The notes under the pieces: model-generated
Told to the model about the DNA's origin: nothing
The model's database searches: none
The model's input: the letters and a program-made list of their open reading frames with translations, nothing else
DNA from: Candidatus Kaistella beijingensis
GTDB lineage: Bacteria; Bacteroidota; Bacteroidia; Flavobacteriales; Weeksellaceae
Reading direction: 5' to 3'
NCBI RefSeq assembly: GCF_020084865.1
Contig: NZ_CP071953.1
Coordinates: forward strand, 62,001 to 126,000
DNA length: 64,000 nt
Position numbers and translations under genes: made by a program
Part shown: positions 1 to 64,000 of the stretch, piece after piece
How the letters are laid out: each line of letters begins with the position of its first letter
Position numbering within the stretch: position 1 is the first letter of the stretch

Positions 1-248
1 TTAAAATTTCCTGTTTGAAAATCTTTAAACTCATCCCAATTCACAAACTGAAAATGCTTTAAAGTAAAATCGAGGTCTTTTTCAAAATCTTTTATGTTAT
101 TATAATGTATAATGTGCTTTAAATGTGGCAAATGCTCATCAGAAACGGTGTGGTAAACCGGGATGAAATGATTTAGTGGAAAAGATTTTCCGAAATCGTC
201 CCCTTGAAATCTTGATGAAAAAGTGATGAGGTTCTGCTTGAAAGACAT
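1..248 (-). CDS. Probable polysaccharide deacetylase family protein, N-terminal part (cut by window edge)
   Basis: An open frame starts with ATG at 248 on the minus strand and runs off the left edge, leaving 82 readable residues beginning MSFKQNLITF. The stretch PVYHTVSDEHLPHLKHII resembles the N-terminal YHxVSD strand of the polysaccharide deacetylase (NodB-like) fold, which removes acetyl groups from cell-wall or capsular sugars. The metal-binding and catalytic motifs would lie outside the window, so the family call rests on this one motif. The gene points the same way as the S46 peptidase but is separated from it by a terminator. Confidence 0.45.
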   Translation of the reverse strand, partial: MSFKQNLITFSSRFQGDDFGKSFPLNHFIPVYHTVSDEHLPHLKHIIHYNNIKDFEKDLDFTLKHFQFVNWDEFKDFQTGNF

Positions 249-261
249 ATTCAAAAGTAAT

Positions 262-293
262 AAAAAAATCCACAGAAAATTCTGCGGATTTTT
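262..293 (-). terminator. Intrinsic terminator after the S46 peptidase gene
   Basis: An imperfect inverted repeat (AAATCC-CAGAA paired with TTCTG-GGATTT) is followed on the minus strand by a run of seven T. It lies 32 bases past the S46 peptidase stop codon. The plus strand also has a T run, so it may work in both directions. Confidence 0.6.
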
Positions 294-324
294 GTTGTTT
301 CATGGATCTTTGTTCTTGGCTCTT

Positions 325-2466
325 TTACTTCACCACCTTCATTTCATCAATCAACCATCTGGAATTGGCGAATTTATCAATGATGAAAAGAATATACTTC
401 GTATCCACCATAATATTTCTGGAGAATTTTGGGTCGTAGTTAATGTCGCTCATCGTTCCTTCCCATTGTCTATCGAAGTTTAGTCCGATCAAGTTTCCAT
501 ACGCATCCAAAGCCGGACTTCCAGAATTTCCACCAGTAGTGTGGTTTGTTGCCGTAAAGTTTACCGGAACATCACCGTTTGAATTTTTGTAAATTCCGTA
601 ATCTTTTTTGTTGTAAAGTTCGATGAGTTTTTTCGGTAAATCAAACTCGTAATCTCCCGGAATATATTTTTCGATAACACCGCTTAAATGGGTTTGATAA
701 CCGTAATACAAAGCATCTCTCGGATTGGAACCAGCAACTTTTCCATAAGTTACACGAAGAGTTGAGTTCGCATCAGGGAAAAATTTGCGGTCTTTATCGG
801 TTTCCATTTGTTGCGCCATAAATTTCTTCTGGTTGGCGTCAATTTGCTGTTGTAAAGAGGATACTTTCCCATCGGTAGAAGTCATGTAACCTTCTCTGAG
901 AGCGGAAAATAACTTCATCAAAGGATCATTCTTTAAATTTTGAACCAACGCATTTTGGTCAGCAAAAACTTTATTAATGTCCGAATAAGTTGTTGCTCCA
1001 TTCATGGAACCTCTTCCCGTAATCACAGAATTTTTGGATAAATTTTCGATGGTTTGAAGATTTTGAGCCTCGTTTTTATATTGCTCAAAACCAGCTGGTA
1101 AAAACTGTTTCGGAGCTTTGTTGGCGTAATGCGCAAGCAATTTTGCTGTTACTTTTGCATCCAATTCAGCATCAAAGTCTTTGTAAACTCCCGAAAGTCT
1201 GTTTTTGAAACCTTCCAAAGTTTTTGCATCCATTTTTCCGGCTTCTACAGCTGCGATAAAATTGTAATAGTTATTGGCAAGAGTTAAAGTTTCAGCGTTT
1301 CTCACGGTTTCGCCATAATAAGCTCGGTTCAACGCATAAGGAGCTTGTTCGTTGTAAAGTCGGTTCAGCTCATCCAAAGTTGTTTTCACGGCAGGATTTT
1401 TTGAAATCAGCATCTGCTCATATTTTTGCTTTTTTCCTGCGGCATCAGATTTTGTGAGTCCTTCTACTTCACCTTTCCATTTTTTCCAAGAGTTTGCGAT
1501 GCTTGCATATTTTGAGGCATATTTTATCTTTGTTGCAGCATCAGAACGCATTTTTTCGTCCAAAGTTTTCAACGCGATGTCTCGAACGCTAATCATTGCA
1601 GGATCAATCTCGGTTCTGATTTTTTCTACCGCAATTGCGGGTAAATATTCCTGCGTTCTCCCTGGAAATCCATAAACAAATGTAAAATCTCCCTCTTTTT
1701 TCTCCTTCATAGAAACCGGAAGAAAATGTTTCGGCTTATAAGGAATGTTGTCTTTGCTGTATTCTGCAGGTTTGTTGTTTTTGTCGGCATAAATTCTAAA
1801 CATCGAAAAATCGCCTGTGTGGCGTGGAAAAACCCAATTATCGGTATCCGAACCATATTTCCCGATAGAACTTGGCGGAGCTCCCACCAAACGTACATCT
1901 TTGTAGGTTTCTATAATGTACGCGTAGTATTTGTTTCCGTAATACATCGGTTTTACAGAAATCGTTTGATAGCTTTCAATTTTCTGAGATTTTTTGTAAT
2001 TCTCAATATTTTCATTGATTTTTTTGGTTAAATCTGCGCTTTCCAAACCTTGCGTTCCCGCTAAAATGGAGGATGTAACTTCTTTTATGTCAGCAATAAA
2101 ATCTACCGTAACTCCAGGATTTGGCAATTCTTCGCCCATGTTTTTTGCCCAAAAACCGTTCGTCAACAGATCATTTTCTACCGTAGAATGACTTTGAATA
2201 TTGTCATAACCGCAATGATGGTTGGTTAAAAGCAAACCTTTCGGAGAAATAATTTCCGCGGTGCAACCGCCGTCAAACTGAACTACGGCATCTTTAATAC
2301 TCGCTTTTTGCGTATCGAATAATTGTTTTGCAGGAATTTTCAGTCCCATTGCTTTCATTTCCTTTTCGTTTACTTCCGTGGGAATCCACATTCCACCGTA
2401 TTGCTGCGCAAAAGCCATTACAGCCGGAACAATGATTGCCGAAAGCAAAAAACTTCTCTTTATCAT
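325..2466 (-). CDS. dpp11: S46 family dipeptidyl-peptidase, DPP11-like (Asp/Glu-specific)
   Basis: 713-residue periplasmic serine peptidase that removes N-terminal dipeptides, used by asaccharolytic Bacteroidota to live on peptides. A signal peptide ends near AFA-QQ (residues 18-22). The trypsin-like triad is visible: His in TNHHCGYD (81-88), Asp in DTDNW (207-211) and Ser648 in GNSGSP. Residue 666, eighteen positions after the catalytic serine, is Arg (GLNFDRQWEG). In Porphyromonas gingivalis DPP11 the equivalent Arg673 gives acidic P1 specificity, whereas DPP7 has Gly, so DPP11 is inferred. Length matches the family (about 710-720). It appears monocistronic. The protein assignment is firm; the substrate preference is inferred from one residue. 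Confidence 0.93.
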   Translation of the reverse strand: MIKRSFLLSAIIVPAVMAFAQQYGGMWIPTEVNEKEMKAMGLKIPAKQLFDTQKASIKDAVVQFDGGCTAEIISPKGLLLTNHHCGYDNIQSHSTVENDLLTNGFWAKNMGEELPNPGVTVDFIADIKEVTSSILAGTQGLESADLTKKINENIENYKKSQKIESYQTISVKPMYYGNKYYAYIIETYKDVRLVGAPPSSIGKYGSDTDNWVFPRHTGDFSMFRIYADKNNKPAEYSKDNIPYKPKHFLPVSMKEKKEGDFTFVYGFPGRTQEYLPAIAVEKIRTEIDPAMISVRDIALKTLDEKMRSDAATKIKYASKYASIANSWKKWKGEVEGLTKSDAAGKKQKYEQMLISKNPAVKTTLDELNRLYNEQAPYALNRAYYGETVRNAETLTLANNYYNFIAAVEAGKMDAKTLEGFKNRLSGVYKDFDAELDAKVTAKLLAHYANKAPKQFLPAGFEQYKNEAQNLQTIENLSKNSVITGRGSMNGATTYSDINKVFADQNALVQNLKNDPLMKLFSALREGYMTSTDGKVSSLQQQIDANQKKFMAQQMETDKDRKFFPDANSTLRVTYGKVAGSNPRDALYYGYQTHLSGVIEKYIPGDYEFDLPKKLIELYNKKDYGIYKNSNGDVPVNFTATNHTTGGNSGSPALDAYGNLIGLNFDRQWEGTMSDINYDPKFSRNIMVDTKYILFIIDKFANSRWLIDEMKVVK

Positions 2467-2539
2467 GAATTAAAATTTTAAAATTGATTGCTAAAAATAC
2501 GGAATTTTAGGGAAATGAAAAACCTACGCCAATTCCCCA

Positions 2540-2563
2540 GTCATTGCGAGGAACGAAGCAGTC
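2540..2563. repeat. Dispersed GTCATTGCGAGGAACGAAG-type element
   Basis: The motif TCATTGCGAGGAACGAAGCA occurs in the gap between the S46 peptidase and the P-type ATPase. Similar TCATT...AACGAAG...GGAATC strings are common intergenic repeats in Bacteroidota. A related and an inverted copy occur at 5884-5970. No gene is seen in 2467-2720. Confidence 0.4.
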
Positions 2564-2685
2564 TAGGGTGGCGAAAATTCGCAGAATTTTTGACGGAATG
2601 GTTTATATTTTTACGAATTGTTCTTTGCTTAACAAGCGATAAATCGTGCATCTACAATTTTTGGACAAAACGGATTCATTGGTAA

Positions 2686-2702
2686 AATCCTGCGGATTTT
2701 GC
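2686..2702 (-). terminator. Possible terminator hairpin after the P-type ATPase
   Basis: A perfect 7-bp inverted repeat AAAATCC-TGC-GGATTTT lies 19 bases past the ATPase stop codon on the minus strand. The following T run is weak, so the call is tentative. Confidence 0.35.
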
Positions 2703-2720
2703 ACAAATTGCGATGTTTCC

Positions 2721-4706
2721 CTACGCAAACTTCATGTTTTGAATTCTCACCGCATTCAAAATTGCTAATAGTGCAACGCCAACATCCGCAAAAACCGCTT
2801 CCCACATTGTGGCCAAACCTCCCGCTCCTAAAATTAAAACAATGGCTTTTACACCAAACGCCAAAACAATATTTTGCCAAACAATTTTTTTTGTTTCCTT
2901 TCCGATTTTTATCGCGACCGGAATTTTTGAAGGTTTATCGTCCTGAATCACAACATCTGCAGTTTCAATCGTGGCATCGCTTCCCAATCCGCCCATTGCA
3001 ATTCCAACATCGCTTAAAGCAACAACTGGCGCGTCATTTACGCCGTCTCCGATGAAAGCGACACTTTCATTTTTGGATTTGAGTTCCTTTAATTTATTCA
3101 CTTTATCTTCTGGAAGTAAGTCTCCAAAATAGTTGGAAATTCCCAAATTTTCGGCAACTTCTTTTACAACTGCGGTTTTATCGCCGCTCAACATCGTGGT
3201 TTTAACTTTCATGTTTCTTAACAAAGAAATTGTTTCAGCAGCATCTTCCTTTATTTGGTCTGAAATGGTGATATAACCGACAAATCTCCGGTCATAGGCA
3301 ACAGCAATCAAAGTTTCAGAAACATTTTGATGATTGATGTTGTGTTGAACTCCAAATTTTTCCATCAGCTTGAAATTTCCTGCCATCATTTCTTTGCCTT
3401 GAATGGTTCCTTTCAAACCGTGTCCTGCAATTTCTTCCACATTTTCAATAGAAATAGAATGATCAATTTCTCCCGCAAATTCATTTATTGCAGTCGCAAT
3501 CGGATGTGTGGATTTGCTTTCGAGAAGATTTAGGTATTTCATGGTCTCTTCTTTATTGAATCCATCCTGAAAATGAACTTTCTGTACTTTGAAAACACCT
3601 TTCGTCATGGTTCCTGTTTTGTCCATCACTACATGTTGAACATTCGCCAAAATATCTAAAAAATTGCTTCCTTTAAATAGAATTCCGTTTTTGCTTCCGG
3701 CCCCAATTCCACCAAAATATCCAAGGGGAATCGATATTACCAAAGCACATGGACAGGAAATCACCAGAAAAATCAAAGCGCGATACAACCAGTTGCGAAA
3801 AATATAATTTTCTACAAAAAAGTAGGGTAGAAGCATAATTGCAATCGCGAGAAAAACTACAACCGGCGTATAAATTTTCGCAAATTTTCGGATGAAAAGT
3901 TCGGTTTTTGCTTTTTGGGAAGTGGCGTTCTGGACCATTTCCAAAATTTTTGAAAGTTTGGAATCCTGAAATTTGGTATTGATTTTAACCGAAGAAACCG
4001 TGTTCAAATTAATCATTCCTGCCAAAACTGTGTCGCCGCTTTTTTTCGTATCAGGTTTGCTTTCTCCTGTTAAAGCAGCGGTGTTGAAAGAAGCACTTTC
4101 TGAAATTAATTCTCCATCCAAAGCTAATTTTTCGCCGGGTTTTAATTGGATGATTTGACCAATTTCTGCATGTTGTGCTTTGATGGTTTTGGGAATTTCA
4201 TTTTCTAAAATAGTCACTTCATCCGGACGTTGGTCGAGCAAAGTTTTGATGTTTGATTTGGCTTTTTGCACCGCCATCGACTGAAAAACTTCACCCACTG
4301 AATAAAAAAGCATTACCGCAACTCCTTCCGGATATTCGCCAATGGCAAAAGCACCAATTGTTGCAATCGACATCAATAAAAATTCAGAAAAAAAGTCACT
4401 ATAACGAATGCTGTGAAATGCCTCTTTCATAACAGGAAAACCAACGGGAATGTAAGCAGAAAGGTAAAAAACAAATCTAACCCAACCCGCAAACCAAGCA
4501 GGTTTTAGAAAATGGTCGAGAAAAATTCCTATCAATAAAAGTGAAAAAGAAATTATTGCAGGAAAGAACATCTGAAAAGTTGATTTCCCCTCTGAAGCAT
4601 GAGAATGGTCGTGGTCATGTTCATCGTTTTCCTGATGTTGGTGCGTGTCTGCTTGAGGTTGTTTTTGAGGCGTTTTCGGTTCGTGGCTGCAACATTCCTG
4701 GGACAT
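2721..4706 (-). CDS. zntA: Heavy-metal P-type ATPase, Zn/Cd/Pb exporter (P1B-2)
   Basis: 661-residue inner-membrane pump that uses ATP to expel divalent heavy metals. Motifs in order: His-rich cytosolic N-terminus (residues 22-36, replacing the usual HMA domain), TGES actuator (213-216), CPC metal site in membrane helix 6 (318-320), phosphorylation site DKTGT (Asp362), HP (401-402) and GDGVNDAP (553-560). Lys620 and Asp641 (DVG) sit in the last two helices, matching ZntA Lys693 and Asp714, the P1B-2 signature for Zn2+/Cd2+/Pb2+ rather than Cu+. The start MSQECCSHEP adds a Cys pair. No metal-responsive regulator is adjacent. It is divergent from the following small membrane gene with a 91-base gap. 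Confidence 0.93.
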   Translation of the reverse strand: MSQECCSHEPKTPQKQPQADTHQHQENDEHDHDHSHASEGKSTFQMFFPAIISFSLLLIGIFLDHFLKPAWFAGWVRFVFYLSAYIPVGFPVMKEAFHSIRYSDFFSEFLLMSIATIGAFAIGEYPEGVAVMLFYSVGEVFQSMAVQKAKSNIKTLLDQRPDEVTILENEIPKTIKAQHAEIGQIIQLKPGEKLALDGELISESASFNTAALTGESKPDTKKSGDTVLAGMINLNTVSSVKINTKFQDSKLSKILEMVQNATSQKAKTELFIRKFAKIYTPVVVFLAIAIMLLPYFFVENYIFRNWLYRALIFLVISCPCALVISIPLGYFGGIGAGSKNGILFKGSNFLDILANVQHVVMDKTGTMTKGVFKVQKVHFQDGFNKEETMKYLNLLESKSTHPIATAINEFAGEIDHSISIENVEEIAGHGLKGTIQGKEMMAGNFKLMEKFGVQHNINHQNVSETLIAVAYDRRFVGYITISDQIKEDAAETISLLRNMKVKTTMLSGDKTAVVKEVAENLGISNYFGDLLPEDKVNKLKELKSKNESVAFIGDGVNDAPVVALSDVGIAMGGLGSDATIETADVVIQDDKPSKIPVAIKIGKETKKIVWQNIVLAFGVKAIVLILGAGGLATMWEAVFADVGVALLAILNAVRIQNMKFA

Positions 4707-4797
4707 TTTTTAATATTTTTTTCTGACGAAATATACAAATTAAGCACCAATATTTTTTATGTGGCATCACTTTTGTCCGTGAATTTTAAAATAAACA

Positions 4798-5217
4798 ATG
4801 GAACCTCTACTTCAACAAATCTTATCGTTATTGGTACTTGCAATTCCGATTGCGTGTGTGGCATGGACGGTAACTCACGAAGAAATCTTCAAAGAACCAA
4901 GAGAATATTGCGTGAAAAAATCGCAGGAATGCAGAAAGTTGCTGGAAAGAAAATTCTTTTACCTTTTTACCTGCGAGTATTGTTTCAGCCATTACGTAAC
5001 AGCAATTTTTTTGTTCATTACTGAGTTTAAATTGCTTTATGAAGATTGGCGCGGTTATTTGGTTTCGTTCTTTGCCTTGGTTTTTGTCGCCAATGTTTAC
5101 ATGAGTTTGTTCGGCTATTTAAGACAAAGTTTAAAATCTGAAAAAATTGAAGCGAAATTGAAAGACAACGAATGGCACGAAGTTAAAGAGGAAATGGAAG
5201 AAAAAAAAGACCAATAG
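4798..5217 (+). CDS. Small membrane protein with four cysteines, unknown function
   Basis: 139 residues with hydrophobic segments at about 8-24, 63-80 and 86-108 and a charged C-terminal tail. Cysteines at 38 and 45 and a CxxC pair at 59-62 (TCEYCFSHY) lie between the first two membrane segments and could bind a metal or form a disulfide. It resembles small DUF1360-type membrane proteins, but I cannot fix the family. The next gene follows after 27 bases on the same strand, so the two may be cotranscribed. The divergent neighbour is a metal exporter, which gives a weak hint of a metal-related role. Confidence 0.75.
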   Translation: MEPLLQQILSLLVLAIPIACVAWTVTHEEIFKEPREYCVKKSQECRKLLERKFFYLFTCEYCFSHYVTAIFLFITEFKLLYEDWRGYLVSFFALVFVANVYMSLFGYLRQSLKSEKIEAKLKDNEWHEVKEEMEEKKDQ

Positions 5218-5244
5218 AAATCACTAATCACAAAAATAAAAGTT

Positions 5245-5718
5245 ATGGAAAGTACAGAAAGATTGCAAAGATTTGCATATGACGATTACACGGTTGTAAC
5301 GAATTTCGAAACATTTGCCGATGCGGAAAATTACGCCAGCGAAAAGGGCGGTGAGTTAATTGAAGTAGGTTTCACGGATGGTTCTGATAATCCGATGCCG
5401 AATACAACAGGAAATTTAATTGCCGACAGAAAAACGTTCAGAGTTGGATTAGATCCCGAATATCAAGTTATTTATTCCGATGATCCAAAGTTTCAGGAAA
5501 TGGCGGAAATTATTTTGGAAGATATGAAGGAAAAGGAAAATGATGTCGCTCCTGAAGATTGGATCGGTGATCAAAATATTGCTCCGGGTGACCGAATCAT
5601 CATCGTAAAAAATGGTGAAGTAAATACAGTGACCACAAGAGAGAGAATCAAATATTTGATGCGCGGAAACGTTTACGAACTAGCGGTAAAAGAACCAAAA
5701 ACAGAAGTTTCTGAATAA
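5245..5718 (+). CDS. Conserved hypothetical soluble protein, 157 aa
   Basis: An acidic soluble protein beginning MESTERLQRF with no signal peptide or membrane segment. The N-terminal half (FETFADAENYASEKGGELIEV) reads as an alternating helix-strand fold; the C-terminal half carries GDRIIIVKNGEV, a plausible beta-hairpin. I do not recognise a named family. It follows the small Cys membrane protein closely and ends at a clear terminator, so the two probably form one unit. Confidence 0.75.
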   Translation: MESTERLQRFAYDDYTVVTNFETFADAENYASEKGGELIEVGFTDGSDNPMPNTTGNLIADRKTFRVGLDPEYQVIYSDDPKFQEMAEIILEDMKEKENDVAPEDWIGDQNIAPGDRIIIVKNGEVNTVTTRERIKYLMRGNVYELAVKEPKTEVSE

Positions 5719-5735
5719 GAAAAAAGAAGATACTT

Positions 5736-5770
5736 AAAAAAGAGCCTGTCCTTTGAGACAGCCTTTTTTT
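5736..5770 (+). terminator. Intrinsic terminator after the 157-aa hypothetical gene
   Basis: The stem GCCTGTC/GACAGCC (one mismatch) is extended by an A-run pairing with a seven-T tract, 18 bases past the stop codon. Confidence 0.65.
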
Positions 5771-5828
5771 ATGAAACATATTCCTCGGTTCCGTCAGGAA
5801 TTACATTTCCTGTCATAATTTTTTGATG

Positions 5829-5857
5829 GAATCGGCGCGGCGAAGCCGCGCCGATTC
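5829..5857. repeat. Perfect 13-bp GC-rich palindrome with GAA loop
   Basis: The arms GAATCGGCGCGGC and GCCGCGCCGATTC are separated by GAA, so the tip is GCGAAGC, a known exceptionally stable mini-hairpin sequence. It is very GC-rich for this genome. A sister element is at 25899-25931. It resembles REP-type palindromes; no RAYT transposase is visible in the window. Confidence 0.6.
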
Positions 5858-5883
5858 CCCATTATTTATCTGCTGCAAGAAGT

Positions 5884-5970
5884 CGTCATTCCAAACGAAG
5901 TGAGGAATCCTCAAGACTAAAATTTAGGTTGTTATTTATTTTCGTAGATGAAAGACATTTCCTCGCAATG
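5884..5970. repeat. Pair of GTCATTCC..GAGGAATC / inverted CCTCGCAATG repeat arms
   Basis: CGTCATTCCAAACGAAGTGAGGAATC begins at 5884 and the inverted arm CCTCGCAATG lies at 5961-5970. Together they look like a decayed copy of the dispersed element also seen at 2540. Low-complexity CACGAATCACGAAG text follows up to the esterase stop codon. No gene is seen in 5771-6011. Confidence 0.35.
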
Positions 5971-6011
5971 CTCGAATCACGAATCACGAAGCCTGTAACT
6001 CGTATCTCTCA

Positions 6012-7160
6012 TCAAATGTCACTTGTCTCGCTGCGAATAATTTCTGCCTTTTTTGCCAATTCTTTTGGATCTTCCGTGGTGTTGTAATACAGCCATTCCA
6101 TTGCGCGAGGAAATTCTTGCGACCAAAAAAACTCCTGATGTTTTCCTTCAGGATTGATGCTTATTTTGAAATCGAATTGGAGGGAGTGTGAATCTTCCCA
6201 ACCTTCCATAGTTTTCTCAAAACGCTCGATTCGTTCGGTCATTTGTGAGCCTTCCTGTTCACCGCCGTACATATAAACTTTAATGTTGTAAGGATTTTTA
6301 AAGTTCATCTGCGGAAAATTATTCTCTGGATTTACCCAAAGTGAAGGTGAGAAAATCATCAGTTTGGAATACACTTCAGGATAAAGAAAACCGCTGTAAA
6401 TGCTGATTAATCCTCCTAGAGAACTGCCGCCAATTCCTGTGAATTCCCTTTCAGGTTTTGTGCGGTAAACGGAATCTACATAAGGTTTCAGAGTGTCTGC
6501 AAGAAATCGGATATACTTTTTACCTTCCGCATTTTCGGTGATGGAATTGTAGTCTAGAACATATTCTTTAATCCGGTCTTCACTTCCGTTTTCAATCGCT
6601 ATAATGATGACGTCTCCTCTTCCATATTCAGCAAGGATTGACATTTTTTTGTCGATTTCCCAATTTCCATATGCAGAACCTTCATTGAAGAGATTTTGCG
6701 CATCCTGTAAATAGAGAACCGGGTATGTTTTATCTGTATTATGATAATTATATGGTAGTAACGCCCAAATTTTGCGAGTTCTGTTGAGTTGGGGAATAAA
6801 GAATTTTTCGGAGATAATTTCCACAATCGGGAAAAATTCTTTCTTGAAAGGACCCCAATTGATTCTCCATTTTTCAACGGTGTCAGTGGTTTTACTCTCT
6901 GCTTTGATTGTTTTTCTGTTGGGAGTAATGTTTCCAAAACGGTCTATTTCCACATTCTCCCAACCTCCTCGAGTGAATTTATATTCTATGTTTTCTGGAA
7001 GCGTTTTGTCATCAATGTCTATAGAATAAGTGTTTTTGGCAATTTCTTTTAATTCGAACTGCGAATCTCTGGGATCCCATTTATTGAAATTTCCGGTGAT
7101 GTAAACAGGTCTTTTGTCGTCTTCCAGCGAGGTGATTGTGAAATTCATTTTCTTCAGCAT
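6012..7160 (-). CDS. Esterase-D/Fes-like alpha/beta hydrolase with N-terminal CBM48-like domain
   Basis: 382 residues without a signal peptide. Residues about 5-80 (VYITGNFNKWDPRD ... YKFTRGGWENVEID) match the early-set/CBM48 carbohydrate-binding fold found in glycogen enzymes. Residues 110-360 are a putative esterase domain with the nucleophile elbow GSSLG (Ser247) in a GIGGSSLGG context. The family hydrolyses esters of diverse small or sugar-linked substrates. Its closeness to glgB and glgA, plus the glycogen-type domain, suggests a link to polysaccharide metabolism, but the substrate is unknown. MNFTITSL four codons inside is an equally possible start. Confidence 0.85.
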   Translation of the reverse strand: MLKKMNFTITSLEDDKRPVYITGNFNKWDPRDSQFELKEIAKNTYSIDIDDKTLPENIEYKFTRGGWENVEIDRFGNITPNRKTIKAESKTTDTVEKWRINWGPFKKEFFPIVEIISEKFFIPQLNRTRKIWALLPYNYHNTDKTYPVLYLQDAQNLFNEGSAYGNWEIDKKMSILAEYGRGDVIIIAIENGSEDRIKEYVLDYNSITENAEGKKYIRFLADTLKPYVDSVYRTKPEREFTGIGGSSLGGLISIYSGFLYPEVYSKLMIFSPSLWVNPENNFPQMNFKNPYNIKVYMYGGEQEGSQMTERIERFEKTMEGWEDSHSLQFDFKISINPEGKHQEFFWSQEFPRAMEWLYYNTTEDPKELAKKAEIIRSETSDI

Positions 7161-7393
7161 TCAATTTTTGAATTGTAAAATTAATATTTATTTTATTAGC
7201 TTCATCCGATGTTTCTACTTTTCGGCCTTTTTTTAAAAAAGATCTAATTTCTAACCATTGAAGTTTGATTTGTTAAGGATGATGTTGGATGTTTTTTAAA
7301 GTTTTAATATTATTATTTTTAATTTTTTAAAATGGTAGTGGTCTTGTTTAAAAAAAATTACTATTTTTATAAAACAATTAAATACTATTTATT

Positions 7394-9007
7394 ATGAAAA
7401 AACTTTACTTCGGGATTCTCATGTTATCAAGTCTTACATGGGCTTCCGCACAAATTAACACTATCGTAAATTTTGAAGGTAGTACAGCTTTACCAACTGG
7501 TTGGACAGAATCTGGTGGAGCCGCGGTTTCAAACGTCAATACGTGTGCAGGAAATTCATTGCGGGATAATTTATATGCTTCTAGTGCTACTGGAACATTT
7601 TCAAGTCCGTCATTTACATCTTCCAACGGTAAAGAAATAGTTGTAAGTTTTGACTATAAAGTCATTAACTTTACAGGAGCATCAACTCCACCGGGAACGG
7701 CAACACCGGCAGGATGGGGTTCTTCAACGCTACAATATACAATTGATGGGGGTACAACATGGGTTGATTTGTTAGTGATCAACGACAGCAATCACGTTGT
7801 TTCGACAAGTTGTGCCACTAAAACGGCAACAATTCCTGCAGGAACAGTACCAACAGGAACTTCAGTGCAGATGAGGTTTAATCATGTGAGACTTGCAGGA
7901 GATTGGTATATTTACCTTGATAACATTAGTATTCAGCAAGCTTTTTCTGCAGAAACGGTTGATTGGGGAAATCTTCAATGGCCACCGAATGGAACTGCAA
8001 ATGTAGGTGCTGCTTTTGACGCCTATGGTCAAGTTTATAAAGCTGGAGTTACTGAACCCGCTGGACAGGGAGCTGGAATTAATGCGTGGGTTGGTTACAG
8101 CACTTCTAATACAGATCCTTCAACTTGGTCCAATTGGATTCCGGCAACTTATAATGCTGCAGGTCCTTCCAATAATAATGATGAATACTCTGCGAACATT
8201 GGTGGAGCAATTGCTGCACCTGGAACGTATTATTATGCAACAAGATATAACTACAACGGAGGAGCGTACTATTATGGCGGATATAACGCTACTGGTGGTG
8301 GAGCATGGGACGGTACAAACAACGTAAACGGTGTATTATCAGTATTGGCTCCTGTAGGATTTGCCTGCAATAATCCTATTCAAATTTCGTCATTGCCGTA
8401 TTCAACTTCTGATAATACATCTAACTATGGCGATTATATTGACGGAACTCCTGGTGCAACAGGTTGCGGAAGTACAAGCAATTATTTAAACGGAAATGAT
8501 GTTTTCTATTCCTATACCCCTACATCAGACGGTGCTATTGATGTTACAATGACTCCAGGTGGAACTTGGTCTGGAATATTCGTCTATACTTCTTGCAGCA
8601 ATATAGGAACTGGATGTGTTGCTGGTGTTGCAAACTCGGGGTCTACTCCTAGAGTAATTACCGCTATGCCTGTTACAGCTGGAACAACCTATTACTTTGT
8701 GATTTCTACATGGGCTGCTCCGCAAACTGTCTCTTATCAATTGCAGATTTCTCAACATGTAATGGGAGTGTCAAACGGTGTGAAAGCGAGTAATGTAGAA
8801 ATTTATCCGAATCCAACCTCTGATGTGCTTAATGTAAAAGGAATGACTCCGGCTTCTGTTAAAGTTTTTGCAATGGATGGTAAAGCTGTTCCTGTAGCAT
8901 TTGATGGTAGTATAATCAACATGCATAAATTGCCGGCAGGTGCTTACATAGTTCAAATTACCGATAAAGAAGGAAACACTGTTTCAAAAAGAATTGTTAA
9001 GAAATAA
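7394..9007 (+). CDS. Secreted protein with T9SS type A sorting domain
   Basis: 537 residues: signal peptide ending at ASA-Q (residues 1-19), a beta-rich N-terminal domain with jelly-roll-like features (WYIYLDNISI near 175-184), a Gly/Asn/Tyr-rich middle, a domain at about 320-455 resembling extracellular beta-sandwich modules (NDVFYSYTPTSDG), and a C-terminal 80 residues (NVEIYPNPTSD ... GAYIVQI ... KRIVKK) typical of por-secretion/type A sorting tails. Such proteins cross the outer membrane by the type IX system and are attached to the surface or released. No catalytic motif was recognised. The gene stands alone, with its own terminator. Confidence 0.9.
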   Translation: MKKLYFGILMLSSLTWASAQINTIVNFEGSTALPTGWTESGGAAVSNVNTCAGNSLRDNLYASSATGTFSSPSFTSSNGKEIVVSFDYKVINFTGASTPPGTATPAGWGSSTLQYTIDGGTTWVDLLVINDSNHVVSTSCATKTATIPAGTVPTGTSVQMRFNHVRLAGDWYIYLDNISIQQAFSAETVDWGNLQWPPNGTANVGAAFDAYGQVYKAGVTEPAGQGAGINAWVGYSTSNTDPSTWSNWIPATYNAAGPSNNNDEYSANIGGAIAAPGTYYYATRYNYNGGAYYYGGYNATGGGAWDGTNNVNGVLSVLAPVGFACNNPIQISSLPYSTSDNTSNYGDYIDGTPGATGCGSTSNYLNGNDVFYSYTPTSDGAIDVTMTPGGTWSGIFVYTSCSNIGTGCVAGVANSGSTPRVITAMPVTAGTTYYFVISTWAAPQTVSYQLQISQHVMGVSNGVKASNVEIYPNPTSDVLNVKGMTPASVKVFAMDGKAVPVAFDGSIINMHKLPAGAYIVQITDKEGNTVSKRIVKK

Positions 9008-9027
9008 ATTTTTCTGAATTATTATTA

Positions 9028-9060
9028 AGCGTTCCTGAATCTTTCGGGAACGTTTTTTTT
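9028..9060 (+). terminator. Intrinsic terminator after the T9SS cargo gene
   Basis: CGTTCC at 9030-9035 pairs with GGAACG at 9047-9052 and is followed by eight T. Confidence 0.75.
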
Positions 9061-9174
9061 GTTTTTAATACGAAAAGTTTCTCACAGTATTTGCAATTAA
9101 AATTTAGTGCTATTTTTTCAGAAAATAAGGATTAATTCGTATATTTCCCCTACGAAATCCAATAAACCATTGTC

Positions 9175-11484
9175 ATGCAAAACGTTCGTCCATACTCCTT
9201 GTTTACCGATCACGATATCTACCTTTTCCGTGAGGGAAAACATTACAAACTTTACGATAAATTCGGCTCTCATTCCGCCGAAATTGATGGATTAGAAGGG
9301 GTTTACTTTGCGGTTTGGGCACCATTTGCAAAAGAAGTTTCCGTGATTGGGAATTTTAATGGATGGCATTCTGAAGCACACAAACTCTATCCAAGATGGG
9401 ACGGTTCCGGAATTTGGGAAGGATTTATTGCCGGTTTGAATTGGGGAAATGTTTACAAATACGGCATTAGAACCAACAAAGGAGTTTTACTTGAAAAAGG
9501 TGATCCTTTCGCTTTGAGTTGGGAACAAAATATTCAGGCAGGTTCCTTAATTTCAACAACTTGGTTTGAATGGGACGACAAAAAATGGATGGCGGAACGA
9601 TGGAAAAAAAATTCCCTCGACGCGCCAATGTCGGTTTACGAAATGCACCTCGGTTCATGGATGCGCGGAACAGATGATCCTCAAAAATTCTTTAATTACA
9701 GAGAAATTGCGGAAAGATTAGTTCCTTATGTCAAAGAAATGGGTTTTACTCACGTCGAATTTATGCCGGTGATGGAATATCCTTACGATCCAAGTTGGGG
9801 TTATCAAGTGACGGGGTTTTTTGCCGCAACTTCGCGTTTTGGTTCACCGCAAGATTTGATGTATTTGATTAATGAACTTCACAACAGTAACATTGGTGTC
9901 ATTCTAGATTGGGTTCCTTCCCATTTTCCGGGGGATGCGAATGGTCTGCATTTCTTTGATGGAACTTTCCTTTATGAACATGAAGACCCGAGAAAAGGTT
10001 TTCATCCCGATTGGAAATCCCACATTTTCAATTATGGAAGACCTGAAGTGAAATCGTTTTTAATTTCCAATGCGATGTTTTGGCTCGACCGTTATCATGC
10101 AGACGGACTTCGTGTTGATGCGGTAACTTCAATGCTTCACCTCGATTATTCAAGAAATGAAGGAGAGTGGGAACCCAATAAATTTGGTGGAAACGTGAAT
10201 CTTGAAGCCAAAGAATTTTTACAGGAATTCAACAAAGCGGTTTATAAAGAGTTTCCCGATATCATGACGATTGCGGAAGAAAGTTCAGACTTTCCCATGC
10301 TCACAAAACCCGTTCACGACGGCGGGGTTGGTTTCGGAATGAAATGGATGATGGGATGGATGCACGACACGCTGAAATATTTCAAAGAAGACCCCATTAA
10401 CAGAAAATACCACCACAACAAATTGACCTTTGGCTCAATGTACGTGTATAATGAAAATTATATGATGCCACTTTCTCACGATGAGGTGGTACACGGAAAA
10501 GCGAGCTTAATTTACAAAATGCCGGGAGATGAATGGCAGAAATTTGCCAATCTTCGTGCGCTTTACACGTATATGTTCACGCATCCCGGTGCGAAACTTC
10601 TGTTTATGGGGAATGAATTTGCACAAACCAACGAATGGAATTTCACCCGAAGTCTCGATTGGCATTTATTGAATTATCCCGTCCATAAAGGAATGCAGGA
10701 GTTTGTAAAAGATTTAAATCATCTTTATACGAGCGAACCCGCACTTTATGAAAACAACTTTAAACCCCAAGGAATGGAATGGGTGGAAGCGAATGACGGC
10801 AATAATTCCATCTATATTTACTTAAGAAAAGGAAAAAAGGAAGATGATGTTTTAATGACGGTTTTGAACTTAACTCCAAGAGTTTTTGATTATAAAATTG
10901 GCGTAGATGAAGGAAGCAATTGGGAAGTCATTCTTAATTCTGATGACGAAAAATATGCAGGAAGCGGAGTTGCCGCAGAAATCGTGGACGAAGAAGATGA
11001 TGAATGGATGTACCGCCCAAACGCAATTATCTTAAAACTTCCACCACTTTCGGGGGTAATTTTAAAACAGAAAAAAGCAGCGAAGAAAAAAGTTTTCAAA
11101 CCAAAAGCAGTTGTGGCAAAACCTAAGACAACGAAAAAAATCGCTTCAGAAGAAGAAGTGATACAAAAGAAAGTAGCAGCTAAAAAGACGGTTGCAAAAA
11201 CTTCAGGAAAAATAACCGAAGCTTCAAAACCAAAAACGGCTCGGAAAAAACCTGAGGATACTTTAAATCAGCCAAAAGAAGATATTGCATCTTTGACTTT
11301 AAAAGATAAACCAAAACCGGTTAGAAAAACTACAGTGAAAAAAGAGGTTTCCGAGAAAGTTGCCGCTCCAAAAACTTCTCGCTTGAAAAAAGCCACCGAT
11401 GAAGCCGCCGCAGAAATGAAGAAAATTGTGGAAAGTCCGAAGACGGAAGTGCGAAGTAGGAAAAAAAACAATGATTATATTTAA
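9175..11484 (+). CDS. glgB: 1,4-alpha-glucan branching enzyme with long basic C-terminal tail
   Basis: 769 residues. It makes alpha-1,6 branches in glycogen. Order: CBM48-type N-domain (about 40-125), GH13 barrel with nucleophile Asp315 (GLRVDAVTS), acid/base Glu in AEES (367-370) and transition-state Asp436 (SHDEV), then a C-terminal beta domain ending near residue 630. From 631 on there are 139 residues rich in Lys, Ala and Pro (AKKKVFKPKAVVAKPKTTKK) with almost no hydrophobic core, like histone H1 or AlgP tails. Flavobacterial GlgB normally ends near 630-650, so this tail is an addition. The glgA gene follows 75 bases downstream. Confidence 0.95.
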   Translation: MQNVRPYSLFTDHDIYLFREGKHYKLYDKFGSHSAEIDGLEGVYFAVWAPFAKEVSVIGNFNGWHSEAHKLYPRWDGSGIWEGFIAGLNWGNVYKYGIRTNKGVLLEKGDPFALSWEQNIQAGSLISTTWFEWDDKKWMAERWKKNSLDAPMSVYEMHLGSWMRGTDDPQKFFNYREIAERLVPYVKEMGFTHVEFMPVMEYPYDPSWGYQVTGFFAATSRFGSPQDLMYLINELHNSNIGVILDWVPSHFPGDANGLHFFDGTFLYEHEDPRKGFHPDWKSHIFNYGRPEVKSFLISNAMFWLDRYHADGLRVDAVTSMLHLDYSRNEGEWEPNKFGGNVNLEAKEFLQEFNKAVYKEFPDIMTIAEESSDFPMLTKPVHDGGVGFGMKWMMGWMHDTLKYFKEDPINRKYHHNKLTFGSMYVYNENYMMPLSHDEVVHGKASLIYKMPGDEWQKFANLRALYTYMFTHPGAKLLFMGNEFAQTNEWNFTRSLDWHLLNYPVHKGMQEFVKDLNHLYTSEPALYENNFKPQGMEWVEANDGNNSIYIYLRKGKKEDDVLMTVLNLTPRVFDYKIGVDEGSNWEVILNSDDEKYAGSGVAAEIVDEEDDEWMYRPNAIILKLPPLSGVILKQKKAAKKKVFKPKAVVAKPKTTKKIASEEEVIQKKVAAKKTVAKTSGKITEASKPKTARKKPEDTLNQPKEDIASLTLKDKPKPVRKTTVKKEVSEKVAAPKTSRLKKATDEAAAEMKKIVESPKTEVRSRKKNNDYI

Positions 11485-11559
11485 AATATAAAAGACAAAA
11501 ACAAAGTTCATGTTTTACACGTCGTATCACGAAACTTGTAACTCGTAACTCAATAAACG

Positions 11560-12966
11560 ATGAAAATTTTCAACCTTTCCATGGAATGTTATCCTGTCGC
11601 AAAAGTCGGTGGACTTGCCGATGTAGTGGGAGCATTGCCAAAATATCTCAACAAAATCGATGGAGTAGAAGCAAGCGTGATTATGCCGTGGTACAACAAA
11701 CCTTTCGTGCACGACCACAGTTTTGAAATCGTTTTCGACGGTTGGATTCACCAAAGTCACCATGCTTTTCAAGTTCAGGTGATGAAGGAAAGAGGTAAAA
11801 CGCTTGGTTTCGATTTGTATTTGGTGAAAATTCCCGGACTTCTCGACCGAGATAATCCGTATGGATATTGGGATGAAAGTCAACAGTTTCTCGCTTTTCA
11901 ACACGGTGTTTTGCATTGGTTGACTGCCATGAAAATTCGTCCCGATGTCCTTCATTGCCACGATTATCACACCGGTTTGGTTCCGTTTATGATTGAAAAT
12001 TGCCCGGAATTTAGTTTCTTGAAGGGCGTGAAAACCATCGGAACCATTCACAATGGTGAATATCAAGGTCAGATGAAATGGGACATGCTGAATTATTTTC
12101 CGTGGTTTAGAGGAGATAAAGTGGGACTTTTGGATTGGGATGGATACATCAATCCTTTGGCGACGATGCTGAAATGTTGTCACGCTTTCAATGCGGTTTC
12201 CGAAGGTTATTTGCAGGAACTTTTCCAAAGTTTAAAAGGTCTTGAATCGCTTGTTCAACAGGAACATTCAAAAGCTTACGGAATTATCAACGGTATCGAT
12301 ACCGAAGTTTGGAATCCCGAAACCGACGCTTTCCTCGACTTTAATTTTGGTAAAAAAAATGCGCTCGAAGGAAAGTGGAAAAACAAAAAAGAACTTTGCG
12401 AAGAATACGGTCTAAATCCCGATTTGCCGCTCTTCAGTTTCATCGGAAGATTTGCGGTTGAAAAAGGCGCAGATTTACTTCCCGAAATCGTGTGGAAAAG
12501 CATTCAGCAAACGTATGGCGCCTTAAACATCATGATTTTGGGTTCCGGTGAAAAACACGTGGAACATCAGTTGAGCGAATTGAGTTACAGCTACTCGAAC
12601 TTTGCTTTGGATTTGGGTTACAAGGAATATCTTTCCCACAAAATTTATGCGTCGTCTGATTTCCTTTTGATGCCTTCAAGAGTGGAACCGTGCGGACTGA
12701 ACCAAATGTACGCAATGCGTTACGGAACCGTTCCCGTTGTGCGTTACACCGGTGGATTGCGCGACACGGTACAAGATATTTCCACCGGCGGAAGCGGAAT
12801 TAATTTTGGAAGCGCCACTGCGGAAGATGCGGTTCATGCGATGCATCGTGCGCTACACATTTACCATGAGAATGGTTTGATGGATTCTTTGGTACACTCC
12901 AACATGAATTATGATTTTTCTTGGGAGAAATCGGCGGAGAAATATCTGGAGTTGTACGAGAAATAG
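11560..12966 (+). CDS. glgA: Glycogen synthase
   Basis: 468-residue GT5 glycosyltransferase that extends alpha-1,4-glucan from ADP-glucose (or UDP-glucose). The N-terminal KVGGLADVVGALP loop (residues 15-27) binds the sugar nucleotide. The C-terminal domain shows FIGRFAVEKGADLL and PSRVEPCGLNQMYAMRYG, the nucleotide-sugar site. Cotranscription with glgB is likely. The last 36 codons with the stop (12857-12966) are duplicated at 13819-13928, on the far side of the higBA module. The leader 11519-11556 is a low-complexity CTCGTAACTC tract. Confidence 0.95.
   Translation: MKIFNLSMECYPVAKVGGLADVVGALPKYLNKIDGVEASVIMPWYNKPFVHDHSFEIVFDGWIHQSHHAFQVQVMKERGKTLGFDLYLVKIPGLLDRDNPYGYWDESQQFLAFQHGVLHWLTAMKIRPDVLHCHDYHTGLVPFMIENCPEFSFLKGVKTIGTIHNGEYQGQMKWDMLNYFPWFRGDKVGLLDWDGYINPLATMLKCCHAFNAVSEGYLQELFQSLKGLESLVQQEHSKAYGIINGIDTEVWNPETDAFLDFNFGKKNALEGKWKNKKELCEEYGLNPDLPLFSFIGRFAVEKGADLLPEIVWKSIQQTYGALNIMILGSGEKHVEHQLSELSYSYSNFALDLGYKEYLSHKIYASSDFLLMPSRVEPCGLNQMYAMRYGTVPVVRYTGGLRDTVQDISTGGSGINFGSATAEDAVHAMHRALHIYHENGLMDSLVHSNMNYDFSWEKSAEKYLELYEK
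12857..12966 (+). repeat. Direct repeat, left copy: functional 3' end of glgA
   Basis: These 110 bases are repeated at 13819-13928 with nine mismatches. The first 64 bases (12857-12920) are identical in both copies; the mismatches fall in the last 46 and are mostly synonymous third-position changes, ending ELYEK-stop here and ELYGR-stop in the right copy. The two copies bracket higBA. Confidence 0.93.
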
Positions 12967-13039
12967 GAGATTTTCTACACGGTAAATATTTCCAGGATTT
13001 ATTTCACATTAACTCGGAAATTATTATTTACAAAGTATT

Positions 13040-13396
13040 TTAGTAGGATTGAATTAAAACTTCAGTAGGAATTTTTAACTTGTCATGCAGATTCCTAATC
13101 ATTTCTAAAGACAGTTTCCTTTTCTTGTTCAAAATTTCACTTGCTCTACTTTTTAATCCAATCACCGTTGCCAAATCATTTTGAGAATAGTCCAATTGCT
13201 CCATTCTGAATTTAATCGCTTCAATAGGGTCGGGTAAATTTATAGGAAAGAATTCATTTTCATAATTGTCAATCAAAATTCCCAAAATTTCAAGTTCATC
13301 ACCTTCTTTGGTTCCTTTTTTTGCATCAAAAATTACCTCAAGTCTTTCTAATGCTTGATTGTAGTCTTTTTCGGTTTTTATAGGTTTGATTTTCAT
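13040..13396 (-). CDS. higA: HigA-type antitoxin, HTH XRE family
   Basis: 118 residues from MKIKPIKTEK. This start lies 4 bases after the higB stop; a longer frame to 13447 would overlap the toxin and is unlikely. Residues about 62-115 (MEQLDYSQNDLATVIGLKSR ... EMIRNLHDKLKIP) form a Cro/CI-type helix-turn-helix. It neutralises HigB and represses its own operon by family analogy. The toxin gene comes first, as is usual for HigBA. The whole module lies between two copies of the glgA 3' end. Confidence 0.88.
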   Translation of the reverse strand: MKIKPIKTEKDYNQALERLEVIFDAKKGTKEGDELEILGILIDNYENEFFPINLPDPIEAIKFRMEQLDYSQNDLATVIGLKSRASEILNKKRKLSLEMIRNLHDKLKIPTEVLIQSY

Positions 13397-13400
13397 TTTT

Positions 13401-13694
13401 TTAAATTTCGTTAGCATCAATTTTGTCATACTCACCATGAGTTCCAATAAATCGAATCCAAACCATTTGATATTCGTAATTAATTTTTACAATTAGTCTG
13501 TAATTATTTCCCTTAATATTGAAGCAAATTCTGTTATTGTTAAGGATACTTGCACTTGGATATTCCGATTTTATTTCATTAGGATTTTTCCATTTTGCCT
13601 TACTTACTTCCTTGAACCACGCTTTAAGTTGCTGTTCACAATCAGAATGTTTTTCCCAAAACCCCCGTAATATTTTCTTTGCTATAACTCGCAA
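13401..13694 (-). CDS. higB: HigB-type toxin, ribosome-dependent mRNA interferase
   Basis: 97 residues from a TTG start (MRVIAKKILRGFWEKHSDCE), the usual HigB beginning. Another TTG at 13712 would add six residues; no ATG is available. The sequence ASILNNNRICFNIKGNNYRL followed by YQMVWIRFIGTHGEYDKI is the conserved core of the HigB_toxin family (RelE-like fold), which cuts mRNA on the ribosome. It is followed after 4 bases by higA. Confidence 0.87.
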   Translation of the reverse strand: MRVIAKKILRGFWEKHSDCEQQLKAWFKEVSKAKWKNPNEIKSEYPSASILNNNRICFNIKGNNYRLIVKINYEYQMVWIRFIGTHGEYDKIDANEI

Positions 13695-13818
13695 TCCAAT
13701 AATTTTAAGCAAATATAATACAAAATTCCCAAAACGGGAAATTTTATTTGAATATTTCAGTTTAAAGATTTTAAACGTTAAAATTTATAAACACTTAATG
13801 CAATTCACTAGGGATTAA

Positions 13819-13928
13819 ACATTTACCATGAGAATGGTTTGATGGATTCTTTGGTACACTCCAACATGAATTATGATTTTTCCTGGGAGAAATCTGCGGA
13901 GAAGTATTTGGAGTTGTATGGGAGGTAA
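13819..13928 (+). repeat. Direct repeat, right copy: orphan 3' end of glgA
   Basis: Translates in the glgA frame as IYHENGLMDSLVHSNMNYDF and ends ELYGR-stop, but has no start or upstream glgA sequence. The homology begins abruptly at 13819. It is the relic of a second glgA terminus, and the module 12967-13818 lies between the two copies. No integrase, transposase or terminal inverted repeat was seen. Confidence 0.93.
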
Positions 13929-14066
13929 TTTTTCCAAATCACTATCATTTTAATAAAATTTTTTTAATTGATCTATTTTTAATATACTCAAACATTCTTT
14001 TTAATTCCCCACAACTCCCATCAATGGTATTATTCTTGTAAACCTCTTATTTAATAAAAGTAAATT

Positions 14067-15053
14067 ATGTTGGTTCCGAAGATTAATAAAACTCAAATTT
14101 TTCAACTATTTTTATTGGCGGCTTTTGCTGCTTTCGTTATTCAGTGCAAAAAGGAAAATCCTGTTTCGGAAGTGATCAAAGAAACCATTAATCCTAATTC
14201 AGATTCTACAAAAGTGGCGGAGCAAAATTCCATTCAACAGGAAGTTCCGCAAAAAACTAATAGTACTTACACCGCTTTTATCTTTCCCAAAAAGAAAAGA
14301 GATTCTGCGATGGCTGCTTTCAACAAACAGTTTTCGGAGGAAGAACGTTATACGATTTTGGCTTTAAACCGACTCGATTCTAAAAATAAATGGAGAGCCG
14401 ACACACTCGCAATTCCCAATAAAATCGACAATACTTTAATGTCGTACACGCCGTTTCCAACTTATGTGGACAAATTGAAAGACGTGAAGAAAATCGTTTT
14501 TTTCTCGTATCCAATTCAGGCATATTCTGTTTATGAAAACGGGAAACTCATTAAATGGGGACCAACAAGCATGGGAAAAAAAAACGCGCAAACCAAACGC
14601 GGATTAATGCACGCCAACTGGAAGAAAGAACTCGCCATTTCCACCGTGGACAGCGAATGGAAACTGCCTTTCAACGTGAACGTTCACAATACTTTGGGAA
14701 TCGGGTGGCATCAGTATGATTTGCCGGGATTTCCGGCGTCGCATTCCTGTTTGAGGTTGTTGATGGATGACGCAAAATTCATGTACGGTTGGGTCGATAC
14801 GTGGGTTTTGAACAAAGGCGGTGCAACGGTAAAAGCGCACGGAACACCGGTCATCGTTTTCGGCGACTACAAATGGGGCGGGAAAAAACCTTGGAAAAAT
14901 TTAATTGACGATCCGCATTCCAACGATATTTCGGTGGAGGAACTGAACGGAATCATTGAACCTGAACTTCCGAAAATTATGGAGGAACAGAAAAATAGAG
15001 AACAGGTCATTTCCGAAACTGCTGCAAAATCGCAAGAAGTTCCGGCTGCCTAA
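14067..15053 (+). CDS. L,D-transpeptidase (YkuD-type) lipoprotein
   Basis: 328 residues. The N-terminus has a hydrophobic segment and a lipobox-like FVIQC (Cys27), so it is probably a lipoprotein. Residues about 140-270 form a YkuD domain: His215 in GIGWHQYD and Ser225-His226-Ser227-Cys228-Leu-Arg230, the catalytic cysteine motif. Position 227 is Ser where most members have Gly (SHGC). These enzymes make 3-3 cross-links in peptidoglycan or attach proteins to it. The gene lies just after the orphan glgA end and would originally have followed glgA. A strong terminator ends it. Confidence 0.88.
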   Translation: MLVPKINKTQIFQLFLLAAFAAFVIQCKKENPVSEVIKETINPNSDSTKVAEQNSIQQEVPQKTNSTYTAFIFPKKKRDSAMAAFNKQFSEEERYTILALNRLDSKNKWRADTLAIPNKIDNTLMSYTPFPTYVDKLKDVKKIVFFSYPIQAYSVYENGKLIKWGPTSMGKKNAQTKRGLMHANWKKELAISTVDSEWKLPFNVNVHNTLGIGWHQYDLPGFPASHSCLRLLMDDAKFMYGWVDTWVLNKGGATVKAHGTPVIVFGDYKWGGKKPWKNLIDDPHSNDISVEELNGIIEPELPKIMEEQKNREQVISETAAKSQEVPAA

Positions 15054-15077
15054 TTTCGGAGGTATTGCAATAAAAGA

Positions 15078-15114
15078 AGCCGTCTCCTAACCAAAAGTGA
15101 GACGGTTTTTTTTT
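15078..15114 (+). terminator. Intrinsic terminator after the L,D-transpeptidase gene
   Basis: CCGTCTC (15080-15086) pairs with GAGACGG (15099-15105), followed by nine T. Confidence 0.8.
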
Positions 15115-15199
15115 CAGAGATCTATTTTATTCCCTATTATTTTTTTTGACCTTATCAGCTAAAAAAAACTGTCGGTTTCGGTCTTTTAGAACTCCGTTT

Positions 15200-15371
15200 A
15201 GGTACCTGATATAAAATTTAGGGTTGGAAGCCGGAAACTATAGGTTGGTGAACGCAAAATTTGGGGTTATGAACCGCAATTCTACGGTTGGTGAACCTAA
15301 AATTTGGGGTTATATACAGAAAAATATATCTGATGAACGTATAATTTGAGGTTATGAACCGCAATTTTGAG
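15200..15371. repeat. Degenerate tandem repeat, four units of 42-44 bp
   Basis: Units start near 15200, 15242, 15286 and 15330. The core is TGAAC-n-AAAATTTGGGGTTAT, followed in the better copies by GAACCGCAATT. A further half unit (TTAACCGCAAACTGTTGGTT) follows. No reading frame runs through it, and the units abut without spacers, so it is not a CRISPR array. It fills most of the 432-base gap 15054-15485. Confidence 0.75.
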
Positions 15372-15439
15372 TTTTTTAACCGCAAACTGTTGGTTTCCCA
15401 GACAAGTTCGAAAGTTTTCTGTGAGGATAACCTTAAAAG

Positions 15440-15470
15440 AAAACCGCCCCAAAATATTATTTTGGGGCGG
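15440..15470 (-). terminator. Intrinsic terminator after the 81-aa acidic protein gene
   Basis: A 12-bp perfect palindrome CCGCCCCAAAAT/ATTTTGGGGCGG (15444-15470) is followed on the minus strand by TTTTCTTTT, 16 bases past the stop codon. Confidence 0.8.
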
Positions 15471-15485
15471 TATGTTGTTTCTTAT

Positions 15486-15731
15486 CTATTGCTCGTCGTC
15501 GTCTTCGTCGTCGTATTTTGCGAGTTCGTCGTCGCACCATTTGAAGGCGGCTTCTACAACTTTGGTTGCTTCGTCGGCCATGGTTTCTTCGTCATCGCCT
15601 TCCAAATCATCCAACCACTCAACTTCTTCCTCCTCTACATTCAGGATAAATCTTGGATATTCGGTATGAACAACAAATAAATCTTCAGGAAAATCTGAAT
15701 TGTCGGCTAGTAAAAACTTTGGTAATTTCAT
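15486..15731 (-). CDS. Small acidic protein, 81 aa, unknown function
   Basis: Begins MKLPKFLLADNSDFPEDLFV with a beta-strand-like FVVHTEYPRFILNV, then a tail very rich in Asp and Glu (EEEEVEWLDDLEGDDEE and a final DDEDDDEQ). The N-terminal pattern looks like a small conserved family of Flavobacteriia, but no function is known to me. It has a strong terminator of its own, which supports it being a real gene. Confidence 0.75.
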   Translation of the reverse strand: MKLPKFLLADNSDFPEDLFVVHTEYPRFILNVEEEEVEWLDDLEGDDEETMADEATKVVEAAFKWCDDELAKYDDEDDDEQ

Positions 15732-15861
15732 CTGTTATCTATTTAATAATTTTTTAGGGTTCGGATTCAACATCAGCTATTCAATAATATTCTTAAAGGA
15801 AATATCATCGCGTGATGTTTCATTTTTCTAATGTATTATAACTTCTTCAAAGATAAAAATT

Positions 15862-17184
15862 TTATTGGAATTTATTCTTGTCGATTTTAATTTTTTGTAA
15901 AACTTTATACTCGGTTAAAACATTTTTCTGCAGCGTGTCTTTTGGTTTGAAAGTTACCGTCATATCTGGATTTACCGTGCTTATCAGTTCGGCGATTTGT
16001 ATACGGTCCAGTTGTTCTTCGCTTTCCATATAAAATTTTAGCGGCTTGTTTTCGAGGTTTTCGAGTTTTAAAAATTGCTGAATCTGCCTTCTGTTCTCCA
16101 GATAATTTCCTTTAGAAAGCCATGTGAAAGCAAACCCCGTCATTAAAGACAAAGCGGTAATTCCGTAGGTTAATTTCCCGAAAACCTGATAAAGTTTCTT
16201 GAAATAAACCAACCAAATGGGAAACGAGAACGGCGCCAAAAGACGATAATCAATTGCATTAACAGAATAAAAATACTGTATAAAGTAAGAGCAGATAATT
16301 CCAATAACTCCACTGAAAACAAGAAACTTACCTGTTTCTGAAAGTTTGTTTTTGATGAATAAAAATGCCATCAACAAAATATTCAGAAATCCGAGCCCGA
16401 AAATTGCATAATTGATGAAGCCACCATCTGGCTTTGCAATATGCACAAATGGATTGAAGGTGGTGCAAAGTCCCTGAAAAAGCTCCACCAAAAGTTTAGA
16501 AGTAGGATGAAGACCGATTTCTAAAAACTGATCAACATACCGTTCATTGTAGTAATCAATAAATAAAAATTTGTACAAAACAACAAAAAGCAATCCTGTG
16601 CAACCTGCATAAATAAAGGTTTTCCCAAAAGGTTTTTTGAAATTTAAAATTCCGTAAAGCAAAACTCCACCAATAAAAAACAACGCAGAATACCGAATGT
16701 TGTACAACGCGATCAGTATCAGGCTTAAATAAAGGAAAGCTTTAAAACCTTTAATTTCTTCAATCATGATTTGTCTCCCTACATACAGGAAAACAAAAAC
16801 GAACGGCAGAATCAACGCCTCGCTCATTGTATAAGAATAGATCGAGACAAAGCTGAACAGTCCGCCAATTAAAATGGTTTCTTTCAGATAAAATTTCTTT
16901 TTCCAGGCGAACCAAACGATAAAAAAGTAAGCCAATATTCCAACGATTTTGCTGCCCCAAAACTCACCAACTCCAATCAGTGCAAAAAATTTTAGAATTA
17001 AAGGGTAACCAAGTGGAGTAGTTGTATTATCAACCACAGGCAAAGCGTTCGAAGTTCGCATAAAACGAATTGAATCAGGGTTTGTTCTCCCTTTTTCGTT
17101 GAGCAGAAAACGCAAAATAATCATAACCAAAGTGATGAAAATTAAAGTGATTTGAATGCGGTTTTCAAGCAGTCTTCTTCTCAT
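15862..17184 (-). CDS. Polytopic membrane protein, GT-C glycosyltransferase-like
   Basis: 440 residues with about ten membrane helices. The first loop carries NPDSIRFMRTSN and TPLGYPLIL, resembling the acidic first loop and xGYPxxL element of GT-C (GT39/PMT-like) transferases that use lipid-linked sugars. The C-terminal 80 residues are soluble. The sugar donor and acceptor are unknown, and a polymerase or transporter is possible. The gene lies 30 bases after the 3-hydroxybutyryl-CoA dehydrogenase gene on the same strand. Confidence 0.7.
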   Translation of the reverse strand: MRRRLLENRIQITLIFITLVMIILRFLLNEKGRTNPDSIRFMRTSNALPVVDNTTTPLGYPLILKFFALIGVGEFWGSKIVGILAYFFIVWFAWKKKFYLKETILIGGLFSFVSIYSYTMSEALILPFVFVFLYVGRQIMIEEIKGFKAFLYLSLILIALYNIRYSALFFIGGVLLYGILNFKKPFGKTFIYAGCTGLLFVVLYKFLFIDYYNERYVDQFLEIGLHPTSKLLVELFQGLCTTFNPFVHIAKPDGGFINYAIFGLGFLNILLMAFLFIKNKLSETGKFLVFSGVIGIICSYFIQYFYSVNAIDYRLLAPFSFPIWLVYFKKLYQVFGKLTYGITALSLMTGFAFTWLSKGNYLENRRQIQQFLKLENLENKPLKFYMESEEQLDRIQIAELISTVNPDMTVTFKPKDTLQKNVLTEYKVLQKIKIDKNKFQ

Positions 17185-17214
17185 GGATTTTGTTGAAATT
17201 TTTTGGGAAAAATA

Positions 17215-18105
17215 TTACTTCAGAAACATTTTCGAAACTTTTTCTGCTTTTTTGCTTTCGGAGTAATCATAAAAACCTTCGCCTGATTTCACGCCCATTT
17301 TTCCTGCAGTTACCATGTTTACCAACAATGGATTCGGTGCATATTTCGGATTTTTAAAGCCGTCGTACATCACATTTAGAATGGCCAAACAAACATCCAA
17401 TCCAATGAAATCTGCCAACTGAAGCGGTCCCATAGGATGAGCCATTCCCAGTTTCATCACGGTGTCAATTTCCTCAACTCCTGCAACGCCGTTGTATAAA
17501 GTTTCAATGGCTTCATTAATCATCGGCATTAGAATTCTGTTCGCCACAAATCCCGGATAATCGTTCACTTCAACAGGAACTTTTCCCAAAGTTTTGCTCA
17601 TTTCGTAAACCGCATCGAAGGTTTCTTTGGAAGTAGAATAACCTTTGATAATTTCCACCAGTTTCATGATGGGAACCGGATTCATAAAGTGCATTCCGAT
17701 TACTTTTTCGGGACGTTTGGTTACAGAAGCGATTTTCGTTATCGAAATTGATGAGGTATTCGTTGCCAAAATGCAGTTTTCAGGAGCCAGGTCGTCCATC
17801 TGTTTGAAAATTTTCAATTTCAAGTCAATGTTCTCGGTAGCCGCTTCCACGATCAAATCTGCGCTTCCTGCTGCATCTTCCAACTTTGTGAAGGTGGAAA
17901 TATTGTTCAAAGTTTCTGTCTTCTGTTCTTCAGTGAGGCTTCCTTTGGCAATAATTCGGTCGAGGTTTGCGGTGATGGTTTTCACGCCTTTTGCTAAAGC
18001 TTCCTCCGAAACATCTACTAAATTTACTTTAAATCCTGTTTGTGCAAAGGTGTGTGCAATTCCATTGCCCATGGTTCCGGCTCCGATTACGACGATGTTT
18101 TTCAT
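17215..18105 (-). CDS. hbd: 3-hydroxybutyryl-CoA dehydrogenase
   Basis: 296 residues, the usual length. The NAD-binding Rossmann motif VIGAGTMGNGIAHTFAQTGF is at residues 5-24. ATNTSSISI and GMHFMNPVPIMKLVEII carry the catalytic Ser and His, followed by NRILMPMINEAI. It oxidises (S)-3-hydroxyacyl-CoA to 3-oxoacyl-CoA in beta-oxidation or butyrate-type metabolism; the family also includes phenylacetate-pathway PaaH, and context does not decide. The membrane protein gene follows after 30 bases. Confidence 0.93.
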   Translation of the reverse strand: MKNIVVIGAGTMGNGIAHTFAQTGFKVNLVDVSEEALAKGVKTITANLDRIIAKGSLTEEQKTETLNNISTFTKLEDAAGSADLIVEAATENIDLKLKIFKQMDDLAPENCILATNTSSISITKIASVTKRPEKVIGMHFMNPVPIMKLVEIIKGYSTSKETFDAVYEMSKTLGKVPVEVNDYPGFVANRILMPMINEAIETLYNGVAGVEEIDTVMKLGMAHPMGPLQLADFIGLDVCLAILNVMYDGFKNPKYAPNPLLVNMVTAGKMGVKSGEGFYDYSESKKAEKVSKMFLK

Positions 18106-18141
18106 GTCAATTGTTTTTCAAGCTTAATTTTTATTTGTAAT

Positions 18142-19035
18142 TTATTTTCTTTTGATAAAATAGTCCCAAACTTTTTTAGAAATATCGGCTATGATTTTTT
18201 CGTTCGTCGCTTCATCTTCTTTAGAGTCGGAAACAAAAACCGAGATGGCGTAATGTTTCCCGTTTGGTAAAGTTACAATTCCTGCATCATTTGTTGCTGC
18301 GGTTACTCCGTTTTGTGTGGCGGAAGTCCCTGTTTTGTGGGCAACAACGGTGTTTTCTGGAAGTTGAGCAATTAAACGGTTTTTTCCTGTAGAAGCTGCT
18401 TCCATCGTTTTCATCAAAAATTCGGTGGATGTTTTCGACACGATTTTTTGGTCATAGAATTTTTTAAGGAGGTTGTTCATTGAATTGGTGGTGGTGTAGT
18501 TTTGATATTGAAAATCATTCACTTTGTGCATTTCTTCTTCATTAAATTTAATCGATAAATCTTTAACATCTTTACTGTTCATAAATTTTTGAACTTCCGG
18601 AGTACCACCTATAAGTCTTATTAAAATATCTGCACCGTTATTGTCGCTGTCTGCCACAGTAAATTTTATAATTCTGGAAAGTAATGTTTTTACGTTACCT
18701 TTCGGCGGAAGTTGTTCGCGCATTGGGCTCCATGTATTTTCCAAAAGCCACGGTCTTGCTATTAAAATTCTGCCGTCCAATTTAAATTCGCCTTTATCCA
18801 CTCGATCCAGTACAGCCAATGCAATGTGGAATTTAAAAACACTTTGCATCGGCAATTTTTTATCACCATTGATGTTCAAATTTAAGTGTGCATCATCCAA
18901 CGAAAGTACAGAAACCGCCACTGTTGCGTTTTTACCATCAATGATTTTTTTTAACTCTTTTTTTAGAGCAGATTTTTGTGCAAAACTCAATAAAGATAAT
19001 GTGAAGAGTAGAAAAGTGAAAACTTTTTTAATCAT
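18142..19035 (-). CDS. bla: Class A beta-lactamase, subclass A2-like
   Basis: 297 residues with signal peptide (to about residue 19). Catalytic motifs: Ser65-Val-Phe-Lys68 (SxxK), SDN at 130-132, omega-loop EEEMHKVND (about 166-174, general-base Glu) and KTG at 234-236. The EEEMH...QYQNYTT loop is the form of the A2 group found in Chryseobacterium and Bacteroides (CGA, CIA, CME, PER-like); A2 members are often extended-spectrum, but the spectrum cannot be read from sequence alone. The M23 peptidase gene ends 6 bases upstream of this start region, so both are probably cotranscribed. No AmpR-type regulator is adjacent. Confidence 0.93.
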   Translation of the reverse strand: MIKKVFTFLLFTLSLLSFAQKSALKKELKKIIDGKNATVAVSVLSLDDAHLNLNINGDKKLPMQSVFKFHIALAVLDRVDKGEFKLDGRILIARPWLLENTWSPMREQLPPKGNVKTLLSRIIKFTVADSDNNGADILIRLIGGTPEVQKFMNSKDVKDLSIKFNEEEMHKVNDFQYQNYTTTNSMNNLLKKFYDQKIVSKTSTEFLMKTMEAASTGKNRLIAQLPENTVVAHKTGTSATQNGVTAATNDAGIVTLPNGKHYAISVFVSDSKEDEATNEKIIADISKKVWDYFIKRK

Positions 19036-19041
19036 TTTTGT

Positions 19042-19863
19042 TTAGTAATTTTTAGTGTAACTTTTACCTTCTTCCAAAAGTAGTGAATCACTTTCAGAAG
19101 TCTTAAATTTTGTTGGCAGATAATCTCTTTTTCCATCAATTCTGTTCAAAAAAACGGCGAAATGTAAATGTGGACCATTTGAAAATCCTGTATTTCCGCT
19201 ATAGCCTATAAACTGTCCTTTCTTTACCTCATCGCCTATTTTTACTTCCGCACCGTTCAATTTTAAGTGAACATAATCGGCAAAAGTTCCGTCGGGATGC
19301 ATTACCACTATTTTGTTGTTGAATTTTGCGCAGGAAATATTGGCGCAGCTTTGCGTATTGTTTTCGACCACCGCAACAACTTTTCCTTCTCTTGCTGCAA
19401 AAATTTTTTCGCCGGTTTTTAAGTTAAAGTCGAGCGCGTTTGCATTTTGGTGCGAGAATTTTCCGTTGTAGCCTTGGTAAATCAACTGCGTTTTTCCTTT
19501 CTCAAAAGGCAGGTCATAGATGTAATCTTTGTCATAATCTTTCTGCAAAGCATTTCCGAAATTGAAAGTATTGGTGTACGAAAAGGAATTTGCAGCATTT
19601 TGCTTGATCACCGTAATTTTTGCGATTTCAAATTTCTTCGCTTTCGCCGGAATCACTACAATTTGGTTACTCGGAAGCGAAGAAGTCATGTTCGACAGCT
19701 TAAAGTCAAACTTAGCCGACATCGGCATTTCCTCGTCATTGTCTGCGAAAATAATGATATTGCGATTTACCGTTTCATTGTAAAAACGGATGTTCCATTT
19801 GTTTTGGGAGAAAGCAAAACTTGAAAAAAAAAGAAAAAAAACTATAAAAATAGGTCGAATCAT
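19042..19863 (-). CDS. M23 family metallopeptidase (LytM-like)
   Basis: 273 residues from MIRPIFIVFF; an upstream ATG at 19893 would place ten residues before the signal peptide and is less likely. The signal peptide ends near FAFSQ. The C-terminal half is a LytM domain with zinc ligands His and Asp in HQNANALDF and the HLHF pair in GPHLHFAVF. Such enzymes cut peptide cross-links in peptidoglycan. It is followed after 6 bases by the beta-lactamase gene, an unusual cell-wall hydrolase and beta-lactamase pairing. Confidence 0.88.
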   Translation of the reverse strand: MIRPIFIVFFLFFSSFAFSQNKWNIRFYNETVNRNIIIFADNDEEMPMSAKFDFKLSNMTSSLPSNQIVVIPAKAKKFEIAKITVIKQNAANSFSYTNTFNFGNALQKDYDKDYIYDLPFEKGKTQLIYQGYNGKFSHQNANALDFNLKTGEKIFAAREGKVVAVVENNTQSCANISCAKFNNKIVVMHPDGTFADYVHLKLNGAEVKIGDEVKKGQFIGYSGNTGFSNGPHLHFAVFLNRIDGKRDYLPTKFKTSESDSLLLEEGKSYTKNY

Positions 19864-19929
19864 TAAATTAAATCTGAAATTGTCAACTTGCAAAAATGTA
19901 CATCCGTCTTGAAAAACCCATCATGCAGC

Positions 19930-20892
19930 TCAAGAAATCAACTTCACGATTTCAAGCGCCACTTTTAAAGCTTCGGTTCCGTCTTCCAGGGAAACTTCCA
20001 CATTTTTATTTTCGGTAATGGCATCGGCAAAACTTTCTAGTTCATCTAAAATGGCGTTATTTGGCTGAATGTTGGGATATTCAAAAATAATCTGATTTTT
20101 TTCACCTTCCGCATTTTCGATAATCATATCAAAATCAGTTGGATTTTCCGGAGCTGGTTTCATTCGGATAACTTCCGCTTTTTTCTCTAAAAAATCGACA
20201 GAAATATAGGCGTCTTTCTGAAAAAATCGAGACTTTCTCATGGCTTTCATCGAAATTCTTGAGGTTGTCAAATTCGCTACACAACCGTTTTCAAACTCAA
20301 TTCTTGCGTTACAAATATCGGGCGATTTCGAAACCACAGAAACTCCGCTTGCGTGAATGTTTTTCACTGTTGATTTCACGATGGAAAGCAAAATATCCAA
20401 ATCGTGGATCATCAAATCCAAAACCACGGAAACATCCGTTCCGCGCGGATTGAATTCCGCCAAACGGTGAATCTCTATAAACATCGGGTCTTTGATGAAA
20501 TCTTTAGAGCCAATAAAGGCGGGATTGTATCTTTCAACGTGTCCAACTTGCGCCTTGATCCCGTGTTCACGGCATTTGTAGAGGATTTCTTCTGCCTGTT
20601 TCAAGGTTTGGGTAACCGGTTTTTCGATGAAGAAATGTTTTCTATTTTCAATTGCCTTCATCGCATAATCGTAATGATAAACGGTGGGTGTTACAATATC
20701 GAGCATGTCGATTTCGTTCAACAAATCATCAAAATTCGCATAATATTTGTAACCGAATTCGGCTTCAAGTTTTTTTCCGTTTTCAACATCCGCATCGTGA
20801 AAACCTACCAATTCATATTTTTCCGACTGATTCAGCAATCTCAAATGGATTTTTCCCAAATGTCCTGCACCGACTAAACCTGCTTTGAGCAT
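19930..20892 (-). CDS. Gfo/Idh/MocA family oxidoreductase
   Basis: 320 residues. Rossmann motif LVGAGHLGKIH (residues 6-16), the family signature EKPVTQ near residue 94 and a catalytic-region His in VLDLMIHDLD. Members oxidise or reduce sugars and related compounds with NAD(P). The substrate is not determined; proteins of this type are often next to surface polysaccharide genes, but the neighbours here are not diagnostic. Divergent from pcm. Confidence 0.88.
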   Translation of the reverse strand: MLKAGLVGAGHLGKIHLRLLNQSEKYELVGFHDADVENGKKLEAEFGYKYYANFDDLLNEIDMLDIVTPTVYHYDYAMKAIENRKHFFIEKPVTQTLKQAEEILYKCREHGIKAQVGHVERYNPAFIGSKDFIKDPMFIEIHRLAEFNPRGTDVSVVLDLMIHDLDILLSIVKSTVKNIHASGVSVVSKSPDICNARIEFENGCVANLTTSRISMKAMRKSRFFQKDAYISVDFLEKKAEVIRMKPAPENPTDFDMIIENAEGEKNQIIFEYPNIQPNNAILDELESFADAITENKNVEVSLEDGTEALKVALEIVKLIS

Positions 20893-20921
20893 AGAAATTT
20901 AATTTTTTCAAAGATAATAAT

Positions 20922-21100
20922 TTGGTACGAGATTCGGGATACGAGTTTCGAGGTCGTAATACGAGATATGAGATTCATTTTAACAGATTTGAAATTTGAG
21001 GTCAACTGATTTAAGTTTTGCGATTTTCACTTTTATATGGTAGTTTTGTTTTTTATACAATCTCAAAACCCGAAACTCGCATCTCGCAACCCGAACCTCC
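20922..21100. repeat. Divergent spacer bracketed by inverted low-complexity tracts
   Basis: GAGATTCGGGATACGAGTTT (from 20929) and its continuation form one arm; CCCGAAACTCGCATCTCGCA (from 21070) forms the other, in inverted orientation. Read toward each flanking gene, both give CTCGTATCTCG-like text just before the start codon. The promoters for the oxidoreductase and pcm must lie in or between the arms. Confidence 0.5.
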
Positions 21101-21101
21101 A

Positions 21102-21752
21102 ATGAATGACTCGTTTTTACACAAAGGAAAAAGGAAAATCCTCGTTGAATATCTCCGTGAAAAAATCGGGATTTCTGATGAAAATGTTCTAAAGGCAATG
21201 AACGAGGTTCCACGTCATCTTTTCCTGGAAAGTATTTTTGAAGATTTCGCTTATGAAGACCGCGCTTTTCCAATTTTGGCGAAGCAGACGATTTCCCACC
21301 CTTCAACGGTTGCGGAACAAACCGAACTTTTAGGATTAAAAGAAAAAGAAAAAGTCTTAGAAATCGGAACCGGAAGTGGTTATCAAACTGCAGTTTTAGT
21401 CGCTATGAATGCTTTGGTCTATACCGTTGAACGACAAAAAGACTTGCACGATTTTGCCCATAAAAAGCTTCGGGAGCTTCATCTTCGTCCAAAATTTCAA
21501 AGTTTTGGGGATGGTTTTGCGGGTTTGCCGACTTTTGCTCCTTTCGACAAAATTTTGGTGACCTGTGGCGCAGAAATTCTACCGACCGAATTGCTTCATC
21601 AACTCAAAGTTGGTGGAAAATTGGTCATTCCGATGGGACCAACTCACGAACAAATTCTCTATCGCTTCACCAAAAAGTCTGACAAGGAATTTGAGAAAGA
21701 GGAATTCGGGGCGTATAAATTTGTGCCGATGTTGGGTGATACGAATCATTAA
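21102..21752 (+). CDS. pcm: Protein-L-isoaspartate O-methyltransferase
   Basis: 216 residues from MNDSFLHKGK; an in-frame extension to 21018 lies within low-complexity leader text and is rejected. Motifs: ISHPSTVA (64-71), the S-adenosylmethionine loop VLEIGTGSGYQTAVL (85-99) and VIPMGP near the C-terminus. It repairs isoaspartyl residues in aged proteins. The following small membrane protein starts 11 bases after its stop and may be cotranscribed. Confidence 0.93.
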   Translation: MNDSFLHKGKRKILVEYLREKIGISDENVLKAMNEVPRHLFLESIFEDFAYEDRAFPILAKQTISHPSTVAEQTELLGLKEKEKVLEIGTGSGYQTAVLVAMNALVYTVERQKDLHDFAHKKLRELHLRPKFQSFGDGFAGLPTFAPFDKILVTCGAEILPTELLHQLKVGGKLVIPMGPTHEQILYRFTKKSDKEFEKEEFGAYKFVPMLGDTNH

Positions 21753-21763
21753 AATTGGGTTAC

Positions 21764-22210
21764 ATGATTTTCAAATCTCAAAATAGCGACCTTACTTTCA
21801 AACTGATTTTCGGTAGCGTTTATTTGTTTTTGTTTGGAATTGGAATATTTGGCTATTTTCAAACAAATAATTTTAATGAATTTATTGCTCCTTTTTTAAT
21901 TTGTGTTGCCATTTTATTGTTAAGTGTTTTGATTTTTTATAGATTGAAAATCAGTATTGATGGACATTTTCTTACAGTCAACTGTTTCATAAACCTTTAC
22001 AAAACTGAAATCAGAAATATTACCAAAATCCGAAAAGGAGAAACCTTGTGGAGCGGAATTCACAAATATGGAACGCGTACAAAAGGTTTGATTATTTTTT
22101 CGAAATTTAAAAATGATTTGTACATCACACCCGAAAATGAGGAACTTTTCTTGAAGAAAATTTTGGAGATTAATCCGGGAATTGTGATAGAAAGAGTTTC
22201 GAACCACTGA
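21764..22210 (+). CDS. Small membrane protein with PH-like soluble domain, unknown
   Basis: 148 residues from MIFKSQNSDL; an upstream TTG is not needed. There are two membrane helices (about 12-30 and 42-60), then a beta-rich domain (LKISIDGHFLTVNCFINLYK ... ITPENEELFLKKILEINPGI) typical of bacterial PH-like domains fused to a membrane hairpin. The function is unknown. It follows pcm. Confidence 0.7.
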   Translation: MIFKSQNSDLTFKLIFGSVYLFLFGIGIFGYFQTNNFNEFIAPFLICVAILLLSVLIFYRLKISIDGHFLTVNCFINLYKTEIRNITKIRKGETLWSGIHKYGTRTKGLIIFSKFKNDLYITPENEELFLKKILEINPGIVIERVSNH

Positions 22211-22517
22211 TTCCGATATTAAAAATAATATGGAATTTGTTAAGAAAGATTTAGAAATCTTTATCATAGAAAATTTTGGAATTGAAAATATTTTACCACC
22301 CCGTCATTAACAAGTTAATGACACCATCCAAAGAAGGGGAATAACCTTCCCGTCTTCTAAAATTCTATGAATTTTAGATTCCACCCCTCCAAAGGAGGGA
22401 ATTACCCCACCTGACAAAAAATACCTACCAAATTCGTCTTTTCAATTTATAGATTGTATTTTTGCACATCATTCAAAAATATAATTCCGACAAGTTTGTC
22501 CGAAATTAAATTATCTC
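22211..22517. other. Gene-free stretch with nested hairpins and a peptide remnant
   Basis: ATG at 22230 opens a 26-codon frame (MEFVKKDLEIFIIENFGIEN), possibly the remnant of a lost gene. Then come palindromes: TCATTAAC-AAG-TTAATGA (near 22304), AAAATTCTATGAATTTT (near 22359), CCCTCC-AAA-GGAGGG (near 22385). This is the form of a dispersed intergenic element seen in flavobacteria. The ccsBA promoter box follows it. Confidence 0.5.
22457..22464 (+). promoter_or_regulatory. -7 box TATTTTTG upstream of ccsBA
   Basis: Matches TAnnTTTG, the Bacteroidota -7 consensus, 53 bases before the start codon. The -33 region (TTCGTC near 22433) is weak. Confidence 0.4.
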
Positions 22518-25500
22518 ATGAAAAAATTACAGAATATTCTTATTTCTACACGAACGATGGCGGTTTTGCTCCTGGTTTATGCAGCAGCAATGGGTTACGC
22601 CACTTTTCTTGAAAACGATTACGGAACACCAACCGCTAAAGCTTTAATTTATGAGGCGAAATGGTTTGAGTTCGTAATGCTTCTTTTAATTCTGAATTTC
22701 ATCGGAAATATTTCAAGATACAGACTGTGGAGAAGAGAAAAATGGCCGGTTTTGGTTTTTCACCTCTCGTTTATTTTGATTTTTATTGGTGGTGCAATTA
22801 CACGATACATCAGCTACGAAGGAATTATGCACATTCGTGAAGGAGAGACTTCTAACTCGGTGATTACGGATAAAAATTTCTTTAAAATTCAAATTGAAGA
22901 AAAAGGCGATGTTCTTAATTATCAAGATGTTCCGTATTTGATGTCGCCACTTCACAAAAATTTCAAGGCGAATTATGATTATCACGGAAAACAAATTTCT
23001 GTAAAGGCAACCGATTTTATCCAAAGAAAAAAAGACAGTTTGGTAGCCGATCAATCGGGTGAAGAATTCTTGCATGTCGTTTCTGCGGGACAAAAAGGAA
23101 GAGAAAATATCTATATCAAATCCGGCGAATCCAAATCGGTTAACGGAACTTTGGTGACTTACAATCGTCCCATTGAAGGCGCTGTAGAATTTAAAGATGA
23201 CAACGGAAATTTAATGATTAAAACTCCTGTTGATGCAGAATTCATGACGATGGCAACTCAAGCGACAGGTGCAACAAAAAAAGACGAATTCCAACCATTG
23301 GCTTTGAGAAGCTTATATACAATTAATGATTTGCGTCTTGTTGTTCCAGAAGGTTTGAAAAAAGGAAAACTCATTGCTTACGAAGGCGACCGCAAAAAAG
23401 ATAAGGATGTTCCCGACCAATTGACGGTTGAAGTTCAGGGACCAAAAACGAAACAACTCGTAAATCTTTCTGTAGAAAAGGGAAATCCAAATGCTTTCAA
23501 ACAAATTTCTATGGATGGGATGAACATTATTCTAGGTTTCGGCCCGAAAGTTTATAACACGCCTTTCTCTTTAAAATTAGATGATTTCGTGATGGAGACT
23601 TATCCGGGAAGTTCGTCACCAAGTGCGTATGAAAGCCACGTTCAAATAATCGATAGAGGCAAACAAACGCCTTATAAAATTTACATGAACCACGTTTTAA
23701 ATCACGGCGGTTACCGATTTTTTCAGGCAAGTTTTGATCCCGACAGACAAGGAACGGTACTTTCTGTAAACCACGATTTTTGGGGAACTTTGATTACCTA
23801 TATTGGATATTTCTTCCTGTTTACAGCGATGTTCATCGTTTTCTTTTGGAAAGGAACTCATTTTTGGAAACTCAATAAAATGCTGAAAAATGTGAACAAA
23901 AAAAGAACGCTTTCCGTTTTGTTGATTCTTTTAAGTTTAAGTTTCAACGCACAAAAAATTGAAACGCACGGAACTGACGACGGTTCAGGAAAACAGCAAA
24001 AACATTCTTCAAATGACGGACATGACCACGGAAATGCAGACGCAGCTTTACTATTGGAAACGAAACCCGTGAAAGAACAAAACTCTCTGGCGTTACGTTC
24101 TCCGAAACCGATTTCGCCAGATGAAATCATTGCGAGAAACAAAATCTCAAAAGAACACGCCGATAAATTTGCCTATTTGTTGGTGCAAAACTATGAAGGG
24201 CGAATTGTTCCGATGAACACGCAAGCTTTGGATGTTTTAAGAAAACTTTACAAAAAAGACAGCTTCAAAGGAACCGACGGAAAAAGCTTAACTGCAAATC
24301 AGTGGTTTCTTTCCATCAATACCGATACTGCAAGCTGGACTATGGTGCCGATTATCAAAGTTGGAACAAAAGGTGGAGATGAATTGGCTAAAAAAACAAA
24401 AGCCAACGAAGACGGTTATACGACTTTAATGTCGCTTTTTCCTGCAGATGCACAAGGAAATCTACATTATGTTTTAGAAGACGATTATCAGGAAGCTTTC
24501 CGGAAAAAACCGGCAGAACAGACCAATTACGACAAAGAAGTTATCGCCGTAAATGATCGTGTTCAGGCTTTCAACGAATTTTTCAGCGGACAGTTTATGC
24601 GAATTGTTCCCGTCCAAAACGATCCGAATTCAACATGGCATTCTTGGCTAGACCAAAAATTTGAACCGGATATGGAATCTCAAAAGGTAATGGGTCCTTA
24701 TTTTTCTGAAGTTTTGGCAGCTCAAAAATCAGGCGATTGGAGCAAAGCAGACGCTGAACTGGTGAAATTGGAGCAATATCAACAAACTTGGGGGAAAAAT
24801 GTTGTTCCGCCAAAATCAAAAGTTGATTTGGAAGTGTTCATGAACAAAGTAAATATCAACTTTCATCTGTTGATTTTCTACACAATAATTGGCGGACTAT
24901 TATTGTTGTTAGGATTTATCGAACTTTTCAAACCCAATAAAATCATCAACAAAACCATCAAAATTTTAATTATGATTGGTTTGGTCGGATATTTTGCACA
25001 ATTTTTAGGATTGGTTGCAAGATGGTATATTTCCGGTCACGCTCCTTGGAGTAACGGTTACGAAGCAATCATCTTCATTTCATGGGTGGGAATTACCGCA
25101 GGTTTGGTTCTGTACAGAAATTCAAACGCACTAATTCCTGCAGCAGGATTTATGGTTGCAGTGATTATGATGGGATTTGCACACGGTGGTTCTGCGCTTG
25201 ATCCGCAAATTACTCCTCTTGTTCCTGTTTTAAAATCTTATTGGCTCATCATTCACGTGGCGATTATTACTGCGAGTTACGGATTCTTCGGCTTGTCGAT
25301 GGTGATTGCGGTGATTGTTTTGTTTTTCTATATTTTTGCCAACAAAAAAGTTTATAAAATTCATCACGACCATACCGTCAAAGAACTGACAATTGTCTCA
25401 GAAATGTCTTTAACCATAGGACTCTATGCACTTACTGTCGGAACATTTCTTGGCGGAATTTGGGCAAACGAATCTTGGGGAAGATATTGGAGTTGGGATC

Positions 25501-25802
25501 CGAAAGAAACTTGGGCATTCATTTCCGTGATGGTTTATGCATTCGTTCTCCACATGCGACTGGTTCCCGGTTTGCGCGGAAGATGGGCGTTTCACGTTGC
25601 CGCATTATTTGCGATTTCGAGCGTGGTGATGACCTATTTCGGGGTAAATTATTATTTGAGCGGACTGCATTCTTACGCAGCAGGTGACCCGATTCCTGTT
25701 CCGCTGTGGGTTTATCTCGGTTTGGTGTTTATGGTGACTTTATCCGTTGTCTCTTATTTGAGGTTTAGAGAATTACAGAAATCTTTGAAGATTAAAGCAT
25801 AA
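22518..25802 (+). CDS. ccsBA: Cytochrome c biogenesis protein, ResB-CcsA fusion (System II)
   Basis: 1094-residue inner-membrane protein. The N-terminal 440 residues are ResB/CcsB-like (helices near 10-30, 48-66, 77-96 and about 430, with a periplasmic domain between). A middle periplasmic segment of about 350 residues follows a second signal-like helix and contains a His-rich stretch (HDHGNAD). The C-terminal 300 residues are CcsA with the WWD haem-handling motif WGRYWSWDPKETW (about 987-999) and flanking His residues. It carries haem to apocytochrome c and attaches it. The fused form is usual in Bacteroidota. A terminator follows. Confidence 0.93.
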   Translation: MKKLQNILISTRTMAVLLLVYAAAMGYATFLENDYGTPTAKALIYEAKWFEFVMLLLILNFIGNISRYRLWRREKWPVLVFHLSFILIFIGGAITRYISYEGIMHIREGETSNSVITDKNFFKIQIEEKGDVLNYQDVPYLMSPLHKNFKANYDYHGKQISVKATDFIQRKKDSLVADQSGEEFLHVVSAGQKGRENIYIKSGESKSVNGTLVTYNRPIEGAVEFKDDNGNLMIKTPVDAEFMTMATQATGATKKDEFQPLALRSLYTINDLRLVVPEGLKKGKLIAYEGDRKKDKDVPDQLTVEVQGPKTKQLVNLSVEKGNPNAFKQISMDGMNIILGFGPKVYNTPFSLKLDDFVMETYPGSSSPSAYESHVQIIDRGKQTPYKIYMNHVLNHGGYRFFQASFDPDRQGTVLSVNHDFWGTLITYIGYFFLFTAMFIVFFWKGTHFWKLNKMLKNVNKKRTLSVLLILLSLSFNAQKIETHGTDDGSGKQQKHSSNDGHDHGNADAALLLETKPVKEQNSLALRSPKPISPDEIIARNKISKEHADKFAYLLVQNYEGRIVPMNTQALDVLRKLYKKDSFKGTDGKSLTANQWFLSINTDTASWTMVPIIKVGTKGGDELAKKTKANEDGYTTLMSLFPADAQGNLHYVLEDDYQEAFRKKPAEQTNYDKEVIAVNDRVQAFNEFFSGQFMRIVPVQNDPNSTWHSWLDQKFEPDMESQKVMGPYFSEVLAAQKSGDWSKADAELVKLEQYQQTWGKNVVPPKSKVDLEVFMNKVNINFHLLIFYTIIGGLLLLLGFIELFKPNKIINKTIKILIMIGLVGYFAQFLGLVARWYISGHAPWSNGYEAIIFISWVGITAGLVLYRNSNALIPAAGFMVAVIMMGFAHGGSALDPQITPLVPVLKSYWLIIHVAIITASYGFFGLSMVIAVIVLFFYIFANKKVYKIHHDHTVKELTIVSEMSLTIGLYALTVGTFLGGIWANESWGRYWSWDPKETWAFISVMVYAFVLHMRLVPGLRGRWAFHVAALFAISSVVMTYFGVNYYLSGLHSYAAGDPIPVPLWVYLGLVFMVTLSVVSYLRFRELQKSLKIKA

Positions 25803-25806
25803 CAAA

Positions 25807-25840
25807 AACTTCCCGGAAATAATTTTTCGGGAAGTTTCTT
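25807..25840 (+). terminator. Intrinsic terminator after ccsBA
   Basis: AACTTCCCG (25807-25815) pairs with CGGGAAGTT (25828-25836), followed by TCTTTTT. Confidence 0.75.
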
Positions 25841-25859
25841 TTTGGAGCAAGAAGTTTTT

Positions 25860-26080
25860 GTCTTCTTTTAGAAATCAGTCCCGTTTTCCGCACTCGCTTT
25901 TTTCTGCGGCGGCGAAGCCGCCGCAGAAAAAGAGCTCAAACAAATGCTGCAACCGGGGCTAAAAACTTGTTGATGTTTGTCTTTTGAGGTGACCAATATT
26001 GGGAAAAATTAGCTGTATCAATAGGGGCGGGCTTTAGCCCGCTTTTAAAAATCAAGTCCACTTGGCTTTAGCCTAAATTT
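25860..26080. repeat. REP-like intergenic element with three palindromes
   Basis: A 15-bp perfect palindrome TTTTTCTGCGGCGGC-GAA-GCCGCCGCAGAAAAA (25899-25931) shares the GGC-GAA-GCC tip with the element at 5829. Then GCGGGC-TTTA-GCCCGC (26027-26042) and TTGGC-TTTA-GCCTAA (26062-26076) share a TTTA loop. No gene is present in 25803-26185. The layout is that of a composite REP element; the copy number needs a genome search. Confidence 0.6.
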
Positions 26081-26185
26081 ATTATTTGTTTGAGGGAATT
26101 TAGTAATCTATTGCAATTATCTTCACCTATATAAACGTTCTTCAAATGATCCAAAAAATTTCGCTACCTTTATAAAAAGAACAAA

Positions 26186-26419
26186 ATGTCAGAATTAGTT
26201 TCCCTTATTCAATCATCATATCTCTACGAAATCGAACTCGCAAAATCAAAGCTCGCTTCAAGAGAAATCCCAAGTTACATCAAAAACGAATACGTCAATA
26301 ATGTCGCAGTTTTTCCGATTGCTCAAAACTACTACTTAATGGTGAGCGAAAGAGATTTTGAAAACGCCCAAAATATTCTCGAAGAAGACGATTCTTTAGA
26401 CGACAACGAGATACTATGA
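26186..26419 (+). CDS. DUF2007 family putative signal-transducing protein
   Basis: 77 residues beginning MSELVSLIQS. The pattern YEIELAKSKLASREIPSYIKNEYVNN followed by YYLMVSERDFENAQNILEED fits the DUF2007 fold (GlnB-like ferredoxin-type fold with no known ligand). A possible -7 box TACCTTTA lies just upstream. menB follows 118 bases later, behind its own promoter. Confidence 0.8.
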   Translation: MSELVSLIQSSYLYEIELAKSKLASREIPSYIKNEYVNNVAVFPIAQNYYLMVSERDFENAQNILEEDDSLDDNEIL

Positions 26420-26486
26420 TTTGAGATTTTAGCATATCCATTAAGTGGAATTTTTGTTTTAAAAGAGTCAACTTGGCTTTTTTTAC

Positions 26487-26518
26487 TTTTGTCTTGGCTC
26501 TTATTTTCTTTATCTTTA
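26487..26518 (+). promoter_or_regulatory. Promoter of menB, TTTTG-N19-TATCTTTA
   Basis: TTTTG at 26487-26491 and TATCTTTA at 26511-26518 are separated by 19 bases, matching the Bacteroidota TTTG/TAnnTTTG pattern except for the last base. The start codon is 19 bases downstream. Confidence 0.6.
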
Positions 26519-26537
26519 CACAAAATTTTTTACAAAA

Positions 26538-27374
26538 ATGATCGACTGGAAAACCGTAAAAGAATACGAAGACATCACCTACAAAAAATGCGGCGCCGTT
26601 GCGAGAATCGCTTTTAACAGACCAGAAGTTCGCAACGCATTCCGCCCCAAAACGACTTCCGAATTATACGACGCTTTTTATCATGTTTCAGAAGATCCTT
26701 CAGTTGGAGTCGTTCTTTTGACAGGAGAAGGACCAAGTCCGAAAGATGGTGGTCACGCTTTTTGCAGTGGCGGCGATCAAAAAGCTCGTGGACATCAAGG
26801 TTATGTTGGTGATGACGGAAGACATCGCTTAAATATTTTGGAAGTTCAGCGTTTGATTCGTTTCATGCCAAAAGTTGTAATTGCCGTTGTAAATGGTTGG
26901 GCTGTAGGAGGAGGACATTCACTTCACGTAGTTTGCGACTTGACTTTGGCGAGTGAAGAACACGCTATTTTCAAACAAACCGATGCAGATGTCACAAGCT
27001 TCGACGGTGGTTATGGTTCTGCATACTTAGCAAAAATGGTTGGACAGAAAAAAGCCCGTGAAATTTTCTTTTTAGGTAGAAATTATTCCGCCAAAGAAGC
27101 AGAAGATATGGGAATGGTTAATGCTGTAATTCCTCATGCTGATTTAGAAGATACCGCTTTTCAGTGGGCACAGGAAATTTTAGGAAAATCGCCAATGTCC
27201 ATCAGAATGTTAAAATTTGCCATGAATTTAACAGATGACGGAATGGTTGGTCAACAAGTTTTTGCAGGTGAAGCAACACGTCTCGCTTATATGACAGACG
27301 AAGCCAAAGAAGGCAGAAACGCTTTCCTGGAAAAAAGAAAACCCGATTTCGGAGAAAATAAATGGATATCTTAA
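26538..27374 (+). CDS. menB: 1,4-dihydroxy-2-naphthoyl-CoA synthase
   Basis: 278-residue crotonase-fold enzyme that closes the naphthoquinone ring from o-succinylbenzoyl-CoA in menaquinone synthesis. Landmarks: RPEVRNAFRPKT near residue 30, HAFCSGGDQKARGHQGYVGD (oxyanion hole and the mobile loop typical of MenB), NGWAVGGGHSLHVVCDLTLAS, and TDADVTSFDGGYGSAYLA (active-site Asp/Ser/Tyr region). The next gene on the strand is menA. The 3' gap holds paired low-complexity arms. Confidence 0.95.
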   Translation: MIDWKTVKEYEDITYKKCGAVARIAFNRPEVRNAFRPKTTSELYDAFYHVSEDPSVGVVLLTGEGPSPKDGGHAFCSGGDQKARGHQGYVGDDGRHRLNILEVQRLIRFMPKVVIAVVNGWAVGGGHSLHVVCDLTLASEEHAIFKQTDADVTSFDGGYGSAYLAKMVGQKKAREIFFLGRNYSAKEAEDMGMVNAVIPHADLEDTAFQWAQEILGKSPMSIRMLKFAMNLTDDGMVGQQVFAGEATRLAYMTDEAKEGRNAFLEKRKPDFGENKWIS

Positions 27375-27445
27375 ATGAGATTTGAGATTTTAAGATTTGA
27401 GGTTGGAGACCATTATTCGTCTCGTGTCTCGTGTCTCTCAATCTC
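27375..27445. repeat. Inverted low-complexity arms between menB and menA
   Basis: GAGATTTGAGATTTTAAGAT (from 27377) continuing to GGAGAC pairs in inverted sense with GTCTCGTGTCTCGTGTCTCT (from 27418) continuing to CAATCTC. The right arm ends 19 bases before the menA start. Confidence 0.5.
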
Positions 27446-27464
27446 TTTTCTATAAATTTTAGTT

Positions 27465-28391
27465 ATGTTGGATTGGATTCAAGCCGCACGTTTGCGCACA
27501 TTACCACTTTCCATGAGTGGAATTATCATGGGTTCGTTCATCGCAAGATGGCGAATTTTAGAGAACGGCGGAACTTGGGATTGGAAGATTTTTGCGATGG
27601 CGATTTTGGTGACTTTGCTTTATCAAATTTTGTCAAACTTTGCCAACGATTACGGCGACGGAATTAAGGGAACCGATAAATTAAGAGGCAACGAAGCTGA
27701 ACAAAGAGCCGTTGCTTCCGGAAAAATTTCTGCAAATCAGATGCGGAACGCCGTGATTTTATTTGCCATTCTTTCTTTAATTGCAACGGTTGCACTTTTA
27801 TATCTTGCATTTTATCCCGATTTTATAAAAGAATTTTGGACTTTTGTGGGATTGGGAATTGCGTGCATTTTGGCTGCAATTGGCTATACTGTCGGAAAAA
27901 AACCTTATGGATATTTAGGTTTGGGCGATATTTTCGTATTTGTGTTTTTTGGTTTGGTTTCCGTTTGTGGAAGCTATTTTCTGTTCACAAAAACATTTGA
28001 TTGGGATATCTTAATTCCCGCAACAGCGGTTGGAATGCTAAGTACGGCGGTTTTGAACCTGAACAATATGCGCGATATTGAAAGCGACGAATTAAGCGGA
28101 AAGAAAACTTTGGCTTTAAGATTAGGGTTCAAATATGCGATGGTTTATGAAATCGTTTTACTAATGTTACCTTTAATTTTAATTTTGACCTTTTTAGGGG
28201 TAAATGGTTTCATTAAAGACGGAAAATATTATCCGTTTATCGTGATGATTTTATTGTTCCCAATGACGGCTTTGAGACGAAAAATAATGGCTGTAAAAGA
28301 ACCAAGAGAACTGGACCCATTTTTAAAGCAAGTAGGAATTTTAACTTTGATGATGGCAGTTTTATTGGCTTTTGGATTGAATTATTTTTAA
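27465..28391 (+). CDS. menA: 1,4-dihydroxy-2-naphthoate polyprenyltransferase
   Basis: 308-residue UbiA-family membrane enzyme with eight or nine helices. It joins a polyprenyl chain to dihydroxynaphthoate, giving demethylmenaquinone. The first Asp-rich motif is NDYGDGIKGTDKLRG (about 66-80) and the second is NNMRDIESDELSGKKTLALRLG (about 203-224), both binding Mg-diphosphate. It starts WIQAARLRTLPLS, typical of MenA. Together with menB it gives a partial menaquinone cluster. Confidence 0.95.
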   Translation: MLDWIQAARLRTLPLSMSGIIMGSFIARWRILENGGTWDWKIFAMAILVTLLYQILSNFANDYGDGIKGTDKLRGNEAEQRAVASGKISANQMRNAVILFAILSLIATVALLYLAFYPDFIKEFWTFVGLGIACILAAIGYTVGKKPYGYLGLGDIFVFVFFGLVSVCGSYFLFTKTFDWDILIPATAVGMLSTAVLNLNNMRDIESDELSGKKTLALRLGFKYAMVYEIVLLMLPLILILTFLGVNGFIKDGKYYPFIVMILLFPMTALRRKIMAVKEPRELDPFLKQVGILTLMMAVLLAFGLNYF

Positions 28392-28436
28392 ATAAATTTT
28401 AGGTTGAAGCAGATTGAATGTTGCAAAATGATGGAC

Positions 28437-28913
28437 ATGAAAATCATACGGTCTAAAAAAACAGACTCGGAAAAATTAACGGAAATCGCAAAAAAAGCAA
28501 AAGCTTTTTGGGGGTACTCGGAAGAGTTGATTAAGCTTTGGGAAAATGATTTGACCATCACGGAACACTACATCAAAAAAAGCAAGACTTACCACATCGA
28601 AAAAGATGAAACCATCATCGGTTTTTATAGTTTTTTTGAGCAAGAACCAAAAGTAGTTTGTTTAGACAACTTCTTCATAAAACCCGACTATATCGGAAAA
28701 GGTTTTGGAAGAATTTTGATGGAAGATTTTTTCAAGAAAATTAAGAAAACAGAATATGATAGAGTAGTTCTTAATTCCGACCCAAACGCAGTTTCTTTTT
28801 ATGAAAAATTTGGTTTTGGCACTTTGATGTTGGAATCTACAAAAATTGAAGGCAGATTTTTACCTGTGATGATAAAAAATTTGAAACTAGAAATAAGCAC
28901 CTTTAAACCTTAA
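28437..28913 (+). CDS. GNAT family N-acetyltransferase
   Basis: 158 residues from MKIIRSKKTD; ATGs at 28428 and 28431 are also possible. Acetyl-CoA-binding motif A is KPDYIGKGFGRILMEDFFKK (V-x-x-x-x-G-x-G-x-x-L type), followed by LNSDPNAVSFYEKFGFGTL, the usual strand-helix end of GNAT domains. The acceptor substrate is unknown. It is close behind menA and ahead of the metallo-hydrolase. Confidence 0.85.
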   Translation: MKIIRSKKTDSEKLTEIAKKAKAFWGYSEELIKLWENDLTITEHYIKKSKTYHIEKDETIIGFYSFFEQEPKVVCLDNFFIKPDYIGKGFGRILMEDFFKKIKKTEYDRVVLNSDPNAVSFYEKFGFGTLMLESTKIEGRFLPVMIKNLKLEISTFKP

Positions 28914-28934
28914 ACTTGAAACAAAACTATTGTT

Positions 28935-29615
28935 ATGAAAATAAAATTCCTGGGACAAAACTGTTTTTTGTTCACATATAACGGCAAAAATATACTTTCT
29001 GATCCTTTTTATAACTTTCAAAAAGAAAAATCAGGTTTTGATATTAATTCGCAAAAAATTGATTATGTGTTGATTACTCATGCACACGGTGACCATATTG
29101 CAGACGTGAAGGAACTTTTAGAAACACATCCCGAAGCAACACTCATCGGACAACCCGAAATTTGCGGTTATTTTAAGCATCCAAATTCTATCGACATTAA
29201 TTTCGGCGGTTCTGCAAAATTTGATGATTTGAAGATTTCCATGGTTCCTGCAAGTCACACTTCAAGTTTTCCAGATGGAACTTATGGTGGAGAACCTTGT
29301 GGTTACATGTTCAGGTTTCAAGGGAAAAATATTTATTTTGCGGGCGATACGGGAATTATGGCAGATATGGAAATTTTTCCAAGACTGTTCGGAAATATCG
29401 ATTTGGCAATACTTCCAGTTGGTTCTCATTACACCATGTGCGCAAGAAAAGCAAGTTTTGCCGCTGCAGAACTATTGAATACAAAAAAAGTGATCGGTTG
29501 TCATTTCGACACTTTTCCGCCAATTAAAATCAATCACGAAGAAGCGAAAGAACTTTTTGCAGAAAGGAATATCGATTTCGCTTTACCGCAATTGGGAGAG
29601 GAGTTTGAAATTTAA
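28935..29615 (+). CDS. Metallo-beta-lactamase-fold metal-dependent hydrolase (UPF0173)
   Basis: 226 residues starting MKIKFLGQNCF. The zinc motif THAHGDH is at residues 48-54, followed by a downstream VPASHTSSF, AGDTG and the terminal GCHFDTFPPI. This pattern is the UPF0173 subgroup of the MBL fold, whose natural substrate is unknown. It lies 21 bases after the GNAT gene, so cotranscription is likely. Confidence 0.9.
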   Translation: MKIKFLGQNCFLFTYNGKNILSDPFYNFQKEKSGFDINSQKIDYVLITHAHGDHIADVKELLETHPEATLIGQPEICGYFKHPNSIDINFGGSAKFDDLKISMVPASHTSSFPDGTYGGEPCGYMFRFQGKNIYFAGDTGIMADMEIFPRLFGNIDLAILPVGSHYTMCARKASFAAAELLNTKKVIGCHFDTFPPIKINHEEAKELFAERNIDFALPQLGEEFEI

Positions 29616-29674
29616 TTGATACTTCGCCAATACCTCACGTTATTTTTTGTATTTTTGTTGAAAATTTAGAAAAT

Positions 29675-30487
29675 ATGATTAAGAAAAATAAAGAAATTTG
29701 GAAGGAGTATCCTTTAAATTTGGGATTTCCAACTGATTTTAGAATTGAGTTTTCAAATTTGGGTAGAATGAAGACGTTTTCTAGACTTGCTCCAAAAGGA
29801 AGTATTATTAAGGGTTCGTTACAAGGCGGTTTTCCCATTTTCAGAACTACATTTACGGATGAACTCAAACCTAAAGATGCCGAAAAACTTCAAGAACTCG
29901 ATAAAGAAATTGCAGAACTTAATGCCGAAATTAAAAACTTTGGATTAAAATCACCTATTGAGAATAAATCCGAAAACTTGCGCGATAAACTAGATGATTT
30001 AAAGAACAGAAGAGCTGAACTCGTTAAGACAAGGTCAAAACTTAATACAAAGTTTAGAAAGAAAGTTTCAAAATATGTAGCGATTTTGGTTCATAAAGCG
30101 GTTGCGGAATTATTTATAGGAAAACCTTTAGATGAGTCTAGAAAGTTTGTAATCCACCACGATTTCGATAAGTTAAATAATAACGTGGAAAATTTAGGAT
30201 GGGCAACTCAGGAAGAATTAACCGAACGCCAAATGAAACATCCGAAAGTCATTCTGAACCAGTTCAAAAAGCAATTCGAAGATAAAAAACCGAATGTAAG
30301 AAGTACCAAACTCTCGGAAAACGACGTACTTTTCATCAAATCAAAATTGGGAAAAAAAGGAGTGACGATGAAGAAATTGGCGCATCAGTTTGGGGTTTCA
30401 GAAATGCAGATTCACCGCATCAAAACGGGAGAAAACTGGAGCCACGTAAAAACAGTGAGTGAACTAAAAGCAGAAATGCAAAAATAA
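29675..30487 (+). CDS. NUMOD4/HNH nuclease-like protein with coiled-coil insert and C-terminal HTH
   Basis: 270 residues. Residues about 8-60 (FRIEFSNLGRMKTFSRLAPK ... LQGGFPIFR) resemble the NUMOD4 motif of homing endonucleases. Residues 65-130 are a charged coiled coil (KLQELDKEIAELNAEIKN). Residues 130-175 carry VHKAVAELFIGKPL and VIHHDFDKLNNNVENLGWAT, an HNH_3-type motif with His-His-Asp and Asn retained. The end (KGVTMKKLAHQFGVSEMQIH) is a helix-turn-helix. It may be a DNA-binding or nicking protein that has become a resident gene; the biological role is unknown. It is not adjacent to an intron or intein. Confidence 0.75.
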   Translation: MIKKNKEIWKEYPLNLGFPTDFRIEFSNLGRMKTFSRLAPKGSIIKGSLQGGFPIFRTTFTDELKPKDAEKLQELDKEIAELNAEIKNFGLKSPIENKSENLRDKLDDLKNRRAELVKTRSKLNTKFRKKVSKYVAILVHKAVAELFIGKPLDESRKFVIHHDFDKLNNNVENLGWATQEELTERQMKHPKVILNQFKKQFEDKKPNVRSTKLSENDVLFIKSKLGKKGVTMKKLAHQFGVSEMQIHRIKTGENWSHVKTVSELKAEMQK

Positions 30488-30500
30488 AGAAACAAAAAAT

Positions 30501-30593
30501 GGCAAGCTACCTAAATCACACCGCTACAACCGATTACCTTTGCTGCGTTCCCACCCTGGAGGATTTTCAGGAGCTGGTTGTTTAGGACTTGCC
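30501..30593 (-). ncRNA. ffs: Signal recognition particle RNA, bacterial small type (4.5S)
   Basis: On the minus strand the 93-base RNA begins GGCAAGTCCTAAACAACC and ends GGTTG...TTTAGGTAGCTTGCC, so the ends pair over a long rod. The apical part CCAGGGTGGGAACGCAGCAA has the GGAA tetraloop and the asymmetric AGCA-type loop that bind Ffh. It guides ribosomes making membrane proteins to SecYEG. A consensus promoter lies directly upstream, and the closing stem followed by ATTTTTTG can act as terminator. Confidence 0.9.
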
Positions 30594-30597
30594 GCTG

Positions 30598-30628
30598 CAA
30601 AGATAGTTTAAAAATTTAAAATTCAAAA
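30598..30628 (-). promoter_or_regulatory. Promoter of the SRP RNA, TTTTG-N18-TATCTTTG
   Basis: On the minus strand TTTTG (30628-30624) and a perfect TATCTTTG (30605-30598) are 18 bases apart. The RNA 5' end at 30593 lies five bases after the -7 box, the expected distance. Confidence 0.75.
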
Positions 30629-30656
30629 TTTAAGATTCAAGAAAATATCATCAATT

Positions 30657-31235
30657 ATGCAAAAAAACGTTTATGCTGTTGGTCTCGTGTTGTTTATCGT
30701 AACGATGGTGCTCTTTTTCGTAATGTATTTTTTCGGGATGAACACCGATTATTTCAATAATTCACTTCTGGTCAATGCGTTCATACTTCCTGCTGTTTAT
30801 TTGGCGGGAGCTTTTATTTCCGTAAATTCTGTTAAAAAATTGGGAATCCCGATGGGATTTCGTGATGCTTTCGGGAGAGCTTTCAAGCCCATGTTCCTTG
30901 GTGGAATTCTATCCGTTCTAAGTATTTTTGCTTTCTTGAATTTTATAGACAGAGATGCAAAAGATTTACTCAATTTTCAATACATCGAAAGACAGAAAAC
31001 GGAGCTCAACAACGAATATCAGAAGGCGAAACTGACATCGAAAACTGATGAAGAAAAAGCAGAACTGGATAAAAATTATCAAAACCGACTTCAAAGCTTT
31101 TCCCCTGAAATGATTAAGGATAAAGACATGTTCAGCTTTCGACAGTTCACTTATTATTTCGGTGCGATTATGGTTTTTTACGTTATTTTATCGACATTTT
31201 TTGGAAGTTTTTTCAGGAGTAAAACTTTAGAGTAA
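30657..31235 (+). CDS. DUF4199 domain membrane protein
   Basis: 192 residues with four membrane helices (about 7-28, 40-58, 80-100, 163-185) and a cytosolic or periplasmic helical loop rich in Lys/Glu (NNEYQKAKLTSKTDEEKAEL) between helices 3 and 4. This is the DUF4199 layout, common in Bacteroidota and often next to a family 2 glycosyltransferase, as here. The function is unknown. Confidence 0.85.
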   Translation: MQKNVYAVGLVLFIVTMVLFFVMYFFGMNTDYFNNSLLVNAFILPAVYLAGAFISVNSVKKLGIPMGFRDAFGRAFKPMFLGGILSVLSIFAFLNFIDRDAKDLLNFQYIERQKTELNNEYQKAKLTSKTDEEKAELDKNYQNRLQSFSPEMIKDKDMFSFRQFTYYFGAIMVFYVILSTFFGSFFRSKTLE

Positions 31236-31277
31236 ATCATAATTTGTAAATTTGAACAACAAAACCAAAAAATCATT

Positions 31278-32237
31278 TTGAACAATTTAAACCTCTCCAT
31301 CATCATTCCGCTTCTCAACGAAGAAGAATCTCTTGAAGAACTTTTTTCAAGAATCGATAAAGTCTGTAAAACCAATCACCTTTCTTATGAAATTTGGTTT
31401 GTTGACGACGGAAGCACCGATTTGTCATGGAGCATCATTGAGAATCTAAAAATTCAACACCCCCAAATTCACGGAATTAAATTTTCTAGAAATTACGGAA
31501 AATCGCAAGCTTTACACGCCGCTTTCGAAAAAGCCAACGGTGAAGTCGTAATTACGATGGATGCAGATTTGCAGGACTTTCCAGAAGAAATTCCCGAATT
31601 GTATTCCATGGTTAAAAACGAAAATTATGACATCGTTTCAGGCTGGAAAAAGAAACGTTTTGACAATGTCATGACGAAAAATTTGCCATCAAAATTGTTC
31701 AATTCGGCGGCGAGAAAACTTTCGGGTGTAGAACTTCATGACTTTAATTGTGGTTTAAAAGCGTACAAAAAACAAGTGGTAAAATCCATCGATGTTTATG
31801 GCGACATGCACCGATATATTCCCGTTTTAGCGGCAAATGCAGGCTTCAGAAGAATTACGGAAAAACCGGTGCAACATCAAGCAAGACCTTATGGAACCTC
31901 AAAATTCGGGACAGAAAGATTTGTCCGCGGATTTCTGGATTTGGTTACGCTCTGGTTTGTAAGCCGTTTCGGAGGAAGACCGATGCACTTTTTCGGCGCA
32001 GTGGGAACTTTGATGTTCATTATCGGATTTCTATCCGCACTTTGGTTGGGGATTTCAAAACTGATTGATGTTTCTAAGGGAATTTATGGACATTTAATTA
32101 CCAACAATCCGTGGTTTTTTATCGCTTTGACGATGATGATTTTGGGAACTTTGCTTTTCATTGCAGGATTTTTGGGCGAAATGATTATTCGAACAACGAG
32201 GGAGAGTAAGAATTATCATATTGAGGAAATTATTTAA
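31278..32237 (+). CDS. Family 2 glycosyltransferase, dolichyl-phosphate-mannose-synthase-like
   Basis: 319 residues from a TTG start (MNNLNLSIIIPLLNEEESL); there is no in-frame ATG nearby. The GT-A domain holds DDGS (43-46) and DADLQDFPEE near 97, and the acceptor-side motif NCGLKAY. Two C-terminal helices (about 238-262 and 275-298) anchor it to the membrane. Homologues (GtrB/ArnC/DPMS type) move a sugar to undecaprenyl phosphate. The restriction-modification island begins five bases after its stop. Confidence 0.9.
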   Translation: MNNLNLSIIIPLLNEEESLEELFSRIDKVCKTNHLSYEIWFVDDGSTDLSWSIIENLKIQHPQIHGIKFSRNYGKSQALHAAFEKANGEVVITMDADLQDFPEEIPELYSMVKNENYDIVSGWKKKRFDNVMTKNLPSKLFNSAARKLSGVELHDFNCGLKAYKKQVVKSIDVYGDMHRYIPVLAANAGFRRITEKPVQHQARPYGTSKFGTERFVRGFLDLVTLWFVSRFGGRPMHFFGAVGTLMFIIGFLSALWLGISKLIDVSKGIYGHLITNNPWFFIALTMMILGTLLFIAGFLGEMIIRTTRESKNYHIEEII

Positions 32238-32242
32238 AAGTC

Positions 32243-33034
32243 ATGAAATTTAACGATATTGATTTCAACAAATGGAAAGAAGAAGACATCAATGTTGATA
32301 GTCTTTGGATTTATAATGAACGTGAAAAATCGGGAAAACATAAAAATCACTATCATGGAAATTTCATCCCACAAATTCCGAAACAATTAATAAAACGGTT
32401 TACAAAAAAAGGTGATATTGTATTTGAACCTTTTATGGGAAGCGGAACAACACTTTTTGAGTGCGAAAATTTAGAAAGGAAATATATTGGTTTTGACATT
32501 AATTCTGAGATTATTGAGTATGTTAATAAAAATATGGAGGATTCTGATTCTTCAAAATATTTCATCACAGAAAATGATTCCACAAATGGAAATCAGTCTG
32601 CAGAAAATCTAAATTTTGGTCTTGGAAAGTTTGGTAAGCAGAAATTTCAATTGGCAATTTTGCATCCTCCATATTGGGATATTATTAAATTTTCAAATAA
32701 CGAAAAGGATTTGTCTAATGCAAAAACATTGGAAGAATTTTTATCTTTAATGAAAACCTCGATTCAAATTTCATATGATTTTTTGGAAAAAGAGAGGTAT
32801 TTTGCAATCGTAATTGGCGATGCTTATAAAAACAAGGAAATACTGCCATTGAGTTTTTATATGTTGCATCTTGTGAAGAAAAATTTTGATGTTTTGCTAA
32901 AAGGAATTATTATAAAAAATATTGAAGGAAATCGCGGGAAGATTGGTGCAAATAATATTTGGAAATATAGGGCGATGAAAAGTGATTATTATATTTTCAA
33001 ACACGAATATATTTTGGTTTTTAAAAAGCAATAA
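32243..33034 (+). CDS. Site-specific DNA methyltransferase (N4-C or N6-A, permuted order)
   Basis: 263 residues. The AdoMet loop FEPFMGSGTTLFEC (61-74) comes before the catalytic HPPYWD (141-146), so motif I precedes motif IV. HPPYW replaces the DPPY/SPPY tetrad; the trailing Trp is common in N4-cytosine enzymes, so m4C is somewhat favoured. There is no promoter of its own in the five bases after the glycosyltransferase stop. The stop overlaps the next start (TAATG), so translation is probably coupled to the nuclease-like gene. Confidence 0.85.
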   Translation: MKFNDIDFNKWKEEDINVDSLWIYNEREKSGKHKNHYHGNFIPQIPKQLIKRFTKKGDIVFEPFMGSGTTLFECENLERKYIGFDINSEIIEYVNKNMEDSDSSKYFITENDSTNGNQSAENLNFGLGKFGKQKFQLAILHPPYWDIIKFSNNEKDLSNAKTLEEFLSLMKTSIQISYDFLEKERYFAIVIGDAYKNKEILPLSFYMLHLVKKNFDVLLKGIIIKNIEGNRGKIGANNIWKYRAMKSDYYIFKHEYILVFKKQ

Positions 33035-34152
33035 TGGCAACACATATTTTTACTGTTAATGAAAAAACTTTTAAAATTCATTTAAATTACATGTTTGCTG
33101 GAACAGGTAAAGATGGATCAGCACATCAATCGGGTGCATTGGCAGATATCTCTGGAATTAGAAAGGGTGATAATGTTTGTTTTTACGTGATGAATAAGGG
33201 TTTTTTTGGTTTTTTTAAAGTTAAAGATAGTCCATTTTATGAAGGAGTAGAAAATCAATATTTACATGAAGAATTAGGCAAGAATCTAACTTATAGAGTT
33301 TTAATTGAACCATATAAAGTTTTTGAAAAAGCCAAATCTGAATGGGATGTAATGGAAAATCCAGATTTCATTAAAGATCATTCAATTTATAATATGCAAT
33401 GGGGGTGGATTTTCAAGAAACTTAATGCTAATAGAGGTTGTTTATCTATAGATAGCTATGAATCTATGTTACTAGAAAACATAATAGAGCAAGAAAACAG
33501 AATTCTTGAAAATGTCAGTAATTATAATTATGAAGATGGAATAATAAAACGTAATGAAAAAAAAATTTATGAAGGTATTACAAATAGAAAAATTAGAAAT
33601 TTCCCCAATATTATCAAAATTGAAGAAGACTTAAGAATTTTATTTACTAGTGAGGGAAATAATAATGACCTTCTTAATATTGTTTTAGAGCCACAGCAAA
33701 ATGGAAAAATAAACTTTATTTCAAATGAAGTAATATGCTCATTTAGTGAGCGTAAACTTGATTTAGTTTTAGGAACCGAAAAACAATTTTGTTTATTAAT
33801 TGAACTTAAAAATAAATTTGTATTTGATAAAAGCATTTATAATCAGCTGAAAGAATATTCAAGGTGGATTTCTGCCTACAAAATGCATTATGAAAAAATA
33901 ATTCCAATTCTAATAATTAGGGAGGCAAACATTTTACCTATAAAAAAAAGAGGTAAGTATTTTAAATATTTATCTTTTCAAGATAAAGATCTAGGTATTT
34001 TAAGTGATTGGTATCAAAATTTGTCTGAAGAGATTAAGCAAGCAAAATTGCAATTGAAAGCTGAAAATATAAGTAAATTAGATAATTTGAAAGTCTATAT
34101 TTTCGAAACAGATACCGATAATAAACTTGTTAATTTCAAATTAATAGAATAA
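33034..34152 (+). CDS. EVE/PUA-like domain plus PD-(D/E)XK nuclease, putative restriction enzyme
   Basis: 372 residues. Residues 1-130 (HLNYMFAGTGKDGSAHQSGA ... GIRKGDNVCFYVMNKGFFGF) look like an EVE/ASCH-type PUA-fold domain, a class that reads modified bases. After a linker, Asp243 (RKLDLVLG), Glu257-x-Lys259 (IELKNK) and Gln271...Tyr275 give the RecB-family PD-(D/E)XK pattern. It overlaps the preceding methyltransferase by one base. Likely role: cutting DNA depending on methylation status. The EVE assignment is by pattern only. The codons are very AT-rich compared with housekeeping neighbours. Confidence 0.7.
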   Translation: MATHIFTVNEKTFKIHLNYMFAGTGKDGSAHQSGALADISGIRKGDNVCFYVMNKGFFGFFKVKDSPFYEGVENQYLHEELGKNLTYRVLIEPYKVFEKAKSEWDVMENPDFIKDHSIYNMQWGWIFKKLNANRGCLSIDSYESMLLENIIEQENRILENVSNYNYEDGIIKRNEKKIYEGITNRKIRNFPNIIKIEEDLRILFTSEGNNNDLLNIVLEPQQNGKINFISNEVICSFSERKLDLVLGTEKQFCLLIELKNKFVFDKSIYNQLKEYSRWISAYKMHYEKIIPILIIREANILPIKKRGKYFKYLSFQDKDLGILSDWYQNLSEEIKQAKLQLKAENISKLDNLKVYIFETDTDNKLVNFKLIE

Positions 34153-34204
34153 TCATTTATATTGACTAAAATGATTTTTTAAAATGTAAAAAATTTAAAC
34201 TGAA

Positions 34205-34819
34205 ATGATTAGTAAAAATAAATTATTCTTGGATTTGGCTAAACCTGATGAAAAAGGTTTTTCGAGATGGGTCGATGTTTCAGAGTTTATTGGTGAATAT
34301 TCGAGACTTGTATTTGGAAATGGTGCGGATTGGGCAAGAAGCGATGGAACTTTGGCAAAAGCCTATATTATAGAATTTGATAAAACTATTTCAGCTGGTA
34401 ATAGAATTGATAGAGTTAGATTAAATGGTATTAACATAAAAGAAGCAGGAACACAGCAAATCCGAACTGATATTCGAAATGTAATAATAAAACAGAATTG
34501 TGTTATACTGGGAACTTCACACAAAACAAATAAAGAAATTGAGGTAGATCATAAAAATGGTCGTAAAAACGACTTACGAGTTATGAATCTAAAAACTCAA
34601 GTGTTGAGTGATTTTCAACCTTTAAGTAAAGCAGCAAATGATGCTAAAAGACAGGCATGTAAGGTTTGTAAGAAAACAGATCAGAGATTTGATGCAAAAA
34701 AACTGGGATATAATTATTCTGTAATAGAAGGTGAACTTTTATACGATCACGAGTTAGGTTGTGAAGGCTGTTTTTGGTATGATCCGATAGAGTTTAGAAA
34801 AAAATTGTTTAAAAAATAA
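34205..34819 (+). CDS. HNH-type type II restriction endonuclease (probable)
   Basis: 204 residues. The core EVDHKNGRKNDLRVMNLKTQ (113-132) carries the Asp-His of a beta-beta-alpha-metal nuclease, followed by SKAANDAKRQ with Asn145. Two pairs, CKVC (152-155) and CEGC (186-189), probably hold a structural zinc. The ending GCEGCFWYDP is shared by several type II enzymes of this class. It precedes a controller protein and a DPPY methyltransferase, the classic R-C-M grouping. The recognition sequence is unknown. Confidence 0.72.
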   Translation: MISKNKLFLDLAKPDEKGFSRWVDVSEFIGEYSRLVFGNGADWARSDGTLAKAYIIEFDKTISAGNRIDRVRLNGINIKEAGTQQIRTDIRNVIIKQNCVILGTSHKTNKEIEVDHKNGRKNDLRVMNLKTQVLSDFQPLSKAANDAKRQACKVCKKTDQRFDAKKLGYNYSVIEGELLYDHELGCEGCFWYDPIEFRKKLFKK

Positions 34820-34842
34820 ATCAAAAAAAAGTTCATAAAATA

Positions 34843-34873
34843 TTTGTATAAAATAAAAATTTAATTAACTTTG
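34843..34873 (+). promoter_or_regulatory. Consensus promoter of the controller-methyltransferase unit
   Basis: TTTG (34843-34846), 19 bases, then TAACTTTG (34866-34873): a full match to the Bacteroidota promoter. It lies after the restriction gene and before the controller gene, so methyltransferase expression does not depend on read-through. Confidence 0.75.
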
Positions 34874-34903
34874 CAGGTAGATAAGGAAAAATTAAAGGAA
34901 TTA

Positions 34904-35089
34904 ATGAAGAAGAATGAAATTAAAAATTTCACTCAACTTGCAATATGTTTGGGGATTTCTAAAAATCAGTTATCCAATATTTTATCAGATAAATTTAATC
35001 CGATAAAAAGCAATATTGTTGATTTAGCCAAATATTTCGAAGTAAGTCCATCAGAAATAATTTCTGAAAAAAATAAAAAAAGAGAATAG
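34904..35089 (+). CDS. XRE-family helix-turn-helix protein, probable R-M controller (C protein)
   Basis: The frame is open from 34871, but a TTG there lies within the -7 box. The first ATG is 34904, giving 61 residues (MKKNEIKNFTQLAICLGISK). The fold suggests that the preceding codons VDKEKLKEL belong to helix 1, so the true start may be a non-standard codon near 34877. FTQLAICLGISKNQLSNILS is the DNA-reading helix pair. It ends 2 bases before the DNA methyltransferase start. Controller proteins delay restriction until methylation is complete. Confidence 0.75.
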   Translation: MKKNEIKNFTQLAICLGISKNQLSNILSDKFNPIKSNIVDLAKYFEVSPSEIISEKNKKRE

Positions 35090-35091
35090 AA

Positions 35092-36090
35092 ATGAATTAC
35101 ATCGGCTCCAAGTATAAACTTTCAGATTTTATTTCAAATACAGTCACGAATGTTGTTGGCAATGATCTATCTGAAAAAATTTTCTGTGATTTATTCGCGG
35201 GAACGGGTATTGTAGGCAGAAATTTTAAGACAAAAGTTAAAAAAATAATTAGTAACGATTTAGAATATTATAGTTATGTCCTAAATAGGAATTATATTGA
35301 AAACCATGAACCTTTAGATTATTTTTCTTTTATTGAGGAGTTAAATTCTTTAAAAGGAATTGAAGGTTTTATTTTCGAAGAATATTCAGAAAACGGGAAA
35401 TCTGAAAGACAATATTTTTCCGAAAATAATGGAAAAAAAATAGATGCAATAAGACAGAAAATACAGAATTGGAAAAAAGATAATTATATTAACGAAGATT
35501 TATATTTCTTTTTATTAGCATCTCTTTTAGAAAGTGCGGATAAAGTTGCTAACACTGCCTCCGTTTATGGTGCATTTTTGAAGCATCTCAAAAAAACAGC
35601 TCAAAAAGAAATGATTTTGGAGCCTGCATTTTTTTCTATAAATGATAATTCACATTCGGTTTTTAATGAAGATAGTAATCAATTAATAAAGAGTATTAGT
35701 GGAGATATTCTTTATCTTGATCCACCTTATAACGCTAGAGAATATGGGGCTAATTATCATTTACTAAATACCATTGCAAAATATGATGATTTTATGCCAA
35801 AAGGTAAAACAGGATTAAGGGAGTATAAAAGATCTTTATATTGTAAAAGGGGTGAAGTTGTAAATTCTTTTGAAGAGCTTATTAAAAATGCCAATTTCAA
35901 ATATATCTTCCTTAGTTATAATAATGAAGGTTTAATGGCTTCTGAAACTATAAAAAATATTCTCTCTAAATATGGCAGATATGATTTAGCTACCACAGAT
36001 TACCAAAGGTTTAGAGCGGATAAAAAAGAAAATAGAAATCACAAAGCTAATTCAACTGTAGAATTCCTACATATTCTCGAAAAATTTTGA
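35092..36090 (+). CDS. DNA adenine methyltransferase, D12/Dam class
   Basis: 332 residues. It begins MNYIGSKYKL, the usual N-terminus of alpha-class N6-adenine methyltransferases. The AdoMet loop is FCDLFAGTGIVGRNF (31-45), and the catalytic DPPYN is at 210-214. It should protect the site of the neighbouring HNH restriction enzyme. The stop TGA overlaps the ATG of the following housekeeping lipoprotein gene by one base. Strong A/T codon bias supports a foreign origin. Confidence 0.9.
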   Translation: MNYIGSKYKLSDFISNTVTNVVGNDLSEKIFCDLFAGTGIVGRNFKTKVKKIISNDLEYYSYVLNRNYIENHEPLDYFSFIEELNSLKGIEGFIFEEYSENGKSERQYFSENNGKKIDAIRQKIQNWKKDNYINEDLYFFLLASLLESADKVANTASVYGAFLKHLKKTAQKEMILEPAFFSINDNSHSVFNEDSNQLIKSISGDILYLDPPYNAREYGANYHLLNTIAKYDDFMPKGKTGLREYKRSLYCKRGEVVNSFEELIKNANFKYIFLSYNNEGLMASETIKNILSKYGRYDLATTDYQRFRADKKENRNHKANSTVEFLHILEKF

Positions 36091-36791
36091 TGAAAAACTT
36101 CCTTTATTTTCTTTTTTTACTCACAATTTTCTCCTGCTCCAAAATCTCCCCAAAAGGAAAAATAGAAAGCAAGGATTTCCCTGTGGAAGATTTCACCAAC
36201 ATTAATTTAGAAGGCAAATTTCGTGTATTCTACGTAAATGGCGAGAAAAGTTTTGTGAATGTGGAAACCTACCCAAATATTCTTAACAATTTAAAAATCA
36301 AGGTTAAAGACAAAACTTTAAACATCATAGAAAGTCGAGAAACTCAAGGTGTGGATTTCTACAACGTCACCATTTACTCCAAATACAACCTTGAAAAAAT
36401 TTCAATTTCCGATTCGGTAGAAATGAACATTTCCAGTGAAATAAAAACCGACAATTTCAAATTAAATTTAAAAAATAATGCTAAATTTATAGGGTCGGTA
36501 AACTCGAGAAAAGCAGAAGTGGAAATGCTGAATACAAGCCGCGCCAATTTTACGGGAAAAACCAAAGTTGCTTTTATCAAAATTGCTGACACCGCCAATT
36601 TAATCGCACCTTACTGGATCATTGAAAACCTTAACATAGATTCTAAAAATGCAAACTATGCAGAGGTAAACGTACAAGATTCTTTGAAAGGAAATATTAA
36701 AAACACAGCGAAATTTGTGTATTACAACGATCCGATTCGTGCCTTTAAAATTGATAAAACAGCGAACGTACAGAATAAAGAACTTCAATAG
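36090..36791 (+). CDS. Head GIN domain (DUF2807) lipoprotein
   Basis: 233 residues. The lipobox LLTIFSC (Cys16) marks a lipoprotein. The rest is repetitive beta structure (VEDFTNINLEGKFRVFYVNG ... LNTSRANFTGKTKVAFIKIA), the DUF2807 auto-transporter-like adhesin/GIN fold. The ATG shares its A with the stop of the island methyltransferase. By neighbourhood it belongs with the glycosyltransferase upstream of the island and the sugar mutase downstream. The role is unknown. Confidence 0.85.
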   Translation: MKNFLYFLFLLTIFSCSKISPKGKIESKDFPVEDFTNINLEGKFRVFYVNGEKSFVNVETYPNILNNLKIKVKDKTLNIIESRETQGVDFYNVTIYSKYNLEKISISDSVEMNISSEIKTDNFKLNLKNNAKFIGSVNSRKAEVEMLNTSRANFTGKTKVAFIKIADTANLIAPYWIIENLNIDSKNANYAEVNVQDSLKGNIKNTAKFVYYNDPIRAFKIDKTANVQNKELQ

Positions 36792-36895
36792 TTTGAAGTG
36801 GTTTGAAAGTTTGACATTGCTTGATGATGCTCGAACCTTTTAAACTATTTCAAATCAACTCAAACAATATCAAATTCAATCAAACCAGATAACAA
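36792..36895. repeat. Low-complexity inverted arms before the phospho-sugar mutase gene
   Basis: GTTTGAAGTGGTTTGAAAGT (36791-36810) and following text form one arm; TCAAATCAACTCAAACAATA (36850-36869) followed by CAATCAAACC forms the other, pointing to the next ATG. It is the same architecture as at 20922 and 27375 with a different motif. Confidence 0.45.
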
Positions 36896-38614
36896 ATGAG
36901 CACTTTAGAAAAAGCAAAACTTTGGCTTACAGACACTTTTGACGAAGAAACAAAAAAAACAATTCAACATTGGATTGATACAGAATCTGATGAACTGGAA
37001 GATTCTTTTTACCGTGAACTGGAATTCGGAACGGGCGGAATGCGCGGAATTATGGGAGTTGGAACGAACCGTCTCAACAAATACACTTTGGGACAGGCTA
37101 CTCAAGGTTTGGCGAATTATCTTCATCAACAGTTTCCGAATCAAGAGATTAAGGTTGCGATTGCCTATGACGTGCGAAACAACTCCAAAGAATTTGGAAA
37201 AATGTGTGCCGATGTTTTGACTGCAAACGGAATAAAGGTTTTGCTTTTCAAAAATCACAGACCGACTCCTGAACTTTCTTTCACTGTGAGAGACAAAAAA
37301 TGTAATGCGGGAATTGTACTCACCGCTTCCCACAATCCGCCTGAATATAACGGTTACAAGGTTTATTGGAATGATGGAGCGCAAATTGTTCCGCCACATG
37401 ATGATGCCATTATTAAAGAAGTGTATTCTGTAAAATTTGAAGATATTAAGTTTAATGGAAACGATGATTTGATTGAGTGGATTGGTGAAGAACAGGACGA
37501 AGTTTATATTGATGCCTGTATTGAAAATTCGCTTTATCAGAAAGACAAAATCGGTTATGATAATTTGAACATCGTTTTCACTTCGATTCACGGAACAACT
37601 TACACGACCGTTCCTCAAGCGTTGAGAAAAGCGGGTTTCAAGAAAATTGATTTGGTGAAGGAACAAATGATTCCAAGCGGAAATTTCCCAACCGTGGAAT
37701 CTCCGAATCCCGAAGAACCCGCAGCGTTGGAAATGGCGATTGATTTGGCAAGAATTACAAACGGCGACATCGTTATCGGAACCGATCCCGATGGAGACCG
37801 ATTGGGAATTGCCGTGAGAAATTTGGATGGCGAAATTCAACTCCTCAACGGAAACCAAACCAACACGATTTTGACGTACTACATTCTCGACCAATGGAAA
37901 AAACAGGGAAAAATCACAGGAAAGGAATTTATAGGCTCTACGATTGTGACCTCGGATGTTTTCTATGATATCGCTAAAAAGTTTGGCGTTGACTGCAAAG
38001 TGGGTTTAACAGGTTTCAAGTGGATTGGAAAAATGATTCGCGATAATGAAGGCAAAGAAAAATTTGTTTGCGGTGGTGAAGAATCTTTCGGATTTATGAC
38101 GGGTGATTTCGTGCGTGATAAAGATTCTTGCGGTTCCATTTTGTTAGCTTGTGAAATTGCAGCGTGGTGTAAAGCCAATGGAAGTTCGATGTTCCAATAT
38201 ATGATCGACATTTACAAAGATTTGGGAATGTATTATGAAGGATTGATCAACGTCGTGAGAAAAGGTAGAACAGGTGCGGAAGAAATTCAGCAGATGATGA
38301 AAGATTTCCGCGAAAATCCGCCGAAAGAAATTGCAGGCTCAAAAGTGGTTGAGTTGAAAGATTTCCAAGAACAAACTTCTTTAAACGTTCCTGAAAACAA
38401 AAAATCAGTAATGGATGAAATTCCAAAATCCAACGTTTTGATTTATTACACGGAAGATGGAACAAAAGTTTGCGTTCGCCCAAGTGGAACGGAGCCTAAA
38501 ATAAAATTCTACGTTTCTGTAAAAGACCAAATTGCTTCAGAGCAAGATTTTAAAGACAAAGTGATTTCTCTGGGAGCAAAAATTGACAAGGTGAAAACGG
38601 ATTTGAATCTTTAG
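36896..38614 (+). CDS. pgm: Phospho-sugar mutase (phosphoglucomutase/phosphomannomutase)
   Basis: 572 residues, alpha-D-phosphohexomutase superfamily. The phosphoserine loop is TASHNPPEYNGYKVYW, the metal loop is GTDPDGDRLGIAV, the sugar loop is GGEESFGFM, and the phosphate-binding loop near the C-terminus is RPSGTEPKIKFYVS. It interconverts hexose 1- and 6-phosphates and could supply glucose-1-phosphate for the glg pathway as well as surface sugars. Length and loops fit the PgcA-like group. Confidence 0.93.
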   Translation: MSTLEKAKLWLTDTFDEETKKTIQHWIDTESDELEDSFYRELEFGTGGMRGIMGVGTNRLNKYTLGQATQGLANYLHQQFPNQEIKVAIAYDVRNNSKEFGKMCADVLTANGIKVLLFKNHRPTPELSFTVRDKKCNAGIVLTASHNPPEYNGYKVYWNDGAQIVPPHDDAIIKEVYSVKFEDIKFNGNDDLIEWIGEEQDEVYIDACIENSLYQKDKIGYDNLNIVFTSIHGTTYTTVPQALRKAGFKKIDLVKEQMIPSGNFPTVESPNPEEPAALEMAIDLARITNGDIVIGTDPDGDRLGIAVRNLDGEIQLLNGNQTNTILTYYILDQWKKQGKITGKEFIGSTIVTSDVFYDIAKKFGVDCKVGLTGFKWIGKMIRDNEGKEKFVCGGEESFGFMTGDFVRDKDSCGSILLACEIAAWCKANGSSMFQYMIDIYKDLGMYYEGLINVVRKGRTGAEEIQQMMKDFRENPPKEIAGSKVVELKDFQEQTSLNVPENKKSVMDEIPKSNVLIYYTEDGTKVCVRPSGTEPKIKFYVSVKDQIASEQDFKDKVISLGAKIDKVKTDLNL

Positions 38615-38640
38615 AAATTCCAATTATTCTAAAATATTTA

Positions 38641-38683
38641 TTCGTGCATTCGTGGCAAGTTTTTCCCGCCAAGAATGCACGAA
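38641..38683. terminator. Terminator-like palindrome after pgm, dispersed repeat type
   Basis: TTCGTGCATTC (38641-38651) pairs with GAATGCACGAA (38673-38683), with an inner TGGC/GCCA stem. The phrase ATTCGTGCATTCGTGGCAA recurs in intergenic DNA of flavobacteria, so it may be a mobile terminator-like repeat. Confidence 0.6.
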
Positions 38684-38733
38684 TTTTATTTATTTCCTAT
38701 AATTTTTCAGAATAGAAAACCATTTAATTTCAT

Positions 38734-38741
38734 TAAATTTG
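38734..38741 (+). promoter_or_regulatory. -7 box TAAATTTG upstream of the aminotransferase gene
   Basis: Perfect TAnnTTTG, 25 bases before the GTG start. The -33 element is not clear. Confidence 0.4.
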
Positions 38742-38766
38742 CCTTTAACGTAAATAAAAAGTAAAC

Positions 38767-40020
38767 GTGAAAATATCCAAACTCGCCCAAAATTTAATTG
38801 GTTCAGAAATCATCAAAATCGGCAATCAAGTCAATGATTTAAAGGCTCAAGGTGCTGAAATTGCTAATCTTACGATTGGTGATTTAAACTCCAATATCTA
38901 TCCGATTCCTGCCGAACTCAAAGAGGAAATTCAAAAAGCCTATCAAAATAATCTAACGAATTATCCGCCTGCAAACGGACTTTTATCCTTACGAAAATCA
39001 GTTTCCAAAGACTTAAAAAATCGTTGGAATCTCGAATATTCTGCCGAAGAAATTTTAATTGCAGGTGGCTCTAGACCGCTGATTTATGCCACTTTCAAAA
39101 CTATTGTGGACGATGGGGACAAGGTAGTTTATCCGATTCCGTCTTGGAATAATAATCATTATGCATACTTAACCAACGCCGAAAAAATTGAAGTAGAAAC
39201 TTCGCGTTCCAACAATTTTCTACCAACAGCTGAAGATTTAAAACCTCATTTGGAAGGTGCGGTTTTGTTGGCGCTTTGTTCTCCGTTGAACCCAACTGGG
39301 ACGATGTTTACAAAAGAACAACTTACCGAAGTTTGTAAATTGGTTTTAGAAGAAAACAAAAAACGTGGCGAAAATGAGAAACCTCTTTATTTGATGTACG
39401 ACCAAATTTATGCGATGCTTACTTTCGATGAAGAACATTTCAACCCGGTTTCTCTTTTTCCTGAACTGAAAGACTATGTGATTTTTGTTGACGGTACTTC
39501 AAAATGTTTTGCAGCAACAGGAGTTAGAGTTGGTTGGAGTTTTGGTCCACGAGAAATTATCGATAAAATGAAATCGCTTTTAACTCACGTGGGAGCATGG
39601 GCGCCAAAACCTGAACAGGAAGCCGTTTCCGTATATTTGGAGCAAACCGAGAATGTGGATTCTTTTGTGAATGAATTTAAAAATAAAATTTATGACAGCC
39701 TTGAAACTTTACACGAAGGAATTCAGGATATGAAATCGAGAGGTTTCGCCGTGGAAAGCATCAAACCAATGGGAGCGCTTTATCTCACGGTAGAACTCGA
39801 TTATTTGGGTAAGTCAAAACCTGATGGAACACATATCAAAGATTCTTCCGATTTGGTTTATTATTTAATTGAAGAAGCGGGAGTTGCTCTTGTTCCTTTT
39901 TCGGCATTTGGAAATTCCCGAAATATGCCTTGGTTCAGAGCTTCTGCAGGTGGATTGTCTTTAGAGGAAATCAAAAAAATGTTGCCAAGACTGGAAAAAG
40001 CTTTGGAAAAGTTAAAATAA
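38767..40020 (+). CDS. Pyridoxal-phosphate-dependent aminotransferase, class I/II
   Basis: 417 residues from a GTG start (MKISKLAQNLIGSEIIKIGN). Fold-type I features: NYPPANGLLSLRKSVSKDL, CSPLNPTGTMF, MYDQIYAML and the Schiff-base lysine in DGTSKCFAATGVRVGW, ending FRASAGG with the carboxylate-binding Arg. The amino-acid substrate cannot be told; aspartate aminotransferase-like enzymes are the closest pattern. Confidence 0.92.
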   Translation: MKISKLAQNLIGSEIIKIGNQVNDLKAQGAEIANLTIGDLNSNIYPIPAELKEEIQKAYQNNLTNYPPANGLLSLRKSVSKDLKNRWNLEYSAEEILIAGGSRPLIYATFKTIVDDGDKVVYPIPSWNNNHYAYLTNAEKIEVETSRSNNFLPTAEDLKPHLEGAVLLALCSPLNPTGTMFTKEQLTEVCKLVLEENKKRGENEKPLYLMYDQIYAMLTFDEEHFNPVSLFPELKDYVIFVDGTSKCFAATGVRVGWSFGPREIIDKMKSLLTHVGAWAPKPEQEAVSVYLEQTENVDSFVNEFKNKIYDSLETLHEGIQDMKSRGFAVESIKPMGALYLTVELDYLGKSKPDGTHIKDSSDLVYYLIEEAGVALVPFSAFGNSRNMPWFRASAGGLSLEEIKKMLPRLEKALEKLK

Positions 40021-40055
40021 AGTGAAAAAATTCGTTTTTGCGTTGGAAAAAATTC

Positions 40056-40063
40056 TATATTTG
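40056..40063 (+). promoter_or_regulatory. -7 box TATATTTG upstream of the Xre-RES module
   Basis: Perfect TAnnTTTG box, 19 bases before the antitoxin start. A TTTTTG lies 15 bases upstream of it, shorter than usual. Confidence 0.45.
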
Positions 40064-40081
40064 TGGTAGAAAGCAATTGAG

Positions 40082-40558
40082 ATGAAATCAAAACAACCAA
40101 AAACCTGGAAACAATCTGAAAAAACGGCGGGGGTTTCAGAACCTGCGGTTGCTTACGGAAGAACATATTACACGCATTTTATTCCGCAGAATGATTTTGC
40201 TTTAGTGAAGAAGGCAAAAGAAGGTATTGATACTAATGTTTTCTACACATTTGCAGAATCCATCAAAATGCCTGAAAAATTTTTGGCGGCAGTAATCAAT
40301 CTTTCCCCAAGAACCATCAGTAATTACCGTGACCAAAATAAATCGTTGGAAGCCAATTACAGTGAGCATCTCCTAAAGTTAATTTCGCTTTTCGAATTAG
40401 GAAAGGAATATTTGGGAAATATTGATGAGTTTAATGATTGGCTGCAAAAACCGATGTGGGGTTTGGATGAGAAACCTATTGATTTTCTGAATACTTCGGG
40501 TGGTGTTGATTTGATTATCGACCGCCTTGAAAGAATGGCACAAGGTTATCCTTTATAA
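40082..40558 (+). CDS. Xre/MbcA/ParS-type antitoxin
   Basis: 158 residues. The N-terminal half holds an HTH-like core (ESIKMPEKFLAAVINLSPRT). The C-terminal part, LFELGKEYLGNIDEFNDWLQ, WGLDEKPIDFLNTSGGVDLI and DRLERMAQGYPL, is the DUF2384 (MbcA/ParS) toxin-binding domain. It blocks the RES toxin encoded 8 bases downstream and probably represses the operon. Confidence 0.9.
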   Translation: MKSKQPKTWKQSEKTAGVSEPAVAYGRTYYTHFIPQNDFALVKKAKEGIDTNVFYTFAESIKMPEKFLAAVINLSPRTISNYRDQNKSLEANYSEHLLKLISLFELGKEYLGNIDEFNDWLQKPMWGLDEKPIDFLNTSGGVDLIIDRLERMAQGYPL

Positions 40559-40566
40559 TTTTTGCA

Positions 40567-41034
40567 ATGCTTGCTTTTAGGATTGCACATTATAAATATG
40601 CTCATTCGCTTTCAGTGAGTGGATTTGAAGGAAGGTGGAACAGCAAGGGAAAATTGGTTCTTTATGCTTCTGAAAATATTGCAACTTCACTTTTAGAAAA
40701 TATTATTTATCGAACAGGAACCGGATTCAATAATGATTACAAAATAATGGTCATCTATCATCCTGAAGAGCATATTGAGCAAATTATCACCTCAAATCTA
40801 CCGAAAGATTGGCGAAGTATGGAAAGCTATGATCAACTGCAAAAAATTGGAGATTCTTGGTATGACGAACAGCGGAGTCTTTGCTTGAAAGTTCCTTCTT
40901 CGATCTTGCCCGATAATTACAATGTTATTTTCAATACTACTCATCCCGAATTTAAAAATGTGAAGCTGATTGATGTTTTAGATTATGAACCCGATGAACG
41001 ACTTGAAAAATTGCTAAAAAAATACAAAAAATGA
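40567..41034 (+). CDS. RES-domain toxin, NAD+ phosphorylase type
   Basis: 155 residues. The RES signature residues are visible: Arg5 in [25 protein letters not shown] (Arg and Glu of the active site) and a distal Ser/Asn region. Characterised relatives (MbcT, ParT, Res) deplete NAD+. Its stop codon overlaps the kdsB start by four bases (ATGA), tying a toxin to an essential LPS gene. Confidence 0.9.
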
Positions 41035-41762
41035 GAGTAATCGCCGTCATTCCCGGTCGTTATGAAGCTTCGAGGTTTCCTGGGAAACTGATGCAGATTT
41101 TGGGTGAGAAAACAGTGATCGCAACTACGTACCAAAATGTGGTGGAAACCGAATTGTTTGATGAAGTTTTCGTGGCAACAGATTCCGAAATTATTTTTGA
41201 TGAGATCAAGAAAATTGGTGGAAATGCTGTGATGACGGGAACTCACGAAACAGGAAGCGACCGAATTGCTGAAGCCGTTCAAAATATCGATTGCGATATC
41301 GTTATCAATGTTCAAGGTGATGAACCTTTTTTGAAAAAGGAACCATTAAAGCAATTGATTTCTGTTTTTAACGACGATATTCATGAAGAAATTTCTTTAG
41401 CATCTTTAAAAATTAAATTAAAAGAAAAAGAAGAAGTTGAAAATCCAAACAACGTAAAAGTAATTACTGATAATGATGGTTTCGCGCTTTATTTCAGCCG
41501 TTCGGTAATTCCTTATCCACGAGAAACTTCGGTGGAGGCAGAATATTTTAAACATATCGGCGTTTATGCTTTTAGAAAGAACGCTTTGCTGAAATTTGCA
41601 CAACTTCCACAAAAACCATTAGAAATTGCAGAAAAAATTGAATGCATCCGTTATTTGGAATACGGCATGAAAATCAAAATGATTGAAACCGATTTTGTTG
41701 GTGTAGGAATCGATGTTCCCGACGATTTGGAGAAAGCAAGAGCGATTTTAAAGAACTCTTGA
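41031..41762 (+). CDS. kdsB: 3-deoxy-manno-octulosonate cytidylyltransferase (CMP-Kdo synthetase)
   Basis: 243 residues. It activates Kdo with CTP for lipopolysaccharide inner-core synthesis. Motifs: [20 protein letters not shown] (8-27, nucleotide site), [28 protein letters not shown] and [11 protein letters not shown]. Length is typical. The start ATG overlaps the RES toxin stop, so it may be translated from the toxin-antitoxin transcript. Confidence 0.95.
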
Positions 41763-41830
41763 TTCGATTTTTTAGAGTCACGAAATTCCGTAAAATGAGC
41801 GAAGTGATATCCAATTTATTTCAAAAAGTA

Positions 41831-41838
41831 TATATTTG
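41831..41838 (+). promoter_or_regulatory. -7 box TATATTTG upstream of the LolA-like gene
   Basis: Perfect -7 consensus, 22 bases before the start codon at 41861. No clear -33 element. Confidence 0.4.
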
Positions 41839-41860
41839 ACGATTAAACAGAAAAGATTTA

Positions 41861-42523
41861 ATGAAGAAATTATTTTTAGCGTTTGCGGTTATTTTTAGTG
41901 TAATCATCAACGCTCAAACTGCAAAAGAAATTATCGACAAAAACATAGAATTATCGGGCGGTTTAACGAATTGGAAACTTTTGAATTCCGTTGTTTTATA
42001 TGGGAAAGTAACTTTGGGAGTGAACGACGAATATCCCATAAAAATTTTCCAACAACGACCAAATTTAACCAAAACCGTGATTACCATCAATAAAAAAGAA
42101 ACCGCAATTGAAGGTTTCGACGGGAAAAAAGGTTACGCGATGAATTATGCGACAAACAAAGTGCAGGAATACCCAAATTATGTGGCGGAAAGTTTTGATA
42201 ACGACTTCATAGATTGGGAAAGCAAAGGTTTTGAGGCAAAATATTTAGGAAAAGAGAAAATTGGCGAAATTTACTGTCATAAAGTGGAACTGACTAAAAA
42301 TGTCAACAAAACGCTTTATTATTTCGATACCAAAACTTATATGCTTTTGAAGGAAATCAAGAAAGACGAAACTTTGGTTTACGCTGATTATAAGCAGGTT
42401 GGCTCACTTTTAATGCCGTATCGAATTGAGTCATCTTCGCCAAAAAGAGACAGCGATTACGTGATGATCATCAATAAAATTGAAACCAACAAAGTTTTTC
42501 CGGCTAATACATTTAAGTTTTAA
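41861..42523 (+). CDS. Outer membrane lipoprotein-sorting (LolA-like) protein
   Basis: 220 residues with a signal peptide (MKKLFLAFAVIFSVIINAQ). The mature part is beta-rich (VVLYGKVTLGVNDEYPIKIF ... KVELTKNVNKTLYYFDTKTY), in the LolA/LolB-like half-barrel fold annotated as lipoprotein-sorting protein. The true lolA is at 44699-45346, so this paralogue probably serves another lipid or lipoprotein transfer. The peroxidase gene follows after 11 bases. Confidence 0.82.
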   Translation: MKKLFLAFAVIFSVIINAQTAKEIIDKNIELSGGLTNWKLLNSVVLYGKVTLGVNDEYPIKIFQQRPNLTKTVITINKKETAIEGFDGKKGYAMNYATNKVQEYPNYVAESFDNDFIDWESKGFEAKYLGKEKIGEIYCHKVELTKNVNKTLYYFDTKTYMLLKEIKKDETLVYADYKQVGSLLMPYRIESSSPKRDSDYVMIINKIETNKVFPANTFKF

Positions 42524-42534
42524 AAATTTTAAGA

Positions 42535-43104
42535 ATGAAAAAAATATTCATCATGCTTTTGTCAGTCGGCGCTTTTCTACAAAGTTGCACGCAACAGAAA
42601 AAGGAAATCTCACAAGATAAAACCCAACAAATGAAAACAATTTACGATTATAAGGTTGAAAGTCTCGACGGTAAGGAAATTAACTTTGCAGATTTTAAGG
42701 GCAAAAAAATTCTCATCGTGAACACCGCTTCAGAATGTGGGTTTACGCCGCAATATGCTGATTTGGAAACCCTTTCTAAGGATTACAAAGACAAATTAGT
42801 GGTTGTAGGTTTTCCCGCAAACAATTTTGGTGGGCAAGAACCTGGAAGCAATGCTGAAATTGGGGCGTTCTGTCAAAAAAATTATGGCGTCACTTTTCCG
42901 ATGGCTGCAAAAGTTTCTGTGAAAGGTGACGATACTGCACCAATTTTTAAATATTTAACAGAAAAGGATTTAAACGGCGTGAAAAACACCACCATTCTTT
43001 GGAATTTTACCAAGTTTCTTTTGGACGAAAACGGTAAATTAATCGAAACTTTTATCAGTACCACAAAACCAACAAGCGAATCTATTACAAAATATTTGAA
43101 GTAA
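42535..43104 (+). CDS. Glutathione peroxidase family lipoprotein
   Basis: 189 residues. The lipobox FLQSC (Cys18) points to a membrane-bound periplasmic form. The peroxidatic site is Cys68 in VNTASECGFTPQY; Gln in PANNFGGQEPG and Trp in ILWNFTKFL complete the catalytic set. Bacterial members usually use thioredoxin. It probably removes hydroperoxides at the envelope. Likely cotranscribed with the LolA-like gene. Confidence 0.92.
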   Translation: MKKIFIMLLSVGAFLQSCTQQKKEISQDKTQQMKTIYDYKVESLDGKEINFADFKGKKILIVNTASECGFTPQYADLETLSKDYKDKLVVVGFPANNFGGQEPGSNAEIGAFCQKNYGVTFPMAAKVSVKGDDTAPIFKYLTEKDLNGVKNTTILWNFTKFLLDENGKLIETFISTTKPTSESITKYLK

Positions 43105-43121
43105 AATTCAGGAAAATAATT

Positions 43122-43158
43122 AAAAAAGTCTGCCGAAAAATTTTCAGCAGACTTTTTT
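43122..43158. terminator. Bidirectional terminator between the peroxidase and LptF/G genes
   Basis: AAAAAGTCTGC (43123-43133) pairs with GCAGACTTTTTT (43147-43158); T runs on both strands serve the convergent genes. Confidence 0.8.
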
Positions 43159-43176
43159 CATTTTGTAGATTTTCGA

Positions 43177-44631
43177 TTAACGATATCTTGCGTGTTCTTT
43201 ATTTTTAGAAAACCTCTGTAAAATCGGTTTGAACAGGGCTTTGTATTTTTCAATATCGAATAACTGCGAATCGGTCAACGCTTTGTAAGTCAACCACGCG
43301 CCAAATGGAAACAATACCATATTCGGCAACCACGCTGCAAGATAAGGGTCCATATTTCCTGCCCAAGCTAAATTTTCTACGGAAAGATTTAGAACATAGA
43401 AAATAATAAAAACCACAATAGCAATCACAACTGGTAATCCTAAACCGCCTTTTCTGATGATAGAGCCCAAACTAGCGCCGATTAAAAAGAAAATCAAGCA
43501 GGTTACCGAATAGGCAAAAATTCTTTGCTGGTAAATTATTACTCGGGAATAATAAGCGTGTAAACCTTTCAGCTGCTCGTCTTTTCCAAGTGCAGCCTCT
43601 TTTAGACCATCAATTTTATTATAAGCGGAGTAAAGCATTTCTTGCTTTTTCTCCTGTTTTTGATTACCGAACTTTGGGGGAGCAACAACAGGACTTTTCG
43701 GTTTTGTATTATCAACATAGGTTACATAGGTATTGGTTTGGTTGATGAGTTCCGAATTCATGTTTCCGATAATATTGCTGTTCTCTTTTTTGGCTTGTTC
43801 AATGGTTGTGTTCAGTTCAATAAAGTTTTGAAAGGAATAATCATCGGTGATTTTTTCAGCTTCAATAGCTTTATTGATGATTTCTGAAATGTTAAAATGC
43901 GAAACCAGTGTGTCGAATTTGATTGCCTGATCTGGCTGTCTAAGTCTTTGGTTGTAGTCCGCTTCGCTTAAATTGTCCTCAAAAATATGTCCGTTGAAAA
44001 GAACCAACTTCAAATAATTTCGGTTTGTTGCTGGAACAAATTTCCCCTTTTCTGCAACGATGGATTGTTGGCTTTCAAAAGAATTGGCCATTTTGTGAAT
44101 GAAAACACCTTCCAAATTCTCGCCGTTTTCCCCAGAAATTTTATCAAACTTCACGCTGTAACCCGGAATTTGCTGAATAAATTGCCCAGGTGTAAAATTC
44201 AGTGCGGGTTTTGTGGCTGCAATATTATAGAGCATATTTTTTGCCTTCCGCTGGAAATCGGGTATGACGTTATTCGAAAAGAAAAATAGAAAAACGGAAA
44301 AACCAACAGTTACCACAAAAAGCGGCATCATAATCCTGGTTAAAGAAATTCCGGCGGCTTTCATCGCGGCGAGTTCATACCGTTCCCCAAAATCTCCGAA
44401 AGTCATAATTGCTGCAAGTAAAACCGTGAGCGGAAGAACCAACTGTACGACAATCGCGGAGAGATAGGAAAGCAGTTTCAAAATTTCCCAATAACTCAAA
44501 CCTTTCCCGGTGAACTGCGCCAATCGAATCCAAATGATGTTTACCACGAAAATGAAAAACAGCACGCTGAAAATAAAAAGAAACGGACCGAAAAAAGTCT
44601 TGATGACGTAGCCGTCGAGTTTTTTTATCAT
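43177..44631 (-). CDS. LptF/LptG family permease
   Basis: 484 residues with helices near 12-35, 50-75, 98-120 and three at the C-terminus (about 370-455), and a large periplasmic beta domain between, the YjgP/YjgQ layout. Together with LptBC it extracts lipopolysaccharide from the inner membrane. It is expanded by a Gln/Lys-rich periplasmic loop (AKKENSNIIGNMNSELINQT). Downstream of lolA and ftsK on the same strand. Confidence 0.92.
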   Translation of the reverse strand: MIKKLDGYVIKTFFGPFLFIFSVLFFIFVVNIIWIRLAQFTGKGLSYWEILKLLSYLSAIVVQLVLPLTVLLAAIMTFGDFGERYELAAMKAAGISLTRIMMPLFVVTVGFSVFLFFFSNNVIPDFQRKAKNMLYNIAATKPALNFTPGQFIQQIPGYSVKFDKISGENGENLEGVFIHKMANSFESQQSIVAEKGKFVPATNRNYLKLVLFNGHIFEDNLSEADYNQRLRQPDQAIKFDTLVSHFNISEIINKAIEAEKITDDYSFQNFIELNTTIEQAKKENSNIIGNMNSELINQTNTYVTYVDNTKPKSPVVAPPKFGNQKQEKKQEMLYSAYNKIDGLKEAALGKDEQLKGLHAYYSRVIIYQQRIFAYSVTCLIFFLIGASLGSIIRKGGLGLPVVIAIVVFIIFYVLNLSVENLAWAGNMDPYLAAWLPNMVLFPFGAWLTYKALTDSQLFDIEKYKALFKPILQRFSKNKEHARYR

Positions 44632-44698
44632 GGGTCAAATTTAACAAAAAAGTCACAAAAGATTTCTCTCTGTGACTTTTCTATTTTATTATTAAATT

Positions 44699-45346
44699 TT
44701 ATAATTCCGTTACAATATAATTTTTATACTGCGCTTTGTCAAAACTAAACATGGAGTTACTCAAATTTTGATTTTCCCGATAATCACTGATTGCGATTAC
44801 TGATACAGAATTATCCGTTGAAAACTGCTCCAATTTTACCAATTGATTTTTCGCCGTATTTACAAAAAGATTTACTTCCTTGATGCCGTTGTTTTTTGTA
44901 GGTGAAAGTTTGATATAATCAGTATTGACACCATTTACACGAACTTTTCCAACATATTTTACGTTGTAGCCTTTTTTATATTCTTCGATATAATTTAAAG
45001 GGGAAAACATTTGCTCGTTTCCTGTTGGTTTTGCAACGGTAACTTCTTGGTCTTCAGCCGAAATGTTATAAATTTTGCTTCCGTCGAAAATCTGCTCTGT
45101 TCCCATAATTTTCAGCTTGTATTTGTTTTTTGCTGAATAAAAAATTCCCGGTTCTGTTTTAGTTACGTTCTTTCCGTTTCCTGTTCCGTAAACAAATTTA
45201 AAGTAAACGTTGTTTTTTGCTTTGTAGTTGCTAGAAACCGCATCTAAAATCGACTTTGCTTTAGCGTCAACTTTCTGCGCAGAAAAACTTGCAGCCGTTC
45301 CTAAGGCGAAGATTCCAAGAGTAACTTTCTTCAATATATTTTTCAT
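44699..45346 (-). CDS. lolA: Outer membrane lipoprotein carrier protein LolA
   Basis: 215 residues with signal peptide (cut near FSAQ). The pattern AKSILDAVSSNYKAKNNVYF, GIFYSAKNKYKLKIMGTEQI and FDKAQYKNYIVTEL is that of Bacteroidota LolA. It ferries lipoproteins through the periplasm. It lies between ftsK and lptF/G, the usual flavobacterial order. Confidence 0.9.
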   Translation of the reverse strand: MKNILKKVTLGIFALGTAASFSAQKVDAKAKSILDAVSSNYKAKNNVYFKFVYGTGNGKNVTKTEPGIFYSAKNKYKLKIMGTEQIFDGSKIYNISAEDQEVTVAKPTGNEQMFSPLNYIEEYKKGYNVKYVGKVRVNGVNTDYIKLSPTKNNGIKEVNLFVNTAKNQLVKLEQFSTDNSVSVIAISDYRENQNLSNSMFSFDKAQYKNYIVTEL

Positions 45347-45494
45347 AGGTAGAATTTATTGTTTTTAAGGGTCATATTCAATCGCCTTTTTCCACAATAA
45401 TTTTGGGTATAAACTAATCTTGGCGATTTCATTCTTTTTTATTTTTTGGATTAAAAATTTGCCATAAAGTTAAACCGTTGTTTAAAGTTTAAAT

Positions 45495-47990
45495 TTATTT
45501 GCGCAATTCTTCCAAAAACTGTTCCAAAGAATTTAAATCACTGATTAGCACTTCCCTTGCTTTTGCCCCATTGAAGCCGCCTACAATTCCACTACCTTCC
45601 AACTGGTCCATGATTCTTCCGGCTCTGTTGTAACCTAATTTTAACTGTCTTTGAAGCATTGAAGTGGAGCCTTGCTGAGTGGAAACAATAATTCTAGCTG
45701 CATCTTCAAATAGAGCGTCTTTTTCGTTTGGATCAAAAGTTCCCGCAGAAGATGTAGTTTCCTCGCTTGAATATTCAGGTAGCATGAATGCACTTGCATA
45801 ACCTTTCTGTTCACCGATGAATTCTGCAATTTTTTCAACTTCGGGAGTATCCACAAATGCGCATTGCAGTCTTAAAATTTCATTTCCGTTAAAGTATAGC
45901 ATATCACCTTTTCCAATCAGCTGATCAGCTCCCGGAGAATCTAAAATCGTTCTTGAATCTACACTCGAAATCACACGGAACGCTGCTCTTGCCGGGAAAT
46001 TCGCCTTAATCATACCTGTAATTACATTCACAGAAGGACGTTGAGTCGCAACGATTAAGTGAATTCCAACTGCTCTTGCTAATTGAGCCAATCTTGCAAT
46101 AGGAAGTTCTACTTCTTTTCCTGCGGTCATAATTAAATCCGCAAATTCGTCCACGACCAAAACGATGTAGGGTAAATAGCGATGACCATTTTCAGGATTA
46201 AGTTTTCTTTCGGAAAATTTCTTGTTGTATTCTTTTAAGTTTTTACAGAAAGCGTTTTTCAACAAATCGTAACGCGTATCCATTTCGACACAAAGTGAAT
46301 TCAACGTGTTGATTACTTTGTGAGTGTCGGTGATGATTGCGTCGTCTCCATCGGGAAGTTTGGCGAGATAGTGTCTTTCAATTTTTGAGTAAAGAGAAAG
46401 TTCCACTTTTTTCGGATCCACCATCACAAACTTCAATTCGCTCGGATGTTTCTTGTAGAGTAGGGAAGTTAAAATCGCATTAATACCCACCGATTTTCCT
46501 TGTCCGGTTGCACCCGCCATCAATAAATGAGGCATTTTGGACAAATCTGCCATAAAGATTTCATTGGAAATGGTCTTCCCGAAAACCACCGGCAAATCCA
46601 TATCCGTATTTTGGAATTTTTGGGAAGCAATCACACTTCTCATCGAAACCATGGAGGGATTTTTTCTTGGAACTTCAATTCCAATCGTACCTTTTCCGGG
46701 CATCGGTGCAATAATTCTGATTCCTAAAGCGGAAAGATTTAAGGCAATATCATCCTGCAATTTTTTAATCGAAGCAACACGAATTCCCGCTTCGGGAACA
46801 ATTTCGTATAAAGTTACAGTCGGTCCAATCGTCGCTTTGATTTCTGCAATTCCTACGTTGAAGTTTTTCAGTAATCCAACGATTTTATTTTTATTTTCTT
46901 CGAGTTCGTCTTTGTTGATGGAGATTTCTTCGTTTCCGTAATCTCTCAATAAATCGATTGTCGGCATTTGAAAATTCGCCAAATCAAGTTTATGATCATA
47001 AAGTCCGTGTTTTTGAACCAATTCTTGAGATTTTTGGTCGGCATCATCCAAAATATCAACTGTTTTTGCGACTTCCACTTTGAAATTGATGTCGTCTTTT
47101 TGAGTTGGAATTTCAACAACAGCAGAAGAAGTTGGACTTAAACTAACAGAACTTCCTGTAGATTCGGAAACCTTAATATTCGGCAAATCATCTTCAAAAG
47201 AAGTTTGATTCGGAGTTTTTATGGTTTCAAAATCGTTGGAGATTTCGACTTTCGGCAAATCTTTTGGAATCGTGTTTAAAGTCTGTGCAGCAACATTTAA
47301 AGGTTGGGTTTTAGGAATTTCGTTGCCGTCGTTTGCCAATTCTTCAAGCTCTTCATCGGCTTCAAAATTTTCAGAAGAACTCGGCATCATTGATTTTACG
47401 CGACCTAAAGTGTTTTCGTTGAGCTCATTCAATTTTGATTTTACGTTATTCGGATTTAAGTTAAATTCAAGAATAAAATACAGCGCGATACTCACCAAAA
47501 GAACCATCCAAAGTCCAACCGTTCCAATCACAGAATTCAGAAAATCCATAATTTGAAAACCGTAAACACCACTTAAAACGCCTTCTCCTTTGGTAATAGC
47601 ACCCATCAAAATCGGAAGCCAACAAATAAAGAACAGGGAATGACCAATTGTTTTCCAAGGTTTGAAATAATTCTTTTTCAGGATCATCATTCCAAAAACG
47701 AAGAACAAAAACGCTACAATAAATGCCGCAATTCCTAAACTTTCGAAGATGAAAAAATTTCCAAGCCAATCACCGATTTTCCCAAAAATATTGGAAGATT
47801 TTACGGTTTTGTCGAGCATTGTTCCGGCTTGACTTTGGTCTGCTTTCCAGTTCATTAAGTAAGAAATGAAAGAAAAAGTCATGACTACAGAAATCAAGAC
47901 AAACAGAATTCCAAAAAAAATGCGTGGTTTAGAGAGGGTTTTATTTTGTACAGCCGGCTGTTCCGGAGCTTTTTTCGTGTTCTTTTCCAT
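45495..47990 (-). CDS. ftsK: DNA translocase FtsK/SpoIIIE
   Basis: 831 residues. Four or five N-terminal membrane helices (about 25-190), an acidic linker, then the RecA-like motor with Walker A GATGQGKSVG near residue 490 and Walker B IVLVVDEFADL. The C-terminal gamma winged helix (TSMLQRQLKLGYNRAGRIMD) reads polar KOPS-like sites. It pumps chromosome ends through the septum and activates XerCD at dif. lolA follows after 148 bases. Confidence 0.95.
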   Translation of the reverse strand: MEKNTKKAPEQPAVQNKTLSKPRIFFGILFVLISVVMTFSFISYLMNWKADQSQAGTMLDKTVKSSNIFGKIGDWLGNFFIFESLGIAAFIVAFLFFVFGMMILKKNYFKPWKTIGHSLFFICWLPILMGAITKGEGVLSGVYGFQIMDFLNSVIGTVGLWMVLLVSIALYFILEFNLNPNNVKSKLNELNENTLGRVKSMMPSSSENFEADEELEELANDGNEIPKTQPLNVAAQTLNTIPKDLPKVEISNDFETIKTPNQTSFEDDLPNIKVSESTGSSVSLSPTSSAVVEIPTQKDDINFKVEVAKTVDILDDADQKSQELVQKHGLYDHKLDLANFQMPTIDLLRDYGNEEISINKDELEENKNKIVGLLKNFNVGIAEIKATIGPTVTLYEIVPEAGIRVASIKKLQDDIALNLSALGIRIIAPMPGKGTIGIEVPRKNPSMVSMRSVIASQKFQNTDMDLPVVFGKTISNEIFMADLSKMPHLLMAGATGQGKSVGINAILTSLLYKKHPSELKFVMVDPKKVELSLYSKIERHYLAKLPDGDDAIITDTHKVINTLNSLCVEMDTRYDLLKNAFCKNLKEYNKKFSERKLNPENGHRYLPYIVLVVDEFADLIMTAGKEVELPIARLAQLARAVGIHLIVATQRPSVNVITGMIKANFPARAAFRVISSVDSRTILDSPGADQLIGKGDMLYFNGNEILRLQCAFVDTPEVEKIAEFIGEQKGYASAFMLPEYSSEETTSSAGTFDPNEKDALFEDAARIIVSTQQGSTSMLQRQLKLGYNRAGRIMDQLEGSGIVGGFNGAKAREVLISDLNSLEQFLEELRK

Positions 47991-48209
47991 AATATCGATG
48001 AGGGCAAATTTAATAATAATTTTAAGAAATTGTGACCATGTTAGGAGTTTTATTTAGCATTAAAATGTTGAAATTATCTCCATATTTCTTTAAGTTTTTG
48101 ATATTGATGAAAAATAATTGATGAGTTTGAAAATAATGAAAAATCTCAATATGATTATTTTTTATGGAATAATATTTGAACTCGATTGACAATATTTAAA
48201 TCGATCGCA

Positions 48210-48437
48210 ATGAATCCAAACAATGAAAATAACAACGAAGAAAATTCTAAAAAAGTTGCTCCCGAAATTTTAGAATCTGCTGAAGACAACCAATCTAAAT
48301 CAGCACCTGAAAACAGAGACAGACTGCCGGAAAATGCCGAAAATGCAGTTCCGCCAAAAGCTTGGGAGAATCAGAAAAAAGCGTATGACGACGCTTGGGA
48401 AAACAATAAAAATCAAAATCTTGATAATGATTTTTAG
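48210..48437 (+). CDS. Small acidic, probably disordered protein, 75 aa
   Basis: From MNPNNENNNEENSKKVAPEI; an upstream in-frame ATG at 48186 is less likely. The composition is dominated by Asn, Glu, Lys and Pro with no hydrophobic core, ending KKAYDDAWENNKNQNLDNDF. Function unknown. It has its own terminator. Divergent from ftsK. Confidence 0.6.
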   Translation: MNPNNENNNEENSKKVAPEILESAEDNQSKSAPENRDRLPENAENAVPPKAWENQKKAYDDAWENNKNQNLDNDF

Positions 48438-48454
48438 ATTTTCAGAAACAAAAA

Positions 48455-48482
48455 AAATCCACTTTTGAGGTGGAATTTTTAT
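48455..48482. terminator. Bidirectional terminator between the 75-aa gene and the thioesterase gene
   Basis: TCCAC (48458-48462) pairs with GTGGA (48470-48474) with A and T runs on the flanks, extending the stem to AAATTCCAC-like pairing. Confidence 0.6.
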
Positions 48483-48500
48483 TTCAAATTGATTCAGTAT

Positions 48501-48890
48501 TTAATTGTTAAAAATCTTGACCGGTTTTTTATTTTCATCCAAAGCAACCAGCGTGAAATCGCCTGAAACCGCTTTCTCTCTCTTTTCTTTATACATTTCC
48601 TCAACGAAAACTTCTACATTCACTTTCAAACTTGAGTTGCCGACATATTTTACCTTACCGATAAGTTCAACCAGCGTATCTGCAGGAATTGGTTTTTTAA
48701 AATCACTTCGGTCGCAACTTACCGTCACAAAGGACTTTCTTGCAAATCTTGCGGCGGTCATAAACGCAACTTCGTCCATCATTTCCATCACCGTTCCACC
48801 AAACATGGTGTTGTGATGATTGGTAATGTTCGGAAAAACTACTTTGAAAACATGGGTTTCGGAATCTTTAATTTTTGATTCGTAATTCAT
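48501..48890 (-). CDS. Acyl-CoA thioesterase, hotdog fold (YciA/Acot-like)
   Basis: 129 residues. NHHNTMFGGTVMEMMDEVAF (24-43) is the catalytic Asn/Asp region of the 4-hydroxybenzoyl/acyl-CoA thioesterase family, with VTVSCDRSDFKKPI (the core strand and loop) following. It releases CoA from acyl-CoA. The length is short for YciA but complete. Upstream, a cobalamin-riboswitch-like RNA is encoded on the same strand. Confidence 0.88.
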   Translation of the reverse strand: MNYESKIKDSETHVFKVVFPNITNHHNTMFGGTVMEMMDEVAFMTAARFARKSFVTVSCDRSDFKKPIPADTLVELIGKVKYVGNSSLKVNVEVFVEEMYKEKREKAVSGDFTLVALDENKKPVKIFNN

Positions 48891-48956
48891 TTCTCTGGGG
48901 TTAAAAATTCATATTTGAAATGAATAGAAATTTTTTCTACTTCAAATCGCGAAAGT

Positions 48957-49040
48957 TTTTGGGGATCCGACTTCTTATTTCTAAATTACGGTTGCGCGAC
49001 AGTTCGTGAGTTGCACACGATTCACCCTTTTTGCCGGTAA
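48957..49040 (-). promoter_or_regulatory. Candidate cobalamin (B12) riboswitch
   Basis: On the minus strand: GGCAAAAAGGGTGAA, then CGTGTGCAACTCACG (P6-like hairpin), then the highly conserved ACTGTCGCGCAACCGTAA, then GAAGTCGGATCCCC resembling the B12 box (AGYCMGgAgaCC). CCGGC at the 5' end can pair with GTCGG at the 3' end and close the core. The peripheral P1/P2 part seems short or absent. A TATATTTA promoter-like box (49045-49038) overlaps its 5' edge. The downstream gene is the thioesterase, 67 bases on. An AT-only hairpin (48914-48946) lies between and could be the switch. Confidence 0.58.
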
Positions 49041-49080
49041 ATATAGCTGTTTTTGTGAAAAATTTAATGATTTCTTAATG

Positions 49081-49370
49081 CCAATTGACGCAGATTTTAA
49101 AATGAAGAAAAATGCAGTATTCATAACGAGAAAGATTTGCATGAAGCTCTGAAATCAGGAAAAATCTGGGGCGAAGGTTTAGTCGTTAATGGTCAAGAGC
49201 CGATGGATGCTACAAATTCTTTGCAACTACTTCCGAATATTGGTGTGATTCCACACATTGGCTCCTCAAAAAGCGAAGCAAGAAATGGAATGGCCAAATT
49301 AGATGCAAAAAATATCGTTGCGTTTTTGAATTTCGAAAAATTGCATACTTGTGCAAATACGAAAGTTTAA
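49081..49370 (+). pseudogene. Remnant of a D-isomer 2-hydroxyacid dehydrogenase gene
   Basis: 49081-49125 encodes PIDADFKMKKNAVFI; after a frame change, 49125 onward encodes NEKDLHEALKSGKIWGEGLV and later LPNIGVIPHIGSSKSEARNG and MAKLDAKNIVAFLN. In intact glyoxylate/hydroxypyruvate reductases AVFINTARGAVVNEKDL is continuous, so about eight codons (NTARGAVV) are lost together with the frame. Everything N-terminal, including the Rossmann motif, is also gone. It keeps the active-site His of LPHIGS. Confidence 0.8.
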
Positions 49371-49430
49371 AAAATAAGTTGGAATTGGAATCATTTTTGA
49401 CTTAACAAATTAATTTTAAAATCCACTATT

Positions 49431-49730
49431 ATGAGTACAGAAGATAAAGACAAAGAATTAGAAAAGAATTTAGAAGAATTGGATTATAATCCAAAAGAAG
49501 ATATTTTTAACAAAGAAGAAGCTATCCCGATGGACGGGGATGGGAATCCTATTACCAACCCGAATAATGTAGTTGACGAAATGCCTTATGGATTGGATAT
49601 CCCTGGTTCGGAAGATGACGACAACTTTGAACAGATTACAAGCCAAATTCCCGACGAAGAAAATGAATATTACAGTTTGAGTGATAATGAAGATGACCAC
49701 GAGGAAGCAAATGAAGACCTGATTGAATAA
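49431..49730 (+). CDS. Small highly acidic protein, 99 aa, unknown function
   Basis: Begins MSTEDKDKELEKNLEELDYN; mostly Asp, Glu, Asn and Pro with few hydrophobics (MPYGLDIPGSEDDDNFEQI) and an acidic tail. Probably disordered. Conserved-looking small acidic genes of this type are common in Chryseobacterium. A strong terminator follows. Confidence 0.65.
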   Translation: MSTEDKDKELEKNLEELDYNPKEDIFNKEEAIPMDGDGNPITNPNNVVDEMPYGLDIPGSEDDDNFEQITSQIPDEENEYYSLSDNEDDHEEANEDLIE

Positions 49731-49736
49731 TAACAG

Positions 49737-49763
49737 CCTTACTTTTTAAGTAAGGTTTTTTTT
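49737..49763 (+). terminator. Intrinsic terminator after the 99-aa acidic gene
   Basis: CCTTACTT (49737-49744) pairs with AAGTAAGG (49748-49755), followed by eight T. Confidence 0.8.
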
Positions 49764-50129
49764 GATGAAAAAATGTGCAGTGGATTTTTCCCTTTGGCTA
49801 ATAGATACGCAACATCTGGAAATAAAATACAATTAACCATAATTTTCGACATAACCCAACAAGCATAGAAGGCATTTCTTAGTTTCTCGACTTTAAGTTC
49901 ACTTTTAAAATTGAATAGTTCTGAACAAAATTCGAAAATTAAGCTAAAGAGAATTAAGATTCGGAGATTGGGTTTTTAAAATTTTAACTGATAGCAATAA
50001 TTTTACGCAATCTAATATTCTCAATAAATGTTAAATTCCATATCTTTTAATATTTGCATAGATTTTCTAATTTGAATATCTTTAAAACCACAAAATTTCA
50101 AATCTCAAATAAGAAATCTCAATTTAAGC
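49764..50129. other. Gene-free stretch upstream of hutU
   Basis: I see no gene, RNA or palindrome here apart from the hutU promoter and, at 50094-50125, a low-complexity tract (TTTCAAATCTCAAATAAGAA) of the kind found before several other start codons. Confidence 0.5.
50053..50084 (+). promoter_or_regulatory. Possible hutU promoter, TTTG-N20-TATCTTTA
   Basis: TTTG at 50053-50056 and TATCTTTA at 50077-50084, 46 bases before the start codon. The spacer is one longer than optimal and the last base of the -7 box differs. Confidence 0.45.
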
Positions 50130-52115
50130 ATGACTTTCCAACAACAAATTCAACAGGGAATTCCCAACGAATTACCTCAGCCAAAACCATACAACCCAGC
50201 CATCAATCACGCGCCGAAACGTAAGGAAATCTTAACGGATGAAGAGAAGAAACTCGCTCTGAAAAACGCTTTACGTTATTTCGAACCAAAGTTTCATGCG
50301 GAATTATTACCGGAATTTAAGGAAGAACTGGAGAAGTTCGGAAGAATTTACATGTACCGTTTCCGTCCGGATTACGAGATGAAAGCGAGAGACATTGCAG
50401 AATATCCGGGAAAATCTGAACAAGCCAAGGCGATTATGCTGATGATTCAAAATAATTTGGATTATGCAGTGGCACAACATCCCCACGAATTGATAACTTA
50501 CGGTGGAAACGGAGCCGTTTTCAGCAACTGGGCGCAATATCTTTTGACAATGCAATATTTGTCGGAAATGACGGACGAACAAACTTTGGTAATGTATTCC
50601 GGGCATCCGATGGGATTGTTTCCTTCGCACAAAGATGCACCGAGAGTGGTTGTGACTAATGGAATGATGATTCCGAATTATTCTAAACCGGATGATTGGG
50701 AAAAATTCAATGCTTTGGGCGTGACGCAGTACGGACAAATGACGGCTGGATCTTATATGTACATTGGTCCGCAGGGAATTGTTCACGGAACGACGATTAC
50801 CGTTTTGAATGCTTTCAGAAAAATAAATAAGGAGCCAAAAGGCGGATTATTCGTGACTTCCGGTTTGGGAGGAATGTCCGGAGCGCAGCCAAAAGCAGGA
50901 AATATTGCAGGTTGCGTTACCGTGATTGCAGAAGTGAATCCAAAGATTACTAAAATTCGTCACGACCAGAAATGGGTGAACGAAATCCACGAAAATCTGG
51001 ATGACTTGGTAGAAAGAGTGAGAAAAGCTCAGGAAAATGAGGAGGCGGTTTCTTTAGCTTACCTTGGCAACGTCGTTGATATATGGGAAAAATTTGATGC
51101 AGAAAATTTAAGAATCGATATCGGTTCAGACCAAACTTCGCTTCACAATCCTTGGGCAGGCGGTTATTATCCGGTCGGACAAACCTTTGAGGAATCCAAT
51201 AAAATGATGGCAGAAAACCCTGAATTATTCAAAGAAAAAGTTCAGGAAACGCTGAGAAGACACGCTTCCGCCATCAATAAACACACAGCAAAAGGTACCT
51301 ATTTCTTCGATTACGGAAATGCTTTCTTACTGGAAGCATCAAGAGCCGGAGCCGATGTAATGGCAGAAAATCCAACTTTGGGAAGAGAGTTTAGATATCC
51401 TTCTTATGTTCAGGATATTATGGGACCGATGTGTTTCGATTATGGTTTCGGGCCTTTCCGTTGGGTCTGTGCGAGCGGAAAATCGGAAGATTTACAAAAA
51501 ACGGACGAAATTGCCTGCAATGTTTTAGAGGAAATAATTAAAAATTCTCCCGAGGAAATTCAGCAGCAAATGAAAGACAATATTCAGTGGATTAAAGGTG
51601 CACAGGAAAACAATCTGGTTGTGGGTTCACAGGCAAGAATTTTATATGCCGATGCGGAAGGTAGAATGAAAATCGCAGAAGCCTTTAATAAAGCCATTAA
51701 AAACGGTGAAATTGGTCCGGTTGTTTTAGGTCGCGACCATCACGATGTTTCAGGAACAGATTCGCCGTATAGAGAAACTTCCAATATTTATGACGGCTCT
51801 AGATTTACAGCTGATATGGCGATTCACAATGTGATTGGCGACAGTTTCCGTGGCGCAACCTGGGTATCCATTCACAATGGTGGCGGCGTTGGTTGGGGAG
51901 AAGTAATCAATGGTGGTTTCGGAATGCTCCTCGACGGAAGTGACGATGCCGACAGAAGATTAAAATCGATGCTGTTCTGGGATGTCAACAACGGAATTTC
52001 CCGCAGAAGTTGGGCAAGAAACGAAGGTGCCATTTTCGCCATAAAAAGAGCGATGGAAGTGGAGCCGAATTTGAAAGTGACGTTGCCGAATCTAGTTGAC
52101 GATAAACTTCTTTAG
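50130..52115 (+). CDS. hutU: Urocanate hydratase
   Basis: 661 residues. It converts urocanate to imidazolone propionate in histidine breakdown, with tightly bound NAD+. NAD-site TSGLGGMSGAQPKAG and the urocanase signature region around DYGFGPFRWVCASGKSEDLQ are present. The protein is longer than the approximately 555-residue proteobacterial form, as is normal for Bacteroidota. No other hut genes lie next to it in the window, so it appears monocistronic. Confidence 0.94.
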   Translation: MTFQQQIQQGIPNELPQPKPYNPAINHAPKRKEILTDEEKKLALKNALRYFEPKFHAELLPEFKEELEKFGRIYMYRFRPDYEMKARDIAEYPGKSEQAKAIMLMIQNNLDYAVAQHPHELITYGGNGAVFSNWAQYLLTMQYLSEMTDEQTLVMYSGHPMGLFPSHKDAPRVVVTNGMMIPNYSKPDDWEKFNALGVTQYGQMTAGSYMYIGPQGIVHGTTITVLNAFRKINKEPKGGLFVTSGLGGMSGAQPKAGNIAGCVTVIAEVNPKITKIRHDQKWVNEIHENLDDLVERVRKAQENEEAVSLAYLGNVVDIWEKFDAENLRIDIGSDQTSLHNPWAGGYYPVGQTFEESNKMMAENPELFKEKVQETLRRHASAINKHTAKGTYFFDYGNAFLLEASRAGADVMAENPTLGREFRYPSYVQDIMGPMCFDYGFGPFRWVCASGKSEDLQKTDEIACNVLEEIIKNSPEEIQQQMKDNIQWIKGAQENNLVVGSQARILYADAEGRMKIAEAFNKAIKNGEIGPVVLGRDHHDVSGTDSPYRETSNIYDGSRFTADMAIHNVIGDSFRGATWVSIHNGGGVGWGEVINGGFGMLLDGSDDADRRLKSMLFWDVNNGISRRSWARNEGAIFAIKRAMEVEPNLKVTLPNLVDDKLL

Positions 52116-52136
52116 TAATTTCTTAAGTAATCTTTG

Positions 52137-52160
52137 CACCTCAATTTTGAGGTGTTTTTT
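52137..52160 (+). terminator. Intrinsic terminator after hutU
   Basis: CACCTC (52137-52142) pairs with GAGGTG (52149-52154), followed by seven T. Confidence 0.75.
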
Positions 52161-52263
52161 TGTTGAAATTTTATCAATAAACTTAATAGTATATTTCTAT
52201 ACTAATTTTAATTAATTGGTATTATAATTGTCTAATTATTACTACAACAAAAAATATATTATT

Positions 52264-53214
52264 ATGAAAAATTTATTTAAGCTCTCAGCACTTTTGTTTT
52301 TCTTCGGTCTACTGTTAACTTCCTGTGAAGAAACCAGAGACGATATGCAAACACCAAAAAGTATTTATGAACTTGCCTCAGCAGACTCGGATCTTTCTAA
52401 TCTGAAAGCCGCAATTGATAAAGCTGGATTAGCCTCTACTTTAAGTGCGTCGGGTAATTTTACCGTATTTGCACCATCAAATGCAGCTTTTACACAATTT
52501 CTTACCGATAACGGTTTTGCAAGCCTGAATGATGTTCCTACCGCAGCACTAAAAGAAATTCTTTTAAACCATGTACTCGCATCAAAAGTAATGGTAGCGC
52601 AGGTAACCACAGGCTATGTTTCTACTTTAGCGAAAGGTAATGCCTCTTCTGCAAAGAATTTAAGTATGTACATTGACACAACATCTGGTGTTAAAATCAA
52701 CGGAATTTCTACCGTTACCAAAACTGACATTAATGCTAGCAATGGAGTAATTCACAAAGTTGATAAAGTAATTGGTCTGCCAACAGTTGTTACTCACGCA
52801 TTAGCAAACCCTAATTTTTCTTCTCTTGTCACCGCACTTACCAGAAGTGACATGCCTAATTTTGTGGCTATATTAAGTGGGACCACCAACTCACCATTTA
52901 CTGTTTTTGCTCCTACAAATGCAGCGTTTACTTCGCTGCTGACAGAGTTAAACCTTCCTAATCTTGGTGCAGTGCCTACATCAACTTTAGAAAATGTCCT
53001 AAAATATCACGTTGTTGCCGGTGCAAATGTATTATCAACTGATATTACCAATAATATGAATGTTACTACATTCCAGGGTGGTACTTTCAACATTACCACC
53101 ACGGGCGGTGTAAAAATTACCGATGCCAATAACAGAGTCTCGAATGTAATCGCTACAGATGTGCAGTGCAGCAACGGTGTTATTCATGCCATAGACAAAG
53201 TTCTTTTACCATAG
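52264..53214 (+). CDS. Lipoprotein with two fasciclin (FAS1) domains
   Basis: 316 residues from MKNLFKLSALLFFFGLLLTSC, which carries the lipobox Cys21; a TTG-initiated extension of 12 residues is rejected. Two FAS1 repeats follow (about 33-175 and 178-316), each with the H1 box FTVFAPSNAAFTQFL / FTVFAPTNAAFTSLL and the H2-type NGVIHKVDKVI / NGVIHAIDKVL. FAS1 proteins act in adhesion at the cell surface. A TonB-dependent receptor gene follows on the same strand behind a terminator-like hairpin. Confidence 0.92.
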   Translation: MKNLFKLSALLFFFGLLLTSCEETRDDMQTPKSIYELASADSDLSNLKAAIDKAGLASTLSASGNFTVFAPSNAAFTQFLTDNGFASLNDVPTAALKEILLNHVLASKVMVAQVTTGYVSTLAKGNASSAKNLSMYIDTTSGVKINGISTVTKTDINASNGVIHKVDKVIGLPTVVTHALANPNFSSLVTALTRSDMPNFVAILSGTTNSPFTVFAPTNAAFTSLLTELNLPNLGAVPTSTLENVLKYHVVAGANVLSTDITNNMNVTTFQGGTFNITTTGGVKITDANNRVSNVIATDVQCSNGVIHAIDKVLLP

Positions 53215-53248
53215 TAGTTTGTATATTTTAAATGTTAATGTTTGATAA

Positions 53249-53276
53249 GCGTCCCTTTAAAAGGGACGTTTATTTG
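53249..53276 (+). terminator. Terminator-like palindrome after the fasciclin gene
   Basis: CGTCCCTT pairs with AAGGGACG (53250-53268), with a short T run. Confidence 0.6.
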
Positions 53277-53300
53277 TAAATTGCAAAAATTTTTAAAACC

Positions 53301-55688
53301 ATGAAATTTAAACTTATCCTTCTTTTTTTCATCAGTTCTTTATCGCTTTACAGCCAGGTTGGGAGTATCAATATTAATGTTTTTGATGATTTCAGTAAAA
53401 AACCGCTCACTGCAACCGTAAAAATTTTGGGCGGAAATGAGGAGCAGTTTTCCGGAACAGGAAATATTTTAATTTCAGACATCAGTTCGGGTACTTATAC
53501 ATTTGAAATTGTTTCGGAGGGTTACAGCCCCAGCTATCTGAATGAAATCAACGTAGTTCCTAACCAGAATCTTACTTTTTCGGTGGGATTAACGAAATTT
53601 GCAACCGACATTCAGGAGGTTACCATTACACGGAAAGCATACAAAACCACGGCGGAAAGTCCGGTTTCATTACGAAACATAACTTCAGAAGAAGTCCAGA
53701 AAAACGCAGGTTCCAACCGAGATGTTTCCAAAGCGATTCTAAGTTTTCCGGGCGTTGGAAGTACCGCAACTTTTAGAAATGACCTTTTTATCAGAGGTGG
53801 AAGTTCGGCAGAAAATAAATTTTATATTGACGGAATTGAAGTTCCCGTTATCAATCACTTTCAAACTCAGGGCGCCTCCGGTGGTCCTCGCGGAATTATT
53901 ACGGTGGATTTTATCAAAGATGTCGATTTTTACAGCGGCGCATTTCCGGCGAAAAGAAACGGTGTTCTATCTTCACTTTTTGAATTCAATTTAAAACAGG
54001 CGAGGAAAGACAAACTTGGTTACAAAGCGGTTTTAGGTTTGGACGATATGCAGTTGATGGTGGATGGTCCACTTTCCAAAGATCAAAGCTGGAGCGGACT
54101 TTTCTCCGCAAGAAAATCCAATTTGCAGTTGCTTTTTAAAGGAATTGGTTTGCCATTTTTGCCGAGTTATTACGATACTACTTTCAAAATTTCAAAAAAA
54201 TATAAAAGTGGTGACGAACTGTATTTTATTGGTTTGGGTGCGATTGATAAATTTGAATTTAACGACAATGCGAAAAAAACGCTCTCTAATTTAACGTTGA
54301 TTGACCGACTTCCGAACTCGCCGCAATGGAATTACACGGTTGGGGCAGGTTACCGACATTTGGTGGAAAACGGGAATTGGCTTTTTACCTGGAGCAGAAA
54401 TATGCTCGACAATCAAGCCATAAAATATTACAGAAATATTGAAACGCCACAAAATTTGCTTTACGATTACCAATCTCGTGAAGCAGAAAATAAAGTGAGA
54501 ATCGACCGAAATTTCAAACTAAATGATTATCAGTTCAGCGCAGGAACCAACGTGAATTTCGCGAAATATTCTAACAATTCTACCATCAAACAAGTCAATC
54601 GAAACACCATAGATTTTGACCAAATTTCTTCGGAATTGAACCTTGTTCAGTACGGTTTATATCTTCAAACTTCCAAGAAATTTTTGGATGATAAAATGCA
54701 ACTTTCTGTTGGAGCCAGAATTGATGGCAGCAATTATTCTGACTTGACTAACAATCCTTTTGAACAGTTTTCTCCAAGATTTTCATTGAATTACAAATTT
54801 GCAGAAAATTGGGCAGCGAATTTCAATACCGGAATTTATTATCAACTTCCGGCTTATACGAGTTTAGGTTTTCAGTTGAGCAATAATTTAGTGAATAAAA
54901 ATTCATTAAAATACATTCAAAACACGCATTTTGTCGGTGGTTTAGAATTTAATGGAAAAGACAATCTGCGTTTCACTTTGGAAGGATATTACAAAAAGTA
55001 CAAAAATTATCCGTTCTCGTTGCGTAATCAAATTTCATTGGCAAATATCGGTGGAGATTTTGGCGTTGTTGGTAATGAACCTGTAGATTCCCGAGGTTTT
55101 GGCGAAACGTATGGTGTGGAATTTTTGGCTCAAAAACGAACTTTGAACAATTTCTACGGAATTGTTGCCTACACTTTCGGGTTTTCAAAATTCTCCGATT
55201 CAGCCGGAAATTTATTGCCGTCAAGTTGGGATTCCAGACACATTTTAACGATGACCACTGGAAAATATTTCAAAAGAAATTGGAATTTGGGCGCAAGATT
55301 TCGACTGCAATCCGGACTTCCGGAAACACCGTATGATTTGCAAAGAAGCGCTTTGGTAAATATTTGGAATGTTTCCAACGGTCCGGTTCAAGATTTTACA
55401 CAACTGAATTCTTTGCGAGGAAATGTCGCCCATCAATTGGACATAAGAGCCGAGAAAAAATGGATTTTCAAAAAATGGCAATTCACGACTTATGTTGATG
55501 TAGTAAATGTTTACGGCTCGAAAAGCGCAAGCAATTTACCGGTGGTCAATCTCCAAAGAGATGCTTCGGATAACGGAATTATCGCCAATCCAAATGCACC
55601 GCAAAATCAGCAATATTATTTGTTGGAAACAGGAAGTGCTGATAAAAATACGCCGTTGCCATACTTCGGATTTATATTTGAGTTTTAG
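53301..55688 (+). CDS. TonB-dependent receptor with carboxypeptidase-like regulatory domain
   Basis: 795 residues: signal peptide (to SLYSQ), a CarboxypepD_reg-like beta-sandwich (about 20-105, SININVFDDFSKKPLTATVK), a plug domain (about 115-225, DLFIRGGSSAENKFYIDGIE), then a 22-strand barrel ending in a C-terminal aromatic (PLPYFGFIFEF). It imports an unknown ligand across the outer membrane. No SusD partner is adjacent, so it is not a standard SusCD glycan system. Confidence 0.92.
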   Translation: MKFKLILLFFISSLSLYSQVGSININVFDDFSKKPLTATVKILGGNEEQFSGTGNILISDISSGTYTFEIVSEGYSPSYLNEINVVPNQNLTFSVGLTKFATDIQEVTITRKAYKTTAESPVSLRNITSEEVQKNAGSNRDVSKAILSFPGVGSTATFRNDLFIRGGSSAENKFYIDGIEVPVINHFQTQGASGGPRGIITVDFIKDVDFYSGAFPAKRNGVLSSLFEFNLKQARKDKLGYKAVLGLDDMQLMVDGPLSKDQSWSGLFSARKSNLQLLFKGIGLPFLPSYYDTTFKISKKYKSGDELYFIGLGAIDKFEFNDNAKKTLSNLTLIDRLPNSPQWNYTVGAGYRHLVENGNWLFTWSRNMLDNQAIKYYRNIETPQNLLYDYQSREAENKVRIDRNFKLNDYQFSAGTNVNFAKYSNNSTIKQVNRNTIDFDQISSELNLVQYGLYLQTSKKFLDDKMQLSVGARIDGSNYSDLTNNPFEQFSPRFSLNYKFAENWAANFNTGIYYQLPAYTSLGFQLSNNLVNKNSLKYIQNTHFVGGLEFNGKDNLRFTLEGYYKKYKNYPFSLRNQISLANIGGDFGVVGNEPVDSRGFGETYGVEFLAQKRTLNNFYGIVAYTFGFSKFSDSAGNLLPSSWDSRHILTMTTGKYFKRNWNLGARFRLQSGLPETPYDLQRSALVNIWNVSNGPVQDFTQLNSLRGNVAHQLDIRAEKKWIFKKWQFTTYVDVVNVYGSKSASNLPVVNLQRDASDNGIIANPNAPQNQQYYLLETGSADKNTPLPYFGFIFEF

Positions 55689-55697
55689 ATTCTAGAA

Positions 55698-55732
55698 AAA
55701 TCCTTCAAGGTTTTTAAAACCTTGAAGGATTC
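55698..55732. terminator. Bidirectional palindrome between the TonB receptor and S41 peptidase genes
   Basis: AATCCTTCAAGGTTTT and its perfect complement AAAACCTTGAAGGATT (55699-55731) form a long hairpin. It overlaps the last codons of the convergent S41 gene, so the repeat supplies its C-terminus (NKENPSRF). The CCTTGAAGG phrase is a frequent flavobacterial terminator repeat. Confidence 0.7.
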
Positions 55733-57261
55733 TCTTTGTTAATTTCTGCCATCACCCAATCCAACTGCACATCTTTTTTCTGCAAAATTTCTTCCAAAGT
55801 TGGGATGATTTCTTGGTCGGGAACAACTCCTTTTTTGGTGTGGGTAAACTTAATATTGGGCTGAATGAGCATTAATCCAATCGGAAGATAGAGTTTTGAA
55901 TTTTTTAGTTTTTCAGTGGAGTAGCGCCCTGCAACGGTTCCGTCATTTGCTCCGCCTGTTTCTTCGCCCACTAAAAACGCCCTTTTCTCGTCTTTTAATT
56001 TAGATGGAAGAATGGATGCTGCTGAAAAACTGCTTCCGTTAATTAGAACGTAAACTTTTCCTTTAAAATTATTCTTCTTGGGTTTTTTCAAAGCGAAAAT
56101 TCCATTATTCCTCAAATATATTTTCTCATTAACTTTTTTCGTGGAAAGTGCCGTGCCGACGAGATAAAATGGATATACCATAATCGCTAAAGGTTTAACC
56201 AAAATCGGAAAGTTAGCCAAATAATCCGCTTGAAACATTGCTGAACGCGAAGTTACCTCAATATCATTGATGAATTTAAACTCGTCGGAAACCAAATACG
56301 AATACAGATTGTTGATTTCATAAAGCGATCCACCCAAATTATCGCGAATGTCGATAAGCAGATATTTTGCAGGTGATTTTTTCAGTGTGGCAAAACTTTG
56401 TTTGTAGAATTTTCTGCTATATGTTCCCGAAAAAGTCTTGATTTTCATATACGCAATCGTGCTGTCTTTCGTGGGAAATTGCAAATCACGGTTGTAGCTT
56501 TTTGTAAGAATATTGTAATCTTTTACTTTTCCGGTCTCGCTTTTTGTGAGTTTTTTGTTGGCGGTTTCTTCCTTTTTCTTTTCTTCTTTGCTGACTTTTT
56601 CTCGATTTAAATAGAATGTTTTTACTTCATTATTAAATTTGGTTTCCACTTTTACGCTGTCAAGAATTCCAAATTCGGCGGTGAAAAAGGAGGGCCATCT
56701 TCTTTCAAGCGAATATTTTAAAAACGTTTTGTTGTAGCCGTCGCTGTTTACAAATGGTCTGTATTTTTCGAGTAGGTCTTTGATGGGAATATCTTTAATC
56801 TTTAAAATTTCTGTTCCCACTGCCATATTGGGAATTTTGTCCGTATTATCTTTCACGAAAACTCGGTCACCGTCCAACACAAAATTATAGCGGCTCAACA
56901 AACCTTTTTGATTTTTCAAATCTCTGATTTCTTTCTTTGTCAACCGCTTTTCAAAAGGATAAAGCCTTAAATGTCCTTCACGAATTTTTGCTATAATAGG
57001 TGCGAATTTTTGGTAAAATTCATTGGGTTTTAAAGGTTTGCTGATGGTGGTCTTTAAACTGTCAAATTTAAAATCAAGAGAATCCTTTGAAATGTACCAA
57101 TACAGATTGGGATGAAGTTTCTGAAGTTTGTTGTAGGCGTAATCAACGTCCTGCTTCAACTTTTCAGCAGATACGGGAGTTTCACGTTTTTCGTTGTGCT
57201 TTTTTACTGAAACACATGAACTTAAAATGGAAATAAAAACAAGAAAAAATATTTTTTTCAA
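55714..57261 (-). CDS. S41 family peptidase, lipoprotein
   Basis: 515 residues from a TTG start at 57261 (MKKIFFLVFISILSSC, lipobox Cys16). A longer frame to ATG 57330 would begin inside the terminator of the preceding gene and encode an implausible aromatic stretch, so I reject it. Residues about 300-480 form a tail-specific protease domain: LLIDIRDNLGGSLYEI and the catalytic serine in INGSSFSAASI, then GEETGGANDGT. The N-terminal part has the three-helix bundle of such proteases. Substrate unknown. Confidence 0.85.
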   Translation of the reverse strand: MKKIFFLVFISILSSCVSVKKHNEKRETPVSAEKLKQDVDYAYNKLQKLHPNLYWYISKDSLDFKFDSLKTTISKPLKPNEFYQKFAPIIAKIREGHLRLYPFEKRLTKKEIRDLKNQKGLLSRYNFVLDGDRVFVKDNTDKIPNMAVGTEILKIKDIPIKDLLEKYRPFVNSDGYNKTFLKYSLERRWPSFFTAEFGILDSVKVETKFNNEVKTFYLNREKVSKEEKKKEETANKKLTKSETGKVKDYNILTKSYNRDLQFPTKDSTIAYMKIKTFSGTYSRKFYKQSFATLKKSPAKYLLIDIRDNLGGSLYEINNLYSYLVSDEFKFINDIEVTSRSAMFQADYLANFPILVKPLAIMVYPFYLVGTALSTKKVNEKIYLRNNGIFALKKPKKNNFKGKVYVLINGSSFSAASILPSKLKDEKRAFLVGEETGGANDGTVAGRYSTEKLKNSKLYLPIGLMLIQPNIKFTHTKKGVVPDQEIIPTLEEILQKKDVQLDWVMAEINKENPSRF

Positions 57262-57297
57262 CCTGAAAATTTTGATAAAAATAAAGATTTTAAAACA

Positions 57298-57328
57298 AAA
57301 AAACTTCCACCAATTAATGGGAAGTTTC
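57298..57328 (-). terminator. Intrinsic terminator after pncA
   Basis: On the minus strand AACTTCCC-ATTAATTGGT-GGAAGTT is followed by a run of seven T, about 42 bases past the pncA stop. Confidence 0.65.
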
Positions 57329-57343
57329 ATTGAGTTTTAATTG

Positions 57344-57370
57344 ATCATTCATCATTCATCATTCATCATC
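57344..57370. repeat. Heptamer microsatellite (ATCATTC) x 3.9 at the pncA stop
   Basis: Three perfect ATCATTC units (57344-57364) plus ATCATC, directly abutting the pncA stop codon. Copy-number change by slippage would alter only the 3' untranslated region. Confidence 0.7.
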
Positions 57371-57975
57371 TATCCTAAAACCGTCACGGTATTTTGCAGC
57401 ATTTCAAAGATTGCATCTTTTCCGTTGTCAGGTTTTACGTTTACAGCACGCGTTCCGTTGAAATGCAGACACGTTACATATCCAAGGTTTGCCGCATCAA
57501 GACACGTGTATTTCACGCAATAATCCAAAGCAAGTCCCACAATTTCAACCAATTTGATGTCGTGATATTTCAGGAAATCATCCAAACCGGTTTTTACAAA
57601 ATGATTATTATCCTGAAAACCGCTGTAACTGTCCACATCAGGATTTTTTCCTTTTTGTACGATGTGGGTAACTTTATCTCTGTTTAAATCCTTATGGAAT
57701 TCCGCACCAAAAGTTCCCTGAACACAGTGATCGGGCCACATAAACTGCGGCAAACCGTTGAGGACAATAGATTCACCAACTTTTTTCCCGTTGTTGGAAG
57801 CGAAACTTTTATGATTTGCAGGATGCCAATCTTGCGTTAAAACAATTTGGTCGTATTCATTTTCCTTCATTAAAAGGTTGATGTAGGGAATAATTTCATT
57901 CGCTCCGGGAACGGCAAGTGCGCCTCCTTCACAAAAATCGTTTTGTACATCTACAACAATCAGGGCTTTTTTCAT
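57370..57975 (-). CDS. pncA: Nicotinamidase
   Basis: 201-residue cysteine hydrolase that turns nicotinamide into nicotinate for NAD salvage. Asp9 lies in IVVDVQNDF, the metal-site Asp/His lie in TQDWHPANH, the catalytic Lys is in HIVQKGKNPDVDSYSGF and the nucleophile Cys is in VEIVGLALDYCVKYTC. Length matches PncA. Followed by a terminator. Confidence 0.94.
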   Translation of the reverse strand: MKKALIVVDVQNDFCEGGALAVPGANEIIPYINLLMKENEYDQIVLTQDWHPANHKSFASNNGKKVGESIVLNGLPQFMWPDHCVQGTFGAEFHKDLNRDKVTHIVQKGKNPDVDSYSGFQDNNHFVKTGLDDFLKYHDIKLVEIVGLALDYCVKYTCLDAANLGYVTCLHFNGTRAVNVKPDNGKDAIFEMLQNTVTVLG

Positions 57976-58098
57976 ATCTTTAAATTTTGCTGAATGACTT
58001 CAGATTAAGTTATTTTTTTGATAAATTTACGGAAACTAAAACTCAAATTTTCAGCCAAAAGATTTTATTCAGCCAAAAAGACAAAACATTAATTTAAA

Positions 58099-58635
58099 AT
58101 GGACAATTTAGAACAGGCAAAATATCCCATCGGAAAATTCAGCGATCCTGAACACATTTCAGATGTTGATCTTGACAAACATATCAAAACTCTAAAAGAT
58201 TTCCCCGGAAAACTCAAAAACCTTTTGGAAAATTGGTCCGATGAACAACTCGACACGCAATACAGAGAAGGCGGTTGGAGAGTTCGGCAATTGGTGAATC
58301 ATCTTGCAGACAGTCACATGAACAGTTTTATCCGTTTCAAATTGGCTTTAACGGAAGATAATCCTACCATCAAAACTTACGACGAAGCAGCTTGGGCGGA
58401 ATTGCAGGACAGTTTTACCATCGACATCAAACCTGCTTTACAACTCTTGAAAGGTTTGCACAAACGTTGGGTTTATGAACTGAAATCTTTGACCAACAAA
58501 GAGTTTGAGCATACTTTTTTCCATCCCGAACAAAATCGAGATATCACTTTGCGAGAAAGTTTGGCTTTTTACGCGTGGCATTGCGACCATCATTTCGCCC
58601 ATATTGAAAACCTGAAAAAAGAGAAAGGTTGGTAA
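58099..58635 (+). CDS. YfiT/DinB-superfamily bacillithiol transferase
   Basis: 178 residues beginning MDNLEQAKYPIGKF. Metal ligands are the His in VNHLADSHMNSFI (near 68) and the HCDHHFAHIE cluster near residue 164. YfiT-type DinB proteins are bacillithiol S-transferases or metal-dependent hydrolases. Two further thiol-linked genes overlap it downstream, supporting a bacillithiol role. Confidence 0.9.
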   Translation: MDNLEQAKYPIGKFSDPEHISDVDLDKHIKTLKDFPGKLKNLLENWSDEQLDTQYREGGWRVRQLVNHLADSHMNSFIRFKLALTEDNPTIKTYDEAAWAELQDSFTIDIKPALQLLKGLHKRWVYELKSLTNKEFEHTFFHPEQNRDITLRESLAFYAWHCDHHFAHIENLKKEKGW

Positions 58636-59093
58636 AGTATAAATCACTTTTTCAGCCGGAAACTTTAGCGGAAATACAACGAAGAATTTTAGAATTAAAG
58701 GAGGATGCAAAAGCAAAGTGGGGAAAAATGAATTCGGCTCAAATGCTTTGTCACTGCGATAAAGTTTTGAAAGTCGCTATCGGAAAATTGATTTTGCCCA
58801 AAACAAATTTCTTCATTTATTATATCGGAAATCTTACCAGAATTGAAATGATGATTTTCAACAACGGAATTCCGCCCAACATGCCGACTTTTAAAAAATT
58901 GGTTGTTGAAGAAAATTGTAACTTTGAGGATTGTCGTGAAAATCTGCTGAAAACTTTAAATGAATTCATCAGAATTTCAAGCGAAAACAAACTTCCCGAG
59001 AGACACGAACTTTTTGGGAAAATGACAAAAAAAGAATGGGGTTTTATGGAGTACAAACACCTCAATCATCACCTAAAACAATTTGGATTATGA
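58629..59093 (+). CDS. DUF1569 (DinB-like) protein
   Basis: 154 residues from a TTG start that overlaps the previous gene by seven bases; the next Met is 34 codons in. WGKMNSAQMLCHCDKVLKVA and FMEYKHLNHHLKQFGL carry the His residues of a DinB-type metal site. DUF1569 is a DinB relative of unknown activity. Its stop overlaps the ytxJ-like start (ATGA). Confidence 0.85.
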   Translation: MVKYKSLFQPETLAEIQRRILELKEDAKAKWGKMNSAQMLCHCDKVLKVAIGKLILPKTNFFIYYIGNLTRIEMMIFNNGIPPNMPTFKKLVVEENCNFEDCRENLLKTLNEFIRISSENKLPERHELFGKMTKKEWGFMEYKHLNHHLKQFGL

Positions 59094-59467
59094 GTTTTTT
59101 TAATAAAATATTCGGAGGTTCTGAAGATGAAAAATCAGAAACAACATTTTGGAATTATATTGAATCTGAAGAAGAATTAAATAAAGCAATCGAAAAATCT
59201 TTCGAGAAAAAAGTGGCGATTTTCAAGCATTCCACAAGATGTCACATCAGTAAAACCGTTTTGCGAAATTTTGAAAGTGAGGTTCAAAATACAGATAAAA
59301 ATGTTGAATATTATTTCCTCGATTTGTTGGCGCACAGAAACCTTTCCAACAAAATTGCAGAAGATTTTGGGGTTGAACATCAAAGTCCGCAACTGATTGT
59401 TTTGGAAAATGGAAAATCGGTGAAAGATGCTTCACATCAAGCGATTTCACTTAATTTGGTTTCCTGA
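59090..59467 (+). CDS. ytxJ: Bacillithiol system redox-active protein YtxJ
   Basis: 125 residues from MSFFNKIFGG, the ATG overlapping the DUF1569 stop by four bases; a longer in-frame start lies inside that gene. Thioredoxin-like fold with a single-cysteine site KHSTRCHISKTVLRNF (the TRC-S motif) and the cis-Pro region EHQSPQLIVLENG, as in monothiol bacilliredoxins. It would remove bacillithiol from proteins. Confidence 0.9.
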   Translation: MSFFNKIFGGSEDEKSETTFWNYIESEEELNKAIEKSFEKKVAIFKHSTRCHISKTVLRNFESEVQNTDKNVEYYFLDLLAHRNLSNKIAEDFGVEHQSPQLIVLENGKSVKDASHQAISLNLVS

Positions 59468-59504
59468 AATTTTGAACCTTGAATTTTGAATCTTGCATTT
59501 GTTT

Positions 59505-60095
59505 ATGGAAAACATCACCAATTATCTTTCAGAAATTTTAGAAATTCCTTTGGATGCGGCGTCAACGTGCAGTAATTTCTACACTTCCAAGAAAGTCTCC
59601 AAGAATGAGTTTCTTCTTCGCGAAGGTGAAGTTTGTCACCAAACTTTTTTTGTGGAAAAAGGTTTGCTGCGAATGTATTCTATCGACAAAAACGGAAAAG
59701 AACACATCATACAGTTCGCTCCCGAAAAATGGTTGATTTCTGATAGAAGTTCGCTTTATTTTGGGGAGAAATCAAAATATTTTATTGAAGCTGTGGAAGA
59801 TTCCGAAGTTCTGCTTCTGAATGATGATTTCTTTACCAAAGTGATCGAAAAATTCCCCAATACTGCTGAAAACAACGACTTACTTTTACAAAAACACATC
59901 CGGAATTTACAAAACAGAGTCAATTCTCTTTTAGCTGAAACTGCGGAGGAACGTTACATGAATTTCATCAAAATGTATCCTGATATTTTGCTGCGTGTTC
60001 CGCAATGGATGGTCGCCTCTTATCTTGGAATTACACCCGAAAGTTTGAGCAGGGTGAGAAAGGAATTGGCGCGGAAGAATTTTCAGCCGACGTAG
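59505..60095 (+). CDS. Crp/Fnr family transcriptional regulator
   Basis: 196 residues from MENITNYLSE. Cyclic-nucleotide-binding beta-roll at 25-115 (FLLREGEVCHQTFFVEKGLL), a dimerisation helix, and a C-terminal winged helix with PQWMVASYLGITPESLSRVR as reading helix. It has no Cys cluster of the FNR kind. The ligand is unknown. Close behind the bacillithiol operon, after a low-complexity TTGAATTTTGAATCTTG leader. Confidence 0.9.
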   Translation: MENITNYLSEILEIPLDAASTCSNFYTSKKVSKNEFLLREGEVCHQTFFVEKGLLRMYSIDKNGKEHIIQFAPEKWLISDRSSLYFGEKSKYFIEAVEDSEVLLLNDDFFTKVIEKFPNTAENNDLLLQKHIRNLQNRVNSLLAETAEERYMNFIKMYPDILLRVPQWMVASYLGITPESLSRVRKELARKNFQPT

Positions 60096-60180
60096 TTTTT
60101 TTAAGAAAAAAATACTTTCGCACATTATAAAAAATGGTACATTTACTTTAGATTTACATATCGCTTAATATTTTTTTGCA

Positions 60181-60510
60181 ATGTCGGAGTTTATATGGAG
60201 CATGTCGATTTCTTTTCAACTGCTGTTCATTATAATAAGTGGCGTGTTTTTCCTTTACCTGAAAGAAAAGAGCTTTAAGTATTATGCGCTCTATAATATT
60301 TTTTTGGTTATTTATGTTTTAAGCAGGTACGATCCGATCTACGATGGTTCGCAGGAATTGTTGGCAGTGGTTTTGGGAGGTAAAAACGCCGCGGTTTTGA
60401 TGCATATTACCAGTTTTTTGGTGCAGGTGGCTTTCTTTATTTTTATACCATTTTTGCCCTTTATTTTCTTGATCTGGACAAACACGATAAAAAATTTTTT
60501 GGGAGAATAA
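60181..60510 (+). CDS. N-terminal membrane half of a frameshifted 7TM sensor kinase
   Basis: 109 residues with three helices (MSEFIWSMSISFQLLFIIIS onward). After VQVAFFIF (about residue 88) the frame turns into an atypical tail ending at 60510. In the -1 frame the text continues sensibly as YFYTIFALYFLDLDKHDKKF and runs without a stop into the kinase frame that follows. One T missing from the TTT run at 60436-60438 explains the break. This is probably one gene of about 456 codons with the downstream part. Confidence 0.65.
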   Translation: MSEFIWSMSISFQLLFIIISGVFFLYLKEKSFKYYALYNIFLVIYVLSRYDPIYDGSQELLAVVLGGKNAAVLMHITSFLVQVAFFIFIPFLPFIFLIWTNTIKNFLGE

Positions 60511-60518
60511 TTTGGATT

Positions 60519-61550
60519 TTGCGTTTGCTTGGAAGTTTCTTTGTAGTCTTGGGGATTGTCTGCTTTTTTATTAAGGATGAAGACCTTTTCATTGATTTCT
60601 ACATTTTTCTGTATGTTCCCGTGATGCTTTCGCTGTTTCTTCCGAGTGTTTACCGCGCTATAAAATTTTCGGGGAAACATAAGGATTATTTCTTGATCGG
60701 GGCAAGTTCCTTTGTCTTCTGTGCCTTAATTGCCTTTACCGGAAGCTTTGTCTCATCATTAAATATGAACAATCCTATCATATTTTTCTATATAGGAATT
60801 ATTGTAGAAACTATATTTTTTAGTCTGGGTTTGGCTTTCAAAATGAAGTTGATCAACGATGAAAGGAACAAAATTCGGGCAGAAGTCATCAAACATAAAC
60901 ATCGGCAGCAGATCAGCAGATTTAGCGGTTTGCTGCAAGGTGAAGAAAAAGAAAGAAAGAGAATGGCGGAGGAATTACACGATGGAATTGCAGGAGATTT
61001 AACGGCGATAAAATTTCAACTCTCAACCTTTAATATTGATGAAGCATCCCCTAAAAATGCCGCCGTTGTACAGGAAGTTTCAAAAATAATCAACAATTCA
61101 TACGAGCAGATTAGAGAAATTTCGCATAATCTCTCGCCCTCATCAATCATCAATTACGGTTTAAGGGGTGCGCTCGAAAATTTCTGTCAAAAAATCGGCA
61201 ACAACTACCAAATGAAGTTTGATTGTGATTACTCCGGTGAAAAATTGGAGTTGAGCAAAACGGTGCAAGTTCATATCTACAGAATAATACAGGAGTTGGT
61301 CAACAATATGGTGAAACATGCCGGAGCTACGGAAGGAAAGGTGGAAATTACTTATCATAAACCAGCGCTGAGAATTGTCGTGAAAGACAACGGTAAAGGT
61401 TTTTCGGCAAAAGAAATCAATCCTGGAATTGGTTTAAGCAATATCGATTCAAGGATCCGATTCTTAAACGCCAAGTTTGTGAAAGAAAATGTTGGGCAGG
61501 GAAGTAAGTTCGTTATCGATATTAATACCGATCAAGTTCCCGACCATTGA
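60519..61550 (+). CDS. Histidine kinase, HisKA_3/NarL type, C-terminal part of the split 7TM sensor
   Basis: 343 residues as read from an artificial TTG; the frame is open upstream to 60438. Four helices complete a 7TM sensor region, then a coiled coil, an H-box EEKERKRMAEELHDGIAGDL with the phosphoacceptor His, and an HATPase domain with the N-box QELVNNMVKHA, DNGKGF and GIGLSNI. It would phosphorylate a LuxR-type response regulator; none is adjacent in the window. Split by a 1-base deletion (see the preceding entry). Confidence 0.85.
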   Translation: MRLLGSFFVVLGIVCFFIKDEDLFIDFYIFLYVPVMLSLFLPSVYRAIKFSGKHKDYFLIGASSFVFCALIAFTGSFVSSLNMNNPIIFFYIGIIVETIFFSLGLAFKMKLINDERNKIRAEVIKHKHRQQISRFSGLLQGEEKERKRMAEELHDGIAGDLTAIKFQLSTFNIDEASPKNAAVVQEVSKIINNSYEQIREISHNLSPSSIINYGLRGALENFCQKIGNNYQMKFDCDYSGEKLELSKTVQVHIYRIIQELVNNMVKHAGATEGKVEITYHKPALRIVVKDNGKGFSAKEINPGIGLSNIDSRIRFLNAKFVKENVGQGSKFVIDINTDQVPDH

Positions 61551-61620
61551 AAAAGGGGTTAATTTTATCAGGATTTCTTAAAAAAAATAAAATTTCAAAT
61601 CCCTAATTTAAAAATTAAAG

Positions 61621-61628
61621 TATATTTG
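61621..61628 (+). promoter_or_regulatory. -7 box TATATTTG next to the bifunctional nuclease start
   Basis: Perfect -7 consensus ending only five bases before the ATG at 61634. With the usual 5-7 base spacing, transcription would begin at or beside the start codon, giving a leaderless mRNA. No clear -33 element. Confidence 0.4.
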
Positions 61629-61633
61629 TGGTT

Positions 61634-62230
61634 ATGGATTATAAAAGATTGATCATACGCGGAATTTCCTACAGCCAAACGCAATCCGGTGCTTATGCCC
61701 TGCTTTTGGAGCATGAGGAAACCAACGTGAAACTTCCCATTGTAATCGGTAATTTCGAGGCACAATCGATTTCGTTGGGACTGGAAAAGGATATTCATCC
61801 GCCGCGACCTTTGACGCACGATTTATTCTCAAAATTTGTGATCACCGCAAATTACGAGCTCACTTCAGTTATCATTTATCAGATTGTAGATGGCGTTTTC
61901 TTTTCAAACATTAATTTTAAAAACAAGGAAAACAAGGAAGAACTCATAATGGATGCGAGAACTTCCGACGCTGTCGCAATGGCGGTTCGTTTTGATGCGC
62001 CTATTTATACTACCCACCAAGTTTTAAATGAAGCCGGAATTTTATTGGAATTGGAGGACGTTTCCAAGGAAGTTGAAATGGACGAACCCGTTGCAAATGA
62101 AGGCGATTTGTCCACCCTTTCGATTTCCGAAATCAATAAGCTTCTGGAAGATGCGGTAAGGGAAGAAGATTTCGACGCAGCACTTGAACTTCAAAAGGAA
62201 ATCAAGAGAAGAAATAAGAAAATAGAATAA
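61634..62230 (+). CDS. Bifunctional nuclease (DUF151) with C-terminal UVR motif
   Basis: 198 residues from MDYKRLIIRG. A GTG two codons upstream overlaps the -7 box and is rejected. Residues 1-140 are the bifunctional nuclease domain (LPIVIGNFEAQSISLGLE ... DARTSDAVAMAVRFDAPIYT). Residues about 160-195 (EINKLLEDAVREEDFDAALE) are a UvrB/UvrC-interaction helix hairpin. The BFN-UVR arrangement is usual in Bacteroidota; the plant homologue has DNase and RNase activity, but the bacterial role is not settled. Confidence 0.9.
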   Translation: MDYKRLIIRGISYSQTQSGAYALLLEHEETNVKLPIVIGNFEAQSISLGLEKDIHPPRPLTHDLFSKFVITANYELTSVIIYQIVDGVFFSNINFKNKENKEELIMDARTSDAVAMAVRFDAPIYTTHQVLNEAGILLELEDVSKEVEMDEPVANEGDLSTLSISEINKLLEDAVREEDFDAALELQKEIKRRNKKIE

Positions 62231-62246
62231 ATTTTATCATTAAACT

Positions 62247-63506
62247 ATGAATTTAAAATTAAGATTAACCATCTTGTCGTTCCTGCAGTTTTTCGTTTGG
62301 GGAGCTTGGCTCATCACCATTGGCGTGTATTGGTTTGGAACAAAACAGTGGGGTGGAGAAGAGTTCGGAAAAGTTTTTGCGACTTTGGGAATCGCGTCCA
62401 TTATCATGCCCGCTTTGACCGGAATTATCGCCGACCGATGGATGAATGCTGAAAGACTGTACGGTATCTTACATATTCTCTATGGAATTACTCTGTTTTT
62501 TCTTCCACAAATTACAAGTCCCGATTATTTCTTTTGGGTGATGCTGATCGCGATGTTGTTCTACATGCCGACAATTTCCCTTTCGAATTCAATCGCTTAT
62601 TATGTTCTTAAAAATAATGGATACGATGTGGTAAAGGTTTTCCCACCGATTAGAGTTTGGGGAACCATCGGGTTTATTGCGGCGATGTGGATTACCAATC
62701 TTACAGGAAATAAAGATTCTGGAAATCAATTTTACATCGCGGCAGTTTTTGCCATTATATTGGGAATCTACTCATTTACTTTACCAAAATGTCCACCGCA
62801 AAACCTAATTCCGAAAAATGCAACTTTATCGGAAAAATTAGGGTTAAACGCCTTTTCTTTATTTAAAGACTATAAAATGGCGCTGTTCTTTTTCTTCTCG
62901 ATGTTTTTGGGAGCGGCGTTACAATTAACGAATATGTACGGGGATACTTTCCTTTCCGACTTCGGTAAAATTCCTGAATATGCTGAAAGTTTTGTGGTGA
63001 AACGTTCCACTTTAATCATGTCGATTTCGCAGATTTCGGAGACGCTTTTCATCCTTGCGATTCCATTCTTTTTAAAGAAATATGGAATTAAAAACGTGAT
63101 GTTGATCTCCATGTTTGCGTGGGTTTTACGTTTCGGACTTTTCGCTTATGGAGTTCCTGTTGGATTTGGTTTGGGATTGATTATTCTTTCCTGTATCGTT
63201 TACGGAATGGCTTTCGATTTTTTCAATATTTCCGGTTCTCTTTTCGTGGAAACCACTACCGATTATAAAATTCGTTCTTCCGCTCAAGGTTTGTTCATGA
63301 TGATGACCAACGGTTTCGGAGCGGTGATGGGAAGTTTGGTCAGTGGTTGGTTGATTCAAAAGTATTTCACGCATCCAAATGGCGACAAAATGTGGCATGA
63401 AATATGGCTCGTTTTCGCGGGTTATGCTTTAGTGATTGCGATTTTATTTGCGATCATGTTCAAGCACAAACACAATCCGGAGGAAATTGGCGAGGTTAAG
63501 CATTAA
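62247..63506 (+). CDS. Nucleoside:H+ symporter family MFS permease (NupG/XapB-like)
   Basis: 419 residues, twelve membrane helices. The start MNLKLRLTILSFLQFFVWGA and the loop GIIADRWMNAERLYG are typical of the NHS family of nucleoside importers. It starts 16 bases after the bifunctional nuclease gene, so the two are probably cotranscribed: nucleic acid degradation and nucleoside uptake may be linked. The specific nucleoside is not known. Confidence 0.9.
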   Translation: MNLKLRLTILSFLQFFVWGAWLITIGVYWFGTKQWGGEEFGKVFATLGIASIIMPALTGIIADRWMNAERLYGILHILYGITLFFLPQITSPDYFFWVMLIAMLFYMPTISLSNSIAYYVLKNNGYDVVKVFPPIRVWGTIGFIAAMWITNLTGNKDSGNQFYIAAVFAIILGIYSFTLPKCPPQNLIPKNATLSEKLGLNAFSLFKDYKMALFFFFSMFLGAALQLTNMYGDTFLSDFGKIPEYAESFVVKRSTLIMSISQISETLFILAIPFFLKKYGIKNVMLISMFAWVLRFGLFAYGVPVGFGLGLIILSCIVYGMAFDFFNISGSLFVETTTDYKIRSSAQGLFMMMTNGFGAVMGSLVSGWLIQKYFTHPNGDKMWHEIWLVFAGYALVIAILFAIMFKHKHNPEEIGEVKH

Positions 63507-63533
63507 ATTTAATCATCTAAAAATCAGTACTTT

Positions 63534-63567
63534 AAATACACTTTCAAAAAAAGTGTATTTTTTTTAA
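63534..63567 (+). terminator. Intrinsic terminator after the nucleoside permease gene
   Basis: AAATACACTTT (63534-63544) pairs with AAAGTGTATTT (63550-63560) with further T. Confidence 0.8.
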
Positions 63568-63619
63568 TCTTTCAGGCAACCATTTCAAAAATCCTGCGTC
63601 TTATTAATAGAAAGCAACC

Positions 63620-64000
63620 ATGCAAAACGATTTTCAACATATTTTTAATCGGGCAATAAAGCAAGACCGACTCGCTCAGAAAACCATCTACGAAATGTTT
63701 TCTGGAAAAATGCTCGCCGTTGCAAAATCGTATGTCAATAATTTCGATGATGCGGAAGATATTTTGGTGACGGCTTTTTTTAAGGCATTTACAAAAATTG
63801 AAGATTGTCGTGATTCGAAAAGCTTTCCGTTTTGGCTAAGAAAAATTGTGGTGAATGACTCCATCAATTTCATTAGAAAAAGCAAAAATCTACTTTACGT
63901 AGAGGGAGAAATTGAACATATTGGGGATGAAATTTCAGATGAAGAAATGGAGAATTTCCCAGATTTCGATTTAGAGAAAGTATTGTCGCAAATGCCTTTA
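63620..64000 (+). CDS. ECF-type RNA polymerase sigma factor, N-terminal part (cut by window edge)
   Basis: 127 readable residues from MQNDFQHIFNRAIKQDRLAQ. Region 2 is clear: MLAVAKSYVNNFDDAEDILV, then TAFFKAFTKIEDCRDSKSFP and WLRKIVVNDSINFIRKSK, binding core polymerase and the -10 element. An acidic linker follows, and region 4 lies beyond the window. Its anti-sigma partner, if any, would be downstream. Confidence 0.9.
   Translation, partial: MQNDFQHIFNRAIKQDRLAQKTIYEMFSGKMLAVAKSYVNNFDDAEDILVTAFFKAFTKIEDCRDSKSFPFWLRKIVVNDSINFIRKSKNLLYVEGEIEHIGDEISDEEMENFPDFDLEKVLSQMPL

What the first reader, a model, noticed from the sequence alone, without database searches (positions are those of the whole stretch)
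12857..13928. HigBA toxin-antitoxin module bracketed by a duplicated glgA 3' end
The last 110 bases of glgA occur twice, on either side of higBA. The first 64 bases are identical, and nine differences, mostly synonymous, lie in the last 46. The synonymous pattern means the second copy evolved as a real glgA end in another lineage and was brought in with the module. So the unit is [glgA end]-higBA-[glgA end], leaving the target gene intact, as islands do at tRNA 3' ends, but with no integrase or transposase and a protein gene as target. The abrupt 64-bp identity could be an attachment or crossover site. This may be an undescribed way in which small toxin-antitoxin cassettes move.
Basis: partly seen in the sequence, partly recalled or inferred. 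Interest (0 to 1): 0.82.

Follow-up and report, generated by a model that had tools for sequence, protein, structure and literature searches.

The report
Gene-tail scar beside toxin-antitoxin genes
A small toxin-antitoxin gene pair sits between a glycogen-synthase gene and a second, slightly different copy of that gene's tail, and the same arrangement beside other genes in related bacteria suggests a scar left when such pairs are swapped between strains by half-homologous recombination, not by an enzyme of their own.

Summary
The end of glgA (12857-12966) recurs at 13819-13928 across higBA: 101 of 110 identical, the first 64 without a difference, nine differences in the last 46. The right copy also continues about 22 nt upstream as a diverged glgA tail (0 of 6000 random stretches fit as well).

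higBA is an insertion: none of 34 other genus genomes examined has a second tail; in 18 of 34 the L,D-transpeptidase gene follows glgA directly.

The arrangement recurs: a lysS tail beyond higBA (G032), a gene end beyond a higBA/PIN cluster (G074), a thioesterase tail beyond parDE (G013). Bracketing repeats are enriched at toxin-antitoxin loci, though most such loci have none.

G013 shows a route. Its left part resembles the toxin-antitoxin allele of G009; from the tail copy onward it resembles the empty allele of G012 and G001. There the tail belongs to the empty allele, and the joint is illegitimate on that side.

I read the window as the same kind of scar. Its 64-nt core is unexplained and which copy is native is unresolved. 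A moving [tail]-higBA-[tail] unit and an attachment site are not supported. New variant of a known kind.

The parts
11560..12966 (+). glgA (glycogen synthase), intact; its last 110 nt are the left copy
   Evidence: Pfam Glyco_transf_5 E 2e-52; groups with G032/G010/G028/G021 in the tree
12857..12966 (+). left copy of the glgA tail
   Evidence: direct repeat, exact differences; 12921-12963 fits the window's own clade, without excluding several other placements
13040..13396 (-). higA antitoxin, 118 aa
   Evidence: Pfam HTH_3; PADLOC PD-Lambda-2_B, matching profile positions 1-120 of 402
13401..13712 (-). higB toxin, 103 aa (TTG start as listed)
   Evidence: Pfam HigB_toxin E 3e-35; PADLOC PD-Lambda-2_A
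13726..13740 (.). palindrome TTCCCAAAACGGGAA upstream of higB, probable HigA operator
   Evidence: sequence; recognisable by eye at 21 of 21 homologous loci, with base changes in several; operator role inferred
13039..13757 (-). compact higBA unit: the part shared with homologues elsewhere in the genus
   Evidence: seven genus genomes match about 13020/13039-13740/13757, at other loci; flanks mostly unrelated
13797..13818 (+). upstream, diverged part of the right glgA tail (two indels, one in-frame stop)
   Evidence: 0 of 6000 random 60-mers align as well to 35 glgA genes
13819..13882 (+). 64-nt block identical to 12857-12920
13883..13928 (+). end of the right copy, nine differences from 12921-12966, reads ...WEKSAEKYLELYGR*
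14067..15053 (+). L,D-transpeptidase gene, the right neighbour at the empty site
   Evidence: Pfam YkuD; directly downstream of glgA in 18 of 34 genus genomes

Best explanation
A recombination scar. A toxin-antitoxin allele of an intergenic region ([gene]-TA) meets an empty allele of the same region ([gene]-downstream) from another lineage. On the gene side the two DNAs recombine by homology, with the neighbouring housekeeping gene as anchor. On the other side the end of the TA module is joined illegitimately to a point inside the tail of the other allele's gene. The product is [complete gene]-TA-[truncated tail of the other gene copy]-normal downstream DNA: the gene is unharmed, the TA pair is added, and a short, synonymously diverged tail remains as a scar. 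TA pairs may be kept because cells that lose one again are penalised. SHOWN: the structure, the empty sites, recurrence at other genes, and, for the G013 thioesterase/parDE case, relatives of both parental alleles. INFERRED: that the window locus arose in the same way, that entry was by DNA uptake or another transfer of chromosomal DNA, and that the 64-nt identical block is a later gene-conversion patch between the two copies or the place of a crossover.
For: Empty site in relatives. The right copy diverged like a real glgA end on both sides of the block. G013: its left part matches G009 (thioesterase-parDE; query 1-1082 at 90%), and from the tail copy onward it matches the contiguous empty site of G012 and G001 (query 1092-1911 at 86-87%); over the roughly 300 nt from the tail copy through the intergenic DNA the identity is 95.7% to G012 and 94.3% to G001 but 72.6%, with gaps, to G009. 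G009 has no tail copy beyond parE (score 16, against 66 in G013). G013's thioesterase gene is 91-94% identical to G002, G030, G006, G005 and G012 but 78% to its tree neighbours G033 and G019, so the gene itself was exchanged. Different TA pairs occupy one site: the thioesterase-sigma gap holds higBA in G002, G008, G018, G034 (coordinates) and parDE in G013, G009. lysS tail copy beyond higBA in G032 (score 64; the other 20 lysS gaps at most 32). Enrichment: 4 of 60 higB-family loci against 0 of 3282 random placements have a bracketing repeat of 60 bits or more within 1500 nt; flank-to-flank score 45 or more in 5 of 58 against 2 of 3306 mismatched flank pairs. Precedents: additions by homology-facilitated illegitimate recombination proposed for effector-immunity arrays (PMC5361080, passages); gene-end duplications of 109-950 bp from single crossovers (PMC3240628, passages).
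Against: For the window neither parental allele has been seen: no genome with glgA-higBA without the tail, and no close relative (nearest glgA about 81% identical at DNA level). The 64-nt identity needs an extra step. Which tail is native cannot be said: the left end fits the window's clade, the 22-nt upstream right piece does not, both tails share GAG TTG that 0 of 34 other genomes have, and conversion and crossover models have equal likelihood (difference 0.04). Not every bracketing repeat at a TA locus is a gene tail: L143, L154, L360, L375 and L391 are intergenic or partly dispersed repeats. Of the four gene tails only those of the window and G013 pass 60 bits themselves; the lysS tail has 56 bits, and G074's passing repeat is a different one. 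The 1.27-Mb control does hold four repeat pairs of 60 bits or more in 4 of 117 loci, too close together to bracket a 670-nt module, and two control loci show duplicated terminators around non-TA DNA (L076, L039). Most TA loci show no scar (53 of 58). Against control genes alone the excess is modest (9 of 107 TA loci, 0 of 54; p 0.03).
Confidence: 0.55

Rival explanations
1. Single-crossover (Campbell-type) addition: a small circle carrying higBA and a shortened foreign glgA end recombined once with the chromosomal glgA, within the 64-nt block. The left end after the block and the right part before it would then come from the circle.
For: Explains one identical block with divergence on both sides in a single step; leaves an intact gene; precedent in PMC3240628 (56 of 60 clones gave a PCR product diagnostic of a gene-end duplication, 14 sequenced; passages). 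Likelihood equal to the conversion model, and slightly better (1.8 log units) if the 22-nt piece is left out.
Against: The left end (12921-12963) fits the window's own clade (G010 best) and the upstream right piece fits G026 and rejects G010, G028, G032 and the window, although this model makes both one donor; that piece is only 22 nt. No circle or plasmid form found: nearest plasmid-borne HigB about 62% identical, no close relative in viral contigs.
Confidence: 0.2
2. Insertion with a long target duplication, as proposed for restriction-modification systems: higBA inserted and duplicated about 110-135 bp of the recipient's own glgA end; the copies diverged later and the core was homogenised.
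For: Duplications of the order of 100 bp are reported for restriction-modification units (PMC3874152 and PMC3031569, passages); recurrence at several genes.
Against: The right copy shows mostly synonymous change, including upstream, as if it had evolved in a working gene; in G013 the two tails belong to two different alleles, one still joined to its own downstream DNA.
Confidence: 0.12
3. One reading: a self-contained [glgA end]-higBA-[glgA end] unit moving by site-specific recombination at the 64-nt block.
For: Abrupt 64-nt identity; architecture like islands at tRNA ends; target gene left intact.
Against: Unit not found elsewhere (0 of 34 genus genomes; 0 of 80 loci); no recombinase among 28 window proteins scanned; other tails lack such a block.
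Confidence: 0.05
4. An old local duplication of the glgA end unrelated to higBA, which later landed between the copies by chance.
For: The two copies share the codons GAG TTG near the end, which 0 of 34 other genomes have there.
Against: Gene tails or other repeats bracket TA pairs more often than control places or control genes (0 of 3282 placements; 0 of 54 control-gene loci); no relative examined has the duplication without higBA.
Confidence: 0.05

Closest known systems
Homology-facilitated illegitimate recombination (natural transformation; proposed for Vibrio T6SS effector-immunity arrays, PMC5361080)
   Same: One homologous anchor, one non-homologous joint, new genes added next to a conserved gene, relics of the replaced allele left behind.
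   Different: Here the cargo is a type II TA pair beside housekeeping genes and the relic is the 3' tail of the anchor gene; the window copy has an added 64-nt identical block.
Insertion with long target duplication of restriction-modification systems (Nobusato 2000 and Furuta 2010, cited in PMC3874152; originals not read)
   Same: A selfish gene unit without a known transposase, bracketed by direct repeats of about 100 bp.
   Different: Here the two repeats look like alleles of different lineages, not copies of one target sequence.
Single-crossover integration giving gene-end duplications (lacZ, PMC3240628)
   Same: Gene-end duplication of 109-950 bp flanking added DNA.
   Different: That is a laboratory plasmid; no circle is known here.
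Integrative islands at 3' ends of tRNA or protein genes (recalled)
   Same: Target gene kept intact, 3' end duplicated.
   Different: No integrase found, no common core, cargo of only two genes.

Membership tests
HigBA type II toxin-antitoxin | HigB toxin fold family | tested here: met
   Pfam HigB_toxin E 3.2e-35, profile positions 1-74 of 74
HigBA type II toxin-antitoxin | HTH antitoxin downstream of the toxin gene, operator upstream | tested here: met
   HTH_3 in HigA; order higB then higA; palindrome recognisable across 21 loci; binding not tested
HigBA type II toxin-antitoxin | toxicity and neutralisation | not testable with these tools
   needs expression tests
PD-Lambda-2 defence system | third gene and full-length B protein (make-up recalled) | tested here: not met
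   HigA covers only 1-120 of 402 positions of the B model; only higA and higB lie between the two tails
Homology-facilitated illegitimate recombination scar | both parental alleles identifiable, with one non-homologous joint | tested here: inconclusive
   met, through relatives of both parents, at the G013 thioesterase/parDE locus; for the window neither parent is in the collection
Homology-facilitated illegitimate recombination scar | short microhomology at the illegitimate joint | not tested
   needs the unrecombined parents at base resolution
Insertion with long target duplication | both copies derive from the recipient's one target sequence | tested here: inconclusive
   upstream part of the right copy rejects the window's clade, but is 22 nt; in G013 not met
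Integrase-driven island | integrase or other recombinase gene nearby | tested here: not met
   none among 28 window proteins scanned with Pfam; one farther away or acting in trans is not excluded
Integrase-driven island | same unit at other sites or in other genomes | tested here: not met
   0 of 34 genus genomes and 0 of 80 loci
Single-crossover addition | one crossover block with exchanged arms | tested here: inconclusive
   likelihood equal to conversion, difference 0.04

The most novel reading that the evidence does not exclude
Toxin-antitoxin pairs in Weeksellaceae spread between species by using the neighbouring housekeeping gene as a homology arm and leave gene-tail scars; a TA pair that is kept by post-segregational killing biases which half-illegitimate recombinants survive, so a chain of such scars records serial TA swapping at fixed sites (glgA, lysS, thioesterase), with no mobility enzyme of their own.
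Probability: 0.3. Interest if true: 0.75.

Novelty: new variant of a known kind. Interest (0 to 1): 0.55.

Why it matters
How stand-alone chromosomal toxin-antitoxin pairs move without a transposon or integrase is an open question (my judgement). A gene-tail scar is a readable record of the event: it names the anchor gene, the direction, and in a good case both parental alleles. If general, it makes transfer of small selfish gene pairs countable from genome sequences and testable by transformation in the laboratory.

Tried and rejected
Whole-glgA replacement by a foreign allele with the right copy as native relic: glgA and glgB group the window with G010, G028 and G032 (support 99 and 98), and the transpeptidase gene with G010 and G028 (support 89; not found near glgA in G032), so a wholly foreign glgA is not supported, though a donor within the clade is not excluded; windows along glgA suggest a mosaic first third.

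glgA-transpeptidase gaps of 1.3-3 kb in 11 of 34 genomes as further cassettes: they hold ordinary genes (named by eye) and no tail copy.

Bracketing repeats at L143 and L154 as gene tails: not gene tails. The full L143 repeat occurs only at that locus in G032, but part of it is dispersed; L154's has a third partial copy nearby. L252 was dropped from the census: a different pair without a detected higA, 44-45% HigB identity, repeat probably a local duplication. L153 and L351 repeats are terminator hairpins and ambiguous. L226 (107 bits) lies beyond 1500 nt and was left out of the comparison with the control; with 2000-nt flanks and L252 kept the count is 6 of 61.

Integron sites in G074 and G010 arrays: considered by eye only, consensus recalled, no clear fit; not tested with a tool. 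Phage or plasmid carriage of close HigB: not found (reaches close relatives only).

Corrections: the second Fisher test used 6 of 60; the right count with 1500-nt flanks is 4 of 60 (p 9e-8; placements overlap, so they are not independent). Of the 57 control-gene loci, three (L205, L273, L284) were higBA loci brought in by the same searches; without them it is 0 of 54, p 0.03 against 9 of 107 TA loci. Two of the 54 (L268, L269) are lysS loci with higBA beside them.

Literature: gene-tail scars beside TA pairs were not seen in the listings of searches; only open-licence papers are held.
Full report
WHAT IS THERE. glgA (11560-12966) is intact. Its last 110 nt (12857-12966) recur at 13819-13928, beyond higA (13040-13396, -) and higB (13401-13712, -). 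The copies agree at 101 of 110 positions: 64 without a difference, then nine differences in 46. Five differing codons are synonymous, one is stop for stop, and the two last residues change. An even spread of nine differences would give this clustering with probability 0.0004. The repeat's E-value is 1e-43.

THE RIGHT COPY IS LONGER THAN REPORTED. Upstream of the 64-nt block the right copy reads AAT GCA ATT CAC (T)AGG G-A TTA A, close to glgA of G026 and far from this genome's own glgA. Anchored extension against 35 glgA genes scores 14; 0 of 6000 random 60-mers, from the window and from other fetched loci, reach it (maximum 13). So the identical block lies between two diverged pieces.

THE MODULE IS AN INSERTION. 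0 of 80 named glgA loci (up to 5 kb downstream where held) and 0 of 34 further genus genomes have a second tail. In 18 of 34 the transpeptidase gene follows glgA within 300 nt; in 11 of 34 ordinary genes lie between; in 5 of 34 it was not found nearby. One genus genome (G015) gave no match. Seven genus genomes have a full-length higBA match of about window 13020/13039-13740/13757, at other loci; several more have weaker or partial ones. Twenty homologous loci share the genes and the palindrome upstream of higB, and otherwise fall into several unrelated contexts, a few of them shared between genomes.

WHICH COPY IS NATIVE? glgA and glgB place the window with G010, G028 and G032 (support 99 and 98), the transpeptidase gene with G010 and G028 (support 89). 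The left end (12921-12963) fits that clade best (G010), rejects G026 and G017, but leaves several other placements open. The right end is unresolved: the window is not rejected, G010 and G028 are. The 22-nt upstream piece rejects the clade, but is short and aligned with indels. Both tails share GAG TTG near the end, found there in 0 of 34 other genomes, which hints at a donor close to the window's lineage or a native right end. A model in which the right copy is wholly of one donor, and one in which the arms were exchanged by a crossover, have equal likelihood (difference 0.04; 1.8 in favour of crossover without the 22 nt). I cannot decide.

RECURRENCE. One search listed 62 other higB-family places in 296 family genomes; 60 stretches were fetched (G116 was not, and one place is a second piece of a fetched locus). 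With the window this is 61; one (L252) was dropped as a different pair. Within 1500 nt, 4 of 60 have a bracketing direct repeat of 60 bits or more (window, L143, L150, L154) against 0 of 3282 placements in 1.27 Mb of control sequence, mostly glgA neighbourhoods; that control does hold four closer-set repeat pairs of 60 bits or more, in 4 of 117 loci, and none of 100. In a second test, left against right flank scores 45 or more in 5 of 58 loci, against 2 of 3306 mismatched flank pairs, both of which were lysS tails. For other TA families in the genus, 3 of 28 usable ParE loci and 2 of 22 usable PIN loci have repeats of 60 bits or more; control genes 0 of 54. In the flank test the counts at 45 or more are 2 of 27 (mismatched pairs 3 of 702) and 2 of 22 (0 of 462). 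Not all are gene tails: L143, L154, L360, L375 and L391 are intergenic or partly dispersed repeats, L153 and L351 terminators.

GENE-TAIL CASES: 3 of 60 higB-family loci, 1 of 28 ParE loci, 0 of 22 PIN loci. (Names lysS, gyrB, thioesterase, sigma factor and small zinc-binding-like gene were recognised by eye, not by a family search.) (1) Window: glgA, higBA. (2) G032: a second higBA between lysS and gyrB is followed by a diverged lysS tail; score 64, the other 20 lysS gaps at most 32, including G010 and G028, which carry higBA beside lysS without a tail; 56 bits. (3) G074: a small gene's last codons plus terminator recur beyond a cluster higBA-orphan-PIN pair, 89% over 79 nt. In G046 the two neighbours lie 72 nt apart, an empty site, but that gene's end does not resemble the repeat, so its origin is open. 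(4) G013: thioesterase gene, parDE, then an in-frame tail ...LATFRGTVYKIEKKVTDL*.

THE INFORMATIVE CASE. In G013 the thioesterase-parDE part matches G009 (90% over query 1-1082), which has no tail copy there (score 16 against 66). From the tail copy on, G013 matches the contiguous empty site of G012 and G001 (86-87% over query 1092-1911); over about 300 nt next to the joint it is 95.7% identical to G012, 94.3% to G001 and 72.6%, with gaps, to G009. The tail copy is thus the end of another allele's gene, still joined to its own downstream DNA. These genomes are relatives of the parents, not the parents. The thioesterase gene of G013 is 91-94% identical to G002, G030, G006, G005 and G012, but 78% to G033 and G019, its neighbours in the glgA, glgB and transpeptidase trees: the gene was exchanged too. 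Different TA pairs hold this one site: higBA in G002, G008, G018 and G034 (coordinates), parDE in G013 and G009. This is what recombination through shared neighbouring genes would produce, with one homologous and one illegitimate joint.

INTERPRETATION. I extend that scheme to the window by analogy. The tail copies start close to the module edges: about 85 nt in the window, about 20 nt in G013, about 8 nt in G032. The 64-nt block is extra: either a conversion patch between the two copies or the site of a single crossover; longest identical runs in the other tails are 11, 12 and 30 nt. Published precedents: effector-immunity arrays explained by homology-facilitated illegitimate recombination (PMC5361080, passages); gene-end duplications from single crossovers in E. 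coli (PMC3240628, passages); target duplications of the order of 100 bp for restriction-modification systems (PMC3874152 and PMC3031569, passages). PMC3784515 (passages) shows transformation making duplications by another route.

NO MOBILITY GENE SEEN. Pfam scans of 28 window proteins (26 of the 29 ORFs of 150 aa or more that start before 34.9 kb, plus higA and higB) found no integrase or transposase; the 25 such ORFs farther right were not scanned. An HNH-domain protein lies at 29675-30487. HigB has no close relative in IMG/VR, at best about 62% on plasmids and 43% in phages.

VERDICT. A real feature, correctly observed. It is better read as a recombination scar around a swapped TA pair than as a self-moving unit. 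The recurrence of gene-tail scars beside TA pairs was not seen in the listings of my searches.

Noticed in passing
L150 (G074), L336, L337, L338: Two conserved flanks of about 115 nt (D2 upstream, D1 downstream) frame several different TA or orphan genes in one genome (higBA, a PIN pair, parDE-like pairs, an orphan); in some places only one flank was found. This looks like a cassette frame of unknown mechanism.
   Followed up: partly
L144 (G010 contig 48) 154-3361: higBA lies in an array of small orphan genes separated by repeats of 86-200 nt (86-91% identical); the 200-nt pair folds into a very strong hairpin (about -100 kcal/mol).
   Followed up: partly
L235 and L296-L315 (lysS-gyrB gap): The gap between lysS and gyrB is an insertion hot spot: 211-244 nt in 12 of 21 genomes, elsewhere holding higBA, two unknown genes (window genome) or ordinary genes.
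   Followed up: partly
L395-L424 (thioesterase-sigma gap): Hot spot holding higBA in four genomes and parDE in two; a dispersed repeat of about 100 nt with many copies in the genus also lies there.
   Followed up: partly
L076 7881-8340 and L039 8421-9476: A duplicated terminator downstream of a glgC-like gene brackets 0.3 kb in one genome and a small outer-membrane-like gene in another: tail duplication around non-TA DNA.
   Followed up: partly
window 32243-34819: Probable restriction-modification locus: DNA methylase (N6_N4_Mtase), an unknown 372-aa protein and an ICEA-family protein.
   Followed up: no
window 11680-12040: Part of the first third of the window's glgA is closer to G003, G005, G006 and G009 than to its own clade, suggesting a mosaic gene.
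   Followed up: no
window 13040-13712: Both proteins match PADLOC models of the PD-Lambda-2 phage-defence system, although only as a two-gene pair.
   Followed up: partly
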